Shown here piece after piece: positions 1-64,000 of a stretch of 64,000 nucleotides of DNA. The stretch comes from Flectobacillus sp. BAB-3569. GTDB lineage: Bacteria > Bacteroidota > Bacteroidia > Cytophagales > Spirosomataceae. Position 1 is the first letter of the stretch, and each line of letters opens with the position of its first letter. A program made the translations under genes and the position numbers. The stretch lies in assembly GCF_002270355.1 (NCBI RefSeq), contig NZ_NJFZ01000006.1, positions 62,001 to 126,000 of the forward strand. Direction: 5' to 3'. A model generated the notes under the pieces. It was not told the DNA's origin and did not search any database. It saw only the letters and a list, made by a program, of their open reading frames with translations.

Positions 1-159
<159 letters not shown>

Positions 160-254
160 AATACCTACTTGCTTACTTAATTAAAGTTTCGGAACTTTGC
201 CGAATCAAAACGAAACCTATGGGTTTTCGAAAAACAAGATTTAGCTATAACAAA

Positions 255-728
255 ATGATTCAACGTACACAAAGTCTTTTATTGGCATTAGTAGTAATTG
301 CCATGGGAGTTGTAATTAGTAGCCCAATTTGGGAAAAAAGTAGTGCTGCACTCAATCAAAAAGTCGTATTGACAGCCAAAGCTTTGGAGCATGCACAAGG
401 TACTACCACTGTAAGCTCAAGCACGATTTATATTGCAATTTTGGCTGGATTAGCAGCGCTTATTGCAGCATTTTCTCTTTCTCAATACAAGAAAAGAGTA
501 TTGCAAATGTCTTTAGGAGCCTTAAATTCGGCAGTTTTGGCGGGTGTATTAGGCGCTAGTTTTTTCAATGTTTTCAAAGAAGGTATTCCACTTTTCGAAC
601 CAGAAAACCAAGGCAACTACGCTTTAGGTTTTTATGCTGGCGTATTTGCTTTATTGGCAAATATGATTGCCAATCGTCTAATCCGTCGCGACGAAATGCT
701 AGTGCGCTCAGCAGATAGAATGAGATAG
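255..728 (+). CDS. DUF4293 family four-helix membrane protein
   Basis: This 157-residue protein begins MIQRTQSLLLALVV, the typical start of the Bacteroidota DUF4293 family, so I chose the ATG at 255 over an in-frame TTG near 156 that would overlap the preceding gene and add an atypical basic extension. Four hydrophobic segments are visible, near residues 6-23, 55-75, 85-105 and 120-140, with a basic C-terminal tail. The function of the family is unknown; it is presumed to be an inner-membrane protein. It follows the carotenoid desaturase gene on the same strand with about 95 bases between and ends before a terminator-like hairpin. Confidence 0.8.
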   Translation: MIQRTQSLLLALVVIAMGVVISSPIWEKSSAALNQKVVLTAKALEHAQGTTTVSSSTIYIAILAGLAALIAAFSLSQYKKRVLQMSLGALNSAVLAGVLGASFFNVFKEGIPLFEPENQGNYALGFYAGVFALLANMIANRLIRRDEMLVRSADRMR

Positions 729-731
729 TTG

Positions 732-1028
732 TAAGTGTGGAGTTTAGAGTTTAGAGTGCTGAGTTTTTAGAATATGTACTCAGGAATCCAATAAATCCTG
801 TCTATTGATTGTCAGTAGAGACGCAATACCGTACGTCTTAAACCGAAAAACATAGCAGTATCAAAAAGGCGGTCGAAAAACAATTTTCGACCGCCTTTTT
901 GATAAATGATTTGACGATAAGTCTAATTTCAAAGTTTGGGATGACTCAGATCTATTTCGAAGAAGATAACAAAAAAAAATCTACATCAACTCTTTGCCTT
1001 GAGCCTGTTGCCTGATCCCTATCAAAAT
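732..1028. repeat. Intergenic palindromic repeat, composite family B copy 1
   Basis: No gene is seen in this roughly 300-base gap. It opens with degenerate GAGTTTAGAGT words, then carries the box AGTAGAGACGCAAT near 812-825, a terminator-like hairpin at 861-902, and a tail that weakly matches the sequence following the hairpin in related copies near 9.6 kb and 14.2 kb. The stretch separates the convergent genes for the DUF4293 protein and KdsD, so the hairpin can serve as terminator for both. The last 40 bases contain TGCCTTGAGCCTGTTGCCTG, words of another repeat type seen elsewhere in the window. Confidence 0.6.
861..902. terminator. Bidirectional intrinsic terminator inside family B repeat
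   Basis: TCAAAAAGGCGGTCGAAAA and TTTTCGACCGCCTTTTTGA form a near-perfect long stem around a few loop bases, with A-tract and T-tract flanks. It lies between two convergent genes and can stop transcription in both directions. Confidence 0.85.
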
Positions 1029-1997
1029 CTAAACCAGCCCTTCCTTCAACAAATCATGTAAGTGAACAAAACCGATAGGTTTTTGATTTTCTAGTACTAC
1101 TAAAGAAGTAATATTTTTCTCCTGCATTACTTGAAGGGCTTCTGTTGCATACGCATCAGGTTCTATTGTTTTTGGATTAGCGGTCATAATATCTTTCGCT
1201 TCCAAACCTGTCAAAACCTCGTACTTATTCAACATTCTACGAACGTCACCATCAGTAATAATACCCGCCAAAGTACCGTCTGCATTCACAACGGCAGTTG
1301 CCCCCAAACGTTTCGAACTGATTTCTACAATAGCATCTTTGATAGACGTATTGTATTGAACAATCGGTAATTCATGATTTGGATAAATATCACTTACTTT
1401 CAAATACAATTTTTTGCCCAAAGCACCACCAGGGTGATATTTAGCAAAATCGGTACTACTAAAACCACGGCATTCCAATAGACATACAGCCAAGGCGTCA
1501 CCTAGCGCAAGTGCCACCGTTGTACTAGTGGTAGGTGCTAGGTTGAGTAAGTCTGCTTCGCGTTCGGCTAAAGCATGCAAAATAAAATCAGCGTTTTTCC
1601 CTAAATACGATTGAGGATTTGAAACCATCGCAATGAGTTTCACCCCTGTACGCTTAATCAGCGGTACAAGTACCTTAATTTCAGGCGTATCTCCAGATTT
1701 AGAAATACACATTACGGTATCTCCATATTGAATCATACCAAGGTCGCCATGAATAGCGTCGGCAGCATGCATAAACAAAGCTGGCGTACCTGTCGAATTA
1801 AGTGTTGCAACGATTTTTTGAGCAATGATTGCAGATTTACCAATACCTGTAATCACAAAGCGACCACGACTGTTAAGTAAGTGATTTACACATGATTCAA
1901 AATCTGAATCAATTTTATCAATAATTTTTTGTATCGCTTCGGCTTCTTCCTGCAAAACTTTTTTTGCTGTTGATTGAATATTTTTTACTAATTTCAA
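1029..1997 (-). CDS. kdsD: Arabinose-5-phosphate isomerase (KdsD/KpsF)
   Basis: KdsD interconverts ribulose 5-phosphate and arabinose 5-phosphate, the first step towards Kdo for lipopolysaccharide. The 322 residues match the family in length and order: an N-terminal SIS sugar-isomerase domain (roughly 35-190) with GIGKSAIIAQK and HAADAIHGDLG, the TTSTTVALALGDALA stretch and KYHPGGALGKKL, then two CBS domains (about 205-260 and 270-322). The ATG at 1997 is followed by MKLVKNIQS. It is divergent from recQ, an arrangement I recall as common in Cytophagales; a TATCTTTG box in the gap fits a minus-strand promoter. Confident call. Confidence 0.96.
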   Translation of the reverse strand: MKLVKNIQSTAKKVLQEEAEAIQKIIDKIDSDFESCVNHLLNSRGRFVITGIGKSAIIAQKIVATLNSTGTPALFMHAADAIHGDLGMIQYGDTVMCISKSGDTPEIKVLVPLIKRTGVKLIAMVSNPQSYLGKNADFILHALAEREADLLNLAPTTSTTVALALGDALAVCLLECRGFSSTDFAKYHPGGALGKKLYLKVSDIYPNHELPIVQYNTSIKDAIVEISSKRLGATAVVNADGTLAGIITDGDVRRMLNKYEVLTGLEAKDIMTANPKTIEPDAYATEALQVMQEKNITSLVVLENQKPIGFVHLHDLLKEGLV

Positions 1998-2042
1998 TTT
2001 TAGAAACGGTTTTTAATGACTGGTTTTGTATTAATTTTAGTG

Positions 2043-2077
2043 CAAAGATAAACTATTATATAAGTACAGTCTCACAA
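2043..2077 (-). promoter_or_regulatory. Putative kdsD promoter (Bacteroidota -7 box)
   Basis: On the minus strand TATCTTTG (2043-2050) matches the Bacteroidota -7 consensus TAnnTTTG exactly. A TTG at 2075-2077 sits 24 bases upstream, slightly farther than usual for a -33 box. The position, about 45 bases before the kdsD ATG, suits a promoter. Confidence 0.55.
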
Positions 2078-2124
2078 CCACCAAATATCAATTTTATTCA
2101 TAACCTCAAATAAGTTTGAAGACA

Positions 2125-4479
2125 ATGAGTGTTAGTCAAGAGACCACCGACTTGTTGAAGGAAAAACTCAAAGAAACCTTCGGTTACAGCCAGTTTCGTG
2201 GCGAGCAGGAAGATATCATTAAGAATACTTTAGCAGGAAAAAATACTTTCGTAATCATGCCAACAGGGGCAGGCAAGTCATTGTGTTATCAATTACCAGC
2301 CATAGCCACTGAGGGGACTGCTATTGTTATTTCGCCATTGATTGCATTGATGAAAAACCAAGTGGATCAGATGAACGCTTTTGGTATCAATGCGCAGTTT
2401 TTGAACTCGTCGCTCAATAAAGCAGAGATGACGAAAGTAAAAAATGACGTAATCAGTGGTCAAGTGAAATTGTTGTACATTGCTCCTGAGTCTTTGACCA
2501 AAGAAGATAACCTTGCTTTCTTGAAACAAGCAAAAATTTCTTTTGTGGCCATCGACGAAGCGCACTGTATCTCCGAATGGGGACACGATTTCCGCCCAGA
2601 ATATCGCCGAATTCGCAGTATTGTCGAAAGCTTAGATAGTACTTTGCCAATTATTGCGCTCACCGCAACTGCAACACCAAAGGTGCAACAGGATATTCAG
2701 AAAAACCTGAATATGGATGATGCTACTTTGTTTAAGTCGTCTTTCAACCGCAAAAATTTGTATTACGAGATCCGTGCTAAGCGTGATGATATTGATAAGC
2801 AGATTATCAAATTCATCAAGGTGAATCACGGTAAGGCAGGTATTATCTACTGTCTGAGTCGCAAAAAAGTTGAAGAAGTAGCCGAGGTATTGAATGTAAA
2901 CGGTATCAAAGCGCTTCCTTATCATGCAGGCTTGGATAGCGATATTCGTATGGCCAACCAAGAGGCTTTCTTGAACGAGGAGGCTGAAGTAATGGTTGCT
3001 ACGATTGCCTTTGGTATGGGTATCGATAAGCCAGATGTTCGTTTTGTAATCCACTACGATGCGCCAAAATCATTAGAAGGATACTACCAAGAAACAGGTC
3101 GTGCAGGTCGCGATGGTTTGGAAGGTATTTGTATCATGTTCTATGCAAAAGAGGACATCAACAAACTGGATAAGTTTAACAAAGACAAAACCATCAACGA
3201 GCGCGACAATGCCCGCATGTTATTGAACGAGATGGTATCTTACTCTACGCTAGGAGTTTGCCGTCGTCGCCAGTTGCTTCACTATTTTGGAGAGCATGTT
3301 GAAAAAGATTGTGGCTATTGTGACAATTGTAAAAAACCAACACCAAAGTTCAAAGTAGAACAGGAGGTAGTTTTGGCATTACAAGCAGCTATCATGACAG
3401 GTGAGCGTTTTGACGCCCAGCACTTGGCAGATGTATTGCTTGGTCACAAAAACCAATACGTTACAAGCTACGAGCATCATAAATTAGATATTTTTGGAAA
3501 AGGGAAAAGCTACTTCAAACTTCAAGCCGACGACGATGAGGACGAAGAAGATGAAGAAGATGAAGAAGTAGAATACTCAGATGAGGAAGATGAGGATGGA
3601 AATCCGATTCCGAAACCTAAAGCTAAAAAAGCGCCAAAAACAACTAAGAAAAAAGCACAACAGCAAGAACCTGTAGAACAATGGTTGTCGGTTATTCGTC
3701 AAATTACTGTTTTAGGATACTTAGAAAAAGATATTGAAAACTACGGTATCTTGAAAGTATCTGAAAAAGGTCATGCTTTCTTGAAGGATTCTTTCCCATT
3801 AACGCTTTCGAAAGATCATGACTACGAAAACGAACACATTGAGGAAGAGGACGAAAAAGAATCATTAGCTGGTGGTGGTGGTTCGTACGATGCTGCATTG
3901 TTCGAATTGTTGAAAAACCTTAGAAAGAAAATTGCGAAAGACAAAAATTTGCCTCCTTACGTAATTTTCCAAGATCCTTCTCTCGAAGAAATGGCCACCA
4001 CGTATCCTACTACCAAAGAGGATATGGCTCAAATCAACGGTGTGGGTATGGGTAAAGTAGTGAAATTTGGTCGTCCGTTTATTGACTTAATCAAAAAGTA
4101 CGTAGAGGATAACGAAATAGAAACTGCTACTGAGGTAGTCGTAAAATCGACAGTTAATAAGTCAAAAATCAAAATTCATATTATCCAGCAGGTAGACCGC
4201 AAAGTAGATTTGGACATTATTGCCGAACAAAAAGAATTGGCAATGGAAGACCTCATCGAAGAAATCGAGCATATCTGTTATTCGGGAACAAAACTCAACT
4301 TGGATTATTATATCAATCAAGTAGTGGAGCCAGACAAGCAAGACGAAATCTATGACTATTTCTTGCATGCCGAAACCGATAATATTGCAGTAGCATTAGA
4401 TAAATGTGGAATTGATGATATTACAGAGGAGGAATTACGCTTAATGAGAATTAAATTCTTGAGCGAACTTGCCAACTAG
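2125..4479 (+). CDS. recQ: ATP-dependent DNA helicase RecQ, with acidic insert and extra C-terminal domain
   Basis: RecQ is a 3'-5' DNA helicase for recombination repair and fork processing. The 784 residues show Walker A (MPTGAGKS, about 45-52), the DEAH box (IDEAHCISEWGHDFRPEYRRI), the GRAGRDG motif and the zinc-binding cysteines of the RQC region (CRRRQLLHYFG then CGYCDNC). The winged-helix region is interrupted at about residues 469-515 by a strongly acidic run followed by a Lys/Pro/Ala stretch. An HRDC domain follows (about 588-675) and then about 100 residues of predicted helical, helix-turn-helix-like sequence. I chose the ATG at 2125 (MSVSQETTD) over an in-frame TTG at 2116. The protein is longer than E. 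coli RecQ (about 610 residues), as is usual in Bacteroidota. Confidence 0.95.
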   Translation: MSVSQETTDLLKEKLKETFGYSQFRGEQEDIIKNTLAGKNTFVIMPTGAGKSLCYQLPAIATEGTAIVISPLIALMKNQVDQMNAFGINAQFLNSSLNKAEMTKVKNDVISGQVKLLYIAPESLTKEDNLAFLKQAKISFVAIDEAHCISEWGHDFRPEYRRIRSIVESLDSTLPIIALTATATPKVQQDIQKNLNMDDATLFKSSFNRKNLYYEIRAKRDDIDKQIIKFIKVNHGKAGIIYCLSRKKVEEVAEVLNVNGIKALPYHAGLDSDIRMANQEAFLNEEAEVMVATIAFGMGIDKPDVRFVIHYDAPKSLEGYYQETGRAGRDGLEGICIMFYAKEDINKLDKFNKDKTINERDNARMLLNEMVSYSTLGVCRRRQLLHYFGEHVEKDCGYCDNCKKPTPKFKVEQEVVLALQAAIMTGERFDAQHLADVLLGHKNQYVTSYEHHKLDIFGKGKSYFKLQADDDEDEEDEEDEEVEYSDEEDEDGNPIPKPKAKKAPKTTKKKAQQQEPVEQWLSVIRQITVLGYLEKDIENYGILKVSEKGHAFLKDSFPLTLSKDHDYENEHIEEEDEKESLAGGGGSYDAALFELLKNLRKKIAKDKNLPPYVIFQDPSLEEMATTYPTTKEDMAQINGVGMGKVVKFGRPFIDLIKKYVEDNEIETATEVVVKSTVNKSKIKIHIIQQVDRKVDLDIIAEQKELAMEDLIEEIEHICYSGTKLNLDYYINQVVEPDKQDEIYDYFLHAETDNIAVALDKCGIDDITEEELRLMRIKFLSELAN

Positions 4480-4689
4480 ATTATCAAAAAAATAAAACAA
4501 AGAGGTATTAAGAAAACCTTGTTCAAGCATTTTAAATAAACAAACTATAGGTTTAAGGAATAAAAAGTCGATAATATTTGTTGGCAATTTATGACTTCAA
4601 ACACATCGTCAAAATCTTCCAATTAATAAGATTCTGATAGTTTTGTTAAAAATGCTGAGCTAGGATTTCATAAATGCCTCTTTGTGCGT

Positions 4690-4697
4690 TAATTTTG
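4690..4697 (+). promoter_or_regulatory. Putative purD promoter -7 box
   Basis: TAATTTTG fits TAnnTTTG and lies 77 bases before the purD ATG. No convincing -33 TTG is seen at the right distance, so this is tentative. The rest of the 294-base recQ-purD gap shows no gene or clear hairpin. Confidence 0.4.
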
Positions 4698-4773
4698 CTA
4701 TCCCTTTGTACTCAATTCAATTTCAAACAAATAGTCTTATTTAAAGGCTGTTTATTTTAGATTAACCAATTCA

Positions 4774-6057
4774 ATGAACATACTAATTTTAGGCTCGGGC
4801 GGACGTGAACACGCATTTGCTTGGAAAATCGCTCAAAGCCCCCTTTGCGAAAAATTATTCGTAGCTCCAGGTAATGCTGGCACAGCTGCTATTGCTACAA
4901 ACTTGGCTGTTGGCTTCAATGATTTTGAAAAAATCGCAGAGCAAGTTTTAGAAAATCAAATCGAACTAGTAATTGTTGGCCCTGAAGAACCACTTGTAAG
5001 AGGTGTTCGTGACTATTTCCAAAGTCGCCCAGATTTACAACATGTTTTGATGGTAGGACCAGACTCGAAAGGGGCAATGCTAGAAGGTTCGAAAGATTTT
5101 TCGAAAAACTTTATGGTAAAATATGGTATCCCTACTGCAAAATCACAAACTTTTACGAAAGATACACTAGAGGATGGTTTAGCATATTTGGCTACCCAAA
5201 AGCTTCCTATCGTATTAAAAGCTGATGGACTAGCAGCAGGTAAAGGAGTTATTATTGCCCAAACATTAGAAGAAGCTCAAACATCACTTTCAGAAATGCT
5301 TGTTGATGCCAAATTTGGCGATGCTAGTAGCAAAGTGGTAATTGAAGAGTTTTTGACGGGTATCGAACTTTCGGTATTTGTCCTTACTGATGGAGAATCA
5401 TACAAAATTCTTCCTGAAGCAAAAGATTACAAACGTATCGGCGAAGCAGATACAGGTTTGAATACAGGTGGTATGGGAGCTGTTTCGCCAGTGCCTTTTG
5501 CTACCGAAAAATTTATGCAATCTGTTGAAGAAAATATCGTTAAACCTACACTAACTGGTCTACAGGCAGAAGGTATCAAGTATAATGGTTTTATCTTCAT
5601 CGGTTTGATGAATCACGAAGGAGAACCTATCGTGATTGAGTACAACGCACGTATGGGCGACCCAGAAACAGAGGTTGTTCTACCACGTATCGAGTCAGAT
5701 TTATTAACTCTTATGATAGCAACCGCTAAAGGCGAATTGGGGCAAGCAGAGTTTTCTGTAAGCAAACAACACGCCGTAACTACTGTAGTAGTAGCAGGAG
5801 GCTATCCGGGTGACTATAACAAAGGTGATGTAATTGTAGGTTACGAAAACGTAGAAGATGCCTCAATTTTCCATGCTGGTACCAAACTTGATGGAAACCT
5901 TGTAGTGACAAATGGTGGTAGAGTAATGGCTCTGACTGGAATGTCTAATACATTAGAAAGAGCTATCCAAAAATCACAAAAAGCGGCTAGTACTATCTCA
6001 TTTGAAGGTAAGTATTATCGTCGCGATATTGGTTTGGACGTGCTCAGGTATAGTTAG
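4774..6057 (+). CDS. purD: Phosphoribosylamine-glycine ligase (GAR synthetase)
   Basis: PurD joins phosphoribosylamine and glycine using ATP, the second step of purine synthesis, in the cytoplasm. The 427 residues match the monofunctional enzyme. The start MNILILGSGGREHAFAWK is the N-domain signature; the ATP-grasp part carries LKADGLAAGKGVI and the metal/phosphate loop YNARMGDPETEVVLPRI, followed by the usual C-terminal domain. It stands alone, with about 295 bases to recQ upstream and 190 bases to ricT downstream, and no other purine gene is near, so it seems separately transcribed. Confidence 0.97.
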   Translation: MNILILGSGGREHAFAWKIAQSPLCEKLFVAPGNAGTAAIATNLAVGFNDFEKIAEQVLENQIELVIVGPEEPLVRGVRDYFQSRPDLQHVLMVGPDSKGAMLEGSKDFSKNFMVKYGIPTAKSQTFTKDTLEDGLAYLATQKLPIVLKADGLAAGKGVIIAQTLEEAQTSLSEMLVDAKFGDASSKVVIEEFLTGIELSVFVLTDGESYKILPEAKDYKRIGEADTGLNTGGMGAVSPVPFATEKFMQSVEENIVKPTLTGLQAEGIKYNGFIFIGLMNHEGEPIVIEYNARMGDPETEVVLPRIESDLLTLMIATAKGELGQAEFSVSKQHAVTTVVVAGGYPGDYNKGDVIVGYENVEDASIFHAGTKLDGNLVVTNGGRVMALTGMSNTLERAIQKSQKAASTISFEGKYYRRDIGLDVLRYS

Positions 6058-6247
6058 TCGCTGAACCTCTTTGATGGAGTTAAGGAAGAACATAAAACAG
6101 TCTAAGGCTGAAAAACTTGAATTTCACTTAGTCCAAAAGAGATCAGTGTTTCACTGAGTTTTGAGCCATAGTAAAAAAGATTTCAGGAAATATATTCCAA
6201 AGTCAAACCTTACTTATCCTCATTATCTCGTTCACTTTTGAAGATAT

Positions 6248-7816
6248 ATGGGATGCAAATCATGTTCCACAGGTAGTTGTGGTACTCGTAATAACAATGG
6301 TGCTGTAAGTGGCTGTAAAAACAACGGTGCTTGTAGTACAGGTGGGTGTAATAAAATGAACGTATTTGACTGGTTGTCGAATATGGAAGTGCCCGCATTT
6401 AGTAAGTTTAATATCATCGAGGTAAAATTTAAGGGTGGTCGTAAAGAATATTTTCGAAATGTCAATCAAATCGAATTATACGCTGGCGACCCTGTAATTG
6501 TAGATGTGCCAAACGGGCATCATCTTGGCTTTGTTTCGCTTCAAGGTGAATTAGTTCGCCTTCAAATGTTGAAAAAAAGTATCAAAGATGATGAAAATGT
6601 TCGTGTAGTTTATCGTAAGGCCAATGATAAAGACTTGGAAAAGCATGAGCAAGCAATCGCTCGTGACTTGCCAACGATGTATCGTACTCGCGAGATTATC
6701 AAAGAACTTAAATTGGACATGAAGTTGTCTGATGTCGAGTTTCAATCTGATAATACCAAAGCAATCTTCTATTACTCGTCCGACGACCGTGTAGACTTTC
6801 GTGAGCTTATCAAAATTTTGGCAAGCGAGTTCAAAGTCAGAGTAGAAATGAAGCAAATTTCTTTGCGTCAAGAAGCTGCTCGTGTGGGAGGAATTGGCGT
6901 TTGCGGTCGTGAACTTTGTTGTTCTACATGGTTGACAGACTTCAAAAACGTTACGACCTCGGCGGCTCGTTATCAAAATCTTTCATTGAATCCTGTGAAA
7001 TTATCAGGGCAATGTGGTCGTCTGAAATGTTGTCTCAACTATGAACTTGAGACTTACATGGATGCCCTCAAAGATATTCCGACTATCGAGAAGCCTCTAC
7101 AAACTTTGAAAGGTGAAGCGCTTTTACAAAAAACTGACATCTTTAAGCGTGTCATGTGGTTTGGGTATCGTGGCGAAGAAAGTAACTGGATTCCTGTGAC
7201 TGTCGATAAAGTGAGAGAAGTTGTTGAGCTAAATGAAAAAGGCATTCAGCCTCAATCTTTAGACGTAATGGAGAGCACACCAGCTTCTTTAGATTTAGAT
7301 AAGGCAAGTTCTGGATTGAATGCTGACTTGGACAAAATGGACAAGAAATACAGCAACAACAAGAAAAAGCCTCATAATAAAGCTAAACAAAACGATAAAC
7401 ACCAAGAGGTTAAATCTGAACGCAGAGAACATAAGCATGAGAGAAAAGACCCTCGTGTGGATGTTTCTGACAAAAAAGAGAAAGCTGTAGTTGTGGATAA
7501 AAAGCCGCAGCAACAACCTCAACACAATAACCAAAAGGGTAATAATCATAATAAGCATCAGGCTAATCATCATAAAAACCCTCAGGCAAAGGCTCAGCCA
7601 CAGCAGCCAAACAATGCTAATGCTCCTAAGGTTAACCCAAATCAAGGGAATAATCCTAATAATCCACAACAAGGAGGACAACAAGCAAAACCGGCTCATA
7701 AGCCTCAACAGAACAACCCTCAAGGAGCTAATAAAAATGGGAAAGGCAACCATAATCGTCCGCCACATCAACATAAAAATGGCAAGAATGATAACAATAA
7801 ACCTTCTCAAAGCTAG
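6248..7816 (+). CDS. ricT: RicT/PSP1-domain protein with Cys-rich head and low-complexity tail
   Basis: The central part is a PSP1 (YaaT/RicT) domain. In Bacillus RicT joins RicA and RicF in an iron-sulfur complex that influences RNA processing; the Bacteroidota role is not established. Conserved cysteine pairs CGRELCC (about 219-225) and CGRLKCC (about 256-262) are present. Two things are unusual: the first 35 residues hold six cysteines in a Gly/Ser/Asn context (MGCKSCSTGSCG and onwards), and from about residue 355 to 522 the protein becomes a Lys/His/Asn/Gln/Pro-rich tail with no fold visible. It precedes gldH, a pairing I recall from other Bacteroidota. A hairpin separates the two. Confidence 0.87.
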   Translation: MGCKSCSTGSCGTRNNNGAVSGCKNNGACSTGGCNKMNVFDWLSNMEVPAFSKFNIIEVKFKGGRKEYFRNVNQIELYAGDPVIVDVPNGHHLGFVSLQGELVRLQMLKKSIKDDENVRVVYRKANDKDLEKHEQAIARDLPTMYRTREIIKELKLDMKLSDVEFQSDNTKAIFYYSSDDRVDFRELIKILASEFKVRVEMKQISLRQEAARVGGIGVCGRELCCSTWLTDFKNVTTSAARYQNLSLNPVKLSGQCGRLKCCLNYELETYMDALKDIPTIEKPLQTLKGEALLQKTDIFKRVMWFGYRGEESNWIPVTVDKVREVVELNEKGIQPQSLDVMESTPASLDLDKASSGLNADLDKMDKKYSNNKKKPHNKAKQNDKHQEVKSERREHKHERKDPRVDVSDKKEKAVVVDKKPQQQPQHNNQKGNNHNKHQANHHKNPQAKAQPQQPNNANAPKVNPNQGNNPNNPQQGGQQAKPAHKPQQNNPQGANKNGKGNHNRPPHQHKNGKNDNNKPSQS

Positions 7817-7873
7817 TTGAAAGAGTAATACCCATTTTCACAAAATCGAAGGTGAACTCATTATATAAATAAG

Positions 7874-7923
7874 AAAGGAGTTTGGGCGAGAAATGAAACA
7901 TTTCAAATCCAACTCCTTTTTTT
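7874..7923 (+). terminator. Terminator after ricT
   Basis: AAAGGAGTT (7874-7882) pairs with AACTCCTTT (7911-7919), with an inner AAATG/CATTT pairing, and the stem is followed by a run of T. It lies between ricT and gldH and may separate or attenuate gldH expression. Confidence 0.65.
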
Positions 7924-7939
7924 AATCCATCGTACTCTT

Positions 7940-8434
7940 ATGTTCCTCAAAAGTTTGAAATCGAAAATTTTTATTGGAAGTATTTTATTGGCAACGGCCA
8001 TGTCAGCTTGTGATTCAAATACTATTTTGAAAGATAATTATAACATTGCTGACGCCAAGTGGTTTATTAAAGATACCCCCGAATTCGAATTCAACGTCGA
8101 TGACACAACAATGACCTATAATGTGTTTTACAATGTTCGTAACAATCGTTCATATCCCTACTATAACCTTTATTTGACGCATTATTTATCTGATGATAAA
8201 GGAAAAGTAATTCATCAAAAATTGGATGAATTAGTACTTTTTGATCCAAGTACAGGTAAAAAGCTAGGAGAAGGCTTAGGCGATGTGTATGATCATAAAA
8301 TTTTGGCGTTTAAAGGTTTCTCTTTTCCCAAAAAAGGAAAGTATAAAATTCAGGTAAAACAATATATGCGCCAAAATCCCCTTGCTGACATTGTCAGTGT
8401 AGGTTTTACCATCGAAAAAGCAGGCATTAAGTAA
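7940..8434 (+). CDS. gldH: Gliding motility lipoprotein GldH
   Basis: GldH is a Bacteroidota lipoprotein needed for gliding in Flavobacterium and tied to the type IX secretion/motility machine. The 164 residues begin with a hydrophobic signal and a lipobox (ATAMSAC, Cys 24). The body has the family pattern of Tyr/Asn-rich beta strands, including YNVFYNVRNNRSYPYYNLYL and GLGDVYDHK. The length matches GldH. The gene lies 120 bases after ricT, with a hairpin between. Together with the PorP/SprF-type gene at the other end of the window, it suggests a type IX secretion-competent, possibly gliding, organism. Confidence 0.88.
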   Translation: MFLKSLKSKIFIGSILLATAMSACDSNTILKDNYNIADAKWFIKDTPEFEFNVDDTTMTYNVFYNVRNNRSYPYYNLYLTHYLSDDKGKVIHQKLDELVLFDPSTGKKLGEGLGDVYDHKILAFKGFSFPKKGKYKIQVKQYMRQNPLADIVSVGFTIEKAGIK

Positions 8435-8463
8435 TAAGGCTGAATTATAAGTTGTGAATCAGG

Positions 8464-8618
8464 ACTGTACGAAGGATTCCAAACTATTGCAGATTGGGGA
8501 TTTTTGATTTCGGAAATAAAGTAAAATACCTTTATTTTTCACAAAATATAGAAGCTTAAACTTCTGAAATCCAACATCCGATATCCGAAATAAATGGTTT
8601 TATAATCCTTCGTACAGT
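8464..8618. mobile_element. MITE-like element, family A copy 1 (155 bp, perfect TIRs)
   Basis: ACTGTACGAAGGATT at 8464-8478 is perfectly inverted as AATCCTTCGTACAGT at 8604-8618. Between them lie an inner inverted pair (GATTTCGGAAATAAAG against CTTCTGAAATC) and the box CCAACATCCGATATCCGAAA. The interior is shared with copies at 11270-11418 and, inverted, near 30846-30985. There is no coding capacity, as expected of a non-autonomous element; no transposase that could move it is visible in the window. Confidence 0.8.
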
Positions 8619-8644
8619 ACTAACTTCATATCCACAATTATCTA

Positions 8645-8822
8645 ATTTAAGTTTGTACAATTACAAAAATAATAAGGCAAAATAAAATTGCATTATTGGG
8701 CTTTCGGCAGTTGGCTATGGGCACTCGGTAAAATGTTTCTATGGTTTTCTGAGAATTTAGCCTAATGCCTACTGCTAATCGCCAACCGTACATACCCATT
8801 GGTTTTAAGCAGATACTAATCA
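8645..8822. repeat. Degenerate GGCTTTCGGC / GCCTAATGCC intergenic repeat (family E)
   Basis: The rest of the 390-base gap before the LON-domain gene holds GGGCTTTCGGCAGTTGGCT, GGCACTCGGTAAAA and, inverted, GCCTAATGCCTACTGC and CGCCAACCG. Similar word sets occur near 28.4, 42.0, 44.9 and 55.4 kb. No gene is seen. Confidence 0.5.
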
Positions 8823-8823
8823 C

Positions 8824-9456
8824 ATGCAAAAGTTTTTACCACTGTTTCCGCTCAATTTAGTGGTTTTTCCTTTGGAAGACCTCAATCTTCATATTTTTGA
8901 ACCTCGCTATCGTCAGTTGATAAAAGATGCTATTCAACAAAACTCAACCTTTGGAATACCTGCGTTTATTGATGGTAAAATGCAAGGTTTTGGGACAGAA
9001 GTAAAGATTACATCCGTTTATAAAGCATATGATGATGGTAGGATGGATATCAAAACACAAGGTGTTAGAGTATTCAGAATTTTAGATTTTCAGAATCCTG
9101 TAGAAGGTAAATTGTATGCTGGAGGAGAGGTCGAAGCCCTAAAAGACCCAGAAATTACACCACCTGTTTTACCACAATTATTGGAGCAAATAAATGATCT
9201 TTATGCGCTTCTTGGAGAAGACAATAAATTTAATATTCAAAAACCACAGCCCTATTCTTTCCAAATAGCCCACAAAATAGGTTTATCGATAGAGAAAGAA
9301 TATGAGTTGCTCAAAATGCCAACAGAAGCCGAAAGACAGGCTTATATCTCCAAACATTTGGAAAAGGTCTTGCCAGTCTTACAAGAATTGGAAAGAACCA
9401 AAGAGCGTATTCGCATGAATGGGCATTTTAAGAACTTAGACCCACTGAATTTTTAG
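8824..9456 (+). CDS. LON substrate-binding-domain protein (no protease or AAA part)
   Basis: This 210-residue protein consists of the N-terminal substrate-binding domain of Lon: LFPLNLVVFPLEDLNLHIFEPRYRQLIKDA at the start, a beta-rich core (FGTEVKITSVY, GRMDIKTQGVRVFRIL), then a helical end. There is no ATPase Walker motif or Ser-Lys protease site. Such stand-alone LON-domain proteins are widespread, and their role is mostly unknown; binding of unfolded protein is one idea. The ATG at 8824 follows a repeat-rich gap. It ends before family B copy 2, which provides a terminator. Confidence 0.85.
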   Translation: MQKFLPLFPLNLVVFPLEDLNLHIFEPRYRQLIKDAIQQNSTFGIPAFIDGKMQGFGTEVKITSVYKAYDDGRMDIKTQGVRVFRILDFQNPVEGKLYAGGEVEALKDPEITPPVLPQLLEQINDLYALLGEDNKFNIQKPQPYSFQIAHKIGLSIEKEYELLKMPTEAERQAYISKHLEKVLPVLQELERTKERIRMNGHFKNLDPLNF

Positions 9457-9494
9457 GAAAATTCACGGGATGAAGTGTGAGTTATCCCGAATTT

Positions 9495-9690
9495 AGCGAT
9501 TGAGTGATTGAGCGAATGAGTGATTATGTTAAAATTTGTATTCTCATGGTAGAGACGTAATAATTGTGTCTTATACTGAGTACAATCCAGTATGGGAGCA
9601 TCAAAAAAGCGGTTGGAAAATATTGTCCGACCGCTTTTTTGATGAAAACTTGGAGGATAACCCCAATCTTAAAATTCAGTATGACTCATA
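9495..9690. repeat. Composite intergenic repeat, family B copy 2
   Basis: The gap holds GATTGAGTGATTGAGCGAATGAGTGATT words (split over 9499-9526), then GGTAGAGACGTAATAATTG, a hairpin (9599-9644), and a tail GGAGGATAACCCCAATC plus CTTAAAATTCAGTATGACTCA. The tail is nearly identical, in inverse orientation, to that of copy 3 near 14.2 kb. It lies between convergent genes (LON-domain protein and msrA). Confidence 0.7.
9599..9644. terminator. Bidirectional terminator inside family B copy 2
   Basis: CATCAAAAAAGCGGT and ACCGCTTTTTTGATG flank an imperfect inner stem (TGG/CCG) and AT-rich loop. It can terminate the convergent LON-domain and msrA transcripts. Confidence 0.8.
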
Positions 9691-10365
9691 TTAATGCTTC
9701 AATTTATCTTTGAAAGCCTTTTTAAACTTATCAAGTTTGGGCTTAATCACAATTTGGCAATAAGGTTCGTAGCCATTTTGATTAAAGTAATCTTGGTGAT
9801 AATTTTCAGCTGGATAAAATGTCGTAAAGGCACTGATTTCCGTTACGATAGGATTTGGAAAAACGTGCTCGGCGTTAAGTTTTTCTTTCCAGTATTCTGC
9901 CAACTGCTTTTGTTCGGCGTTATGGTAAAACACTACCGAACGATACTGTGTACCTTCGTCGGCTCCTTGGCGATTTAGGGTAGTTGGGTCATGAGTTTTC
10001 CAGAAAACCTCTAAAAGCTCCTCAAAAGTAATTTTTTGAGGGTCATAGGTAATCTGACAAACTTCGGCGTGTCCAGTAGTACCAGTACAAACGGCACGGT
10101 AGGTAGGGTTTGGAACTGAGCCTCCAGAATAGCCAGACACAACTTTTTCGACACCTTCGAGGTTTTGGAACACGGCTTCGACACACCAAAAGCACCCAGC
10201 ACCGAAAGTTGCTATTTCCGTTTTGCCACTCGGTTTATCTTTTTCTTTGTTCTCCATTTTAGTATTTTTCTGATTTTCAGGTTTTTGAGCACATGAAATA
10301 TTTACTACTAATGTTAATATTCCAAGAACAATGGCACTAATTTTTCTTTTCATAATTGATAACAT
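9691..10365 (-). CDS. msrA: Peptide-methionine (S)-S-oxide reductase MsrA, lipoprotein form
   Basis: MsrA reduces the S-epimer of methionine sulfoxide in oxidised proteins. The catalytic motif is GAGCFWC (about 55-61), with the conserved EAVFQNLEGV and QYRSVVFYH stretches. The N-terminus has a hydrophobic segment ending VNISC (Cys 25), a likely lipobox, then a Lys/Glu/Asn linker, so the enzyme is probably exported and lipid-anchored in the envelope. Two possible starts exist, ATG at 10365 and ATG at 10353 (MKRKISAIV); the second gives the more typical signal peptide. It is divergent from the PAP2-like gene. Confidence 0.93.
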   Translation of the reverse strand: MLSIMKRKISAIVLGILTLVVNISCAQKPENQKNTKMENKEKDKPSGKTEIATFGAGCFWCVEAVFQNLEGVEKVVSGYSGGSVPNPTYRAVCTGTTGHAEVCQITYDPQKITFEELLEVFWKTHDPTTLNRQGADEGTQYRSVVFYHNAEQKQLAEYWKEKLNAEHVFPNPIVTEISAFTTFYPAENYHQDYFNQNGYEPYCQIVIKPKLDKFKKAFKDKLKH

Positions 10366-10458
10366 TTAAAACTTGATGTAAGTTTGCAATCTTTTTAAAG
10401 ATGTTTTGTCTTCTTTCCGACAAAACTCAACAACGACTCGATAATCTTCTCATTATTT

Positions 10459-11235
10459 ATGGATAACGATTTGTTAACGCAAAAACCCAAAACAACATCT
10501 CAAGAAATGAAAAAACTTACCTACTTTCAAGCGCTTGCGAAAAGCTGGAAAGCAGGTTTTCAAACAGTTGATTTTAGTGTAAAGATAATTTTAACCTTGG
10601 GGATTTTAATTATCGGAGCTACACAGTTTCCGAGTTACTTGAACCATATCCAAAAACGACCAGGAGTCGCTCTCGAGGATTTAGTGTTGAATGCCTTGCC
10701 TTCAATGGACGTATCTGTACCTATATTTACGGTATTGTACAGTATTTTGATTTTCTCATTAATACAAAGTCTAAAAAAGGCTGAAGTGTTTTTACTTTAT
10801 GCTATTACTTACGTTTGCGTAACGATTTTTCGTATGGTAACCATCACTTTGGTACCGCTTGATGCACCCGCTGGATTAATTAATCTGGCAGACCCTTTTG
10901 CCGAAGCGGCGGTGTACGGTACAGCTTCGCCTGTAACCAAAGATTTATTCTTTTCGGGACATACCGCTACAATGGTGCTCATTTGGATTATCATTGAAGG
11001 GCGTATAGCTAAAATCTTGGCTGGTATCACCTGTATTTTAATCGCTTTTTTCCTACTTTTACAACACGTACACTATACGGCCGATGTGATTGCTGCATTT
11101 GCATTTACCGTTGCTTCGTATGAATTGGCTAAAGTAATCAAGAAGTGGCATTGGATTCCATTTTCGGCGGTAATGCTGACTTTGTTTGCTTTACTTTTGA
11201 CAGTATTCCGTCATGCAGCAGTCATGTACCCATAA
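10459..11235 (+). CDS. PAP2-like (sphingomyelin synthase-type) membrane protein
   Basis: The 258 residues contain about six hydrophobic segments. Two motifs resemble the PAP2_C/sphingomyelin-synthase family of lipid phosphotransferases: DLFFSGHTAT (about 162-171) and QHVHYTADVIAAF (about 200-212), providing the two catalytic histidines and the aspartate. The likely role is a lipid phosphatase or head-group transferase at the inner membrane; the substrate is unknown. In Bacteroidota, which often make sphingolipids, a link to sphingolipid or lipid A chemistry is possible but not shown here. There are no functionally linked neighbours: msrA is divergent and a MITE-like copy follows. Confidence 0.75.
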   Translation: MDNDLLTQKPKTTSQEMKKLTYFQALAKSWKAGFQTVDFSVKIILTLGILIIGATQFPSYLNHIQKRPGVALEDLVLNALPSMDVSVPIFTVLYSILIFSLIQSLKKAEVFLLYAITYVCVTIFRMVTITLVPLDAPAGLINLADPFAEAAVYGTASPVTKDLFFSGHTATMVLIWIIIEGRIAKILAGITCILIAFFLLLQHVHYTADVIAAFAFTVASYELAKVIKKWHWIPFSAVMLTLFALLLTVFRHAAVMYP

Positions 11236-11269
11236 GATACTAAGTATGAATGCTGAATTGTGAATTAGT

Positions 11270-11418
11270 ACTGTACGAAAGATTCCAAATTATTGCAGAT
11301 TTGGGATTTCGGAGATATGGTTAAATACCTTTATTTTTTTAAGAAATGTAAAAAATTAAACTTCCGAAATCCAACATCCGACATCCGAAATAAATGGTTC
11401 CTAGAACCCTAGTACACT
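11270..11418. mobile_element. MITE-like element, family A copy 2
   Basis: It begins ACTGTACGAAAGATT, one mismatch from copy 1, and shares the interior boxes AATACCTTTATTTTT and CCGAAATCCAACATCC. The right end (GAACCCTAGTACACT) has decayed, matching the copy 1 terminus at about 10 of 15 positions. It fills most of the roughly 300-base gap before the nucleoside-recognition gene; the remainder (about 11455-11490) has family E words. Confidence 0.75.
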
Positions 11419-11538
11419 CCTAGTAGTAAATTGTGAATGGAGTTTTTAATGACTAGCCGTAAGCTTATAGCCAACTGCCGAAAGCCAAATATTGCATGAA
11501 TACTTTTCAATAAATACATAAATCCCAATCTGAATAGA

Positions 11539-12773
11539 ATGGCTCTTAATTACCTCTGGATTGCTTTTTTTTGATTGCCTTTATTGTGGCTTTGCTCAAG
11601 TTGATTTTCTTGGGCGATACCGAAATTTTTAAACTGATTGTCGATGGTATGTTCGACTCAGCCGAAACTTCGGTCATGAACATTGCACTTCCGTTAGCTG
11701 GGGTAATGACATTCTTTATGGGTTTACTCAATATTGGAGAAAAGGCGGGTGCTATCAACTTTTTGGCTCGTATTGTCGGACCATTCTTTAATCGTCTTTT
11801 TCCTGAAGTTCCTAAAAATCACCCAGCAAGTGGACAAATGATTATGAACTTTTCGGCTAATATGCTAGGGCTCGACAATGCTGCTACGCCTTTTGGGCTA
11901 AAAGCAATGCAAAGTTTACAAGAACTAAACCCTAGTAAAACGGTAGCTTCCAATGCCCAGATTATGTTTATGGTATTGCACAGTGCAGGCCCCGTTTTGA
12001 TTCCGTTGAGTATTATGGCTCAGCGGGCGATTTATGGTGCCAAAGACGCCTCTGATATTTTTATTCCATGCTTGATTGCTACTTATGTTGCTACGGTTAC
12101 TGGCTTGTTATTTGTGTCGTTCAAACAAAAAATTAATCTATTAGACAGAGTTATCATTACATGGCTGGGAGGTATAACGGCTGCTATTGGGTTATTGCTT
12201 TGGTATTTATCAAGTATTCCGAAAGAACAAATCGAAATCTTTTCGAAGGTGTCGAGTAATATGATTTTGTTTGGCTTAATCATTTCGTTTTTACTTGGTG
12301 CGCTTCGTAAAAAAGTTGACATTTTTGATGCCTTTATTGATGGTGCAAAAGGTGGTTTCGAAACTTCTGTACGCATTATTCCTTATTTGGTTGCCATGTT
12401 GGTAGCTATTGGCGCATTGCGTAATTCTGGCGCTCTGACTTGGATTGTTGATGGCATGAAGTACTTATTTGCGCTTACCAATATCAATACCGACTTTACA
12501 GATGCGCTTCCAACAGCTCTGATGCACCCATTGAGTGGAGGTGGCTCAAGAGCCATGATGATTGATACCATGAAAACCTTTGGTGCAGATTCTTTTGCGG
12601 GTAGATTGGCATGTGTATTCCAAGGTTCGGCAGATACGATTTTTTATGTGATCGCTTTGTACTTCGGTTCTGTCAACATCAAAGAAACACGCTATACGCT
12701 TTGGGCAGGTTTAACAGCAGATTTAGCTGGTATTATCACAGCGATTCTGGTGAGTTATTTGTTTTTCCACTAA
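11539..12773 (+). CDS. Nucleoside-recognition (Gate) domain membrane protein, SpmA-SpmB-like, apparent frameshift at start
   Basis: The product is a membrane protein of about 411 residues with two Gate/nucleoside-recognition domains, like a fused SpmA-SpmB. Motifs include DNAATPFGLKAMQSLQ in the first half and HPLSGGGSRAMMIDT plus FQGSADTIFYV in the second. The transported compound is unknown. The natural ATG at 11539 reads MALNYLWIAFF and then hits TGA; adding one T to the T8 run at 11565-11572 joins it smoothly to LIAFIVALLKLIFLGDTE, so the gene appears broken by a single missing base. Without the fix, the frame would have to begin at a TTG at 11571. See the homopolymer finding. Confidence 0.82.
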
Positions 12774-12835
12774 AAAAATAAATTGATTACCTTTGATTTT
12801 CGGTTTTTGATTTTCCATAAAATTATCTCAAAATA

Positions 12836-14098
12836 TTGGACTTAAGTACAAGTAAAATAGCAATAATCGGTCTTGGATATGTAGGGCTTCCATTGGCTGT
12901 AGAGTTCGGGAAAAAATTTCCAGTGATAGGTTTTGATATTAATCAAAGTCGTATCGATGAACTTTCAAAAGGTTATGACCGCACACAGGAAGTAGAGACC
13001 GAAAATTTACAGTCTTCTACACAACTAAGTTTTTCGGCCAATATCAATGATTTGGTTGATTGCAATGTGTTTATCGTAACCGTACCTACGCCGATAGATC
13101 GTTTCAAAAAACCTGATTTGATTCCTTTAATCGCTGCCAGCAAAACCGTAGGAAAGGTTCTCCGTAAAGGCGATGTGGTGATTTATGAATCAACAGTATA
13201 CCCAGGTTGTACAGAAGAGGATTGTGTACCAATTTTGGAAAAAGAAAGTGGTTTAGTTTTCAACCAAGACTTCTTCTGTGGTTATTCTCCAGAACGTATC
13301 AACCCAGGAGATAAGGTAAATACTTTGACCAAAATCAAAAAGGTTACTTCTGGCTCAACGCCTGAAGTAGCACAATTTGTGGATAATTTGTACGGCTCAA
13401 TTATTACAGCAGGTACTTATTTGGCGACTTCTATCAAAGTAGCGGAAGCGTCGAAGGCGATTGAAAATGCTCAGCGTGATGTCAATATCTCGTTTGTGAA
13501 TGAATTGGCATTGATTTTTGATAAAATGGGCATTGATACCACCGAAGTATTAGAGGCAGCAGGTACAAAATGGAACTTCCTCAAATTCAAACCGGGTTTG
13601 GTAGGTGGTCACTGTATTGGCGTAGACCCTTATTATTTACTTCACAAGTCCGAAAGTTTGGGGTATTATCCTCAGGTGATTCTTTCGGGTCGTCGTGTCA
13701 ATGATAACATGGGGATTTTTGTAGCCAATAAACTGGTGAAACTATTGATTAAAAAAGGACATAAAATCGATGGTTGTAAAGTCTTGATTTTAGGTGTTAC
13801 TTTTAAAGAAAACTGCCCAGATATTCGTAACTCTCGTGTGATTGATGTGTATAACGAATTAAAAGAGTTCGGAATTGATGTGGATGTATATGACCCTTGG
13901 GCCGACAAACACGAAGTTGCGGAGGAATACGGCATTCAGTTGCTCGACCAGTTGGGTACTGACTACGAAGGTATTTTGCTATGCGTATCGCATAATGAGT
14001 TCGCAAGTTTAGATATTGAAGCACTCAAAGGTGAAGACGCCGTGATTTATGATATTAAATCTTTCTGGGATAAATCATTCTCTGATGCGAGACTGTAG
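12836..14098 (+). CDS. tviB: UDP-sugar 6-dehydrogenase, TviB/WbpA type
   Basis: The enzyme oxidises C6 of a UDP-N-acetylhexosamine to the uronate with NAD, in the cytoplasm, for surface polysaccharide. The 420 residues show the Rossmann loop IGLGYVGLP (about 11-19), the substrate signatures [24 protein letters not shown] and [12 protein letters not shown], and the catalytic cysteine in [12 protein letters not shown] (Cys 260). A TTG at 12836 is the probable start, because an in-frame stop lies 18 bases upstream and no ATG fits. It opens the polysaccharide cluster, with a repeat-filled gap of about 310 bases before the flippase gene. Confidence 0.93.
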
Positions 14099-14151
14099 GG
14101 TATTGAGTGAATTGGTGAATGGTAATTTAGTGATTGATTTTGATAAAAATC

Positions 14152-14330
14152 AGTAGAGACGCAATACTTTGCGTCTTCAATAGCTATAAATATGAGTCAT
14201 TCTTAATTTTAAGATTGGGATTATCCTCCAAATTTTCATAAAAAGGGGTCGGAATATATTTCCCGACCCCTTTTTTGAGGCTATTATGCTAGATTTACTT
14301 GGTTTGAGACGCAAGCATTGCGTCTCTACT
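14152..14330. repeat. Composite intergenic repeat, family B copy 3, with 14-bp perfect terminal inverted repeats
   Basis: AGTAGAGACGCAAT (14152-14165) and ATTGCGTCTCTACT (14317-14330) are perfect inverted ends. The interior carries GAGTCATTCTTAATTTTAAG, GATTGGGATTATCCTCC and a hairpin at 14240-14276; it is the inverse of the interior of copy 2, so the core has flipped relative to it. Outside the element are AT-rich GAGTGA / TCACTCA words. No gene is present in the roughly 310-base gap. Confidence 0.78.
14240..14276. terminator. Terminator hairpin inside family B copy 3
   Basis: AAAAAGGGGTCGG and CCGACCCCTTTTTT form the stem around AATATATTTC. It sits downstream of the UDP-sugar dehydrogenase gene and upstream of the flippase gene, so these may be separate transcripts. 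Confidence 0.75.
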
Positions 14331-14410
14331 GGGAGAATCTAAATTTTAACATAATAATCACAAATCACTCAATTGTTTTATTCTAGGCTTCTGATATATA
14401 TTCTCTAACG

Positions 14411-15684
14411 ATGAAGTTGTTTGCTACGATTCGAAATACCTTTCATGAATACCGAGGTGTTATTCACAACTTCGTGGCGTTGGCATTTTTACAAGCTACC
14501 AACCTATTAATCCCTCTTTTGTTAATTCCTCTTCTGCTTCAACGCATCGGATTGGCTCAGTATGGTATTGTGGCTTTGGCACAAAGTACCATGTTGTATT
14601 TTTATGTTTGGGTGGACTATGGCTTTAGTCTTTCAGCAGTAAAAACCTTGAGCGAAAAGCACCGTCAACAGGAAGATTTAAGCCAACTATTTTATGAAGT
14701 GAGTTTGTCCAAAATAATCCTTCTTATTTTAGGTTTTGGCATTTTACTCGTGATTATTCCTCTACATCCTGCCTTCACTCACAACACTAAACTGATTCTT
14801 GGTAGTTATATGATGGTCGTCGGTCAGGCGCTATTGCCTATTTGGTTTTTCAAGGCGTTGAAAAAATGCCTTGGGCTACTTACGCCAATTTTTGCTCAAA
14901 AATCCTTAGTGTTTGCTTGATTTATTTTTGGGTAAAAGGCGCTAGCGAAGCCATTTGGGTAAATATGATATTAGGCGGTAGCAACGTTTTGATTGGAGTC
15001 ATTGCCAATATCTATTTGTCAAAAAAATATCAGTTGGTATTCCAGAAACAATGGCTGAAAGGGATTCCAAGTCAACTCAAAGAAGGTGTTTTCTATTTTA
15101 CCTCCCATTTTTCAGTAAGTCTGTATATGCACTCTGGAATTATCTTGTTGGGGTGGTTTGTCAACGAACAAATGCTTGGAGTCTATAGCATAGCCGAAAA
15201 AATAGCGCTATTACTTCGCCAAGTGCTGGTCATGTTTTCACAAGCTATTTATACGCAGCTATGCCATATTCTAACACAAGGATATGAAGCTATGCAATCA
15301 TTTTTGCGAAAACTATTTCTTCCTTTCTGTATTTTGGTCGGAGTAGGATGTTTGGGGTGCTGGCTGGGAGCACCACTGATAAGCACTTTGGTGAAATTAG
15401 ATTTTTCGCAAAAAAGCTTATTTGTCCAACTGCTTAGGTATATGGCGTTTATCCCAGTAATTGTATGTGTCAATATCCCTTTTTATCAGCTATTGCTTAT
15501 CTCAGACCATGGAAAAAGTAGCACGAAGATTTTATCTTGGGGCGCTTTGGTATGTATCTTGTTAAACGTTTTGCTGATTCCTTATTTTTCGGTGCTTGGT
15601 ACTGCTTTAGCGCTATTAGTTACCGAAAGTATGATAAGTGTTTTAGTAATTCTGAAAGCAAAAAAATACTTTTTTAGACGGTAA
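14411..15684 (+). pseudogene. Polysaccharide flippase (Wzx/RfbX-like, MOP superfamily), apparent frameshift
   Basis: Joined, the two frames give a 424-residue protein with about 12 hydrophobic segments, typical of a Wzx flippase that moves lipid-linked glycan units across the inner membrane. Frame one (14411-14920) ends in an atypical tail after LLPIWFF; frame two resumes at FQGVEKMPWATYANF, the classic RfbX/Wzx motif. One extra T in the T5 run at 14846-14850 restores a continuous protein, so either the sequence lacks a base or the gene is a recent pseudogene. Its place between the UDP-sugar dehydrogenase and a Wzy-like polymerase supports the role. Confidence 0.85.
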
Positions 15685-15720
15685 GTTAGCTAACCGACCG
15701 ACCAACCAAAGTCTCAAATC

Positions 15721-16893
15721 ATGACATTAACGTTACTTTTGATATTATTGATAGGAAACAGTCTACTTTACAGAAGCCTGCTAAATCCTATCGTAATCCA
15801 AACAGGATTATGGTTGATGTACTATCTTATTTTTTGGCATAATCAAGCTTATTTTGCTGTCAATCTCGAAGATATTGCTCCCTTCATAGGGCTGAATTGT
15901 CTGGGGTTTTCACTGGGAGGATTGATTTGTTGGGGATTATACGAAAAAGTATTACCTGAAATAGCTATTCCTGAGCCCCTTTATGACAATGCCCTTTTCG
16001 TAAAAAATCTTTCTCTATTTTATCCCATTGTATTACTTTCTTTAGGGTTCACCCTTCCGATGGTGGTGAAGGAAGTAGGGCAGTTTTCGTGGGGAGATAT
16101 ACAAGAATTGCGGAATACCTTGGTCGAAAATGATGGTAAACGTTTTGGACTTTATGGATTAATTCAAACCTTGAGTTCCGTTTATTTGGTTTTGTTACTG
16201 ACTAATACCTCTTTTTCTTGGCGCAATGGTATCCTATTAGCAGTGTTTTTGATTTATACATACCTACTAGGCTCACGAGGGCAATTGATTTTTTTTGTGA
16301 TTCCGTTGGCTTATGATTTACTATGGAAAAATAAAATTTTGGTAGGACAAGCCATAGTGGGGGGGCTTATGCTTATGGGCTTCATTGTTCTTATTACGAT
16401 AGGAAGAGCCTCTGATTTTTCGTGGGAATCTATCGTTCCTATGTTGTTGACCTATTCTGTGGCATCGCTGCCTGCCTTGAGTTTGGCAAGTATCGACCCA
16501 GTTCCGCTGTTGGGTTATAATACTTTTCGAGTAGTATGGCTCTGGATAGGGCGTTTGGGCTTCAATATTCCTGTGGCACCAGTTATTTCAGAATGGATTA
16601 GCACGCCTTTACCCACTAATACCTATTCGTATCTCAAACCCTATTATATGGATTTTGGTATGGTTGGGGTATTTGTTATTCCTTTGTTACTGGGTTTTGT
16701 CTATAATCTGCTTTATTTTCGAGCAAAAAGGTTTCATATAACTTCCTGCTATCTCCTAGGCTTTTTGATGTATGCTTTATTAATGCAACCAATCGAGGAG
16801 CAATATTTCAGATGGCTAACCAATTGGTTTTACATTGTCTTGGTAATGTTTTTTTTGAAAAAAGTAGAGATAAAATGGTTTGATACCAAGTGA
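15721..16893 (+). CDS. O-antigen/oligosaccharide polymerase (Wzy-like)
   Basis: The 390-residue protein is almost entirely hydrophobic, with about 10-12 predicted membrane segments and a larger loop near the C-terminal third (WISTPLPTNTYSYLKPYYMDFG). The motif LGSRGQLIFFVIPL is typical of Wzy/oligosaccharide repeat unit polymerases, which join repeat units on the periplasmic face. Sequence conservation is weak in this class, so the call rests on topology, the motif and position: 36 bases after the flippase and before two glycosyltransferases. An O-antigen ligase is the main alternative. Confidence 0.75.
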   Translation: MTLTLLLILLIGNSLLYRSLLNPIVIQTGLWLMYYLIFWHNQAYFAVNLEDIAPFIGLNCLGFSLGGLICWGLYEKVLPEIAIPEPLYDNALFVKNLSLFYPIVLLSLGFTLPMVVKEVGQFSWGDIQELRNTLVENDGKRFGLYGLIQTLSSVYLVLLLTNTSFSWRNGILLAVFLIYTYLLGSRGQLIFFVIPLAYDLLWKNKILVGQAIVGGLMLMGFIVLITIGRASDFSWESIVPMLLTYSVASLPALSLASIDPVPLLGYNTFRVVWLWIGRLGFNIPVAPVISEWISTPLPTNTYSYLKPYYMDFGMVGVFVIPLLLGFVYNLLYFRAKRFHITSCYLLGFLMYALLMQPIEEQYFRWLTNWFYIVLVMFFLKKVEIKWFDTK

Positions 16894-16963
16894 TTTTTTG
16901 ATTTAGAAAACAATAAATTTCTCTGGCTAAATAAATTCAATTCACAATTCAATATTCCTATTT

Positions 16964-17878
16964 ATGACTGGTCAAATTGCGGCAGTAATTGTCACTTACC
17001 ACCCATTGATTACCAACATCCAACAGTTACTTGAAAGGCTTGGCCCGCAGGTAGCCAGTATTGTTGTGGTAGATAATGGAAGTCATAATGTCGAAGAAAT
17101 TGAAAAAATATTGCTCAATTATCCACAAACTACCCTTATTTCGCTAGCAGATAACCTTGGAATAGGCTTTGCCCAAAATAAAGGAATAGTATTTGCTTTA
17201 GAAAAACCAGAAATAGGTGGGGTTATCTTATTCGACCACGATAGTTTGCCTGAAGCGCAAATGGTTCAGCAATTACTAGAGGCATGGCAAGTGCTGACAA
17301 TCGATGGTCATAATATTGGTGCAGTTGGGCCTATTTATCGCGACCCACGCACTTTACGCAATTACCCCATTTCGGTTTTTCAGGGATTTCGACTCATTCA
17401 TAATTATCCCCAAAACAAGGATGCCAAACCTATTTCTGCTTCTTTCCTCATTTCCTCTGGTTGCTTGATTGATCGTAAGACTTTTGAGACAATAGGATTC
17501 ATGAACGAAGATTTCTTTATTGACTATATCGATATTGAGTGGAGTTTTCGGGCTTGCAATAAAGGATTCAAACTATTTGCTATCCCTACAGCTATTATGT
17601 GGCATCAGGTAGGCGACGACCGTCTGAAGGTTTTAGGAAGAGAAATTTCGATACATAGCCCTTTAAGAAGATATTACTTGGCTCGCAATTCGATATTAAT
17701 GCTCAAGCAACCACATATTCATTGGCAATATAAAGTCCGAGAACTTTTCTATACCGTATCTAGAGTGGTTGTTTATATAGCCTTAGTTCCTCAAAAAAGA
17801 AAATATCTCAAGTACATTCTTTGTGGCTGGTACGATGGTATCGTCAATAGAGTGGGTAAGTCTAGGTTGTCTTCCTAG
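16964..17878 (+). CDS. Glycosyltransferase family 2, rhamnosyltransferase-like
   Basis: This 304-residue GT-A enzyme begins with the GT2 pattern VIVTYHP (about 8-14), then VVVDNGS, DNLGIGFAQNKGI and the metal-binding LFDHDSLPE. A later acidic motif, DEDFFIDYIDIEWSFRA-like (NEDFFIDYIDIEWSF), resembles dTDP-rhamnosyltransferases such as RfbF. It likely adds a deoxysugar to the lipid-linked repeat unit at the cytoplasmic face. The sugar donor cannot be decided from sequence, and no dTDP-rhamnose genes lie in the window. It is probably co-transcribed with the polymerase and the GT4 gene, with gaps of 70 and 32 bases. Confidence 0.88.
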   Translation: MTGQIAAVIVTYHPLITNIQQLLERLGPQVASIVVVDNGSHNVEEIEKILLNYPQTTLISLADNLGIGFAQNKGIVFALEKPEIGGVILFDHDSLPEAQMVQQLLEAWQVLTIDGHNIGAVGPIYRDPRTLRNYPISVFQGFRLIHNYPQNKDAKPISASFLISSGCLIDRKTFETIGFMNEDFFIDYIDIEWSFRACNKGFKLFAIPTAIMWHQVGDDRLKVLGREISIHSPLRRYYLARNSILMLKQPHIHWQYKVRELFYTVSRVVVYIALVPQKRKYLKYILCGWYDGIVNRVGKSRLSS

Positions 17879-17910
17879 TTTTTGAGCCATCATTTTGCCT
17901 AGTAAAGTTT

Positions 17911-19098
17911 ATGAAATTTATGTTTATTATTTCCGATGAAGGGAGTTTTAATATTTTTCTATCGGAATTATCCTTATCCATATTCGAACATTTTCCAGAC
18001 ATCGAGCTACATATTATTTGCTCGGCTGAAAAAACCATAGATATACCCAATCTTTATTCTTTCCATCACCTCAATATCCATTTTCATTATTTAGGTATTC
18101 CACGAAGTCTTCGTCTCAAACACGAATTACAGGTAGCTTGGCAGATACGGCGCTTGGTGGCAGACATCAAGCCTGATTTGGTGCACGCACATTTTACTAC
18201 GGGTATATTTCCTACGATTCTTTTTCGAAAAATGGGTATTCCTTATTGGGGTACATTTCATGGATTGGGGCTTAATAGTAGCTCTGGTTGGAAAAAAGGA
18301 CTTTTTTACTTTTTAGAAAATCATTGTTTTCAAAAACTCGATAAAATCTTTTTGCTCAACCAACCTGATGTGGATATTGTCCAAAAGGTTTATAAAAACA
18401 AAGTTTATAAGCATCAAAGTCTTGGGTTGGGCTGTAACTTAGAAAAGTTTAATCCAACTAATTTTTCAGAAAATACTCGAGCAACTTTACGTCAAGCATT
18501 GGGGATTCAAGAACAAAAAGTTATTGCTTTTACAGGACGATTTGTCGCATTCAAAGGCTTTCATATTGTAGTAAAGACTTTTCTACAGCTAACTCAAAGT
18601 TATCCACAGCAATTCAAACTATTGTTGATAGGTGGTCTCGATCCAGTACATTCTAGTGGGCTTAGTGCCTCACAGTGGACATTTATCGAACAGCATCCAG
18701 ATATTACAATCACAGGATTTACTTCCAAAGTAGAGGAATATTTATCGATTTCAGACTATTTTGTTTTTCCTAGCAAAAAAGAAGGCATTCCTGTATGTGT
18801 GCTAGAAGCTTTGGCAATGGGCATACCAGTGATTGCTTCGGATAGTCGAGGAAATAATGAAGTCATCGAGCATTTGCATAATGGCGTTCTTATCCCTCCA
18901 TCACCAGATCACGAGGAAGAAATAGTAGGTATTATTCAATCGATTGAGTTATTAGAAAAGAATACCCAACTTTACCAAGCCTTAAAATCTCAAGCTTTGT
19001 CAAACAGAAGTAGTTATTCTAGAGAAAACTTTATTAATGATTCTATCGCTGTTTATAAAACTAGTTTTTGTGAGTCATCAAAATTTCAGTTTCATTAA
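17911..19098 (+). CDS. Glycosyltransferase family 4 (GT-B)
   Basis: The 395 residues form a GT-B glycosyltransferase. The acceptor half includes DLVHAHFTTGIFP and the donor half includes FTGRFVAFKGFHIVV and the E-x7-E motif region FPSKKEGIPVCVLEALAMG with PVIASDSRGNNEVI. Such enzymes transfer a sugar from a nucleotide donor during polysaccharide assembly. It ends the polysaccharide gene run; more than 300 bases without a gene follow. Which sugar it moves is unknown. Confidence 0.9.
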   Translation: MKFMFIISDEGSFNIFLSELSLSIFEHFPDIELHIICSAEKTIDIPNLYSFHHLNIHFHYLGIPRSLRLKHELQVAWQIRRLVADIKPDLVHAHFTTGIFPTILFRKMGIPYWGTFHGLGLNSSSGWKKGLFYFLENHCFQKLDKIFLLNQPDVDIVQKVYKNKVYKHQSLGLGCNLEKFNPTNFSENTRATLRQALGIQEQKVIAFTGRFVAFKGFHIVVKTFLQLTQSYPQQFKLLLIGGLDPVHSSGLSASQWTFIEQHPDITITGFTSKVEEYLSISDYFVFPSKKEGIPVCVLEALAMGIPVIASDSRGNNEVIEHLHNGVLIPPSPDHEEEIVGIIQSIELLEKNTQLYQALKSQALSNRSSYSRENFINDSIAVYKTSFCESSKFQFH

Positions 19099-19405
19099 AG
19101 AATATGCTAATTTCATTATATTCAATCGGTAACTCATTCATCACAAGTCATTTGTTGTATTTTTGGCAAGAAGATTGTTAAAAAGAATATTAACTAACTG
19201 CTAATACCTTGCTGGGTAAGTCATTTATTTCATGCCCTTGTATCTTAAAATACCCTTCAATATACTAACCACCCTTTAATTTGATGAATCAAACTGCCCG
19301 ATTACTCTTTAGTACAGGATTTGTTTGACATAGTCTATTGAACAGTTTTAACTTGGAGAATAGTCTTTGATAAAGGTTATCCTCTTTTATTTGTCCTAAG
19401 TAAAA
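19099..19405. other. Intergenic stretch without recognisable gene
   Basis: About 307 bases separate the last glycosyltransferase from the repeat-rich secreted protein. I see no open frame, strong hairpin or member of the repeat families. It presumably carries the promoter and 5' leader of the next gene, but no TAnnTTTG box is a clean match. Confidence 0.5.
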
Positions 19406-20539
19406 ATGAAACGCTACTACTCTCTATTATTGGTGATACTTGGTATCACTTTCAGCACATTTTCGCAGACCATAACCGCTCCTTATGGTCAAAGCTTGAC
19501 TATTAATAACCCCCTAGATATTGCAGGTGGGAGTATTAATATCATGTCGGATAGTGCCTACAAAATCGGAGGGAAGCCTATCCTAAGTATTGCAGGTATC
19601 GCCAATGTTTTGTTAGGCGATGGCGCAGGCTTTAATAACCAAGGGTCAAATAATATCTTCATCGGAAAAACGGCTGGGTTTCTGAATGCATCTGGTTTTG
19701 CCAATACTTTTATCGGCGAATCGGCGGGGTATTCGAATACGACAGGCAATAACAATATGTTTCTGGGAACTGCCGCGGGACTATCCAATGCTGTGGGATA
19801 CTCTAATACCTTCATTGGTGTCAATGCAGGGCGTCGTTCTTTGGCAAATGGCAACGCCTATATCGGTACGGCAAGTGGTATCAACACCATCACTGGCAAT
19901 AATAATACGGGCTTGGGTACCTTGACGGGACAAGATAATGTGTCTGGTTCGCAAAATACCTTTGTGGGATTCAACTCTGGAAGCAAACTTATGTCGGGCG
20001 ACTTTAATACATTTATTGGCGCATTGACAGGCGTAGCTTCGAGCGCAAGTAATATTACTAACGCCACCGCTATTGGTGCAAATACTGAATTGGCTATTTC
20101 AAACTCGATTGTATTAGGCAATAACGCTAGCGTTGGTATCGGTACAAATGACCCCGTTACTAATGGCGCAAAACTGGTGGTTGTTGGCGCAGGTAATAAT
20201 GCCAATGTTTTGCAATTGAGAAATATTCCGACCCGTAATACAGTCAACGGTCTGCGACAACTTTTTGCTGATGAAGCAGGGAACCTTGTTACATTCCAAA
20301 TTACGACAACAGCCAATAGTGCTTCAGAGGTCAAATTGAGTACTAATAGCGTTACGAATACCCTTTGGACCAGTAACGAATCGGGATTTTTGAAAAATAA
20401 CAATAATAGAGGAGTGGTGATTGGAGAAGGAATTAATTCTTTGCCTGAAGGCTATAATCTCTATGTATCAGAAGGTATTTTGACAGAACAAGTAAAGGTA
20501 GCTTTGAAAAATACCGAAGATTGGGCTGACCATGTTTAA
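19406..20539 (+). CDS. Secreted repeat protein of tail-fibre/YadA-head type, N-terminal part
   Basis: A signal peptide (about 1-20, ending STFSQ) precedes about eight tandem repeats of 17-18 residues at roughly 70-209, with the pattern N-T-F-I-G-x-x-A-G. These resemble head repeats of trimeric adhesins and the tail-fibre-domain proteins common in Bacteroidota. The end, SEGILTEQVKVALKNTEDWADHV, is the familiar junction that normally runs straight into the coiled C-terminal part, which here is encoded in the next frame (20532-20804). The role is presumably a trimeric surface or appendage protein. The TAA at 20537 looks premature. Function inferred, not proven. Confidence 0.7.
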   Translation: MKRYYSLLLVILGITFSTFSQTITAPYGQSLTINNPLDIAGGSINIMSDSAYKIGGKPILSIAGIANVLLGDGAGFNNQGSNNIFIGKTAGFLNASGFANTFIGESAGYSNTTGNNNMFLGTAAGLSNAVGYSNTFIGVNAGRRSLANGNAYIGTASGINTITGNNNTGLGTLTGQDNVSGSQNTFVGFNSGSKLMSGDFNTFIGALTGVASSASNITNATAIGANTELAISNSIVLGNNASVGIGTNDPVTNGAKLVVVGAGNNANVLQLRNIPTRNTVNGLRQLFADEAGNLVTFQITTTANSASEVKLSTNSVTNTLWTSNESGFLKNNNNRGVVIGEGINSLPEGYNLYVSEGILTEQVKVALKNTEDWADHV

Positions 20540-20804
20540 TTTCGAAAAAACATCAATTAATGCCATTACAAAAAGTAGAAGATTATATCAAAAACACCAA
20601 CATCTACCGAATATCCCTTCAGCAGCAGAAATGGTCATTTCTGGCAATGATTTGCATCAAACAGATACCAAACTTTTAGAGAAAATAGAAGAATTGACCT
20701 TGTATATGATTGAGTTGAAAAAAGAAAATCAACAAATGAAGCAAGAAATAGAGTCCTTGAAAAAGAGACAAAAGCGGACGTCATCACAGTCTAAAAAACG
20801 CTAA
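20532..20804 (+). CDS. C-terminal coiled-coil part of the preceding tail-fibre-type protein, in a shifted frame
   Basis: The frame starts MFNFEKTSINAITKSRR and contains HQHLPNIPSAAEMV followed by DTKLLEKIEELTLYMIELKKENQQ, exactly the segment that ends Bacteroidota tail-fibre-domain proteins: a linker then a trimerising coiled coil. It overlaps the upstream frame by eight bases (ATGTTTAA) and lies in the +1 frame relative to it. Either one base is extra (or two missing) in the sequence, or the ribosome shifts or restarts here. By itself a 90-residue protein lacking a signal peptide would make little sense as a secreted product, so I regard it as the rest of its neighbour. Confidence 0.65.
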   Translation: MFNFEKTSINAITKSRRLYQKHQHLPNIPSAAEMVISGNDLHQTDTKLLEKIEELTLYMIELKKENQQMKQEIESLKKRQKRTSSQSKKR

Positions 20805-20840
20805 AACACTTTGTTGTAAGGTTTTCTTAAACGTAAAATC

Positions 20841-21335
20841 ATGAATAAATTTTACTATCTTTTCTTTTTTTCGACTGCTATCTCTTTGAGTGGAATCGCA
20901 CAAAATACTTCAACACAAGAAGTACAATCCGATTATATAAAGTCTAGTAAAGCAACTACTGTTCCGACGCATTATCGGGCCTCAAAGGCTGTAGTTTTGC
21001 AATCAGGATTTAAGGCAAGAGGGAAGAATGGCTTTAGTGCCAAAATTCAGCATTTTCCTTTAAGTGAATTCATTACAAACGTATCGCTGATGGTGTCACC
21101 TAATCCTGTACAAGACGAAGCTCTTGTTCAGGTCAAATTACCACAATCCACATTGGTATCGCTTTCAGTGAGTAATGTTTCGGGCGAGTCAATTACTGAA
21201 CTCCTCCAACAAGAATATAAAGAAGCAGGAGAATATCGATTAATGTTAAATACTCAAGATTGGACATCAGGAATGTATTTGTTGCATCTTCGGACGTCGC
21301 AAGGCATAACAACTTTTAAAGTAATAAAGCCATAA
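20841..21335 (+). CDS. Small secreted protein with type IX sorting (Por) domain
   Basis: The 164-residue protein has an N-terminal signal peptide (about 1-20, ending SGIAQ), a middle stretch ASKAVVLQSGFKARGKNGFSAKI that resembles the coathanger-stack motif found next to sorting domains, and a C-terminal beta domain from about 88 to 164 with VSPNPVQDEALVQV, NVSGE, WTSGMYLLHL and FKVIKP. The last part is the type IX secretion sorting signal, so the protein should be exported to the cell surface. It has no catalytic domain. It follows the tail-fibre-type gene by 36 bases and may be its partner, and it ends with a terminator. Confidence 0.82.
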   Translation: MNKFYYLFFFSTAISLSGIAQNTSTQEVQSDYIKSSKATTVPTHYRASKAVVLQSGFKARGKNGFSAKIQHFPLSEFITNVSLMVSPNPVQDEALVQVKLPQSTLVSLSVSNVSGESITELLQQEYKEAGEYRLMLNTQDWTSGMYLLHLRTSQGITTFKVIKP

Positions 21336-21371
21336 AAAAAGCCATCTCCGACAATCTGAGATGGCTTTTCC
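21334..21371 (+). terminator. Terminator after the type IX cargo-like gene
   Basis: AAAAAAGCCATCTC and GAGATGGCTTTT pair around CGACAATCT. It follows the stop codon directly and closes the short surface-protein unit; efflux genes converge from the other side. Confidence 0.85.
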
Positions 21372-21457
21372 ATAAACCCTAAACCAAACTAAATTTATCT
21401 AATAATAATCTTAGTTCATTTTTAAAAATCATTTCTTGAGATTTGCGCCTCTATCTT

Positions 21458-22840
21458 TTACTTCTTCTCTTTGTTGTCCTTATTAGCTTCTTTTTTCTTC
21501 ACTAATTCGCCATCTTTCAATTTCTTAGAAACTGTCACATAAGGACCTGAAATGATTTGTTCTCCTTCAGTTAATCCACTTAAAATTTCGATATTATCAA
21601 AATCGGAGATACCAGTGGTAACTTCTTTCAATTTAGCATGATTGTCTTTGGTCAAAACAAACACTACTTCTTTGAGTTTTTCTTTTTTAATAACCTTTGG
21701 TTCTTCTGAATTATTGCTTTCTTCTTCTGATTTTTTCTCTTTATCAGCAGCTTTAGGGTCACGTGTTGTAACTGCAGCCAAAGGCACTGATAATACGCCA
21801 TTTTTACGGTCGGTAATAATCTCTACCGAAGCGGTCATCCCTGGTTTTAAAGGATAAGAGCGTTTGCCTTTGATAAGATCAGCATAAGAACTACGAAGCA
21901 CTCTAATTTTTACTTCAAATTCAGTGACAGCGTCGTTAGATACCGAAGCTGCTGCCGAAGAAGTTGCTAAGCCATTGGCAGAACTTGCTACTTCGTAAAC
22001 AATACCTTTGAATTTACGACCTGAAGCACTATATGAATCTACGTCGATAATTACGGTATCATTAAGACTAACACGGGTAATATCATTTTCGTTCACATTC
22101 ACGCGAACTTCCATTTTATTCAAGTTGGCAATACGAAGCAACTCAGTACCAGCCATTTGTGATGTTCCTACAACTCTTTCGCCAAGCTCTACGTTCAATT
22201 TTGAGATAGTACCACTTTGTGGTGCATAAATTGTTGTTTTAGTCAAGTTGGTACGAGCTTCTTTCAAAGCCGCTTCCGAACTTCTTACGTTAAATGATGC
22301 AGCTTGAACGTTTGCTTTTGCTGATTCCAAATCTTGTTTTGCTACAGCGTATTGAGAACTAAATTGTTCGTAATCTGAATCAGATATTACTTTATCGTCA
22401 TGTAACTTTTTGTTACGATCAAAATCAGTTTTTGCTTTCAACAAACGAGCCTCCGATTGAGATTGAATAGCTTTTGACTGCTCTAATGAAGCTTTTGCTG
22501 AATTTACCTGTGCTTCGGCACGAGCCAATAATGATTCGTAGTTATCAGGACGGATTTTTAACAATAATTGACCTGCAACAACCGAGTCGCCTTCACTTAC
22601 ATAAAGACCTACAATTTCGCCAGAAACATCTGGAGAGAGTTTTACCTCGATTTCTGGCTGAACTTTACCCGAAGCAGAAACACGCTCAATAATGTCTGCA
22701 CGTTTTGCTTTTGAAAGTTCTACTTCTGTAGCTTCTTCTTTTCCGATCCAACCATTCTTTTTCGCTAAAATCAACCCACCTACCACTACGACTGCGACAA
22801 CGGCTAAAATGACCCAGATTCTATTGGATTTGTTTTTCAT
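21458..22840 (-). CDS. Efflux periplasmic adaptor subunit (HlyD/MacA family)
   Basis: The 460-residue membrane-fusion protein has one N-terminal membrane anchor (about 8-25), a biotinyl-lipoyl-like region (GKVQPEIEVKLSPDVSGEIV), a helical hairpin (about 90-200, rich in Ala/Lys/Gln) and beta-barrel parts (PQSGTISKLNVELGERVVG, GMTASVEI). Adaptors of this type link an inner-membrane ABC or RND pump to an outer-membrane TolC channel. An acidic Lys/Glu insert near 385-410 and a charged C-terminal tail are notable. It follows tolC by about 95 bases on the same strand. No inner-membrane pump gene follows it, so the MacB-like partner is probably encoded elsewhere. Confidence 0.9.
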   Translation of the reverse strand: MKNKSNRIWVILAVVAVVVVGGLILAKKNGWIGKEEATEVELSKAKRADIIERVSASGKVQPEIEVKLSPDVSGEIVGLYVSEGDSVVAGQLLLKIRPDNYESLLARAEAQVNSAKASLEQSKAIQSQSEARLLKAKTDFDRNKKLHDDKVISDSDYEQFSSQYAVAKQDLESAKANVQAASFNVRSSEAALKEARTNLTKTTIYAPQSGTISKLNVELGERVVGTSQMAGTELLRIANLNKMEVRVNVNENDITRVSLNDTVIIDVDSYSASGRKFKGIVYEVASSANGLATSSAAASVSNDAVTEFEVKIRVLRSSYADLIKGKRSYPLKPGMTASVEIITDRKNGVLSVPLAAVTTRDPKAADKEKKSEEESNNSEEPKVIKKEKLKEVVFVLTKDNHAKLKEVTTGISDFDNIEILSGLTEGEQIISGPYVTVSKKLKDGELVKKKEANKDNKEKK

Positions 22841-22876
22841 TGTATATAAAGTTTTGAAAGATTGATGTTAAGGTTT

Positions 22877-22908
22877 TTGAAAAACGATGAAACATCATAG
22901 TTTTTCAA
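22877..22908. other. Hairpin between TolC-family and adaptor genes
   Basis: TTGAAAAAC (22877-22885) and GTTTTTCAA (22900-22908) form a perfect 9-bp stem, with GATG/CATC extending it inside. It may tune expression of the downstream adaptor or protect transcript ends. Confidence 0.5.
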
Positions 22909-22934
22909 GGTTTTACATTCAATCGAGTGTTTGG

Positions 22935-24398
22935 TTAAAATGTGAGCGGTTTATTTTGGTAATAGTCTAATATTTTCGTTCTGAAAATAAAGTCATATTT
23001 GGCTTGAATTTGGTTAGCTTTTGCTTTATCCAAATTGGTTTTTTGCAAATTGTAGCTTACAAAATCTATAGCCCCTGCATTGAAACGACTTTCAGCTGCA
23101 CGGAACGACTCTTCCAAAGCAGTTACTTGTACCGTCAATGCTTCATATCTTTTCGCCGAATTTGACATATTGGTGTAAGCTTGCTCGATATTCTGACGCA
23201 AAGTCAAGCGTGTTTTTTGTGCTTCCAATTCAGCATTTACTTTTTGCAATTTGGCTTGGCTTACGCGAGTTTTGTTAGCAAAACGGCTAAAGATTGGAAT
23301 ATTAGCACTCGCTCCGAAGGCATAGTTAAAAGTATTTTCTAGTTGCTTGAAATAACCAACCGTTCCTGCCTCAACAGTACGTGGTGTATTTACAACCAAC
23401 GGAATATCTTGTCCATTAAAACTAACCGTTCCTAAGTTTTGCTGATTTGTACCGTCTACTTTGTAGATTTTTTGAGCATTTGACTGGTTGGCACCCGTCG
23501 AAGCTGAAAGGTTAATCGTTGGTAGAAAGCTAGCTCTTGCAATTTCAATTCCTTTATCAGCACTTTTTACTCTCAAATCCGAAGCCTTTACTGTTGGTTG
23601 AGTTCCTTCGGCCGTTTGATAGATTTGGTCTACAGGCGCTTCGTAAGCTGTTGTAGATGGTGTTGGTACCGAAATTCTATCTAGATTGACATTGTTTGAG
23701 AACTCCTTATCATTAAGTAGCTGTACTAAATTAAGTTTTGCCAAATCTAAGGTGCTTTGATTGTTGACAACAGTAGTTTCTTCGTTGGCAACCTGAGCTT
23801 TTAGATCCAGTAAATTGGTCTGAGGTAAAGAACCCGCACGAACTAATTTTTCAGTACGCTCAATTTGTAGTCTGGTAATAGCGGTCTGGCTTTGAGCAAT
23901 AGTTAATTGGTCTTCGGCATTGAGGATATTCAAATAGGCTAAAACCACCTGCATCGAAATATTCTCTTTCATGGCCTGCATATCCAACTGGTTGGCTTTT
24001 ACCAGCAAATCGTTTTGTGCAATTGTATTCTTAAGGAGATTTCCATTAAAAACCGTCACCCCAGCATTTACGCCCAAACTATTGTAGTTGATATTTCGTG
24101 CTACGTAAGTGTTGGTAAATGGGTCAAGGCTTCGACCAAAGTTGAAGAATTCACTTACGGTACCATTGGCACCAGGAAGCTGGTTATTTTTAGCTTGTTG
24201 ATAATTCAACACGGCGTTCTGAAGCTGTATTTCTGACTGCTTTACAGAGATATTGTTGCGAAGTGCAATATCTACCGCCTGTTGTAGAGTGATTTTTGGG
24301 CCTTTTGAACTAGGAGCCTCTACTGCGGTTTGCGCCTGAGCTTGTGTCCCAGCGATAAGTGCAGCTCCCACTAAAAGTCTGTAAACGCCTGATTTCAT
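22935..24398 (-). CDS. TolC-family outer-membrane efflux protein
   Basis: This 487-residue protein has a signal peptide (about 1-22, ending AQAQ) and the two-fold repeat of coiled helices and outer-membrane strands of TolC/OprM. The start of the mature part, ITLQQAVDIALRNN, is the usual OEP motif, and NFGRSLDPFTNTY lies in a strand region. It forms a channel for drug or metabolite export with the adaptor encoded just downstream. The family can pair with several pumps; the substrate cannot be told. The two genes likely form an operon. Confidence 0.92.
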   Translation of the reverse strand: MKSGVYRLLVGAALIAGTQAQAQTAVEAPSSKGPKITLQQAVDIALRNNISVKQSEIQLQNAVLNYQQAKNNQLPGANGTVSEFFNFGRSLDPFTNTYVARNINYNSLGVNAGVTVFNGNLLKNTIAQNDLLVKANQLDMQAMKENISMQVVLAYLNILNAEDQLTIAQSQTAITRLQIERTEKLVRAGSLPQTNLLDLKAQVANEETTVVNNQSTLDLAKLNLVQLLNDKEFSNNVNLDRISVPTPSTTAYEAPVDQIYQTAEGTQPTVKASDLRVKSADKGIEIARASFLPTINLSASTGANQSNAQKIYKVDGTNQQNLGTVSFNGQDIPLVVNTPRTVEAGTVGYFKQLENTFNYAFGASANIPIFSRFANKTRVSQAKLQKVNAELEAQKTRLTLRQNIEQAYTNMSNSAKRYEALTVQVTALEESFRAAESRFNAGAIDFVSYNLQKTNLDKAKANQIQAKYDFIFRTKILDYYQNKPLTF

Positions 24399-24558
24399 AT
24401 TTCGTTTGATAGTTTTGAGTATTCGCTCTCGATATAGTCCCTAGAGTTTTTTGAATAACCAATACTACGAATGAAATATCAAGTCGTGAAGTGATTTTGG
24501 ATAAGTGGTTAGTGCGTAAGGATTAGTGGTTTGTTTTCGTATAGACCCAATCTTATTT

Positions 24559-25250
24559 TTATTCAATTATCTGATAAACCTGTTTGGCTTCACTTCGTGC
24601 AAGGGCATTAAAATGCCACCATTCGTACTTAATAGGCATAAATCCAGCTTGTTGCATTACGCTTCTCAAAAGACGACGATTAGCTACCTGTTGAGCTGTA
24701 AGTTGCTTATTTTTCAGAAAATATTCTTCGTGACTTGGATAGGCTAATTTGCCAAAAAATCAAAAGGCGTTCCCATATCTAAGGGTACTCCTTTGCTAGT
24801 AGTAATCGTCAAATCGACGGCACAGCCATAATTATGAATTGACTTTTGACTTGGGCTTGCCACGTAGGTTTCTCGCTGATGTGGTGGGTATTGAGAAAGA
24901 CTATTCCATAAAATTTTTTGAATCGCAAAAGGTCGTCCGCCGTCATATACCAACAAACGATAGTGTGGATGTCTTTTTTTCAAAATCGCATTAGCCTTTG
25001 CTAGCATTTGGGCAGGCTTTTTTTGTAAATAGCAGGCCGTCATACAGCCATATACATCCTTTTTAACAAAATTGTCAGTCGTGGAATACTTGAGTAAAAC
25101 AGCAATGCTAGGATCAAGACTTTTGACATTGACCAAGCCTTGTTGTTTCATTTTTTGCTCATAATCACATGGAGAAAACTTTTTTTCCTGACTGAGTGCA
25201 ATACCAATAGTAAGCAGAAATAATATATAACATGTAAGGAGATTCTTCAT
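24559..25250 (-). pseudogene. VanX-like D-Ala-D-Ala dipeptidase (peptidase M15D), apparent frameshift
   Basis: The zinc enzyme cleaves D-Ala-D-Ala dipeptides, here probably for peptidoglycan recycling in the periplasm since a signal peptide is present (MKNLLTCYILFLLTIGIALS). The first frame shows the zinc motif SIHNYGCAVDLT and the family stretch YDGGRPF, then stops after GTPFDF at 24744. One extra base in the A6 run at 24754-24759 (T on the coding strand) restores FGKLAYPSHEEYFL and the catalytic EWWHF near the end, with a stop at 24559. So a single missing base cuts off the catalytic Glu and third zinc ligand. ATG at 25250 chosen over TTG at 25256. Confidence 0.85.
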
Positions 25251-25667
25251 AATCAATTGAAAAGGAAGAGTAAAAGCGGATGAGGGAGCTCATACTACTT
25301 TCACCGATTCACCAAAAGTAAGGTTGATAACGGCTTTTGTAGAAGCCTTTACTAAATTACAATGTTACTAAAATTTATTTTAATAGCTTTCAATATCTTA
25401 ATTGCTATCATTTTTTAAGTCTAGATATTTTTACAGAACTATTTTAAAAACCTTATGGTTAACTCTTAGTCAAAGTCTACTATTGGCCTAGACCAATGTA
25501 CATCTTAGTTATGTGTTTAGGCAATAGGCACAAGGCAAAGAGTTTAATGCCTATAGACATACTTTTGTCCAAAACTCACCGCCGAAAGCCGATACCTGAA
25601 AACCGAAACTCAATAGTTCAATTTAATTTTATATTATTCTCCAATTCACAATCGCTCATATCAAACC
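25251..25667. repeat. Intergenic stretch with family E repeat words
   Basis: This gap of over 400 bases between divergent genes has no reading frame I would support. The part near 25515-25612 holds GGCAATAGGCACAAGGC, AATGCCTATAGAC and CGCCGAAAGCCGATACC, the GGC/GCC word style of family E. The rest (25251-25500) is AT-rich and presumably carries promoters for the VanX-like gene and the ABC exporter gene. Confidence 0.45.
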
Positions 25668-27431
25668 ATGAAAATACTATTACCCTATCTTAAACGATAC
25701 CAAACAACGGTGTGGCTAGCGCTATTGCTGGCAATTATTAATCAAGTTTTTTCACTGTTAGACCCGCTGATTTTTAGACATATTATCGACAATGTGGCTA
25801 CTAAGTTTACGGACAAAAACAGTACTTTTCAGGATTTTGTAGGAGCTATTTTACCATTGCTCGGTGCCTCTGTTGGGGTAGCCTTTGTCTCGAGAGTAGC
25901 CAAAAACTTCCAAGATTATTTTATCAATACGATTACTCAAAAAATCGGTGCCGAAATGTACGCCGATGGGATTCGTCATTCACTCGAATTGCCGTATGAA
26001 ACCTTTGAAGACCAACGTTCTGGTGAAACATTAGGCAAACTTCAAAAAGTAAGAGTCGATGTCGAAAAGCTAATCTCGTCGGGTATTAATATCTTTTTCC
26101 AGAGTTTAGTTGCTTTGGTATTTGTAACGATTTATGCCGTTTCGGTGCACTGGTCAATTGTTCCATTGTTTTTAACGATTGGCCCTCTTATTGGATGGAT
26201 TAGTTCGTTATTAAGTAAAAAAGTAAAAGTAATCCAAAAATCTATTGTTCAAGAGTCTACCGCTTTGGCGGGTTCTACTACCGAATCATTACGCAATATC
26301 GAGTTAGTAAAATCTTTGGGCTTGGCGCAACAAGAAATCAATCACCTCAATAGTACGACGCAAAAGATTTTAGGACTTGAACTCAAAAAAGTGCGCTATG
26401 TACGTAGTATGATGTTTATTCAGGGTACAAGTGTTAATTTACTTCGAGTAATTTTGACCTTTATCATGATGTATTTGATTTATCGTGGAGATATCACTCT
26501 TGGTCAGTTTTTCTCTTTAAATATTTACTCATTCTTCATTTTTGGCCCATTACAAGAAATGGGTAATGTGATCAATACCTATCGTGAAGCACAAGTTTCT
26601 TTACAAAACTACGAGTCTTTATTCGATATTCCTGTTGAAGTAAAACCAGCATCTCCACAGCCTATTCCAAGCATTAAGTCATTGGCTTTTGATAATGTTT
26701 CGTTCAAACATCAGTCGGCTTCGAAGAATGCACTTCGTGAGGTAAGCTTTGAAACCGTGGCAGGACAAACAATTGCTTTTGTTGGTCCGTCGGGTTCAGG
26801 AAAAAGTACTTTGGTAAAACTATTGGTAGGGTTATATAAGCCTCAAAATGGTCAAATATTGTATAATGGTCATGATGGGCGCACGATAGATTTTGATCAG
26901 TTAAGAGAGAAAATAGGTTTTGTAACTCAGGATACCCAGTTGTTTTCTGGTACCATTCGTGAAAACCTACTTTTTGTCAATCCTAAAGCTACCGACGAAG
27001 AATGTTTGGCTGTATTGAAAAAGGCGGCTTGTGAGCCACTTTTAGCTCGTGCCGATAAAGGTCTCGATACCGTAATTGGTGAAGGTGGTGTAAAAGTATC
27101 GGGTGGCGAAAAACAACGTTTGAGTATTGCCAGAGCCTTATTACGTAATCCACATTTATTGATTTTTGACGAAGCTACTTCAGCACTTGACTCATTGACA
27201 GAAGAAGAAATTTCGGAAACAATTCGTGAAGTATCAGTACATGGCGAGCATCTTACCATTTTGATTGCGCACCGATTGAGTACAATTATGCACGCAGATA
27301 ATATCTTTGTACTCGAAAAGGGAAAAATTGTTGAATACGGCTCGCATCAAGCACTATTAGAGAAAAAGGGACTCTATTATGCGATGTGGCGTCAGCAAGT
27401 AGGCGAAAAAGAAAGTATAGAAATTGAATAA
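25668..27431 (+). CDS. ABC exporter, fused permease and ATPase
   Basis: The 587-residue half-transporter has an N-terminal six-helix ABC membrane domain (about 10-310) and a nucleotide-binding domain (about 335-575): Walker A GPSGSGKSTLV, Q-loop VTQDTQLF, signature VSGGEKQRLSIARALL, Walker B LLIFDEATSALDS and H-loop LIAHRLSTI. It should work as a dimer at the inner membrane to export lipids, peptides or drugs; it resembles MsbA/LmrA-type exporters and the substrate is not evident. It starts a likely two-gene unit with the J-domain-like gene 49 bases downstream. Confidence 0.94.
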   Translation: MKILLPYLKRYQTTVWLALLLAIINQVFSLLDPLIFRHIIDNVATKFTDKNSTFQDFVGAILPLLGASVGVAFVSRVAKNFQDYFINTITQKIGAEMYADGIRHSLELPYETFEDQRSGETLGKLQKVRVDVEKLISSGINIFFQSLVALVFVTIYAVSVHWSIVPLFLTIGPLIGWISSLLSKKVKVIQKSIVQESTALAGSTTESLRNIELVKSLGLAQQEINHLNSTTQKILGLELKKVRYVRSMMFIQGTSVNLLRVILTFIMMYLIYRGDITLGQFFSLNIYSFFIFGPLQEMGNVINTYREAQVSLQNYESLFDIPVEVKPASPQPIPSIKSLAFDNVSFKHQSASKNALREVSFETVAGQTIAFVGPSGSGKSTLVKLLVGLYKPQNGQILYNGHDGRTIDFDQLREKIGFVTQDTQLFSGTIRENLLFVNPKATDEECLAVLKKAACEPLLARADKGLDTVIGEGGVKVSGGEKQRLSIARALLRNPHLLIFDEATSALDSLTEEEISETIREVSVHGEHLTILIAHRLSTIMHADNIFVLEKGKIVEYGSHQALLEKKGLYYAMWRQQVGEKESIEIE

Positions 27432-27439
27432 AACCATTG

Positions 27440-27459
27440 GGGTGTCGAAATCGGCACCC
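27440..27459 (+). terminator. Weak hairpin after the ABC exporter gene
   Basis: GGGTGTCGA and TCGGCACCC form a 9-bp stem with one G-T wobble and a two-base spacer, followed by the T-rich AATTTATTG. It may partly end transcription before the next gene. Confidence 0.4.
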
Positions 27460-27480
27460 TAATTTATTGTACCCAAATAC

Positions 27481-28416
27481 ATGTCCAATCACATTACCCG
27501 TTATGAAGGTTTGATTGCTTCTCAAACCTTTGATAAAGTTACTAGCAAGCTACAAAAGCAATTTGTACAAAACCTCAAACGGCTGGAAGCACTCAAAGTA
27601 GAAGTTGCCGAAGCCAAAGCCTTTGAGCGTGCTGTAGAAGTTCAAGTTGCCAAAGATATTGCTCCTCTGCACCGAAAATATAACCAACGATTGGGAGATA
27701 TGCTCCTGATTTTGGACTCACATTATGGACGCTTGACTGAAGAGGAAAATTATAAACTTGGCTTCTATATTGCCACAATGGTCAGTCAGTTGTTGGCCTC
27801 GGGTCTACAACATTTACAGCCTTTGTACGAGAAATACCAAGAATATCTCATTTCAGATTCTCAAGAAGTAGATATGCCATCAGAAGAGGAGGACGATGAA
27901 GAAGATATTCCTGAAGAATGGAACGAGCAAGATAATCGCATTTTTGAGCGAGTCGAAGAAACTTTACCACCCATTACCAACAAAACCGCTCGTTCGATTT
28001 ATATGGAATTAGTAAAGGAATTTCACCCAGATTTGGAATCGGACGAGGAGGAAAAGCTTCGTAAAACTAAATTGATGCACTTAATTACAGAGGCTTATTC
28101 CAAAAACGACCTTTATGAATTATTGAAGCTTCGAATGACGCTGATTACGGAACAAGAAAAGCCTCAGACTTTTGTCGAACCACAACTCAAGCGTTATAAC
28201 AAGATTTTGATTAAGCAGATTTTGTTTTTGGAAAAAGAATTAAAAGATATTCAGACAGGAGCATATTGGCAGTTTGGAAAAGGTAATTACAAAACGATGG
28301 ATATTAGTATTATTACTGAAATGAATTCCATTAAAAAAGCAACCAAACAATTAGAGTTTCATAAGCAAGTGCTCAAATCAAGGGAATATGTCGTGCAGTT
28401 TTTGAGTAATTATTAA
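27481..28416 (+). CDS. J-domain-like protein of unknown function
   Basis: The 311-residue, charged, mostly helical protein contains an embedded J-like motif, YMELVKEFHPDLESDEEE (about 180-197), with the HPD tripeptide that in DnaJ stimulates Hsp70. It is followed by a helix with ITEAYSKNDLYELLKL, as in J-domain helices III-IV. It has an N-terminal coiled region and an acidic stretch at about 137-152 (PSEEEDDEEDIPEEW). No other DnaJ domains or membrane segments are seen. A cytosolic Hsp70 co-chaperone is a reasonable guess. Downstream lies an intergenic repeat of family E. Confidence 0.65.
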   Translation: MSNHITRYEGLIASQTFDKVTSKLQKQFVQNLKRLEALKVEVAEAKAFERAVEVQVAKDIAPLHRKYNQRLGDMLLILDSHYGRLTEEENYKLGFYIATMVSQLLASGLQHLQPLYEKYQEYLISDSQEVDMPSEEEDDEEDIPEEWNEQDNRIFERVEETLPPITNKTARSIYMELVKEFHPDLESDEEEKLRKTKLMHLITEAYSKNDLYELLKLRMTLITEQEKPQTFVEPQLKRYNKILIKQILFLEKELKDIQTGAYWQFGKGNYKTMDISIITEMNSIKKATKQLEFHKQVLKSREYVVQFLSNY

Positions 28417-28420
28417 TATG

Positions 28421-28630
28421 CGCTAGGCTATAAGCCGTAGGCATTAGGCAAGCACAATTTGGCTTTCGACTTTCAGCAATGGGCTTTCGGTAAAAAACTC
28501 CCATGAATTCAAAGAAGCTTTTTTACTTTATGCCTACGGATTATAACCCGAAGTGTATTAGTGCAGAATTAGGACTAATAGTTAGGAAACATATCTATGA
28601 AGCCTCATGCTGAAAGCCGATAGCCCAATG
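28421..28630. repeat. Family E intergenic repeat between convergent genes
   Basis: The gap contains GCTAGGCTATAAGCCGTAGGC, GGCTTTCGACTTTCAGC and GGGCTTTCGGTAAAA on one side and, inverted, ATGCCTACGGATTATAACCC and GCTGAAAGCCGATAGCCC on the other. The overall form is a large imperfect palindrome. No gene is seen. Confidence 0.6.
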
Positions 28631-29302
28631 CTAATATTTGTATTTTTCCGCTACTTTTTCATAAAAATACGACTCGCCTTTTTCCTCAATATCATCGTAG
28701 GTATATATTTCACGATGTTTATTGCGAAGGGCATATTTTACCAACATAAAATCGCCTATGCAGCCCATGGTGTGAAGCGCCAATAAGAGGATAGTCGTAA
28801 ATTGCCAAGCGGGAAAAAGAAAAATAGAAGCTATCAATAAAGGAGTAATAATGGCAAAAGGCATAATGGCTAACCAAATAAGCTCCTTGAGATTTATCGC
28901 AAATTTCTGAGCATATGCATACGCCATCATGCCTTTCCAACTCCAACCAAAACCTATCTTTGGTGCGCCTAATATTTTAAATACAGCTCCATGAATAAGC
29001 TCGTGTACAGGTAATAGTAATACAAAGAATAATAGAACTCCACCAAACAATGAGCTCAAACCGTGTAAATCACCTCTAAATGCTGCTGGAATGATGCTCA
29101 CTAAGCCGTATCCTACCAAAGCTCCTAAAAGCATCAATAACACCAAAGGAAGATATCTTGAAAGAGGTCTATCGGTGCTGGTATCTGTTCCTGCACTCAT
29201 CTCTCTTGCCAAGAATGTACCCATTTCATCAATATGAAAAGCATCTATCAATTCAAACTCCTTGTTGTTTTGTAATTCTTCGGGTGTTGGACGTTGAGCC
29301 AT
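28631..29302 (-). CDS. DUF3267 membrane protein with HExxH motif
   Basis: The 223-residue protein has four or five hydrophobic segments and a central zinc-protease-like motif PVHELIHGAVFKILGAP, which is typical of the DUF3267 family (putative integral-membrane metallopeptidases). The ATG at 29302 (MAQRPTPEELQNN) gives the natural start; an upstream in-frame start at 29338 would add a stretch of hydrophobic residues that looks accidental. It lies 50 bases downstream of ilvA on the same strand and may share its transcript, though no functional tie is known. The protease activity is an inference from the motif. Confidence 0.78.
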   Translation of the reverse strand: MAQRPTPEELQNNKEFELIDAFHIDEMGTFLAREMSAGTDTSTDRPLSRYLPLVLLMLLGALVGYGLVSIIPAAFRGDLHGLSSLFGGVLLFFVLLLPVHELIHGAVFKILGAPKIGFGWSWKGMMAYAYAQKFAINLKELIWLAIMPFAIITPLLIASIFLFPAWQFTTILLLALHTMGCIGDFMLVKYALRNKHREIYTYDDIEEKGESYFYEKVAEKYKY

Positions 29303-29352
29303 AAGGATTATACAAGTTATGAGTTTATAATTGGACAAGATAATAAGTACGA

Positions 29353-30615
29353 TTAGACCAAAAATGTAAATAAATCTGGTTTTTCGTTGAGTAATTGGTA
29401 TTGGATTTTATTTTCCTCCATACGCATAAGAAGAGGGTCAAAATCTTCTTTGTATTTTAACTCAATGCCAAGCAAAACAGGTCCAGACTCACGGTTGGTT
29501 TTCTTTTGGTATTCAAAATGGGTAATATCATCGTTTTCGCCCAATACATTATTAAGGAAATTTCTCAATGCTCCAGCACGTTGCGGAAAACGAATAATAA
29601 AGTAATGTTTCAATCCTTCGTAAAGTAAAGAACGCTCTTTTATTTCTTCGGTACGAGTAATATCATTGTTGCCTCCCGACACCAAGCATACTACATTTTT
29701 ACCTTTTATTTCTTCTTGTAAAAAATCCAAAGCAGCAATTGTCAAAGCACCCGCTGGCTCTGCTACAATCGCCGATTCGTTATATAATTCTAAAATAGTG
29801 GTGCATACCTTTCCTTCAGGTACCACAATGATATCATCGAGGGTTTGCTTACAGATTTCGAAGGTTTTATCGCCTACACGCTTTACAGCTGCTCCGTCCA
29901 CAAATTTGTCGATCGTTTCCAATTCTACCACATGCCCAGCATTGATACTTGCTTTCATAGATGGTGCCCCTTGTGGCTCAATCCCAATGATTTTGGTATG
30001 TGGAGAAAGTTGTTTAAATACCGTAGATGTGCCAGCCGCAACACCACCGCCACCGATAGCCAAAAGAATATAATCTATTTTGACATCGGCATCCTTAAAA
30101 ATCTCTAAACCAACCGTGCCTTGTCCTGCAATAACGTCCATATCATCGAATGGATGCACGTAAGTAGCATTTTGTTGCTCACAGTAGATTTTGGCCGCAT
30201 TGGAAGCATCGTCATAGGTATCGCCAACCAACTGAATATCGATATGTTCACGACCAAACATTTTCACGGATTTAATCTTTTGATTTGGGGTTGTAGTAGG
30301 CATAAAAACTGTACCCTTCACCTTCATTTTATGGCAGGCATAGGCCATACCTTGAGCATGATTACCTGCACTGGCACATACAACACCTTTATTGAGAGCC
30401 TCTTTCGATAACTTTACCATTTTGTTGTAGGCTCCACGAATTTTGTAAGAACGCACAATTTGGAGGTCTTCGCGTTTCAAGAAAATATTAGCCTGATAAC
30501 GTTCTGACAAAATAAGATTTTCCATCAAAGGCGTGTGAGAAGCCACGCCACGGAGGCATTCTGCCGCATCATAGATGCTTTCGAGCGAAGGAAATTGTGC
30601 TGTTCGTGTATTCAT
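29353..30615 (-). CDS. ilvA: Threonine ammonia-lyase (threonine deaminase)
   Basis: IlvA converts threonine to 2-oxobutanoate, the first committed step to isoleucine, in the cytoplasm with PLP. The 420 residues show the PLP-lysine region LKREDLQIVRSYKIRGAYNKM, the phosphate-binding GGGGVAAG loop and SGGNND. The C-terminal part (about 325-420, HYFIIRFPQRAGALRNFLNNV) is one ACT-like regulatory domain, so it is shorter than the 514-residue E. coli enzyme with two. It lies downstream of ilvC on the same strand, but a gap of over 500 bases with repeats separates them, so its own promoter is likely. Confidence 0.95.
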   Translation of the reverse strand: MNTRTAQFPSLESIYDAAECLRGVASHTPLMENLILSERYQANIFLKREDLQIVRSYKIRGAYNKMVKLSKEALNKGVVCASAGNHAQGMAYACHKMKVKGTVFMPTTTPNQKIKSVKMFGREHIDIQLVGDTYDDASNAAKIYCEQQNATYVHPFDDMDVIAGQGTVGLEIFKDADVKIDYILLAIGGGGVAAGTSTVFKQLSPHTKIIGIEPQGAPSMKASINAGHVVELETIDKFVDGAAVKRVGDKTFEICKQTLDDIIVVPEGKVCTTILELYNESAIVAEPAGALTIAALDFLQEEIKGKNVVCLVSGGNNDITRTEEIKERSLLYEGLKHYFIIRFPQRAGALRNFLNNVLGENDDITHFEYQKKTNRESGPVLLGIELKYKEDFDPLLMRMEENKIQYQLLNEKPDLFTFLV

Positions 30616-30730
30616 AAAATTGTTGTAGGTAAAAGATTATCAGTTAACAGTGTATCCGTTAGACTTCAACAGTATCAATTTAATAAATTCTTTTACTTGA
30701 TAGATTAAATATGGGGGATAATGAGAGAAC

Positions 30731-30818
30731 AATTGTGAATTATGAATGATGAATTGTGAATGTAAGTCGTTGATTATTAGATTTATATTCACAATTCATC
30801 ATTCGCAACTCATCATTA
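30731..30818. repeat. Imperfect palindrome of GTGAATTATGAATGATG words
   Basis: The left arm starting AATTGTGAATTATGAATGAT and the right arm starting ATTCACAATTCATCATTCGC can pair over about 28 bases with a few mismatches, around a loop near 30762-30786. Similar words sit next to other repeat copies (for example 11256 and 11430). Confidence 0.6.
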
Positions 30819-30845
30819 AGTGACTGAATGGTGAATCATGAATTA

Positions 30846-30985
30846 GCAGTGAACGAAGTACCTATTTCGGATATCGGATGTTGGATTTCGGAAGTGTAAA
30901 CTTCTATATTTTGCAAAAAGCAAAGGTATTTTACTTTATTTCCGAAATCAGAAATCCGCAATAGTTAGAATTCCTTCTGATTGTA
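30846..30985. mobile_element. MITE-like element, family A copy 3 (inverted)
   Basis: Read on the minus strand it has the family boxes CTATTGCGGATTTCTGATTT, GGAAATAAAGTAAAATACC and CCGAAATCCAACATCCGATA in the same order and spacing as copies 1 and 2. Its ends have drifted from the ACTGTACGAAGGATT terminus of copy 1, so the limits given are approximate. Confidence 0.72.
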
Positions 30986-31128
30986 TTCTTACAACTAGCA
31001 ATAACTTTCGTGCTTTTCTAAAACACAAATGAGTGAATAATAGATAGCAATCCATTACTCACTCATTGTTATAGCCAGTTTGAACAATAATGAAGATTTT
31101 AAGCCTTCAAATTCCTCAAATTAAAGAA

Positions 31129-32172
31129 CTAGTTTCTTTCTGGACGAAGGCTACGTACAGCTGCACCAGCTCTCCACATTTCAGACTCACGAAGCTCTTC
31201 TAATTCAGCTTCCAACTTCACGCGGTAGTCAGGTTGAGAGTTCAAAGTGATAGAACGCTCAGCTTCAGCTTGAGTTTTTACAGAGTTGTACAATTGAGCG
31301 AATACAGGCTTAGTAGCTTCTTTGAAAGGTCTCCACCAGTCCAAAGCACCACGTTGAGCTGTTGTAGAGCAGTTAGCGTACATCCAGTCCATACCGTTTT
31401 CAGCTACTAATGGCATTAAAGATTGAGTTAACTCTTCAACTGTTTCGTTGAATGCTTCAGATGGAGAGTGACCGTTTTCGCGCAATACTTCGTATTGAGC
31501 AGCAAAGATACCTTGGATAGCACCCATCAAAGTACCACGCTCACCAGTTAAGTCAGAAGTTACTTCTTTGTAGAAGTCAGTTTCGAACAAATAACCTGAA
31601 CCTACACCGATAGCCATAGCGATACATTTCTCACGAGCTTTACCAGTAGCATCTTGGTAAACAGCGAAAGAAGAGTTCAAACCTTTACCTTCTACGAACA
31701 AACGACGAAGAGAAGTACCTGAACCTTTAGGAGCTGCCAAGAATACGTCAACATCTGCAGGAGGAACGATACCAGTTTTCTCTTTGTAAGTGATACCGAA
31801 TCCGTGAGAGAAATACAATGATTTTCCAGCAGTCAAATATTTCTTAACAGTTGGCCACAATTCGATTTGAGCAGCATCTGAAAGCAAGTAGCAAATGATA
31901 GTACCTTTTTCTAAAGCTTCTTCGATTTCGAACAAAGTTTCACCTGGAACCCAACCGTCAGCTACAGCTTTGTCATAAGTTTTACCTTTACGTTGACCAA
32001 CGATTACGTTCAAGCCGTTATCTTTCATGTTCAAAGCTTGACCAGGACCTTGTACACCGTATCCAATTACAGCGATAGTTTCATTAGCCAATACTTCTCT
32101 TGCTTTTTCTAATGGGAACTCCTCACGAGTCACGATATCCTCTACCACTCCGCCAAAATTAATTTGTGCCAT
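31129..32172 (-). CDS. ilvC: Ketol-acid reductoisomerase
   Basis: IlvC carries out the second common step to valine and isoleucine, isomerising and reducing acetohydroxy acids with NADPH and Mg2+. The 347 residues show the Rossmann motif GYGVQGPGQALNMKDNG, the cofactor stretch VGQRKGKTYDKA and the metal-binding region DLTGERGTLMGAIQGIFAAQYE. The size fits the short class I enzyme. Codon use appears optimised for high expression. It is 115 bases after ilvN in the ilv run; that gap has short ACTCAACACTC repeat words. Confidence 0.97.
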   Translation of the reverse strand: MAQINFGGVVEDIVTREEFPLEKAREVLANETIAVIGYGVQGPGQALNMKDNGLNVIVGQRKGKTYDKAVADGWVPGETLFEIEEALEKGTIICYLLSDAAQIELWPTVKKYLTAGKSLYFSHGFGITYKEKTGIVPPADVDVFLAAPKGSGTSLRRLFVEGKGLNSSFAVYQDATGKAREKCIAMAIGVGSGYLFETDFYKEVTSDLTGERGTLMGAIQGIFAAQYEVLRENGHSPSEAFNETVEELTQSLMPLVAENGMDWMYANCSTTAQRGALDWWRPFKEATKPVFAQLYNSVKTQAEAERSITLNSQPDYRVKLEAELEELRESEMWRAGAAVRSLRPERN

Positions 32173-32287
32173 GATTTGATTTGTTTTTTGGAATTATGTT
32201 TTACTGAAAATTATTTACGAATGATAAATATTGGATGATTGAGGTTGGAAGATAGATACTCAACACTCACAACTCAACACTCCTAAC

Positions 32288-32821
32288 TTACACCACTTCC
32301 CAGTTGCCTTCTGGAAGGTATTCTACCAAGCCTTTTTCTGTTTTACCAACAGCCACACGACCTGATTTTAAGTATTCAAGAATTTCCCAGTTTTTGATAT
32401 ATTCATAAAATTCTGAGATTTCTTGTTCTGTACCATTTTTCTCGATTACTACATAATCAAGACCCCAGTGTACAACTTTTGCATTCCAGTCAAGGTTGAT
32501 TTCTTTGATGTTCAAAGGAGTACCCCCTAGTGGTGTTGCGATTTTGAAAAGGGCGATTTCGTTGAAAACGATTTCGTGGTCAAGGTATCCAAATACCGCT
32601 AATACATCGACTACCTTACGGATTTGGCGAACGAGTTTTTCAACAGCCTCGCGCGAATCGTGACGGATAACGATAGTAAAACGAGATACACCTACGCGCT
32701 CGGTTTCACATACGGTCAACGATTCGATGTTCAAGCGTCTACGAGTAAAGATAATCGTAATACGGTTGAGCAAACCGATGGTATTGGAAGTAAATATGGA
32801 TAACGTGTATGTTGTTTTCAT
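32288..32821 (-). CDS. ilvN: Acetolactate synthase small (regulatory) subunit
   Basis: The 177-residue protein begins with an ACT domain (about 4-75: YTLSIFTSNTIGLLNRITIIFTRR) that binds valine for feedback inhibition of the IlvB catalytic subunit, followed by the C-terminal ALS small-subunit domain. The length equals the usual bacterial IlvN/IlvH. The pairing with ilvB is broken by an acyltransferase gene lying between the two on the same strand, which is unusual since ilvB and ilvN are normally adjacent. Confidence 0.96.
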   Translation of the reverse strand: MKTTYTLSIFTSNTIGLLNRITIIFTRRRLNIESLTVCETERVGVSRFTIVIRHDSREAVEKLVRQIRKVVDVLAVFGYLDHEIVFNEIALFKIATPLGGTPLNIKEINLDWNAKVVHWGLDYVVIEKNGTEQEISEFYEYIKNWEILEYLKSGRVAVGKTEKGLVEYLPEGNWEVV

Positions 32822-32862
32822 GAGTTATTGCTAGTCAAATGTTTTAGCTAAGTAAGTCTATT

Positions 32863-33881
32863 TTAAACTTTACGAGAAAGACTCATAGCTGGCTTTTCTA
32901 TAATTCGATAGTAGATATAAGCTATACCTATTGTACTAATTAAAACGCCTATTCTGTATACTAGGATTAAACTTGGTCTATGGATATATGGCTCTAAAAT
33001 CGGCAATAATGCAACTGTAACTGGTACATGTATTAGATATAAAGAGAAAGAGATTTTTCCTAAAAAGTCTAAGACACTTATTTGCTTTTTTATAAAAAAA
33101 ATAAAACCGATGGCAAAGATTGTTGCTAATGTAATTGGAATAGCCGTATCTAAATGTAAGATTTGGCTGAGCCAGTAATAATTTAGGATTAATACAAAAG
33201 CAGACCCAATCAGCATTTCAGGTAATTCTATAATTCTAATGACATACTGAAATGCAAAAATGCCAACCATAAATATGAGGATATGAGAGTGAAAAAATAA
33301 GCTCCCAACCCACCAATAATTAAGTCCAAATAGTAGCAAATATGCAACGTGCCTAATCCAAAAGTTTTTGTTCGTTATTAATCCGAAAAACAATCCTATG
33401 TATAAGTAAAATTGTAATTCTACAAACAGTGTCCAATATGCATGATTAATGAACTCTTTACCCCAAAAAACATTGAGATAACCAATATTGAGTAACACCG
33501 TGGTCCAATCAAGATCAAGAGGTTTGTTTCTATAAACAAAATGCTCAATAAGCTTTAAAAGCACTAATAGCGCAATAGAAGCCACATATGGTAATTCAAT
33601 TCGAACGAGTCGTCTTTTGAATAGATTACCAAAGTTTTGAATATCATACTTATTTCTATACATAGATAGTGGTATGATAAACCCTGAAATCACAAAAAAA
33701 ACTTGAACGCCTAAGTATCCATATTCTGATGCTTTTACTAATAATTTGCTTGCTGGAAGTAATTTTTGTTCTGAAAAAAATGAACAAAGTACACTGCTAA
33801 ACACGCTATTCCTCTCAGCATTTGCACAGAATGTATCTGACTTTTATTGTAAACTTGTTCTCTTAGACTTTCAAATTTCAT
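32863..33881 (-). pseudogene. Acyltransferase 3 (OafA/YrhL-like) membrane protein, apparent frameshift
   Basis: Acyltransferase-3 proteins add acetyl or other acyl groups to surface sugars and have about ten membrane helices. The main frame (32863-33804) lacks the family N-terminus. Reading the other frame from an ATG at 33881 gives MKFESLREQVYN and then SVQMLRGIACLAVYFVHFF with the conserved Arg and His; adding one base to the A7 run at 33774-33780 (T on the coding strand) joins it to SEQKLLPASKLLV and YGYLGVQVFFVISGF. So the gene appears intact apart from one missing base. Its place between ilvB and ilvN, 102 and 41 bases from each, is surprising for a cell-surface enzyme. Confidence 0.85.
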
Positions 33882-33983
33882 TTATACAGTTGTTAAATGG
33901 ACTTACTATTTAATTTTCAAATATACAAATAGCCTGTACTTTAATGAAATATGATATTAGTAAAAGAAGTGATACCACTTCTT

Positions 33984-35729
33984 TTACTCTAAAATTACAT
34001 TAGTAACACATGTACCAGCTGGTACCATTGGGAACACGTTTTCTTCTTTTTCACAGATAATTTCAAGCAAATAAGGTTTATCTGAGTTCAACAAAGTGTC
34101 TAGTGATTCTGAAAGTTGAGCACGATCAGAAACGGTGTGTCCTGCAATACCAAATCCTTTTGCGATCGTGATAAAATCAGGGTTTTGTAATTCTACAAAT
34201 GAATAGCGTCTGTCGAAGAATAACTGTTGCCACTGGCGTACCATTCCAAGGAAATTATTGTTCAGAATGATGATTTTAACAGGTAAGCCACTTTGAGCAA
34301 TTGTTCCCAGCTCTTGAAGAGTCATCTGGAAACCACCATCACCGATAATTGCTACTACTTCACGGTCTGGAGCACCAACTTTAGCACCAAATGCCGCTGG
34401 AAGTGCAAAACCCATGGTTCCAGCACCACCTGAAGTTACACTTGAGAATGGCTTTTTGAAACGATAATAACGATTTGAAATCATTTGGTGCTGACCAACG
34501 TCGGTAACTGTCACGGCCTCACCTTTTGTTTTCTCAGAAAGCATTACTACTGCTTCACCCATTTTGATTTGGTCGCCGTCGTGGAAAATATCTTTCTTCG
34601 TGATTTTTTCGTATTCGATAGCATCGTATTTAGCAAACTCAGCACGCCATTCAGGGAAAGAGTTTTGGTTTACTAAAGGAATCAACGCTTTCAAAGCTTC
34701 TTTCGCATCGCCCACAACTGGTGCATCGGCAAATACGTTTTTATTGATTTCTGCAGGGTCAATTTCGATATGGATTACTTTAGCTTGCTTCGCATAAGTA
34801 TTCAAATCACCTGTAATGCGGTCGTCAAAACGCATACCAATAGCAATAAGCACGTCACATTCATTAGTTAATACGTTTGCACCGTAGTTACCGTGCATAC
34901 CTGGCCAGCCTACATATAAAGGGTGATCAGCATCAACTGCCGACATACCCAACAACGTTGTTGCTACAGGAATTCCAGTTTTTTCAATAAACGCCTTTAA
35001 CTCATCTTGAGCATCGGCCAACAATACTCCATGACCAGCCAAGATATAAGGCTTTTGAGCTGCATTAATTAATTTGGCTGCTGCCTCAACATGTTCTTGC
35101 TTAGGTACAGTACGAGGACGATAGCTAATAATATCCACTGATTTTGGATAGTGGAAAGGCTTCGTCATTTTATCAGTTTGTGCTGTACGAGTAATATCAA
35201 TCAATACAGGACCTGGACGACCAGCTTCTGCAATATGAAATGCTTTTGCAATAATTTCTGGAATCTCATTGGCATCTACCACTTGGTAGTTCCATTTTGT
35301 AATAGGCATTGAAATACCAATGATATCACATTCTTGGAAAGCATCAGTACCTAACAAATTGCCTTTTACTTGACCCACAATACAAACCATTGGGGTAGAG
35401 TCTAGCATGGCATCAGCAATAGGAGTCATGAGGTTAGTTGCTCCCGGACCAGAAGTCACCATTGCGACACCTGCACGGTTTGTCATACGAGCATAACCTT
35501 GTGCTGCGTGACCTGCACCTTGCTCATGGCGCACCAGAATGTGCTTGAGTCTATCTTGATAATCATAAAGCGCATCATAAGTAGGCATGATGGCGCCACC
35601 CGGATAGCCGAAGATTGTATCAACACCTTGCTCGACTAAAGATTGCATTATGGCCTGCGCGCCCGTAAGAAACTGTTCTGTTTCTTTTGCTTTGGGTTCT
35701 GCGGTCATGGTTTGTGTCTGTGCTGCCAT
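33984..35729 (-). CDS. ilvB: Acetolactate synthase large (catalytic) subunit
   Basis: IlvB is the ThDP/FAD enzyme that makes acetolactate and acetohydroxybutyrate, the branch point for valine/leucine and isoleucine. The 581 residues have the N-terminal pyrimidine-binding domain (IFGYPGGAIMPTYDAL, VRHEQGAGHAAQGYAR with the catalytic Glu), a central FAD/linker domain and the C-terminal ThDP domain with GDGGFQMTLQELGTIA and NNNFLGMVRQWQQLFF. All the expected residues are present. It is in the ilv run, after a GT-C-like membrane gene and before the acyltransferase. Confidence 0.97.
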   Translation of the reverse strand: MAAQTQTMTAEPKAKETEQFLTGAQAIMQSLVEQGVDTIFGYPGGAIMPTYDALYDYQDRLKHILVRHEQGAGHAAQGYARMTNRAGVAMVTSGPGATNLMTPIADAMLDSTPMVCIVGQVKGNLLGTDAFQECDIIGISMPITKWNYQVVDANEIPEIIAKAFHIAEAGRPGPVLIDITRTAQTDKMTKPFHYPKSVDIISYRPRTVPKQEHVEAAAKLINAAQKPYILAGHGVLLADAQDELKAFIEKTGIPVATTLLGMSAVDADHPLYVGWPGMHGNYGANVLTNECDVLIAIGMRFDDRITGDLNTYAKQAKVIHIEIDPAEINKNVFADAPVVGDAKEALKALIPLVNQNSFPEWRAEFAKYDAIEYEKITKKDIFHDGDQIKMGEAVVMLSEKTKGEAVTVTDVGQHQMISNRYYRFKKPFSSVTSGGAGTMGFALPAAFGAKVGAPDREVVAIIGDGGFQMTLQELGTIAQSGLPVKIIILNNNFLGMVRQWQQLFFDRRYSFVELQNPDFITIAKGFGIAGHTVSDRAQLSESLDTLLNSDKPYLLEIICEKEENVFPMVPAGTCVTNVILE

Positions 35730-35797
35730 GCGATTTTTGTAATTAAAATGTTGAACTCCGAAGAGTTGAATGCTAATTCTCGTTTTTGTGGTTTTGT

Positions 35798-37093
35798 TTA
35801 GTTCTTATTTTCAGGAAAATCCCATTTTCCTGCTTTCCAGACTTCATACCATTCCTTCTCAAAAAGAATAGGAGGATGAGCTTGACCTAAAGTTTTTTGT
35901 CTAAATGCTTGGATATTGCTTAGATATACCAATTGGTTTGCTTTTATAATCGGTGTCATTTTGTAGTAAGTCATAAAGCAAAAAAGACTACTACCAACGG
36001 CACAGGCAAGACCAATCAGATAACTAAAATGTTGGCTAATTCTAGTGTTAGCAATCATTAATATGATTAAGCATCCAACTACTGCCGAGCCTATTTTGTA
36101 CCTTGGCGTTGAAATGGCTAAAACTACATCTCTGTTCATTGAAATCATACAACCTGTCGCTATCATTGCAATAAAAAAGGCAAATAGAAAAAGCTGTACA
36201 GGTTTCGAAAAGACCTGAATTGATATGAATTGAGCAAATACTAAATTTAGATTTAGTATTATTCCGATCATTACTATTATAGAACCTGCAATTATAGGAA
36301 TCCATTTTCCTGTACTTACACCTGTCAAACTTCCTAAATACCCCATTGAGCCTTGAAGTATTTGTACTGGACTAGAGTTGTGACTTTGATGTTGTACGCC
36401 AGATAAATAGATTAATATGACGATAAATCCGCCAATAGTCCAAATTATGCTAGCTTTTCTTGAACCTGCAATCCATAAGGTAATAGCTCCAGCTGGAAAG
36501 ACAACCATACCATTACCAGAAGTAAAAGTGGCAAAAATGCCAAATACAAATGCCCAGAGTAACTTTTTTGAACATTGAGGTACTTGTGCGATATTCCAAC
36601 AACTTAATCCTAGCCATAGATATATTCCAATATTTTGGACAGCTGCCATACCAAAGAACGTATTTTCGAAAAATTGCATTTGAAACAACGTATAACTTAT
36701 AGCTAGTGCATATACCCATGATTGTTGCATCTGACAAATTGCTCGATAGAAAATACTAGCAAGACCTATTAAGGTAAGATTACCAATCAATAATACTTTG
36801 TATATATCAACAGCTCCGTTGTCTGTTGTACCTACTAACCAAAAGATTAGCCTTGTAAATACGATTCTATGTTCATTGTGCGGAGTAAACCAGATTTCTA
36901 ATTCCTCCTTTAGGGTTATAGCTTTGTTAATATCAACTATTGTGGTCAATACAGCGAAATCGTCTAGTTGTGGACAGTCGATTCCCCAAAAGCAAACCCA
37001 TGTGTAATAGAGCAAGATTGGGAACAAAATCAGCAATACACTCCACCACTTTAGGTTTAATGTTTGCCATTGCCCCTTATTACTAAGGTTCAT
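35798..37093 (-). CDS. Multi-pass membrane protein, GT-C glycosyltransferase-like
   Basis: This 431-residue protein has about 10-11 hydrophobic segments. The first outside loop contains CPQLDDFAVL and later TPHNEHRIVFTRL, resembling acidic and H-x-R features of GT-C membrane glycosyltransferases that use lipid-linked sugar donors. I do not recognise the family. Base composition is more AT-rich than the flanking ilv genes, and the gene sits between ilvD and ilvB, where a surface-type gene is not expected. A terminator-like hairpin lies upstream, between ilvD and this gene. A role in surface-glycan modification is a guess. Confidence 0.55.
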   Translation of the reverse strand: MNLSNKGQWQTLNLKWWSVLLILFPILLYYTWVCFWGIDCPQLDDFAVLTTIVDINKAITLKEELEIWFTPHNEHRIVFTRLIFWLVGTTDNGAVDIYKVLLIGNLTLIGLASIFYRAICQMQQSWVYALAISYTLFQMQFFENTFFGMAAVQNIGIYLWLGLSCWNIAQVPQCSKKLLWAFVFGIFATFTSGNGMVVFPAGAITLWIAGSRKASIIWTIGGFIVILIYLSGVQHQSHNSSPVQILQGSMGYLGSLTGVSTGKWIPIIAGSIIVMIGIILNLNLVFAQFISIQVFSKPVQLFLFAFFIAMIATGCMISMNRDVVLAISTPRYKIGSAVVGCLIILMIANTRISQHFSYLIGLACAVGSSLFCFMTYYKMTPIIKANQLVYLSNIQAFRQKTLGQAHPPILFEKEWYEVWKAGKWDFPENKN

Positions 37094-37288
37094 AAATTTT
37101 AATTGTATCGTGTTAGTGATGTGGATGAAGGTAAAGGCTGTAAACTTTACATTGAATATGTCATCTGTATACCTTCATTTACAGATCTTTCATACTCGTC
37201 GAGTAAAATAACTTACGGTCTTTTAGTTTTCAAGGTGTTATCGTATTTAAGCTTAATAAAAGCCTACGACTTGCTTTTATTGGAAAAG

Positions 37289-37322
37289 TAAGCCATTGGA
37301 CATAGCTGAGTCCAATGGCTTA
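37289..37322 (-). terminator. Hairpin directly after ilvD
   Basis: TAAGCCATTGGAC and GTCCAATGGCTTA make a perfect 13-bp stem with an 8-base loop, starting six bases after the ilvD stop. On the minus strand CTTTTCC follows, a poor U-tract. It could be a partial terminator or transcript stabiliser between ilvD and the rest of the cluster. Confidence 0.65.
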
Positions 37323-37327
37323 ACTAT

Positions 37328-39004
37328 TTATAAATCTGTTACACAACCCTCACTTGCTGAAGCTACGTTTTTCACATATTTGCGTAAAACACCTTGTTTG
37401 AATGGTGATTCAGATGGAGCCCAGCTTTTACGACGTTCTGCCAATTCTTCGTCAGATACGTGTAAATGAAGAATATTATTAACTGCATCAATCGTAATCA
37501 AATCGCCATCTTTTACCAATGCAATATTGCCACCTACCTGTGCTTCTGGTGTTACGTGACCTACAACGAATCCGTGTGTTCCACCTGAGAAACGACCGTC
37601 TGTGATCATCGCTACTTTGTTGCCCAAACCTGCACCCATGATAGCCGAAGTTGGTTTCAACATTTCTGGCATACCCGGGCCACCTTTAGGACCTTCGTTG
37701 CGGATTACTACTACCTGACCCTCTTTAATTTCTCCTTTTGATAAGTATTCGATTACTTCTTCTTCACGCTCACAAACCTTAGCAATACCTTCAAAACGTT
37801 CACCTTCTTTACCTGTAATTTTTGCTACAGCACCACCCGTTGCCAAGTTACCAAACAATACTTGCAAGTGACCTGTTGGCTTGATTGGACTTGTCAAAGG
37901 CTGAATGATTTTTTGTGAATCAAAATCCAATTCAGGAACATCAGCTAAGTTTTCAGCAATTGTTTTGCCTGTTACAGTCATACAATCGCCATGTAAAAAC
38001 CCCTCTTTCAATAAGTATTTCATTAATGCAGGAACACCACCGATTGAAAGCATATCTTCCATATAATACTTACCAGAAGGTTTCAAATCTGCAATTAGCG
38101 GAGTGCGGTCAGAAATAGCTTGAATATCTTTTAACGTAAATTCAACTTCAGCAGCGCGAGCGATTGCCAAATAGTGCAATACAGCGTTTGTTGAGCCTCC
38201 CATTGCCATTACCATGGTAAGCGCGTTTTCGAAGGCTTTACGAGTCATGATATCTCTTGGGCAAATATTTTGCTCCAATAAGTTTTTCATTGCTGCACCA
38301 ATAGCCAAACATTCAGCTTTTTTGCCTTCGTGCGTAGCTGGGTATGAAGAAGAGTTAGGCAATGTCAAACCCATAGCCTCCATCGACGATGCCATCGTGT
38401 TAGCCGTGTACATACCACCACAAGCACCAGCGCCTGGGATAGCGTTACGAATAACACCTTCATAATCCTCGTCAGAGATATTGCCTGCGAACTTTTTACC
38501 CAAAGCTTCAAATGCCGAAACGATATCTAATTTTTGACCTTTATATTCTCCAGTACGAATTGTACCACCATATACCAACATACCCGGACGGTTCAAACGA
38601 GCCAATGCCATCATGGCTCCTGGCATGTTCTTGTCACAACCTACTACTGCGATTACACCGTCGTACCATTGGGCACCTACTACGTTTTCGATTGAATCTG
38701 CAATCAAATCACGTGATGGCAATGAGTATGACATCCCGTTGTTACCGTTGGTCATACCATCTGATACGCCAATTGTATGGAAAATCAAACCTACCATTCC
38801 GTTCTCTTGAACACCTTTTTTCACATGTACCGACAATCCGTTTAGGTGCATATTACATGTGTTTCCTTCATAACCTGTACTAGCAATACCGATTTGTGCT
38901 TTTTGCATATCTTCGCTAGTAAGACCAATTCCATAAAGCATGGCTTTGGCTGCAGGGTTGGTTACTTCTTGAGTCAGTGTTTTTGAGAATTTGTTCAGTT
39001 CCAT
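37328..39004 (-). CDS. ilvD: Dihydroxy-acid dehydratase
   Basis: IlvD dehydrates dihydroxy acids to the 2-oxo acids of valine and isoleucine, using an iron-sulfur cluster. The 558 residues show the cluster cysteines in [23 protein letters not shown] and [20 protein letters not shown], and the C-terminal [19 protein letters not shown]. It is the first structural gene after the leader and attenuator at 39117-39238, so it should be controlled directly by branched-chain aminoacyl-tRNA levels. The ATG at 39004 follows an untranslated stretch of about 110 bases after the terminator hairpin. Confidence 0.97.
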
Positions 39005-39116
39005 AACTTGAAAAGATGCTTTAGACTCTGCCCGACAGGATAGAAAACACGAGTCAGAGGGTTTGTATTATTCTTCTATTTTTTGACTTATTTTAAGTTC
39101 GATATTTCTGGACAGC

Positions 39117-39151
39117 AAAAGACCTTTCTCAGTGTGTGAGAAAGGTCTTTT
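39117..39151 (-). terminator. Attenuator terminator hairpin of the ilv leader
   Basis: On the minus strand AAAAGACCTTTCTCA and TGAGAAAGGTCTTTT form a perfect 15-bp stem with loop CACAC, ending in four U. It begins 24 bases after the leader-peptide stop codon and lies 112 bases before ilvD. Its 5' arm and loop contain TCTCACAC, which is also complementary to GTGTGAGA at the leader stop (39174-39181), giving a competing structure. Confidence 0.88.
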
Positions 39152-39173
39152 CAATTATATACATAAAAGCCCG

Positions 39174-39181
39174 TCTCACAC
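39174..39181 (-). promoter_or_regulatory. Anti-terminator element overlapping the leader stop codon
   Basis: On the minus strand GTGTGAGA overlaps the last Val codon and the TGA stop of the leader peptide. It pairs with TCTCACAC in the 5' arm and loop of the terminator (39134-39141). A ribosome at the stop codon would cover it and let the terminator form; one stalled earlier would leave it free to block the terminator. The pairing is 8 bp and perfect; the regulation is inferred. Confidence 0.65.
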
Positions 39182-39238
39182 TTCACAGCGGAGAATCACG
39201 AGAACGAGAATGATATTTACAAATCCAGAAACTTTCAT
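39176..39238 (-). CDS. ilvL: ilv leader peptide (20 residues, eight consecutive Ile/Leu/Val)
   Basis: The tiny frame starts with ATG at 39238 and reads MKVSGFVNIILVLVILRCEV, then TGA. Residues 9-16 (IILVLVIL) are all branched-chain, and 10-11 of the 20 are Ile, Leu or Val. This is the composition of classic ilv leader peptides, whose translation senses charged tRNA for Ile, Val and Leu. It lies between a promoter-like box at 39282 and a terminator hairpin at 39117, upstream of ilvD. The order leader, anti-terminator, terminator, ilvD is what attenuation needs. Too short for normal gene finding. No Shine-Dalgarno site is visible, as usual in Bacteroidota. Confidence 0.85.
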   Translation of the reverse strand: MKVSGFVNIILVLVILRCEV

Positions 39239-39246
39239 AAAAAATT

Positions 39247-39260
39247 AGCGAAATTTCGCT
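39247..39260. promoter_or_regulatory. 14-bp palindrome AGCGAAATTTCGCT, copy near the ilv leader
   Basis: A perfect palindrome lies between the promoter box and the leader ATG (8 bases upstream of it). A second copy sits at 39489-39502 in the same gap; the two share TTAGCGAAATTTCGCT and a following TGTTTTTG. It could be an operator or an RNA hairpin near the leader start. Confidence 0.55.
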
Positions 39261-39281
39261 GATGTTTTTGTTAGTACTTTA

Positions 39282-39313
39282 CAAATATACAGAGGTATAT
39301 TTTTTAAATGCAA
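39282..39313 (-). promoter_or_regulatory. Putative ilv operon promoter
   Basis: On the minus strand TATATTTG (39282-39289) is an exact TAnnTTTG -7 box, with TTG at 39311-39313, 21 bases upstream, as the -33 element. Transcription would start near 39275, about 35 bases before the leader ATG. Confidence 0.65.
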
Positions 39314-39488
39314 GAAAATACCAAATAAAATTTTAGTAATAAATACTTATACCAATTTTAATTTTGGGAATTTTGATTCATTTTTAGTGATTTAAAACAG
39401 TTTTTTTTCAATTTATAGTATAAAATTCTGTTTCGATTCCCTCTTTTGAAATAATATTTTTATTGAAAAAAATACACAAAATGTATTT

Positions 39489-39502
39489 AGCGAAATTTCG
39501 CT
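39489..39502. promoter_or_regulatory. 14-bp palindrome AGCGAAATTTCGCT, second copy
   Basis: Identical to the copy at 39247-39260, 242 bases away, in the same orientation with the flanking TGTTTTTG. It lies 16 bases downstream of the serine hydrolase stop codon. The AT-rich stretch in between (39290-39480) holds no gene. Confidence 0.5.
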
Positions 39503-39518
39503 ATTGTTTTTGGGTAAT

Positions 39519-41045
39519 TTATTGCTTCTTCAAAAACTGGATAATTCCTGCATTAGGGAAGTCAATTTGTACTTGATCAATGGCACCTTTGAAGTTGGTC
39601 ATAAATTGAATTGGCATATTGTCGAGCATATCTTTTCCTAAAAAGTAATCATAATGAAAGTGAACTAATTCTATTGTTTGGTTATGATATTTGGCCATAA
39701 GCCCTTTATCAGATTTGTAAATTTGCAAGATTCCATAAGCTGGATGTTCATAAATTCCAGTGTAATTATCAATGTTGTGTGACATCGATGCAAACAATAT
39801 TCTATTGGCATTTTGCTCTTTCATTTTCTTTTCTTCTGCAAAAACTACGTCAGCTTTTTCCTGCTTCATACGACCATTCCAGTCTATTTCAGGAAGGTTA
39901 AAAAGCATATCTGTAAGGCTGTTTGTCACAACATTGACGAAGTAGTAATCGGCGGCGCTGCTGTTGGTAGTAATAAATATGCCTATATTATTGTTGGGGA
40001 AAAGCGTCATTTGCGAACGAAACCCTTCAATCGAACCATTATGTTGGAGCCTCTGAGCTCCACGATAAACATTTTGGTTCCATCCCATCCCATAAGTCGT
40101 AAACCCTAATTCGGGATATTTGGCTTCGGTTGGATATACCACGGTTAAAGGGATATGATTTTCTTTTAGGCTTTTACTAGAAATAATCTGTTGGCTCTCA
40201 TATTTGCCCTGTTGTAATTGCATCAAAAGCCAATGACTCATATCCTCGGCATTAGATTTTACAGCACCTGCTGGTCCGATGGCATCTACATTGCTTCCAA
40301 AACCAGCCTCTACTAATTGCTCTTCTTGTTTGCGATATGACTTGGCATAGTCGGTAGATTTGAATAATTCAGGGTAGGTTAATACCGTTTGATTCATTTT
40401 GAGTGGTTTGAGGAGGCGCTCTTCTACAAATTTTTCCCAAGTCATGCCACTGACTCTTTCTATCAAAACTCCCGCTACCATATACATCAAATTGTTGTAT
40501 TGATACTGTTCGTAAGGCTTTTTACTAAGTGTAAGATATTTTAAACTTTTAAAAATTGCTTTTCTATCAAGCGAGCTGTACAGCCATACAAAATCATGAC
40601 GAGGCAAGCCTGTTCTGTGCGAAAGCAAATCTTTTACCATAACAGTGTGCTCAGCTTCTGTATCATTTAATTCAAAGTCTGGCAAATAGTATTTGACGGG
40701 TTTGTTCCAGTCTACTTTTCCTTCATCTACCAAAATAGCCATAGCTGCTGCCGTAAAAGATTTACTACATGAGGCTATAGGAAATAGGGTTTGAGGGGTA
40801 ACAGTTTGTTTGGTTGTAGTATTTTTTTGTCCTAGGCCTACAGACCATAACACCTGACCGTCTTTTACGATACTGATTGCACATCCTGGTACTTTCCACT
40901 CTGTCATCCAGCCATAAATTTTCCCCTGCATGTTATGCAAGGCCAATTCGGTTTCGCTTAGCTTTGAAACTTTTTGGGCGTAGGAAACTTGTCCTATAAA
41001 TGAGAGTATAATTCCAAGTACGATGGAGTAAAGAAGTTTTTTCAT
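39519..41045 (-). CDS. Serine hydrolase, beta-lactamase (class C/PBP-like) family
   Basis: The 508-residue secreted protein has a signal peptide (about 1-23, ending SYAQ) and a beta-lactamase-like serine hydrolase domain. The S-x-x-K motif is SCSKS (about 92-96), Y-x-N appears as YQYNN, and the third motif is probably HNGSIEGF. The C-terminal 100 residues look like DUF3471, often found after such domains. Family members include esterases and D-peptidases, so antibiotic resistance should not be assumed. It is divergent from the first GMC module, and the gap between has two operator-like palindromes. Confidence 0.88.
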   Translation of the reverse strand: MKKLLYSIVLGIILSFIGQVSYAQKVSKLSETELALHNMQGKIYGWMTEWKVPGCAISIVKDGQVLWSVGLGQKNTTTKQTVTPQTLFPIASCSKSFTAAAMAILVDEGKVDWNKPVKYYLPDFELNDTEAEHTVMVKDLLSHRTGLPRHDFVWLYSSLDRKAIFKSLKYLTLSKKPYEQYQYNNLMYMVAGVLIERVSGMTWEKFVEERLLKPLKMNQTVLTYPELFKSTDYAKSYRKQEEQLVEAGFGSNVDAIGPAGAVKSNAEDMSHWLLMQLQQGKYESQQIISSKSLKENHIPLTVVYPTEAKYPELGFTTYGMGWNQNVYRGAQRLQHNGSIEGFRSQMTLFPNNNIGIFITTNSSAADYYFVNVVTNSLTDMLFNLPEIDWNGRMKQEKADVVFAEEKKMKEQNANRILFASMSHNIDNYTGIYEHPAYGILQIYKSDKGLMAKYHNQTIELVHFHYDYFLGKDMLDNMPIQFMTNFKGAIDQVQIDFPNAGIIQFLKKQ

Positions 41046-41417
41046 GCTTGATTATCAATTAATTTACTTGTAAAGAGTATATTAAATTTACGAGTCCCTC
41101 TTTAATTGGGCTAATAATTTCATATATATGTCGAATATTTGACATGATTGGTAGTAAAAAGTATCGAAATGATACTTTGACCACACAAGAAAGGTGCTAT
41201 TTCTGAAAGAAATTCAATAACTTTGATTAATCGACAAAATTGTCTGTTTTAATGAAAAAATAGATGTATTCGAAGACTTTCAGGAGGGTGATTTAGGTAA
41301 CATCCTAAAGTTTAGAATTTTTCAAAACGCACTTACCAATGACCAGAAGCTGCTAGGTCAAGGCAGTTCTCAAATACAAATCAAACTCAACTATTCAATT
41401 TATTAATTTGTAAAACT
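41046..41417. promoter_or_regulatory. Divergent control region between serine hydrolase and GMC module 1
   Basis: No gene is present in this 372-base stretch. It holds two inverted repeats: ATGTCGAATATTTGACAT at 41128-41145 (one mismatched pair) and AAAGTATC-GAAAT-GATACTTT at 41158-41178 (perfect 8-bp arms). A TAACTTTG box at 41218-41225 could be the plus-strand -7 element, though no -33 is convincing. These may be binding sites for a regulator of one or both genes. Confidence 0.5.
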
Positions 41418-41948
41418 ATGAACCGTAGAGATGCACTTCAGCATGTGGCCATCCTTTTAGGAGGTGCTATATCTGCTCCAGTGATGGCTGGTGTAATGGG
41501 CGAAAAAACCTATACAGGTGAGAGCCTTAGAGTGACTTTGGACCAAGAATCCCTGTTGGCCGAAGTAGCAGACATTATTATTCCTACAACCAATACGCCG
41601 GGAGCAAAAGCTGCAGGAGTAGAGAAATTTATCGTACGTGTAGTAAGAGATTGCTATACTAAAGAAGAGCAAAAGTCATTTTACGAAGGTTTGTCTAAAC
41701 TAGATGCCGATAGTAAAACCAAATTTGGCAAAGGGTTCAGTGATTTAGATACCTCGCAGAAAAACGAAATGGTGAAGCAAACCACTGTAGACAACAAGCC
41801 GTTTTTCTTGAAAATGAAAGAGTTGACTGTAACAGGCTACTTTACTTCAGAAATTGGCGCTACTAAAGCTTTAGAATATCTTCCAATTCCTGGGCGCTTT
41901 GAGGGTTGTGTTCCTCTAAAACCTGGTCAAAAAGCTTGGGCTTTGTAA
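41418..41948 (+). CDS. Gluconate 2-dehydrogenase subunit 3-type small subunit, module 1
   Basis: The 176-residue protein starts MNRRDALQHVAILLGGAIS, a twin-arginine-like export signal, and has the family body: LLAEVADIIIPTTNTPGAKAAGVEKFI and a C-terminal ELTVTGYFTSEIGA and LKPGQKAWAL. Such small subunits accompany membrane-associated FAD dehydrogenases of the GMC family and carry the folded complex through the Tat system. It is followed 186 bases later by its catalytic partner and is paralogous to the protein encoded at 44271. Confidence 0.88.
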   Translation: MNRRDALQHVAILLGGAISAPVMAGVMGEKTYTGESLRVTLDQESLLAEVADIIIPTTNTPGAKAAGVEKFIVRVVRDCYTKEEQKSFYEGLSKLDADSKTKFGKGFSDLDTSQKNEMVKQTTVDNKPFFLKMKELTVTGYFTSEIGATKALEYLPIPGRFEGCVPLKPGQKAWAL

Positions 41949-41969
41949 AAAATTACTACTCAAAATAAA

Positions 41970-42085
41970 ATTTAAGATGTTGCTTTGAGCTTTCGGCTTT
42001 CAGCTTTGGGCATTCGGTAAAAACATTAAAAAACAACTAAATACTCTTTGCCTAGTGCCTGTTGCCTAAACTCAAAACTTAAATC
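41970..42085. repeat. Family E repeat between module 1 genes
   Basis: GAGCTTTCGGCTTTCAGC and GGGCATTCGGTAAAA are followed by GCCTAGTGCCTGTTGCC and TCTAATTTTGCCCAATTAC. The end resembles the sequence before the second GMC gene (near 45.0 kb) and before the SCO gene region (near 55.45 kb). Confidence 0.5.
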
Positions 42086-42134
42086 TAATTTTGCCCAATT
42101 ACTTATCGTTTCCTATTTTAACTTAATCAGAACA

Positions 42135-43856
42135 ATGTCTTACTTAAATATAGATGCCGTAAAAGGCAATACCTACGACGCTATTGTAGTTGGGTCGGGT
42201 ATTACAGGTGGCTGGGCTGCCAAAGAACTTACCGAAAAAGGCTTGCGCGTATTGATGCTCGAAAAAGGTAAAAACCTAGAGCACGTTACGGGTTATGAAA
42301 ATGCCATGAAAGACCCTTGGGAATCCAAATACAATGGTCGCCTTACGGTAGAGCAAAAGGAAACACACCCAAAGTTGATACGTGATTATCCGTACAATGA
42401 AATGACGGAGAAATACTGGTTCAACGATGCGGACTCATTATATAAAGAAGAAAAACGTTTTGACTGGTATCGCCCTAATATTGTAGGAGGTAAATCTATC
42501 ATGTGGGGACGTCAATCATATCGCTTGAGTGACCTCGACTTTGAAGCAAACCTAAAAGATGGTATTGCTGTAGACTGGCCTATTCGCTACAAAGATGTAG
42601 CTCCTTGGTATTCTTATGTGGAAAAATTTGTAGGGATTTCGGGTGAAAAACTTGGATTGCCACAATTGCCAGATAGCGAGTTCTTGCCTCCAATGGATAT
42701 GTATTGTGTGGAAAAGGAGGTAAGAAAGCGTATCGAAAAAAATTACCCAGGACGTGTGATGACTATCGGACGTGTTGCCAACTTATCTAAGGCTGCTCAG
42801 GCTCAGTTGGGTGTTGGTCGTACGGGTTGTCAGTATCGCAACAAATGTTCGTTGGGCTGTCCTTATGGAGCTTATTTTAGTACACAATCTTCGACCTTGC
42901 CAGCTTGTATGAAAACGGGTCGTTTGACGCTTCGCCCCGACTCTATTGTAAGTGAGGTTCTGTATGACGAAAATAAAAAGAAAGCAACAGGAGTAAGAGT
43001 AATTGATTCTGTAACTATGCAAACAACCGAATACTACGCTAAAGTAGTATTCTTGTGTGCATCGGCTTTGGGTACCACAGCCTTGATGTTGAACTCTACG
43101 TCTAACCGTTTTCCAAATGGCTTAGGCAACGATTCAGGGGAATTAGGTCATAACTTGATGGATCACCACTTCCGTGTGGGTGCATCGGGTACATGGGAAG
43201 GCGACGAAGATACCTATTACTATGGTCGTCGTGCCAATGGTATCTATGTACCTCGTTACCGCAACATCGGTAGCGACAAGCGAGACTACTTGCGTGGCTT
43301 TGGCTATCAAGGCGGTGGCGGTCGTGGTCGTGGCGCATGGGCTAGCAATGTATCAGAATTGAGTTTTGGAGCAGATTTCAAAGAACAAGCAAGTGGTATC
43401 GGACCATGGTCGATGGGCTTGAGTGGTTTTGGCGAAACTCTTCCATACCACGAAAACCGCATGTATCTTGACAAAACTACGAAAGACAAATGGGGAATCC
43501 CTGTAGTAGTATTCGATGCCGAGTTGAAAGAAAATGAGAAGAAAATGCGTATCGATATGATGAACGATGCCAAAGAAATGCTAGAAACTGCTGGGGTTAA
43601 AAATGTAAAAACATATGACAGAGGTTCATATTTAGGTATGGCTATCCACGAAATGGGAACAGCTCGTATGGGACGTGACCCTAAAACTTCGGTAGTAAAT
43701 GGCAACAACCAATTGCATGCCATCAAAAACGTATTTGTAACCGATGGTGCTTGTATGACTTCAGCGTCTTGCGTAAACCCATCGTTGACTTATATGGCTT
43801 TGACTGCTCGTGCTGCCAATTTTGCTGTAAACGAATTGAAGAAGCAAAATTTGTAG
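42135..43856 (+). CDS. GMC-family FAD oxidoreductase (sugar dehydrogenase-like), module 1
   Basis: The 573-residue catalytic subunit has the FAD loop VVGSGITGGWAAKEL (about 15-29), the FAD-contact stretch GGKSIMWGRQSYR, and the C-terminal GMC active-site motifs with His in AIHEMGTARMG and Asn in CVNPSLTYMALTARA. A Cys set, CQYRNKCSLGCPYGAY, suggests an iron-sulfur or disulfide element, as in FAD glucose dehydrogenase complexes. The ATG at 42135 (MSYLNIDAVKG) was chosen because the upstream extension is encoded by repeat DNA. With the small subunit it likely oxidises a sugar or polyol in the periplasm, perhaps to a 3-keto sugar; the substrate is unproven. Confidence 0.88.
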   Translation: MSYLNIDAVKGNTYDAIVVGSGITGGWAAKELTEKGLRVLMLEKGKNLEHVTGYENAMKDPWESKYNGRLTVEQKETHPKLIRDYPYNEMTEKYWFNDADSLYKEEKRFDWYRPNIVGGKSIMWGRQSYRLSDLDFEANLKDGIAVDWPIRYKDVAPWYSYVEKFVGISGEKLGLPQLPDSEFLPPMDMYCVEKEVRKRIEKNYPGRVMTIGRVANLSKAAQAQLGVGRTGCQYRNKCSLGCPYGAYFSTQSSTLPACMKTGRLTLRPDSIVSEVLYDENKKKATGVRVIDSVTMQTTEYYAKVVFLCASALGTTALMLNSTSNRFPNGLGNDSGELGHNLMDHHFRVGASGTWEGDEDTYYYGRRANGIYVPRYRNIGSDKRDYLRGFGYQGGGGRGRGAWASNVSELSFGADFKEQASGIGPWSMGLSGFGETLPYHENRMYLDKTTKDKWGIPVVVFDAELKENEKKMRIDMMNDAKEMLETAGVKNVKTYDRGSYLGMAIHEMGTARMGRDPKTSVVNGNNQLHAIKNVFVTDGACMTSASCVNPSLTYMALTARAANFAVNELKKQNL

Positions 43857-43908
43857 AATAAAGCATTAGATTTTGTTTTTCGTAAAATCCGTATGTTATT
43901 TATCCTAG

Positions 43909-43941
43909 TCCCCAATATCGTTCAAGGTATTGGGGATTTTT
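43909..43941 (+). terminator. Terminator after GMC module 1
   Basis: TCCCCAATA and TATTGGGGA form a 9-bp stem followed by TTTTTG. It closes the first module; the second has its own upstream region. Confidence 0.85.
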
Positions 43942-44270
43942 GTTGGGGTATTGTGAATAGCTTTTTTTCTCTGAACATTTGAGAAAAGATTTTTCCAAAA
44001 GGCAATATACCCCTATTTTACCTCATCATTGAGGGTAAAATGCGATATTTCCATGGCAATTCCTTGCAAAGTATTGCCGAATATTGGTTATCTTTAAACT
44101 CGCAAAAAATAAAACTTTTCAAATAAAGTTTTGTCTTTGGCGTTGAATGGGAAATATAATATCTTTATTTTCTCAATAAGATACAATGAGTTTTAAAACA
44201 ATATAACTCATCGGTATGTTGGAAGAACAAAAACTAATTTATAAATACTATATCAAAATCCCGATTTAAA
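43942..44270. promoter_or_regulatory. Upstream region of GMC module 2
   Basis: The 329-base stretch holds no gene. It contains an inverted repeat at 44015-44041 (ATTTTACCTCA / TGAGGGTAAAAT, with one bulged G) that could be an operator. No perfect TAnnTTTG box was found. Confidence 0.4.
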
Positions 44271-44876
44271 ATGAACAGAAGAGACGCACTCTCAAAAGTT
44301 GCCTTATTGATAGGAGGGACGCTTTCGGCACCAACCCTTTTGGCAATGAGCAGAGCAGGTGAAGCTAAAAACACTTCTATGGCGCTTGAGTCGTTTAGCC
44401 TCAATGATACTCAGCGTAAAATAGTAGCAGAAGTAGCCGAGCATATCATTCCAAGAACAAGCACTCCGGGTGCAAAAGATGCAGGAGTTCCAGCATTCAT
44501 TGAAATGATGTTGAATGATTGTTACAAAGCACCAGAGCATAAAAGCTTCTTGGCGGGTGTATCTGATTTAGAAAAGAAAAACTTCTTATCTCAATCAAAA
44601 GATCAACAAATTGCAACATTGAAACAGCTTGAATCAGATACCAAAGAGTTGATGAAACAATACAATGTGAAGCAAGTAAAAGTTGGTGATAACGTTGATA
44701 AAGAAAGTATGGATGGCACTATGGGTGTTCCTTTCTGGCGTTTGATGAAGGAGCTTACATTGACTGGATATTATACTTCTGAGCAAGGCTTAAAAGCTTC
44801 ATTTGTGTATGAGCCAGTTCCGGGTAAATTTGAAAATATCAAATTGAAGCCAGGACAAAAAGCTTTCGCTTACTAA
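44271..44876 (+). CDS. Gluconate 2-dehydrogenase subunit 3-type small subunit, module 2
   Basis: The 201-residue paralogue of the protein at 41418 begins MNRRDALSKVALLIGGTLS, again twin-arginine-like. Shared segments are VAEVAEHIIPRTSTPGAKDAGVPAFIEMML and, at the end, ELTLTGYYTSEQGLK and KLKPGQKAFAY. It differs by an insert near residues 120-155 (LMKQYNVKQVKVGDNVDKES). It should escort the downstream GMC subunit across the membrane. The 177-base gap to that gene carries family E words, as in module 1. Confidence 0.88.
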   Translation: MNRRDALSKVALLIGGTLSAPTLLAMSRAGEAKNTSMALESFSLNDTQRKIVAEVAEHIIPRTSTPGAKDAGVPAFIEMMLNDCYKAPEHKSFLAGVSDLEKKNFLSQSKDQQIATLKQLESDTKELMKQYNVKQVKVGDNVDKESMDGTMGVPFWRLMKELTLTGYYTSEQGLKASFVYEPVPGKFENIKLKPGQKAFAY

Positions 44877-44879
44877 GAA

Positions 44880-45030
44880 CAATGCAAGAAGGCATTATTA
44901 GGCTTTCGGAAAGAAGTCGTAAGTATCAAAAAATGGAGTAAAATCTTGTTAAATATTTACGTTATTGCCTAAAGCATACAGCCTAATGCGGGTAAAATAG
45001 ATTTCATTTTACTCACTTATTTAATTTCTT
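44880..45030. repeat. Family E repeat between module 2 genes
   Basis: AAGGCATTATTAGGCTTTCGG and, further on, TTGCCTAAAGCATACAGCC and GCCTAATGCGGGTAAAATAG flank an AT-rich centre. Its place within the module, between small subunit and oxidoreductase, copies that in module 1. Confidence 0.5.
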
Positions 45031-45053
45031 TCAATACTTATAGAAGACATACA

Positions 45054-46769
45054 ATGAATCTTAATATAGATGCAGTAAAAAACCAAACCTTCGACGCAAT
45101 TGTTGTTGGTTCTGGTATTTCGGGCGGTTGGGCTGCCAAAGAATTAACAGAAAAAGGTTTGAGAGTAGCAGTACTTGAGCGTGGTCGCGAAATCAAGCAT
45201 ATTGAAGGTTACGAAACGGCAATGAAAGATCCTTGGGATTTTGCACACCGTGGTCGTCCAACAAACATGGCTGCTGAAGAGTACTGGGCTGGTATGCGTA
45301 CTGGTTATACTGCCAACGAAGAGCATCGCTATTTGTTCGAAAACGATAAGCAAAACCCTTATATTGAGAAAAAAGGTGGTTTTGACTGGATTCGTGCTTA
45401 TCACACAGGTGGTAAATCTTTGTTGTGGGGACGTCAGTCTTATCGTTGGAACAAAGCGGATTTTGAAGCTAACTTAAAAGAAGGCGTTGGAGTAGACTGG
45501 CCAATTCGTTATGAAGACCTTGCTCCTTGGTATACTTATGTAGAGAAATTTGCTGGTATTTCTGGTCAAGCAGAAGGTTTGGATGTATTACCAGATAGTC
45601 ATTTCTTGCCAGCTATGAAAATGACAGCTCCTGAAACACACTTCACAAATGCGGTAAAAAGCAAATTGGGACGTCCTGTTACAGTAGGTCGTGTAGCTCA
45701 CTTGACTAAGCCAGGCCCACAACATACTGCTGTTGGTCGTGGTTCTTGTCAATACCGTAACAAGTGTATGCGTGGTTGTCCTTATGGTGGTTACTTTAGC
45801 TCATTATCGGCTACTTTGCCAGCAGCAGCTCGTACAAAACGATTGGTAATGGTTCACAATGCTATTGTATCTGAAGTAATTTTTGATGATAAGACACAAA
45901 AAGCAAAAGGTGTTCGTGTAATTGACCAAAATACATTGGCTGTTACTGAATACTATGCAAAAATCATCTTCTTGAATGCTGGAGCTATTCCTTCTGCTTC
46001 AATTTTGATGAATTCAAAATCTAACCGTTTCCCTACAGGTATGGGTAATGAAAGCGATCAATTAGGTCGTAACATTATGGACCACCACTTGGGAGTTGGT
46101 GCTAGTGCATCGGTAGAAGGTTTCAATGAAGATTACTTCTTCGGTAACCGTCCAAATGGTTTGTATATTCCTCGTTTCCGTAACTGGGGTAAAGACAAAC
46201 GTGATTACCTTCGTGGATTTGGATACCAAGGTGGTGCTAGCCGTGCAGGTTGGGGTCGTGGTGTTGGTATGGATGGTTTCGGTGCTTCTTTCAAAGAAGA
46301 TTTAACTCAACCAGGTTCATGGTCAATTGGATTTGGTGGTTTTGGCGAAATCCTTCCAAATGAAAGTAACCGCTTCACTTTGAGCGACCAAAAAGATAAG
46401 TGGGGCTTGCCAGTACTTTCATTCGAGTCTGAATTTGGACAAAACGAATTGAAAATGCGTGAAGATATGATGAATGATGCTGCCGAAATGTTGGAAGCGG
46501 CTGGTTTCAAAAATATCAGTACTTACAATAGCCAATCAACTCACATTGGTTTGGGTATTCACGAAATGGGTACTGCTCGTATGGGTCGTGATCCTAAAAC
46601 TTCGGTATTGAACAAGCACAACCAAGTTCATTCAGTTAAAAACGTATTCGTTACAGATGGAGCAGCAATGGTTTCGGCTTCTTGCGTAAACCCATCGTTA
46701 ACTTATATGGCATTAACTGCTCGTGCAGCAGATTTCGCTGTAAGTGAATTGAAAAAGAAAAACTTGTAA
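45054..46769 (+). CDS. GMC-family FAD oxidoreductase (sugar dehydrogenase-like), module 2
   Basis: The 571-residue paralogue of the enzyme at 42135 shares the FAD loop VVGSGISGGWAAKEL, GGKSLLWGRQSYR, the cysteine set CQYRNKCMRGCPYGGY and the catalytic GIHEMGTARMG and CVNPSLTYMALTARA. Codon use looks more optimised than in module 1, hinting at stronger expression. The middle part (residues 60-110) and the substrate-facing stretches differ between the two, so the substrates may differ. It ends with a strong terminator at 46797-46822. Confidence 0.88.
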   Translation: MNLNIDAVKNQTFDAIVVGSGISGGWAAKELTEKGLRVAVLERGREIKHIEGYETAMKDPWDFAHRGRPTNMAAEEYWAGMRTGYTANEEHRYLFENDKQNPYIEKKGGFDWIRAYHTGGKSLLWGRQSYRWNKADFEANLKEGVGVDWPIRYEDLAPWYTYVEKFAGISGQAEGLDVLPDSHFLPAMKMTAPETHFTNAVKSKLGRPVTVGRVAHLTKPGPQHTAVGRGSCQYRNKCMRGCPYGGYFSSLSATLPAAARTKRLVMVHNAIVSEVIFDDKTQKAKGVRVIDQNTLAVTEYYAKIIFLNAGAIPSASILMNSKSNRFPTGMGNESDQLGRNIMDHHLGVGASASVEGFNEDYFFGNRPNGLYIPRFRNWGKDKRDYLRGFGYQGGASRAGWGRGVGMDGFGASFKEDLTQPGSWSIGFGGFGEILPNESNRFTLSDQKDKWGLPVLSFESEFGQNELKMREDMMNDAAEMLEAAGFKNISTYNSQSTHIGLGIHEMGTARMGRDPKTSVLNKHNQVHSVKNVFVTDGAAMVSASCVNPSLTYMALTARAADFAVSELKKKNL

Positions 46770-46796
46770 TACCCACAAGTGTATTCATATCTTTGC

Positions 46797-46822
46797 AAAA
46801 ACGCCTCGAAAGAGGCGTTTTT
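46797..46822 (+). terminator. Terminator after GMC module 2
   Basis: AAAAACGCCTC and GAGGCGTTTTT form a perfect 11-bp stem on a GAAA tetraloop, a classical strong intrinsic terminator. Confidence 0.93.
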
Positions 46823-46857
46823 GTTTTATAGCCCCACAGTTCTAAAGCTTAAATTTG

Positions 46858-46865
46858 TACTTTTG
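46858..46865 (+). promoter_or_regulatory. Putative cupin gene promoter -7 box
   Basis: TACTTTTG fits TAnnTTTG and lies 44 bases before the chosen ATG (46909), just after the terminator of module 2. This supports the later ATG and separate transcription. The -33 box is unclear. Confidence 0.5.
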
Positions 46866-46908
46866 CTCAAATCTTAAGGTTTCGATTCTATTTCTAAAAA
46901 ATAACAAT

Positions 46909-47268
46909 ATGAGTTACATTCATCAAACTAAACCTTTTGTAGTGCCTACTACAGACGGTAAACTCATCGAAGAACATTTCGGAAGAGTTGCTACTCAACA
47001 AGAAAATATCAGTATTGCACGCATGATTGCTCCATCTGGTTGGAGTGAGCCACATCAAAATCCAGCTTTCGACGAGTGGACTTTGGTAAGTAAAGGGAAA
47101 AAACTGATTGAAGTTGATGGCGAAGTAATCGAGATTTCGGCAGGACAAAGTATCTTGATAACAAAGGGAAGTAGAGTTAGATATAGTAACCCTTTTGAGG
47201 AGGCTTGTGAATACTGGAGCGTATGTCTGCCAGCCTTTTCAATTGATACCGTAAACAGAGAAGAATAA
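46909..47268 (+). CDS. Small cupin-domain protein
   Basis: The 119-residue single cupin begins MSYIHQTKPFVVPTTDG. Cupin motif 1 is visible as SGWSEPHQNPAFDEWTLVSKGKKLIEVDGE, with potential metal ligands His and Glu, and motif 2 as AGQSILITKGSRVRYSNP, in which the usual His is replaced. It is cytoplasmic. Members of this group act as sensors, isomerases or unknown binding proteins. I took the ATG at 46909 instead of an upstream one at 46855, since the promoter box lies between. Its place beside GMC modules and a sugar isomerase suggests a sugar-related role. Confidence 0.78.
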   Translation: MSYIHQTKPFVVPTTDGKLIEEHFGRVATQQENISIARMIAPSGWSEPHQNPAFDEWTLVSKGKKLIEVDGEVIEISAGQSILITKGSRVRYSNPFEEACEYWSVCLPAFSIDTVNREE

Positions 47269-47348
47269 TTATTCGATTTTTGGATGTGTGATTGTTGATA
47301 TCGGAAAGGTTAGAGAATAGCCTAGAATGGAAGTTTGCAATCTATTTA

Positions 47349-47428
47349 ATTGAGTGATTTGTGAATTAGTGGATGAGTGATTATTTTAAATGTAGATTAA
47401 AAATCACTCATCCACTAATTCACTCAAT
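47349..47428. terminator. Long palindrome between convergent cupin and isomerase genes
   Basis: The left arm (47349-47382) contains ATTGAGTGA and ATTAGTGGATGAGTGATT; the right arm (47402-47428) is AATCACTCATCCACTAAT plus TCACTCAAT. They pair over about 27 bp with a small internal bulge. The structure belongs to the GAGTGA/TCACTC repeat type and may terminate both genes. Confidence 0.6.
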
Positions 47429-47431
47429 AGC

Positions 47432-48331
47432 TTAGATGTCGCAAATCAAGATACCTTCACGCAATGAAGCAATTTTATCGGTACGAGTTGGGATAAACTC
47501 TTGTCCAATAAAGCCTTTGTAGCCAGTATCCACGATAGCTTTCATAATAGCAGGGTAGTTCAACTCCTGAGAGTCGTTAATTTCATGACGTCCTGGCACA
47601 CCTCCCGTATGATAATGAGAGATATACTCATAATATTTTTTGATTGTTGCAATTACGTCGCCCTCCATGATTTGCATGTGGTAGATGTCATACAACAATT
47701 TGAATTTTTCAGAACCAACCATTTCACAAAGTTCTACGCCCCATTCGGTATGATCACACTGATAATCTCTGTGGTTTACTTTTGAGTTCAACAATTCCAT
47801 CGAAAGTGTCACATCATGTTTTTCAGCTGTTTTGATGATTCGTTGAATCACTTTTTTAGAGTTCAACAACCCCTGTGTTTCACTGATTCCATTACGATTT
47901 CCTGAAAAACATATCAAGTTTTTGATGCCTGCCTTTGCTGCTTCTGGAATTAAATAGTCGTTATAATAATTGACCAAAATGTCATGGTTTTTAGGGTCAT
48001 TAAAAAAGCTTGTCAACCCAGTACCTTTTGGCCAACTTCCCCAACCCATACCTGCTGTAAGATCATATTTTTTCATGATAGACCATTCTTCAGGTCCTGT
48101 CAATTCAATCGACTTCATGCCGATTTCTTTTGCAGATTTACACAAATCCTCAAAAGGAACTGACTCATAACACCAACGGCAAGCCGAGTGATTGATACGT
48201 CCTTTGAGAGCCGAACCAATATGGTTATCGGCAGCTTCGATGCGGTTGTTGAGGGAGGATGTCAGCATGGTAGCAGTAGTCGCCGCTAGGGTTTTTTGTA
48301 ATACCGAACGACGAGATATTGGGTTTTCCAT
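47432..48331 (-). CDS. TIM-barrel sugar isomerase/epimerase, hydroxypyruvate isomerase-like
   Basis: The 299-residue protein carries an N-terminal twin-arginine-type signal (ENPISRRSVLQKTLAATTA) and an AP-endonuclease-2/xylose-isomerase-like TIM barrel. Metal-site stretches include LSMELLNSKVNH, LLYDIYHMQIMEGD, YHTGGVPGRHEI and the late GFIGQEFIPT. Hydroxypyruvate isomerase is the nearest named relative, but Tat-exported forms in Bacteroidota more likely act on sugars in the periplasm. It converges on the cupin gene and is close to two exported GMC sugar dehydrogenase modules, which supports a joint periplasmic sugar pathway. Confidence 0.82.
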   Translation of the reverse strand: MENPISRRSVLQKTLAATTATMLTSSLNNRIEAADNHIGSALKGRINHSACRWCYESVPFEDLCKSAKEIGMKSIELTGPEEWSIMKKYDLTAGMGWGSWPKGTGLTSFFNDPKNHDILVNYYNDYLIPEAAKAGIKNLICFSGNRNGISETQGLLNSKKVIQRIIKTAEKHDVTLSMELLNSKVNHRDYQCDHTEWGVELCEMVGSEKFKLLYDIYHMQIMEGDVIATIKKYYEYISHYHTGGVPGRHEINDSQELNYPAIMKAIVDTGYKGFIGQEFIPTRTDKIASLREGILICDI

Positions 48332-48519
48332 AAGTACGATAATGAGAATGTTACATGGAGTAAATGCGAATATGTGGGTAATATACTCATTCCATGTTTT
48401 CCTATGAAATTTACAATATCTTTTTGATAAAATGATACCTGTTGACTACCAGTCTGGCACTAAATTATAAGCTTGGAAAGTGAGCTAGATTATCAAGCAT
48501 ATTTTTGCTTGACAAGAGT

Positions 48520-48882
48520 TTAACGATTACTCCAAAGTTTAAGAGTTGTCAAGATTTCTGCTGCTACCTGACGATTATATTCTAAAGTCAAGCTTTTGTA
48601 ATTGACCAAATCGACAATGGTACCAATCAGACACAAGCCGCCTGTGAAGAAGTAAAGGATACCCATACCGATTCTATCGGTCAAAAAGCGTTGAATACCA
48701 GCAAAACCGAAGAATCCCATGATGGTTGTAATGAGAATCAAGGTGGTATCACGGCGTTTGTTTTGGTACATTGCCAAAAACTGTTGCTGTTGTGGTTCGT
48801 CCAAATCTTTGATTAAACTTTGGATAAAAATGGCTTCCTCAGGTTCTAAGTTGGCCATCATAATTACGAAGTTGGGATTCAT
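48520..48882 (-). CDS. TM2-domain small membrane protein
   Basis: The 120-residue protein has a soluble helical N-terminus (LEPEEAIFIQSLIKDLDE) and a TM2 domain of two hydrophobic helices (LILITTIMGFFGFAGIQRFLTDRIGMGILYFFTGG), with the conserved G-x-x-RF turn. Its function is unknown. It overlaps the upstream gene by four bases (ATGA), so the two are translationally coupled. A later ATG (MMANLEPEE) is a possible alternative start. Confidence 0.82.
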   Translation of the reverse strand: MNPNFVIMMANLEPEEAIFIQSLIKDLDEPQQQQFLAMYQNKRRDTTLILITTIMGFFGFAGIQRFLTDRIGMGILYFFTGGLCLIGTIVDLVNYKSLTLEYNRQVAAEILTTLKLWSNR

Positions 48883-49208
48883 TTTCTTAAAAGTTTAGAT
48901 GGATAAAAGTCTTCTGTTTTGTTTGAGCAAACGTTTGAGCAAAATACGTTTTTCCCCAGTTCAAAAATGCGTTTTAAGATGATTACCAAAGCAAAGGTTC
49001 CTAATGGATGACTTTGCCAAGAAAGTTGCCATTCTCCTCTCAACAAATAAGAAATAGAATGACCTAATCCGCAACCTGGACAGTGTTCAAAACCTACTAA
49101 AGCTAAAGGACAAACAGTGAAGTGGGTATCTTCGGGATGGGAAAAAGCCAACCATAAAAGTCCACTCACCCAGATAATTAGCTCTATTGGTATATTGCGT
49201 TTGTTCAT
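48879..49208 (-). CDS. DUF2752 small membrane protein
   Basis: The 109-residue protein has two hydrophobic helices flanking the DUF2752 signature HCPGCGLGHSISYLLRGEW, with the C-P-G-C-G-x-G motif. These proteins are of unknown function and are often next to TM2-domain genes, as here. The C-terminal tail has two more cysteines (FCSNVCSNK). It overlaps the TM2 gene by four bases, forming a two-gene unit. Confidence 0.85.
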   Translation of the reverse strand: MNKRNIPIELIIWVSGLLWLAFSHPEDTHFTVCPLALVGFEHCPGCGLGHSISYLLRGEWQLSWQSHPLGTFALVIILKRIFELGKNVFCSNVCSNKTEDFYPSKLLRK

Positions 49209-49304
49209 GGATTAAAGTTGTGTGTTTCTTTTTAATCCACGAGCATTTTCTACACCAGACACACGAAATCAGGGTAAATGGATGTTTTTAAGGATGACCA
49301 AAAA

Positions 49305-50387
49305 TTAGTTAATAATTCTGAAGGTTGGATAGGCTAATTGCGCCTGATGTTTCTGAACTATCGATAAAATCTGATAATTGATTTCTTCTTTTACCTCATT
49401 CAACACAACAATACTATTGGTAGCGACATGGTAAGAAACTAAGATATCAAGAGAGTTATCGCCAATGGTATCAAATCGAGTTTTGCCAGGGTCGGTATGA
49501 TATATTTTCTCATGTGATTCTACCAATGCCTGAATATCGTTGATAATTGCCTTGATGGTATCGGCAGGGGTATCTAGGCGCAAGCGTAATATATAGCGAG
49601 CACGACGGTAGTTTCTTTGACTTAGATTCTCTAATGCTTGTGCGGTAATCAGGCGATTAGGTACTGTAACCAAGCTACCATCGCCTGTACGGATACGAGT
49701 ACTTCTGAATCCAATTTTTTCGACATCTCCTGTAACTTTATCTAATAGAATTGTATCGCCTACTAAAAAAGGTAAATCTAGAAAAATAGTAAAAGAAGCA
49801 AATAAATTCTCCAATGTTTCACGAGCAGCCAAAGCTATTGCCAAACCCCCAATCCCCAAACCCGTGATAAGCGCTATTACGTCGATTTTGAAGACGATTC
49901 CTAACATTGAAAAAAACGTCATTAAGACCAATGCAACAATTACTAAGTCTTTGGTAAATGGCACAAACTGGTCATCAAGTTTACTTTCTGTGAGTGCCGC
50001 TTTTTCTTGAAAAACAATTGCCAGAAATTTTGTGATACGAATCAGTATCCACGAAAAGGACATGATTAGCATAATTTGGAAGGTTTTCCAGATAACCATT
50101 AAAATACCAAAATGCTCTACTGGCGTCAGATGCCAAGCTTTCGGGACTTTGATATGGTACGAAGCAAGCCAAATAGCCGTGAGAATAACAAATACTTCTA
50201 AGGGTTTACGAAGCAATTCGATACAGGTATAGATAGGAACCTTATCATGACGAAGCACGCGATAAAGAACTTTACTTAATACAATGGAGAAATATCTTTT
50301 TATCAATACTCCGAATACACAAATACCTGTAAACCAAAGTAGGTCTATGATCGTGTTTTCGAGTATAGATTGAGATAAAAAATTCAT
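49305..50387 (-). CDS. MscS-family mechanosensitive ion channel
   Basis: The 360-residue protein has four or more N-terminal membrane helices and the MscS core: the pore helix region GLGIGGLAIALAARETLENLFASFTIF, the beta domain DTILLDKVTGDVEKIGFRSTRIRTGDGSLVTVPN and a C-terminal alpha/beta domain. It protects from hypo-osmotic shock. It is larger than E. coli MscS (286 residues) because of the additional N-terminal helices. It stands alone on the minus strand, divergent from coaX. Confidence 0.93.
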   Translation of the reverse strand: MNFLSQSILENTIIDLLWFTGICVFGVLIKRYFSIVLSKVLYRVLRHDKVPIYTCIELLRKPLEVFVILTAIWLASYHIKVPKAWHLTPVEHFGILMVIWKTFQIMLIMSFSWILIRITKFLAIVFQEKAALTESKLDDQFVPFTKDLVIVALVLMTFFSMLGIVFKIDVIALITGLGIGGLAIALAARETLENLFASFTIFLDLPFLVGDTILLDKVTGDVEKIGFRSTRIRTGDGSLVTVPNRLITAQALENLSQRNYRRARYILRLRLDTPADTIKAIINDIQALVESHEKIYHTDPGKTRFDTIGDNSLDILVSYHVATNSIVVLNEVKEEINYQILSIVQKHQAQLAYPTFRIIN

Positions 50388-50587
50388 AGATAGTTTGTTT
50401 TGATAAAGATGTTTTTGATTGCTTAGCGAGAATAGGCTCTTGATGGCTTTTTCTCAACTTCGGAGGCAAATATAAAGACCAACCGATATTCTTGTTTTAA
50501 GATTCTTGAAAATATTAGTTATGAAATAAATCATTAACCCAAATGCCTTTGATTGAATACAAAGCAATCAGAATGCAGATCTTGATC

Positions 50588-50617
50588 TTGTGGCTATTTA
50601 TCAAAACCCTACCTTTG
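50588..50617 (+). promoter_or_regulatory. coaX promoter, canonical Bacteroidota form
   Basis: TTG (50588-50590), a 19-base spacer and TACCTTTG (50610-50617) match the -33/-7 consensus well. The start would fall about 15 bases before the coaX ATG at 50641. Confidence 0.75.
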
Positions 50618-50640
50618 TCTTATTTTAGTAAATAAATCTC

Positions 50641-51399
50641 ATGAATTTAGCGATAGACTTAGGCAATACTTTTGCCAAAACGGGAGTATTTGTCGATGGG
50701 AAACTTCAAGACCTACGAAAAGGATTGGATTATCCTACATTGTTGGAGTACATCGACAGCATCAAACCAAAGCATATTGTCGTCTCTACAGTCAGTTATT
50801 CAGAAGAACAACTCAAAGCTGATTTGGGAAAGTATGATCCAGACTTGATTTTGTTACAGCCTGATACTTTAGTGCCGTTGGTCAAGTTGTATGATACTCC
50901 CCACACGTTAGGGGCCGATCGGGTAGCTGCTGCTGTTGGTGCTACAGTATTGTTTCCACAACAAAATTGTGTTGTGATAGATTTGGGAACGTGTAATACT
51001 TATGATTTGGTGGATGCCGAAGCTAATTTTCATGGGGGCATTATTTCCCCTGGAATGAGGATGAGATTTAAAGCAATGCACACTTTTACCCAAAGATTGC
51101 CGTTAATAGAACCCGAGGGATATCCAGAATTGATTGGTAAAAGCACCGCCAAAGCTATGCAAAGTGGTGTAATCAATGGACTTCTGGCAGAAATAAATGG
51201 TTTTATAGAACAATACGAAACACTTTTAACAAAAATTAACGTCATTTTATGCGGGGGAGACGCTACATTTTTTGCAAACCGCATAAAATCACCGAACTTT
51301 GTAGAACCAGCTTTAGTGTTGATTGGTCTTAACAGAATATTAGAACATAATGTCGAAATTAAAAACGCTAGCTCACCAGACAAGCTTACACAATCGTAA
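50641..51399 (+). CDS. coaX: Type III pantothenate kinase
   Basis: CoaX phosphorylates pantothenate, the first step of coenzyme A synthesis. The 252 residues have the ASKHA-fold motifs: LAIDLGNTFAKTGVF (about 3-17), the substrate motif TLGADRVAAAVGA, VIDLGTCNTYDLV and GGIISPGMRMRFKAM. No P-loop is expected in this class. It overlaps the next gene by 50 bases, so the two are probably translated from the same message. Coupling coaX to an outer-membrane protein and lptC seems common in this phylum, judging from memory. Confidence 0.96.
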   Translation: MNLAIDLGNTFAKTGVFVDGKLQDLRKGLDYPTLLEYIDSIKPKHIVVSTVSYSEEQLKADLGKYDPDLILLQPDTLVPLVKLYDTPHTLGADRVAAAVGATVLFPQQNCVVIDLGTCNTYDLVDAEANFHGGIISPGMRMRFKAMHTFTQRLPLIEPEGYPELIGKSTAKAMQSGVINGLLAEINGFIEQYETLLTKINVILCGGDATFFANRIKSPNFVEPALVLIGLNRILEHNVEIKNASSPDKLTQS

Positions 51400-52684
51400 A
51401 GGCCTGCCTGTAACGGCTAAATTAAAAATTGTATCTCTATTGGTACTGGGGCTAGTACTCCACTCTCAGTGGTCTAGTGCTCAGCAATCCAACTCTCCTT
51501 ATTCTTATTTGGGTATTGGCGAGGCTGTTACAGAAGCCGGTTCTGTAAACTATATGATGGGTGGACTTGGCGTTGCCAATGCCTCTGGTTTATATATCAA
51601 TAATTTAAACCCTGCCTTGTTGGCTCGCAACCGTTACACGCTTTTCGAAATGGGCGTTAACACGGAGGTAAAAGGTTTACAAAACAACTCGAAACGCTCT
51701 AATACTACTCGTGGTACTATTGGTCCTATCTCTTTGGCATTGCCTGTGAGCTCTCGCTGGACAATGTTGTTGGGTTTGCGCCCGTCTACCAATGTGGATT
51801 ATTCTACGTTTTCAGTAAATAAACTTGACCTATTGGGCAAAGACAGTACAACAATCGCTTACAACGGAAGTGGTGGTTTGAACAAAGCTGTTTGGTCAAA
51901 TGGTGTTAGACTTAACAAGAATGTGTATGTAGGTCTTGAAACAAGCTATACTTTTGGAGTAATCAACAATGATATTACAACTCAAAACTATAGTGATGGT
52001 CAAAACTATCAAATCAAATTGGCTGACCGTACCAACTATTCTGGTTTACTTTTCAAATTGGGTGGTGCTTGGCGTCCAAAAATTAGCAAAGAGTATTTCT
52101 TAAATATTGCAGCTACTGCTGATTTTTCTCAAACACTCAAAGCTAAGTCGCTTCGTCAGTTCCGTACATTGGATGCTTCAGGTATTACCGCAATTAATGC
52201 CGATACATTGACACAATCTACAGGTCATATCACCTTGCCATCAACTTATCGTTTTGGTATCAGTTTAGAAAAACCTGGTCAGTTGAGCGTCTCTCTCGAC
52301 TACTCAATGACTAAATGGACGGCTTTCAGAAATGTTGATGGTAATTCAGAAAAATTAGTAGATGCCTCAACTATCGCATTTGGAGCAGAATACATTCCTG
52401 ATTTTGAAGCAATCTCTGGATATTTCAACCACGTAGTCTATCGCGTAGGTGCTAGTTATACACAATCTCCTTACACTGTAACAGGAACAGCAGGAGCTAA
52501 AGACTATAATTTCTCAGTTGGAGCTTCTTTCCCAATGCGTACAATTTCATACCTAAACGTGGCTTTCGTACATGGTAAAAGGGGAACATTGGCAACCAAT
52601 GGTATTGAGGAAGTTTATTCAAAAATTGTAGTTGGATTCTCATTAGGTGACTTCTCTTGGTTCCGTAAACCAAAAATCGACTAA
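51350..52684 (+). CDS. Outer-membrane beta-barrel protein (FadL-like)
   Basis: The 444-residue protein has a signal peptide ending near SSAQQ after a long basic N-terminus, then a beta-rich pattern with SPYSYLGIGEAV and MMGGLGVANASGLYINNLNPALLARN, like other Bacteroidota FadL/OmpP1-like barrels. It may transport hydrophobic compounds or support outer-membrane assembly; the link with lptC just downstream hints at the latter. The ATG at 51350 lies within coaX; later possible starts would shorten the unusual N-terminus (for example near the hydrophobic KLKIVSLLVLGLVL). Confidence 0.72.
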   Translation: MSKLKTLAHQTSLHNRKGLPVTAKLKIVSLLVLGLVLHSQWSSAQQSNSPYSYLGIGEAVTEAGSVNYMMGGLGVANASGLYINNLNPALLARNRYTLFEMGVNTEVKGLQNNSKRSNTTRGTIGPISLALPVSSRWTMLLGLRPSTNVDYSTFSVNKLDLLGKDSTTIAYNGSGGLNKAVWSNGVRLNKNVYVGLETSYTFGVINNDITTQNYSDGQNYQIKLADRTNYSGLLFKLGGAWRPKISKEYFLNIAATADFSQTLKAKSLRQFRTLDASGITAINADTLTQSTGHITLPSTYRFGISLEKPGQLSVSLDYSMTKWTAFRNVDGNSEKLVDASTIAFGAEYIPDFEAISGYFNHVVYRVGASYTQSPYTVTGTAGAKDYNFSVGASFPMRTISYLNVAFVHGKRGTLATNGIEEVYSKIVVGFSLGDFSWFRKPKID

Positions 52685-52750
52685 TCTTATTAAGTGAGAT
52701 AGTTTTCTAGGAGTTCAGAAAATTATCGAAATACTAATTGCGATTTTGGT

Positions 52751-53302
52751 ATGAAAACAGACAAATATATAGCGGTAATAAGTGTTATTTTATGCTGGAC
52801 ATTGACGCTGATAAGTTGTAAAAAAGAGGAGAAAATTGTTCAAAAGGGAATTTACAATGGACCACTGTCGGAGCTGCATGGTATCAATATGGCATATACC
52901 GATTCGGCAAGAATTATGGTAAGAATGTCGACTGAGACACAACTCACACTCCAAAATGATGACAAGGTTTATCCCAAAGAGGTAAGAATTTTCTTTTTTG
53001 ATAAATTGGGAAATAATACCACAACGCTCCGAGGCGATTCGGCAAGATTTATTCGTTCGAAAAACCTCTATCACATTATGGGGCGCGTGTTGGTCAATAA
53101 CCAAATCAAAAATGAGACCTTACAAACCGATGAGATGTTTTGGAGCCCTGATACCAAGAAGGTTTACACCGATAAACCTGTTGATATCAAAACCCCAGAG
53201 CAAGTATTACACGGCGTAGGAATGGATTCTAATCAAGATTTCACAGATTATACGCTTCGTCGAGTAACGGGCGTCCTGAGCGTGAAAAACTTGCCCCAAT
53301 AA
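52751..53302 (+). CDS. lptC: LPS export periplasmic protein LptC (lipoprotein type)
   Basis: LptC hands lipopolysaccharide from the LptBFG pump to LptA. The 183 residues start with a signal and a lipobox-like LISCKK (Cys 23). The rest is a beta-jellyroll with MAYTDSARIMVRMSTE, YPKEVRIFFFDK, LRGDSARFI and TDEMFWSPDTKKVYTD, typical of the LptC/LptA fold. It follows the barrel gene by 66 bases and ends at a strong terminator, closing the coaX-OMP-lptC unit. Confidence 0.88.
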   Translation: MKTDKYIAVISVILCWTLTLISCKKEEKIVQKGIYNGPLSELHGINMAYTDSARIMVRMSTETQLTLQNDDKVYPKEVRIFFFDKLGNNTTTLRGDSARFIRSKNLYHIMGRVLVNNQIKNETLQTDEMFWSPDTKKVYTDKPVDIKTPEQVLHGVGMDSNQDFTDYTLRRVTGVLSVKNLPQ

Positions 53303-53304
53303 CT

Positions 53305-53340
53305 AAAAAAGGTCAACCCTCATGAGGGTTGACCTTTTTT
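53305..53340. terminator. Bidirectional terminator after lptC
   Basis: AAAAAAGGTCAACCCTCA and TGAGGGTTGACCTTTTTT form a perfect 18-bp inverted repeat without spacer. It serves lptC and the converging DUF4932 gene. Confidence 0.95.
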
Positions 53341-53356
53341 GTTTATTAGAGTTTTT

Positions 53357-54742
53357 CTACTTCAATTCCGCAATAATATCGCTTACTTTTTGGTCGTAGG
53401 TTTTGTCTAAAAACTCATTGTTATACCAATATTCGAGCTTTTCTACAATTTGAGGAAGATAGATAAATGATTTATTTTTGACATTCTCTTGTAAAATCTT
53501 TTCTGCTTTTTTGTTATCTCCAATCAATCGAGCAATAATTACCTCATTGGCTCTATTGAAGTGCTCATAAAGGCATATCTTCCATTGGCTGTATCCTTGT
53601 TGCGACATGTTATCTTTGATAGGCTCAAATAGAGCTTCTTTATCTTTCAGGAGGCTTTCATCTACTTTGTCGATTGCTGGATTAACAAACGAATGTCCAA
53701 ACTCATGCACACAAATATCTCTTAACGAAGTAGAATTGTCATATCCTAACTGAAGGTTTGATACTTGGTTTACTTCTTTCGGCTTGTTAAAAGAGGCAAA
53801 AATATTACCAATAGTATTGGTATTGCCTGCTGCAAAACCTTGTCCAAAAGGAATCGTAAGGCTCGGGTATAGTCGATAGTTTTGTACATTCTTTCTGTAA
53901 AGATGCTCCATCTCAACAATGAAACTTTCTTGTGGAATATTTTGCTCCACTTCCTGAATCATTTTTTGGTAATATGGACTATATCTTTTCAGAAAGTCTT
54001 GAAAATTAATTTCAAGGGCAAATGCATTAAATGCATTAACTAGCTTTTCCGCTTCAGCCTTAGAAGCATAATGGCTTAAAAAGGGATTGTCTTCGCTCAC
54101 TGATGCATTAGGAAAATTGTCCAGCTGCAATAAGAAATTAGAGTTATGAAGATAAAAGTCTTTATCAAAGAAAGTTTTGATAATTGCTAAGTTTTTTGAG
54201 GTTAAAAAGGGTTTAAACTCGTTACCAATCTTGGTAGTAATAGCATACAAATCCTTGATTTTTACTTTCTCCCCATTCATCTCGAATGTTTGATCGTCGG
54301 GAATATCATTAAAATCGCTTAGGTTTAAAAGGGTGTAGCATAAACCTAACAGCTCAATATTTTGATGATAGTTTACTTGTATCTTCTTTTCGGTTAACGT
54401 AGGATATGATAAGGCAAAGGAACCATGGGCTTTCTCTCCCGAAATTTTTAATACTTGAGATTGCGACAAACTAATTTTCTGATGATTGACTTTATTGGTT
54501 GTTGACAGGGTCGTATTTTTTAATGAAAGTAAAACCTTCCCTTGCGAGGTACTTACCGTTGAGCTTAGATATACAAGTGCGTTGGCTTGTTTAGGGAATT
54601 TGAGTTTTTCTGTACCTGTAAATTCATCAAAACTAGCTTTAAGAAAGTTGTCGCTAGGATGATCGCTTTTCCAGTTTTTTGTTACTGAGCATGAACTAAC
54701 AATGATTGAAGTAAGAATCAATAAGGATAATTTTTTAGTCAT
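53357..54742 (-). CDS. DUF4932 lipoprotein, putative zinc metallopeptidase
   Basis: The 461-residue protein has a lipobox near the start (LTSIIVSSCSV, Cys 18) and an H-E-x-x-H zinc motif in CVHEFGHSFVNPAID (about 345-359). Upstream is a Tyr/Leu/Pro segment, YPSLTIPFGQGFAAG. These features fit the DUF4932 family of Bacteroidota. A surface-anchored or periplasmic peptidase is likely by motif, with substrate unknown. The gene is isolated: the lptC terminator converges at its 3' end and a cytochrome c gene lies upstream on the same strand. Confidence 0.75.
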   Translation of the reverse strand: MTKKLSLLILTSIIVSSCSVTKNWKSDHPSDNFLKASFDEFTGTEKLKFPKQANALVYLSSTVSTSQGKVLLSLKNTTLSTTNKVNHQKISLSQSQVLKISGEKAHGSFALSYPTLTEKKIQVNYHQNIELLGLCYTLLNLSDFNDIPDDQTFEMNGEKVKIKDLYAITTKIGNEFKPFLTSKNLAIIKTFFDKDFYLHNSNFLLQLDNFPNASVSEDNPFLSHYASKAEAEKLVNAFNAFALEINFQDFLKRYSPYYQKMIQEVEQNIPQESFIVEMEHLYRKNVQNYRLYPSLTIPFGQGFAAGNTNTIGNIFASFNKPKEVNQVSNLQLGYDNSTSLRDICVHEFGHSFVNPAIDKVDESLLKDKEALFEPIKDNMSQQGYSQWKICLYEHFNRANEVIIARLIGDNKKAEKILQENVKNKSFIYLPQIVEKLEYWYNNEFLDKTYDQKVSDIIAELK

Positions 54743-54870
54743 TTGAGAGAGATGTTTTGGGCGTAATACAATTTTTAATTTGCGATAATACCTGAGTTTT
54801 GGGTAAAAGGTATGATTTATTTGATAGAAGTAGACAGAAATTGTTGAATGGAAAATTACATGGTTGAAAG

Positions 54871-54926
54871 AAAAAATAAAAACCTCGAAAGTCCACTAGT
54901 TGAAACTTTCGAGGTTTTTATTTTTT
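54871..54926. terminator. Terminator downstream of the cytochrome c gene
   Basis: AAAAAATAAAAACCTCGAAA (and GT) at 54871-54892 pairs with its perfect inverse at 54905-54926, a 22-bp stem with a 12-base loop. It lies just after the cytochrome c stop codon on the minus strand. Confidence 0.9.
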
Positions 54927-54934
54927 CTGAGCTA

Positions 54935-55347
54935 CTATTTTTCGCAGGTATCCAAGATTTTTTTGACAGCCTTGACATCGGTGATTGTCTTTTCGCCACC
55001 CCATTCGTTATAAATGTAGGTGGTGATTTCAGCTACGTCTATCCCTTGTAACTGTTTGTTGGCGGGCATAGGTTGATGATACGTTTTGCCATTTACAACA
55101 ATAGTATCGTTCAAGCCATTGCGGATACCACAAATAATACGATTTTTATTTTTTTCAAGAAATCCGAACCATTTATCGGAGGATATAGTCCTGCTAATCC
55201 TTTTCCATCTATTTGATGACAGTTTTCGCAATGTGTTTTGTACAAAGCCTGTCCGTCGATATAATATTGTTTGAGCTTGAGTTCTTCTTGGCTCTGGCAA
55301 GCCATCATTAAAGAAGTAACAAATAAGCCGAATAAGAATTTTTTCAT
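54935..55347 (-). pseudogene. Small cytochrome c lipoprotein, apparent frameshift
   Basis: A signal peptide with lipobox (LMMACQS, Cys 17) leads into a haem-binding CENCHQIDGKGLAGLYPPI. The first frame then goes astray after GSDFLKK. The second frame supplies NKNRIICGIRNGLND, the axial methionine in YHQPMPANKQL and a normal end, VKKILDTCEK. One extra base in the T7 run at 55149-55155 (A on the coding strand) joins the two into a 137-residue class I cytochrome c. It would act as an envelope electron carrier, and it lies before the SCO gene (on the same strand), consistent with an oxidase-related role. Confidence 0.85.
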
Positions 55348-55359
55348 AAGAATATACCT

Positions 55360-55475
55360 CTATTAATAAGCTTTAGGCAATATGCTGTAAGCATTAGGCA
55401 AGCATAACTTTTAGCTTACGGCATATTGCTTAACGCCTATTGCGGGGAAAATTGGTTTCATTTTGCCCATTAACT
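55360..55475. repeat. Family E repeat between SCO and cytochrome c genes
   Basis: AAGCTTTAGGCAATATGCTG and GTAAGCATTAGGC are inverted as TTAGCTTACGGCATATTGC and AACGCCTATTGCGGGG, forming a palindrome. The tail GGTTTCATTTTGCCCATTAA resembles that before the second GMC gene. Confidence 0.6.
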
Positions 55476-55485
55476 TATTTCAAAA

Positions 55486-56145
55486 CTATTTTTGTGGATA
55501 TTGTTCAGCTAAAAGCACTTCGATATCCTTTATTAAATTATCAACTTTTTCGGGAACAGTCCCATCGTAAATCCCTCGGATATGGCGGTCTTTGTCTACC
55601 AAAATGAAGGCTCCACTATGAACAATGCCTCCAGGTTGGGTAGGGTCGTCGGTAGCGGTAACCATATAGCTTTTTTGACCAAGCTCATAGATTTTCATTT
55701 TGTCGCCTGTTACCATTTGCCATTTTTTAGAATCAAGCCCCAAATTTTGACCAAACTCCTTCAAGACACTTGGCGTATCGTGACGAGGGTCGATGGTATG
55801 TGATAAAATCATGAAATGTGGATTGTCTTTGTATTTTTCAAAAACTCTCAACATTTGTGTTTTCATTTTTGGGCAAATCGTAGGACAGGTGGTAAAGAAA
55901 AAGTCGGCTACATAGATTTTGCCTTCAACATCTTTCTGTGTAAAAACCACAGAATCTTGATTGATAAAACTAAAATCAGGAATAGTATGATAAACCGAAT
56001 CGGTGAGACTTTTACCGTTTTCTACTCTGGTTTCTACACTTTTTTGACCAAGATAGGGGAGTTTTTTTGAGCCATCAGAGCATGACCAAGCCAATAATGC
56101 TATACCTACCATTAAAGCTTTGTGTGTTAATGAAGATAGTTGCAT
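55486..56145 (-). CDS. SCO1/SenC-family copper-binding thioredoxin-like protein
   Basis: SCO proteins deliver copper to cytochrome c oxidase or act as thiol-disulfide enzymes in the periplasm. The 219 residues have a lipobox (LLAWSCSDG, Cys 22), the copper/thiol motif TTCPTICPKMKTQM (C-x3-C) and the conserved His stretch ILSHTIDPRHDTP. It overlaps the preceding lipoprotein gene by one base (TAATG), so they are translationally coupled, and the cytochrome c gene follows. Confidence 0.93.
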   Translation of the reverse strand: MQLSSLTHKALMVGIALLAWSCSDGSKKLPYLGQKSVETRVENGKSLTDSVYHTIPDFSFINQDSVVFTQKDVEGKIYVADFFFTTCPTICPKMKTQMLRVFEKYKDNPHFMILSHTIDPRHDTPSVLKEFGQNLGLDSKKWQMVTGDKMKIYELGQKSYMVTATDDPTQPGGIVHSGAFILVDKDRHIRGIYDGTVPEKVDNLIKDIEVLLAEQYPQK

Positions 56146-56549
56146 TATTTACTTAAAAATTGTTTTGCGTTGGTAATACTTGTATTGGTAATATCTTTTA
56201 CTTCATTGATTCTTTTCTTCTCGTTTTCGAGATATTTCATCACCTCTTCGTTGCCTTTACCTTTCACTGACTCTGGATTATATTCAGCCATCCAGTTAGA
56301 CATTTTGATATCTGCCGAATCAAGCTGAATAAACAAATCACGTGCTTTTGCTGAGTCTTTCGAAACTTTAGCTACACTATCGAGCTGGCTTTTGAGAGTC
56401 ATGATTTCATCCATTTTGGGCATTACTTCATCATGCACTGCAATCACTTCATCGATGAGTTTTTTTTGTTGATCTTCTTGTTGCGCTTTCTGACAAGAAC
56501 TTGCTCCAAGCAGGAACAACACAGGAATAATAATCTTTTTCATAAGCAT
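56145..56549 (-). CDS. Small helical lipoprotein of unknown function
   Basis: The protein of 132-134 residues (starts at 56549 or 56543, the latter giving MKKIIIPVLFLLGASSC) is a lipoprotein with a helical, charged body: DEVIAVHDEVMPKMDEIMTLKSQLDSV and YLENEKKRINEVKDITN. Small helical lipoproteins of this kind often precede SCO genes in Bacteroidota. A helper role in oxidase or copper assembly is suggested by coupling to the SCO gene, but there is no direct evidence. Confidence 0.72.
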   Translation of the reverse strand: MLMKKIIIPVLFLLGASSCQKAQQEDQQKKLIDEVIAVHDEVMPKMDEIMTLKSQLDSVAKVSKDSAKARDLFIQLDSADIKMSNWMAEYNPESVKGKGNEEVMKYLENEKKRINEVKDITNTSITNAKQFLSK

Positions 56550-56654
56550 TTAAAATATATCGTTCTGTGAACTAGCAAAGGGTGTTTGGTGATTAGATAG
56601 AATCAAACAACAAAAAAAGGTGATGTTTGCTCCTTATAAAATGACGATGGTCAG

Positions 56655-58322
56655 TTATTGTTCTTGAAGGTGTTTTTCAAGAATTTCACGGGCATTGTCT
56701 AAAATAGCCGCAGAAGGGTTTTGTCCACCAATCATTTGAGCTATTTCCATGATACGTTCGTCTTTAGATAACTCTTTAATTCTAGAAACGGTTCTTTCAG
56801 ATGAGTGGTCTTTGTATACAAAATAATGAACTGACCCTTGAGCCGCAATCTGGTGTAAGTGTGTAATGGCAATAATTTGATGGCTTTTGCTCATTTCACG
56901 CATCATATTTCCTACTTTGATAGATACTTCACCCGAAATACCTGTATCTATTTCATCGAAAACAATGGTTGGTAAAGCGCGTTTGTTGGCTAAAATATAT
57001 TTGATTGCCAGCATCAAACGACTAAATTCACCTCCCGATGCCACATTTTTGAGCGGTTGTGGCTTGATGCCTTTATTGGCGGAGAATAACAGGTTTACCA
57101 CGTTGATTCCCGTAGGAGATGGCTTGATAAATTCATTCTCAACTTTCAGGGCTGCGTTTGGCATGCCTAAGTCTATCAGAAGACTTGTAATCTGCGCTTC
57201 AATCGTACTCAAGACATTCAGTCGAGACTTTGAAAGGGCTTCTGCGCTTTTTTGTAAGGCTTTTTCTGCCTTTTCAACTTTAGCTTTTGCCTCGGCTAGA
57301 TTTTCATCAAGATTCAAAACTTTTCCTACCTTTACCTCTAAATCTGCTTGAATTTTTAATAAGTCGATATCCTTTTTAACCTGATGCTTTTGTAGAAGAT
57401 GATAAATAGTATCTACCCTCACTTGAAGTGCTTCTATTTTTTCATTATCTATTTCTACTTGTTCCGATTCACCTTCTATCTCGTTAGAAATATCTTTGAT
57501 TTCAATCAAACAAGAATTGAGTCTTTCACGCAATTGTTTAAAATGCTCGCCATATTGACTAATAGCGTTGAGGTTGGCTAAAGTGGTTCCAAACAAAGAA
57601 ATAATAGACTGCTCAGAGCCACTCAGGATCTCGGCAGATTGCTGGAGTTTGGACTTGACATCTTCAGCATTTTCGAGCTTATTGAGTTCAGCTTCGAGCG
57701 CCTCCAACTCGTTTCCTTTTAGCTTTGCTTTTTGAAGTTCATCTAGCAAAAAGGAATTATAGTCAAATTCTTTTTTACTGTTTTTAGCGTCGCTAACTAA
57801 TTCATCATAAGCTTTGTATGCTTTTTGGTAGTTGCTAAAATCAAGTTTGTATTTTTCGAGAAGCGTATCATTTTGGGCAAAAGTATCAACGATTTGGAGT
57901 TGATATTCGGTAGCACCCAACAATAAATTGTCGTGCTGAGAATGCACATCCATCAATTGAGAAGCAATACGACGGAGTGTTTCAAGATTTACGGGAGTAT
58001 CATTGATAAAAGCACGTGTTTTTCCCTGTGGGGAAATTTCTCGGCGAATAATACAATGGTCTTCGTAATCGAGTTCTTCTTCCTCAAAAAGGCTTTTGAT
58101 GATAAAACCAGAAAGATTAAACTCTCCTTCAATCACACATTTATCTTCTGGATTGTAGAGGGTTTTAGTGTCGGCACGATTCCCTAACAACAAGCCAATA
58201 GCTCCCAACATAATAGACTTACCCGCACCTGTCTCACCCGTGATGATGTTTAAAGCGGGATTTGGAGTTAACTCCAGGCGCTCAATCAGCGCATAGTTTT
58301 TTATCTTTAAATGAGTAAGCAT
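56655..58322 (-). CDS. recN: DNA repair protein RecN
   Basis: RecN is an SMC-like ATPase for double-strand break repair. The 555 residues show Walker A ITGETGAGKSIMLGAIG near the N-terminus, a long coiled coil (about 150-390), the ABC signature region VASGGEFSRLMLAIK and Walker B IVFDEIDTGISGEVS, then the H-loop AITHLHQIAAQG. Length and domain order fit the family. It is followed on the minus strand by the small lipoprotein-SCO genes after about 100 bases. Confidence 0.97.
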   Translation of the reverse strand: MLTHLKIKNYALIERLELTPNPALNIITGETGAGKSIMLGAIGLLLGNRADTKTLYNPEDKCVIEGEFNLSGFIIKSLFEEEELDYEDHCIIRREISPQGKTRAFINDTPVNLETLRRIASQLMDVHSQHDNLLLGATEYQLQIVDTFAQNDTLLEKYKLDFSNYQKAYKAYDELVSDAKNSKKEFDYNSFLLDELQKAKLKGNELEALEAELNKLENAEDVKSKLQQSAEILSGSEQSIISLFGTTLANLNAISQYGEHFKQLRERLNSCLIEIKDISNEIEGESEQVEIDNEKIEALQVRVDTIYHLLQKHQVKKDIDLLKIQADLEVKVGKVLNLDENLAEAKAKVEKAEKALQKSAEALSKSRLNVLSTIEAQITSLLIDLGMPNAALKVENEFIKPSPTGINVVNLLFSANKGIKPQPLKNVASGGEFSRLMLAIKYILANKRALPTIVFDEIDTGISGEVSIKVGNMMREMSKSHQIIAITHLHQIAAQGSVHYFVYKDHSSERTVSRIKELSKDERIMEIAQMIGGQNPSAAILDNAREILEKHLQEQ

Positions 58323-58497
58323 CGTATTATGAAGAATCCAGAAAGGTAAAGTTACCTGTCCAAAGATGATGTATCTTGATTAAGTTTTATAGATTTGCTC
58401 AAAACCCTAAGCAAATCACCAAGCTCTTGGCTAATAACCGTAAGCTACGACGACATTTTTACAAAAATACAATCTATAATATTATCAATCGGTAAAT

Positions 58498-59304
58498 TTA
58501 ATCTTCAAATTTTGCGCTACGTTTCTGTGTTTGTGCCAAGAATGCCTCCTGCAAGTCGTTGGACAATAGCATCGCTGCGTTCCAAGTAGCCATATATTCA
58601 AGACTATCTTTGGTCGAATGCTCCAGACTGTAGTTCAAAATATGTTTCGTACCTCTAATAGCTATCGGCGATTTGGAGGCAATTTGAGTGGCAATTTCCC
58701 ATACATATTGCTCAAGCTCAGCTCGCGTCTCGAATGCTTTATTGACAAGTCCGATCTGTTGAGCTTCGGTGCCCGAAACTGCCCTACCAGTAAAGGCGAG
58801 TTCTCTAGCAATACTTGGGTTGATGAGTTTGGGTAAACGTTGTAAAGTTCCAAGATCAGCTACCATCCCCATATCTATTTCTTTGATGGTAAAATATGCA
58901 TCATTGGTACAGTAGCGCATATCTGCCGCACAAATTAGGTCTACACCCGCGCCTATACACCCTCCATGAATAGCCATAAGGACGGGTTTTGTACAATTTT
59001 CTATGGCATTGATAGGTGATTGTAAATCAATTATTTGCTTTCTAAGTCTTTCTCTTTTTTTTCCTTCGCAAGATAGGGTATTTTGGGTAACTGACATCAA
59101 TAGTGATAAATCAATTCCTGCACAAAAATGTTTGCTATCTCCTCCAGAAATAATCACTACTCGTATGGTATCGTCGTCATTAATTTGCTCAAAAATTAAT
59201 TGTAACTCTTCCCACGACTTGGCGTCTAGCGCATTTGCTTTATGAGGTCTATTGATAATGATTTGAGCAATATGGTTTTGGATGCTGAACAGAAGTGTTT
59301 CCAT
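58498..59304 (-). CDS. Crotonase-family protein, dienoyl-CoA isomerase (ECH1)-like
   Basis: This 268-residue crotonase fold protein has the oxyanion-hole stretches SKHFCAGIDLSLL and HGGCIGAGVDLICAADMRYC. The active-site segment IKEIDMGMVADLGTLQRLPKLI is typical of delta(3,5)-delta(2,4)-dienoyl-CoA isomerases, with Asp residues at the catalytic positions, rather than plain enoyl-CoA hydratases that use two Glu. It likely helps degrade unsaturated fatty acids. No other beta-oxidation gene is adjacent. Hydratase activity cannot be excluded from sequence alone. Confidence 0.87.
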   Translation of the reverse strand: METLLFSIQNHIAQIIINRPHKANALDAKSWEELQLIFEQINDDDTIRVVIISGGDSKHFCAGIDLSLLMSVTQNTLSCEGKKRERLRKQIIDLQSPINAIENCTKPVLMAIHGGCIGAGVDLICAADMRYCTNDAYFTIKEIDMGMVADLGTLQRLPKLINPSIARELAFTGRAVSGTEAQQIGLVNKAFETRAELEQYVWEIATQIASKSPIAIRGTKHILNYSLEHSTKDSLEYMATWNAAMLLSNDLQEAFLAQTQKRSAKFED

Positions 59305-59552
59305 GTTAAAAATAGTTTAGCCTATTATTGAAAGATTAAGATAAGAATTCTTTTGTTACAGAATGAATCTATAAAAAATTAGCAGAATTTAATTAATTAT
59401 TAAAGCCTTGTATATCAAATTGTTGTAATATTACCCCCGAATAAAAATGAGCTAAATAATAATTACTTTTTGCTCTTTGGCATTCACCTTTTACCTTTAC
59501 GAAACTTTTCTTAATAATAGGAATTTTCAATAACAGATAACGACACGAAAAA

Positions 59553-60431
59553 ATGAGTGTACTTGTTAACAAAAACTCTAGAATAATTGTACAAGGCTTT
59601 ACGGGCTCGGAAGGTACTTTCCATGCTCAGCAGATGATAGAATACGGCTCGAACGTCGTAGGTGGTGTTACTCCAGGAAAAGGTGGTACTACTCACCTTG
59701 ACCGTCCGGTTTTCAATACTGTATTGGAGGCTGTTCAACAAGTAGGTGCTGACACTTCGATTATTTTTGTACCGCCTGCATTTGCTGCAGATGCTATCAT
59801 GGAATCAGCTGACGCAGGTATCAAAGTGATTATTTGTATCACTGAAGGTATTCCTACTAAGGACATGATCTACGCTAAAGAATACATCAAAGGCAAAGAA
59901 ACTCGTTTGATTGGCCCTAACTGTCCAGGCGTAATGACTGCTGGAGAATGTAAAGTAGGTATCATGCCTGCATTTATCTTCTCTAAAGGTAAAATTGGTA
60001 TCGTTTCAAAATCAGGTACTTTAACTTACGAAGCAGTAGATCAATTAACAAAGGCTGGCTTAGGTCAGACTACAGCTATCGGTATTGGTGGTGACCCAAT
60101 CATTGGTACTACTACTAAAGAAGCTGTTGAGTTGTTGATGAATGACCCTGAAACTGAAGGTATCGTAATGATCGGTGAAATCGGTGGAGGAATGGAAGCT
60201 GAAGCTGCTCGTTGGATCAAAGAAACTGGTAACAAAAAGCCAGTTGTTGGTTTCATCGCAGGTCAAACTGCTCCAAAAGGTCGTCGTATGGGTCATGCTG
60301 GTGCTATCATCGGTGGTGCTGACGATACTGCTGCAGCTAAAATGGCTATCATGGAAGAGTGTGGTATCCATGTTGTTCATTCACCTGCTGACATTGGTGA
60401 AACAATGTTGAAAGCGCTAGGTTTGAAATAA
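59553..60431 (+). CDS. sucD: Succinate-CoA ligase alpha subunit
   Basis: SucD, with SucC, makes succinate and ATP/GTP from succinyl-CoA in the TCA cycle. The 292 residues have the CoA-binding Rossmann region [15 protein letters not shown], the GPNCPGVMT loop, [16 protein letters not shown] and the phospho-histidine in RMGHAGAII. sucC is not in the window. Codon use looks highly optimised, in line with a central enzyme. It is followed by a terminator at 60534-60566. Confidence 0.97.
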
Positions 60432-60445
60432 TTGTGAGTCGGCAG

Positions 60446-60476
60446 TTGGCTTTTGCTGATAGCTAATGTAATTTTG
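60446..60476 (+). promoter_or_regulatory. Putative promoter for the DUF4271-hemD unit
   Basis: TTG (60446-60448), a 20-base spacer and TAATTTTG (60469-60476) fit the -33/-7 pattern. A transcript from here would carry the following hairpin in its leader. Confidence 0.5.
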
Positions 60477-60533
60477 CAAAAAATATTACACGGTATTGCA
60501 ACAAGTCAACGCTTCATATTATCAAAATACGGC

Positions 60534-60566
60534 AAAACCTGACAAATCAATATTTGTCAGGTTTTT
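60534..60566 (+). terminator. Hairpin after sucD and 8 bases before the next start codon
   Basis: AAAACCTGACAAA and TTTGTCAGGTTTT form a 13-bp stem with a 6-base loop and U-tract. It looks like the sucD terminator, but it is so close to the DUF4271 start that it must also lie in that gene's leader. Confidence 0.85.
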
Positions 60567-60573
60567 GTGCTTC

Positions 60574-61737
60574 ATGCCGTTGCAAGCATTCTTCATCGGA
60601 ATGTTCTTGCTCACTTCTGTTTCGTCCTCGTTGGCTGGGAATGTAGGCCCAAACAAGGCCTATTATTTGGTATATGATTACCACGATGATTGGCAGGTAT
60701 TTGACGAACAGTACAAAGCCTATGTTCCGTACATTCGTAACGAACATAAAGATTATAACTCTTTCAGCTTATTTTTTGATTCGGAAAACTACCGAGGCTA
60801 CAAGCTGCTATACTTTTCGAGCAAAGAAAACTATCTTTTTATCAACGCTTCGTTGCAGCGTAAGCTTCCTATTGACCAATGGGTAGTTATGGATGTTGAT
60901 AGTTTGAAGGAAAAATATGGTAAAACCAAAGTGTTCTTGACTTTTTACGGCAACAATACGAGCGTTGAAGCCATCTCTGTATTAGTTGGGAATAAGGTCT
61001 CGAAGGTTGAGAAAAGCATTCAAATCTCAGATTCACTCCTGACTGTTATTCCAAGAGAATTGACTCCTTTTCAGGATTATTTGATACTGAGTATTTTGTT
61101 TTTGGCGATATGCTACGCCTTTTTGTATAATATCCAGCCAAAGGCATTTGACCGATATTTCAGTATTAAGGATTTACTCACAATTAATCTTCGAGAAGAT
61201 TCTCTAGTGATCAATAAGCCTTTCGATTTAGCTAATTTATTATTTGTGCTCAATCTAAGTTTCACACTTTCGTTTATCATCATGTTGGTGCAAAATGAAG
61301 AAACTGATTTGTTTTCTGTCAGTACAATTTTGATGGAAAGTGAAAGTTTGATGGGCTTTTTTATCAATTTTCTAGAATTGGGAATTGTTGTGTTTTTTAT
61401 TTTGATTGGAAAATACATCGCATTGGCTATTTTGACGAACCTTTACAGACTAGAAAACATTACCAATATTCACTTTTTTAAGGTAATTCAGGCTTCAAGT
61501 ATATTTTTCTTATTGTTGGCAATAGGCTTAAGTTTTTGCTCGGTATCTTATCCTGATGTACTTCGAAATGCTCAAGAAATCCTGTTTGTACCTATTTCAT
61601 TCTTCTTTATCGTAAGATTAATATTGATTTACTTTACGATAAATAAGCTGACACCGTTAAAAAATCTGTATTTATTTTCGTATCTTTGCATCGTTGAATT
61701 AATCCCCTTGATAGTAGGGATACGATTTGCCATATAA
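60574..61737 (+). CDS. DUF4271 membrane protein
   Basis: The chosen ATG at 60574 (MPLQAFFIGMFLLTSVSSSLAG) gives a 387-residue protein with a signal-like first segment, a soluble region (about 25-165) rich in Tyr/Lys/Ser, and about six membrane helices in the C-terminal half, ending NLYLFSYLCIVELIPLIVGIRF, the DUF4271 signature. An upstream TTG at 60496 would place the terminator stem inside the coding region, so I rejected it. The function is unknown. It precedes hemD by 46 bases, an arrangement typical of Bacteroidota. Confidence 0.8.
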   Translation: MPLQAFFIGMFLLTSVSSSLAGNVGPNKAYYLVYDYHDDWQVFDEQYKAYVPYIRNEHKDYNSFSLFFDSENYRGYKLLYFSSKENYLFINASLQRKLPIDQWVVMDVDSLKEKYGKTKVFLTFYGNNTSVEAISVLVGNKVSKVEKSIQISDSLLTVIPRELTPFQDYLILSILFLAICYAFLYNIQPKAFDRYFSIKDLLTINLREDSLVINKPFDLANLLFVLNLSFTLSFIIMLVQNEETDLFSVSTILMESESLMGFFINFLELGIVVFFILIGKYIALAILTNLYRLENITNIHFFKVIQASSIFFLLLAIGLSFCSVSYPDVLRNAQEILFVPISFFFIVRLILIYFTINKLTPLKNLYLFSYLCIVELIPLIVGIRFAI

Positions 61738-61783
61738 AAGGCCTCAACATTTATCACCACATTAAAGTTTAACTGCATTGAGC

Positions 61784-62569
61784 ATGAGCGAAACAACAGT
61801 AAACGCACATCAAGACAGATTAACCAAAGTATCCAGCATTTTAGTGTCACAAGCACGGCCAACTGATGAAAAGTCACCTTATTTTGAGTTGGCAAAAAGA
61901 TACAATATTAAGGTAGATTTTCGTCCATTTATTGAGATACAAGGCGTTTCATTCAAAGATTTCCGTAAGCAAAAAATCAACATTCTAGACCATACGGCCA
62001 TTATTTTTACAAGCCGTAATGCTGTGGATCATTTTTTCCGTATCTGTAAAGAAGCACGTATTGAGGTACCAGCAGATATGAAATATTTCTGCATTACCGA
62101 ACAAACTGCTATTTACCTTCAGAAATATATTGTTATTCGTAAGCGTAAGATTTTCTCTGGGCAAAAGACTGCGGCAGATTTGTTAGAATTGATTAAAAAG
62201 CACAAAAGTGAAAAGTTCTTATTCCCTTGCTCAGACAAGCGTCGTAACGATATTCCTGAGTTTATGGGTACTAACGATTTGCATTTGACAGAAGCCGTGA
62301 TGTACGAAACCGTTTCAGCAGACTTGTCTGATTTGGAAGATGTATATTATGATATTTTAGCGTTCTTTAGTCCATCAGGAATAAAGTCTTTGTTTGATAA
62401 TTTTCCAGATTTTCAGCAAAATAAAACTCGTATCGCAGCATTTGGTCCTACAACAGCAAAAGCTGTTACAGATGCTGGATTGTTTTTGGATATTCAAGCT
62501 CCACTTCCAAACGCTCCGTCTATGTCGGGTGCATTGGAATTATACATTAAAAAAGTAAACGGATTGTAA
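61784..62569 (+). CDS. hemD: Uroporphyrinogen-III synthase
   Basis: HemD closes hydroxymethylbilane into uroporphyrinogen III for haem synthesis. The 261 residues show the two-lobed family pattern: LVSQARPTDEKSPYFELA, a conserved AIIFTSRNAVDHFF, and later YDILAFFSPSGIKSLFDNFP and IAAFGPTTAKAVTDAGL. Sequence conservation in this family is low, but these stretches are diagnostic in Bacteroidota, where the gene follows DUF4271. I chose the ATG at 61784 over a TTG at 61778. Confidence 0.9.
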   Translation: MSETTVNAHQDRLTKVSSILVSQARPTDEKSPYFELAKRYNIKVDFRPFIEIQGVSFKDFRKQKINILDHTAIIFTSRNAVDHFFRICKEARIEVPADMKYFCITEQTAIYLQKYIVIRKRKIFSGQKTAADLLELIKKHKSEKFLFPCSDKRRNDIPEFMGTNDLHLTEAVMYETVSADLSDLEDVYYDILAFFSPSGIKSLFDNFPDFQQNKTRIAAFGPTTAKAVTDAGLFLDIQAPLPNAPSMSGALELYIKKVNGL

Positions 62570-62588
62570 GAAAGTTTACTATCAAACT

Positions 62589-62627
62589 AAAGAGGTCAGA
62601 TTTGCAAGCCAAGTCTGACCTCTTTTT
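62589..62627 (+). terminator. Terminator after hemD
   Basis: AAAGAGGTCAGA and TCTGACCTCTTT form a 12-bp stem followed by TTG. It closes the DUF4271-hemD unit. Confidence 0.88.
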
Positions 62628-62892
62628 GTTTTACCTACAACAAAAGCGCTAGTTCGACCGTTTATATCACGTGATTATATGTAGTTAAAATTTTCTTAAA
62701 AAATCTGAAACGATTTTTACAGTAATCCTGTCTCTGAAAAGAGAAATTGTAGTGAATATTTGGAAATTGTTATTAGTTTTGGGAAAGCAGAAGTTTTGGG
62801 TATTCTGAACTATTGCAAAAAAGCTATAAGAACGATTGCCTCTTAATCATTTGAGTACATTGATGTACGAGCATACCTAGTTCAAGAACATT
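62628..62892. other. Intergenic leader region of the PorP/SprF gene
   Basis: About 265 bases of AT-rich sequence after the hemD terminator show no gene, no repeat-family member and no exact TAnnTTTG box. Presumably the promoter of the next gene lies here. Confidence 0.45.
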
Positions 62893-63867
62893 ATGCAAAA
62901 ACAACTATTATTCATTTTATTAGCCTTTGGATTGATTGGGATTTTTCCTGCACGCGCACAGCAGGATGCTCAATTGAGTCAATATATGTTCAACCCTTTA
63001 TATGTCAACCCAGCGGCAGCAGGGCTTGATGGGGCACTGAAGTTTCAGCTACACTACCGTAATCAATGGACAGGTTATCAAACTTCCTTAGATGGCTCTG
63101 GCTCTTTGGGAACGCAAATCTTTAATGTGTCCATGCCCCTCAATGGTCTTCGAAGTGGGGTTGGTCTATCTTTTGTCAATGACAAAACTCCTTCAGGTGC
63201 GGGATACCAAGATTTAAAGCTTGCATATTCATTTCAATTAAAACTTTCTGACGCTAGTTTATTATCTTTAGGGGCAAGTGGAGGTTTTCATATCAAAAAC
63301 TATGATAATAGCTTTCGCCCGCGTGATGAGAACGACCCAATTCTGGACGGTTTGACAGGAAGAGTGAGTCAAAGCAAACCCGATTTTAGTGTAGGTGCAA
63401 TTTTTAAGAGTAGCAACTTTCAAATAGGTGCAAGTTTTAATCATGTCAATCAGCCTGAATATAATTTTGGAATAGCAAGTTTGTCAAATAAGGCGGTTCA
63501 AACGGTTAATATTCATGGTAATATTAATTATTATTTGAGTGATGATTTGGAAATAGTCCCAACAGCATTATTCAAGACAGACTTTAAATCACAGGTATTG
63601 GAGGGAGGAGCAGTGTTAAACTACCAAGAAAAATACTGGTTTGGAGGCTCATACAGATTAAATGATGCTGGCATTATTATTGCTGGAATTTCTTTGTTAC
63701 AAAATAACGCATTACGAATCGGTTATTCGTTAGATTTGACCTCAACGCGAGGAGCATCCGCCAAAGCCCCAACCTCGCATGAAATATTGCTCAGTTATTC
63801 GCTACCGGCTCCTAAACTTTTAGCAGGAAAAAAAGCGCCTGTTAGGACTCCAAGATTTAGAAAATAA
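62893..63867 (+). CDS. PorP/SprF-family type IX secretion system outer-membrane protein
   Basis: The 324-residue protein has a signal peptide (ending PARAQQ) and the family start QDAQLSQYMFNPLYVNPAAAGLDG, followed by HYRNQWTGYQTS and beta-barrel strands, ending in SLPAPK. PorP and SprF help with type IX secretion and the surface attachment or export of specific cargo; many paralogues exist per genome. No large adhesin with a gliding-motility C-terminal domain is adjacent upstream, though one may follow the window. It shows the organism has type IX secretion. Confidence 0.9.
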   Translation: MQKQLLFILLAFGLIGIFPARAQQDAQLSQYMFNPLYVNPAAAGLDGALKFQLHYRNQWTGYQTSLDGSGSLGTQIFNVSMPLNGLRSGVGLSFVNDKTPSGAGYQDLKLAYSFQLKLSDASLLSLGASGGFHIKNYDNSFRPRDENDPILDGLTGRVSQSKPDFSVGAIFKSSNFQIGASFNHVNQPEYNFGIASLSNKAVQTVNIHGNINYYLSDDLEIVPTALFKTDFKSQVLEGGAVLNYQEKYWFGGSYRLNDAGIIIAGISLLQNNALRIGYSLDLTSTRGASAKAPTSHEILLSYSLPAPKLLAGKKAPVRTPRFRK

Positions 63868-63974
63868 GGTTCGGTTTCTCCTAAATTAGCGGAGAAGCCT
63901 AAAAAAGCACTGTTTCTAATCAGATGCTTGTGAATCAAATCGATATTGTATTAGAGTACTAGGTAAAAAATTAT

Positions 63975-63982
63975 TAACTTTG
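63975..63982 (+). promoter_or_regulatory. Putative -7 promoter box at the window edge
   Basis: TAACTTTG fits TAnnTTTG and lies 18 bases before the window end, pointing right. It may drive a gene outside the window. No good -33 box is at the right distance. Confidence 0.35.
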
Positions 63983-64000
63983 CTTATCTTGGATAGCATA

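Follow-up and report, generated by a model that had tools for sequence, protein, structure and literature searches.

A probable ribosome-mediated attenuator and a candidate operator pair upstream of the ilv gene cluster of a Flectobacillus genome

Organization of the ilv locus

The window analysed here is the whole 64-kb stretch of DNA, taken from a 6.6-Mb Flectobacillus genome. Its minus strand carries an ilv gene cluster preceded by a regulatory region and a further open reading frame (ORF), listed here in the order of the minus strand:

39519-41045, minus: ORF 5' of the regulatory region, ending 368 bp before the hairpin
37328-39004, minus: ilvD, dihydroxy-acid dehydratase (TIGR00110), the first gene past the leader, with its ATG at 39004
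35798-37093, minus: membrane-like protein without a Pfam or NCBIfam family, between ilvD and ilvB
33984-35729, minus: ilvB, acetolactate synthase large subunit (TIGR00118)
32863-33804, minus: acyltransferase-3 family protein (PF01757), between ilvB and ilvN
32288-32821, minus: ilvN, acetolactate synthase small subunit (TIGR00119)
31129-32172, minus: ilvC, ketol-acid reductoisomerase (TIGR00465)
29353-30615, minus: ilvA, threonine ammonia-lyase (TIGR02079)

The seven genes from ilvD to ilvA presumably form one transcript. The membrane-like protein (35798-37093) and the acyltransferase (32863-33804), which are encoded on the same strand, are unusual company for an ilv operon.

Reading along the minus strand, the ORF at 39519-41045 is followed by a distal palindrome, an AT-rich stretch, a promoter-like box, a proximal palindrome, the leader, the hairpin, and ilvD. 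The elements of the regulatory region are as follows:

39489-39502: distal palindrome AGCGAAATTTCGCT, candidate operator; the proximal copy is 242 bp away
39282-39313, minus: promoter-like element, consisting of TTG (39311-39313), a 21-nt spacer and TATATTTG (39282-39289)
39247-39260: proximal palindrome AGCGAAATTTCGCT, between the promoter and the leader ATG
39176-39238, minus: leader ORF MKVSGFVNIILVLVILRCEV followed by TGA, 20 codons
39191-39214, minus: sensor codons ATC ATT CTC GTT CTC GTG ATT CTC
39164-39182, minus: region 2, the antiterminator 5' strand, AGTGTGAGACGGGCTTTTA, overlapping the leader stop codon (pairing p 0.002)
39133-39151, minus: region 3, AAAAGACCTTTCTCACACA, the terminator 5' arm and loop, common to antiterminator and terminator
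39117-39151, minus: intrinsic terminator hairpin, a perfect 15-bp stem with a 5-nt loop and U4, -19.6 kcal/mol

All minus-strand elements named in the initial annotation are present, namely the promoter box, the leader with its TGA, the 15-bp hairpin ending in U4, and ilvD, as is the run of eight consecutive Ile, Leu or Val codons at 39191-39214; the palindrome pair was not mentioned there. The promoter consensus is TAnnTTTG. Bacteroidota largely lack Shine-Dalgarno sites, and inspection by eye found no such sequence 5' of the leader ATG. The block ATTGGTATAAGTATTTATTACTAAAATTTTATTTGG at 39321-39356, between both palindromes, looks well conserved in several relatives and is possibly a further regulatory site.

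Conservation of the leader and terminator

We scanned for short ORFs with a run of at least five (or, more loosely, four) Ile, Leu or Val codons followed by a terminator hairpin within 5-100 nt. In the 64-kb window, the site before ilvD has a run of 8, and the only two other matches were weaker, with runs of 5 and 4. For comparison, ilvD loci were collected from 90 of the 101 family genomes searched (plus 5 paralogues) and from 80 named contigs, giving 175 upstream regions, of which 164 were counted; the 11 left out were the paralogues L006-L010, L064 (N), the duplicates L119, L142, L145 and L156, and the short region L165. The relatives by ilvD similarity include Runella, Lacihabitans, Fibrella, Spirosoma, and Dyadobacter.

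A leader with a run of at least five, together with a terminator, was found in 44/164 regions, compared with 1/164 reverse complements and 0/820 shuffles. With a run of at least four, the numbers were 56/164, 3/164, and 2/820, respectively, and the scan found no such combination in the other 108/164 regions, Spirosoma and Dyadobacter included. A few leaders were missed by the scan and are present nonetheless (L012, which lies too far upstream, L017, L018, and L097). Matches outside the family, as judged from record titles, came from Flavobacterium, Lutibacter, Segetibacter, Sediminibacterium, Elizabethkingia, and an Ignavibacteriae genome. Within the family, the leader is present in 39 of 89 genomes, three of the 39 being without a detected terminator.

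The ORF at 39519-41045 shares its strand with the hairpin, with 368 bp between the two, so that the hairpin might merely terminate this upstream gene and the short frame might have arisen by chance. In 12 relatives, however, the hairpin lies 23-28 nt from the leader stop codon, whereas the closest long upstream frame varies in strand, length, and distance (a comparison of frames only). The leader-plus-terminator signature also occurs far above its frequency in shuffles, and a promoter-like box separates the upstream ORF from the leader; a terminator serving only the upstream gene is thus very unlikely. The distance from the terminator to ilvD in the 12 relatives is 19-190 nt.

The leaders favour codons that the window's genes seldom use. 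When leaders from other genomes were set against 11 genes of this window, CTC made up 0.39 of the Leu codons in the 52 leaders, 0.50 in the 12 near ones, and 0.06 in the genes; for GTC among Val codons, the values were 0.36, 0.23, and 0.04, respectively. Rare isoacceptors would sharpen the sensor, and pairing needs could account for part of the CTC preference. In the aligned runs of 25 of the 52 leaders, variable columns numbered 14, 4, and 18 at codon positions 1, 2, and 3, respectively (p 0.002, in a test that is partly self-selecting, since an uninterrupted run had been required when one group was matched). This avoidance of position 2 is a sign that the leader may be translated and lends weaker support to the attenuator reading.

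Terminator and antiterminator

The leader-terminator stretch folds more stably than 200/200 shuffles (z -4.5). The weak point of the terminator is its U-tract, which has only four U, all paired inside the stem, and is followed by GC.

The initial annotation had noted an 8-bp complementarity between GTGTGAGA at the leader stop and TCTCACAC in the hairpin. This match is exact, and the true helix is larger, at 16 bp, formed by AGTGTGAGACGGGCTTTTA and AAAAGACCTTTCTCACACA. The annotation's single short element shared by the two structures does not hold, as the antiterminator occupies the entire 5' arm of the terminator. As two strands, the duplex has -21.0 kcal/mol and the terminator hairpin -19.6 kcal/mol, values that are not strictly comparable because the duplex carries no loop cost.

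To compare this pairing across species, the RNA from 24 nt before the leader end to the terminator was paired with the terminator 5' arm and scored against its own shuffles. The sample comprised 52 of the 56 matches with runs of at least four; L058, L106, L113, and L115 were left out by hand, as their chosen frames are not leader-like, although L058 has a better leader than the frame chosen. Pairing was significant at p ≤ 0.05 in 45/52 leaders and at p ≤ 0.01 in 34/52, compared with 0/52 in the control with the reverse-complement arm. In L004, the antiterminator is kept with GGTATGAGA and TCTCATACC. No significant antiterminator was found by this test in 7/52 leaders, five of them from Flavobacterium. 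Applied to E. coli, the same test was significant for thrL but not for leuL (p 0.28) or ilvL (p 0.31), and it therefore misses some real attenuators; region 2 of leuL and ilvL probably lies further upstream than the tested stretch.

We aligned 16 of 23 listed segments from near relatives. In the antiterminator helix, 82.6% of cells can pair, against 42-69% in slid versions, and its covariation score was matched by 4/500 shuffles. Double-sided changes were confined to two pairs, a number equalled in 295/500 shuffles and exceeded by one slid version. The terminator hardly varies in the near group and showed no covariation there. The initial annotation had proposed to look for conserved leader codons and covarying stems in relatives; the antiterminator pairing is conserved, and covariation proper is thin, with none in the terminator of the near group. 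The two features on which that annotation had staked its reading, the short frame and the alternative pairing, both recur in relatives (44/164 and 45/52, as given above).

Dependence of the fold on ribosome position

In equilibrium folding, the terminator made up at least half of the ensemble in 48/52 leaders even with a stalled ribosome. The known attenuators thrL, leuL, and ilvL of E. coli behave alike, with a terminator fraction of 0.80-0.99 throughout, so this measure is blind to switching, and we rejected it as a proof of the switch. Since equilibrium favours the terminator even for a stalled ribosome, any switching would have to be kinetic.

A co-transcriptional measure, in which the pairing of the terminator 5' arm with upstream RNA is calculated for a transcript ending in the terminator loop, does separate the states. 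Over the 52 leaders, mean arm pairing was 0.66 with the ribosome stalled and 0.13 with the ribosome at the stop codon (0.35 and 0.24 in the shuffled null). The stalled value exceeded the stop value by more than 0.2 in 51/52 leaders, and in 37/52 it was significantly higher (p ≤ 0.05) than in shuffles of the same leader; a stricter mark, with at least 0.3 when stalled and at most 0.1 at the stop, was reached by 26/52. The window leader gave 0.78 stalled, 0.05 at the stop, and 0.79 without a ribosome. In the same model, the E. coli leaders thrL, leuL, and ilvL gave about 0.3-0.6 at the sensor codons and 0-0.02 at the stop, so that in these leaders, as in the window leader, the terminator 5' arm is predicted to pair upstream during a stall but no longer once the ribosome reaches the stop.

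The four-segment design of the trp type includes a 1:2 protector hairpin, which brings termination back if the leader goes untranslated. In the window, no such protector is predicted without a ribosome (0.79 vs. 0.78 stalled), unlike in the textbook trp design. A 1:2 protector was seen in the full-length minimum-energy fold and was set aside, as it is not favoured in the co-transcriptional model. Given the arm pairing of 0.79 without a ribosome, read-through is predicted to go up rather than down if the leader is no longer translated. The predicted fall from stalled to stop is the same as in thrL, leuL, and ilvL, in line with the classic enterobacterial ilv logic proposed in the initial annotation.

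Proposed attenuation mechanism

The anatomy, its conservation, and the alternative pairing, together with the dependence on ribosome position predicted in a simple fold model, point to control of the ilvDBNCA gene cluster by ribosome-mediated transcription attenuation, a reading to which we assign a probability of roughly 0.9. Leader conservation, alternative pairing, and the co-transcriptional model (51/52) all support the attenuator interpretation first put forward from this sequence. RNA polymerase would start just past TATATTTG and transcribe the 20-codon leader. A shortage of charged Ile-, Leu- or Val-tRNA would make the ribosome stall within the eight-codon run, leaving region 2 free to pair with the terminator 5' arm while the 3' arm has yet to be transcribed; with the antiterminator formed, the polymerase would continue into ilvD. 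With an ample supply, the ribosome would reach the stop codon and cover region 2, the terminator would form, and transcription would end. The start site, translation of the leader, the efficiency of termination, and the response to amino acid supply are those we infer from this arrangement.

A riboswitch or T-box would likewise consist of an RNA leader and a terminator ahead of a biosynthetic operon, but would sense the amino acid or tRNA directly and leave the leader frame untranslated. In Rfam, the 64-kb window matched no family at the gathering score, and a permissive search of 38990-39520 (E ≤ 10) returned 11 matches, all below their gathering scores and none of them a T-box. The conserved part, moreover, is a frame of Ile, Leu, and Val codons, and direct sensing by the RNA appears extremely unlikely.

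The palindrome pair before ilvD

Allowing at most one mismatch, the palindrome occurs in 76/164 ilvD upstream regions, compared with 1/1640 shuffles. Two copies (at most two mismatches) are present in 12 regions from four genera, spaced 238-242 bp apart with 0-4 gap positions, even though identity in the intervening DNA falls to as little as 56%. In 12/12 of these regions, exactly 21 nt separate TATATTTG from the proximal copy. Of 77 regions, 16 have the box TAnnTTTG in the 60 nt preceding the palindrome (shuffle mean 5.35), and other palindrome regions show box variants, such as TTATTTG, by eye. Looping is a natural guess, because 242 bp corresponds to 23 turns at 10.5 bp.

The source genome contains exactly five copies of GCGAAWWTTCGC and none of the reversed control. 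Two of the five sites lie before ilvD, one before a glyceraldehyde-3-phosphate dehydrogenase gene, one between malate synthase and an XRE/IrrE regulator gene, and one ~64 nt before an SCP2-domain gene. Five copies of AGCGAAWWTTCGCT were found in each of the five genomes searched from the genus. Across the family, 69/101 genomes have an exact copy of the palindrome, compared with 6/101 for the reversed control.

The palindrome arms are conserved as sequence and the variation is mostly central, a pattern that fits RNA or DNA function alike. We favour a DNA site over an RNA hairpin because the palindrome sits between divergent genes (L182) and keeps a fixed distance to the promoter box.

Among 89 of the 101 family genomes, those with a usable upstream region, 32 have both leader and palindrome, 41 the palindrome only, 7 the leader only, and 9 neither; both layers therefore occur separately. 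At loci without the leader (L132, L143, L147, L152, and others), the palindrome often lies 35-57 nt before ilvD. In six genomes checked, the copy before ilvD is the sole exact genomic copy, at about 35 nt (G011 and G057) or about 150-170 nt (G053, G065, G086, and G095) from the gene. In several genera (L017, L018, L161), inspection by eye showed a second short motif, GCAATTACGC, located 3' of the promoter-like box and 5' of the palindrome.

A candidate regulator

The gene beside the palindrome at L182 encodes a candidate regulator:

L182:1579-3012: candidate XRE/IrrE regulator gene, with HTH_3 and Peptidase_M78/IrrE domains

Its best NCBIfam match is RamB, at 45.8 bits and well below the cut-off of 700. 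Among the best-scoring 30 loci from the 87 genomes with a match, an exact palindrome lies within 400 nt 5' of the regulator gene in 15/30 (0/600 in shuffles), and malate synthase flanks the gene in 11/30. The regulator gene is present in 73/73 genomes with the palindrome before ilvD and absent from 13/16 without it (n = 89); the Fisher value of 4e-13 overstates this co-occurrence because the genomes are related, and the counts by genus are 26/0/3/2 (p 0.02). Two observations count against the candidate. In several genera (e.g., g15, g24, g27, and g31), the palindrome is found before ilvD while the regulator gene lacks it. Conversely, the regulator and its palindrome are present in G048 and G036, with no copy before ilvD.

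Paracoccus RamB is described as an ScfR regulator with a link to malate synthase and the glyoxylate cycle, and as a tetramer in solution that goes to dimers with CoA compounds (PMC10370305). By analogy, a RamB-type tetramer could bridge two sites. The RamB boxes reported in that source are two near-identical sequences 18 bp apart, whereas the 14-bp palindromes here are 242 bp apart.

The conserved palindrome, its fixed spacing, and the co-occurrence with the regulator gene suggest looped operator control above the attenuator. Taken further, the operon might be controlled mainly by a RamB-like XRE/IrrE regulator binding the two palindromes, with the attenuator in a secondary role: the palindrome precedes ilvD in 73/89 family genomes vs. 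39/89 for the leader, and both its distance to the promoter and the spacing of the pair are fixed. Such control, however, leaves the leader unexplained, the leader occurs without the palindrome in 7/89 genomes, and palindrome binding is itself a candidate only; attenuator and operator can also act jointly. We consider a mainly operator-driven operon rather unlikely.

A broader reading, which we hold tentatively and at somewhat below even odds as a whole, places the ilv operon under two stacked switches, the charged-tRNA attenuator and looped operators, about 23 turns apart, bound by the RamB-like XRE/IrrE regulator. In this reading, the regulator would also control itself, malate synthase, glyceraldehyde-3-phosphate dehydrogenase, and the SCP2-domain gene, and some genera would have dropped the attenuator and others the operator.

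Comparison with known systems and implications

Like E. coli ilvL, leuL, and thrL, the attenuator proposed here carries its regulatory codons in the leader; the E. coli terminators lie 16-20 nt past the stop codon. It differs from them in belonging to another phylum and in having no Shine-Dalgarno-like site. Compared with leuL and ilvL, its antiterminator begins at the leader stop codon, where the same test finds none in the E. coli leaders.

In the papers found, leader-peptide attenuation in Bacteroidota is mentioned only in passing (PMC9723704, PMC7366714). For Flavobacterium psychrophilum, of the same phylum, a passage reports 'strong clues' of attenuation by leader peptides upstream of amino-acid operons (PMC9723704), a suspicion that resembles our case, with leader peptides before amino-acid biosynthesis operons; the passage gives no operon or sequence and 'ilv' is absent from the main text, whereas a single locus is analysed in detail here and tested comparatively. 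The Bacteroides thetaiotaomicron transcriptome paper mentions similar short frames (PMC7366714). Cases from Bacteroidota may already be included in a comparative attenuation study of 2010 (Lopatovskaya et al.; cited in PMC4833913). The Bacteroid-trp RNA (RF01692; PMC2864571) is also a candidate cis-regulatory RNA of Bacteroidetes, its name suggesting trp genes; unlike the present leader, it has no match in the 64-kb window. In the literature searched, mostly at listing level, neither the ilvD leader nor the palindrome was found to have been described. The kind of attenuator is thus already known, and is suspected in Flavobacterium (PMC9723704), while the operator pair, as a candidate, is the newer part.

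Leader-peptide attenuation works only if ribosome and polymerase are tightly coupled and if translation of a very small gene starts efficiently. A well-delimited, widely conserved attenuator makes such coupling directly testable in Bacteroidota. The palindrome, in turn, offers a very small candidate regulon (five exact genomic sites) together with a testable candidate regulator. If the two stacked switches are true, branched-chain amino acid synthesis would be tied to acyl-CoA or glyoxylate-cycle status.
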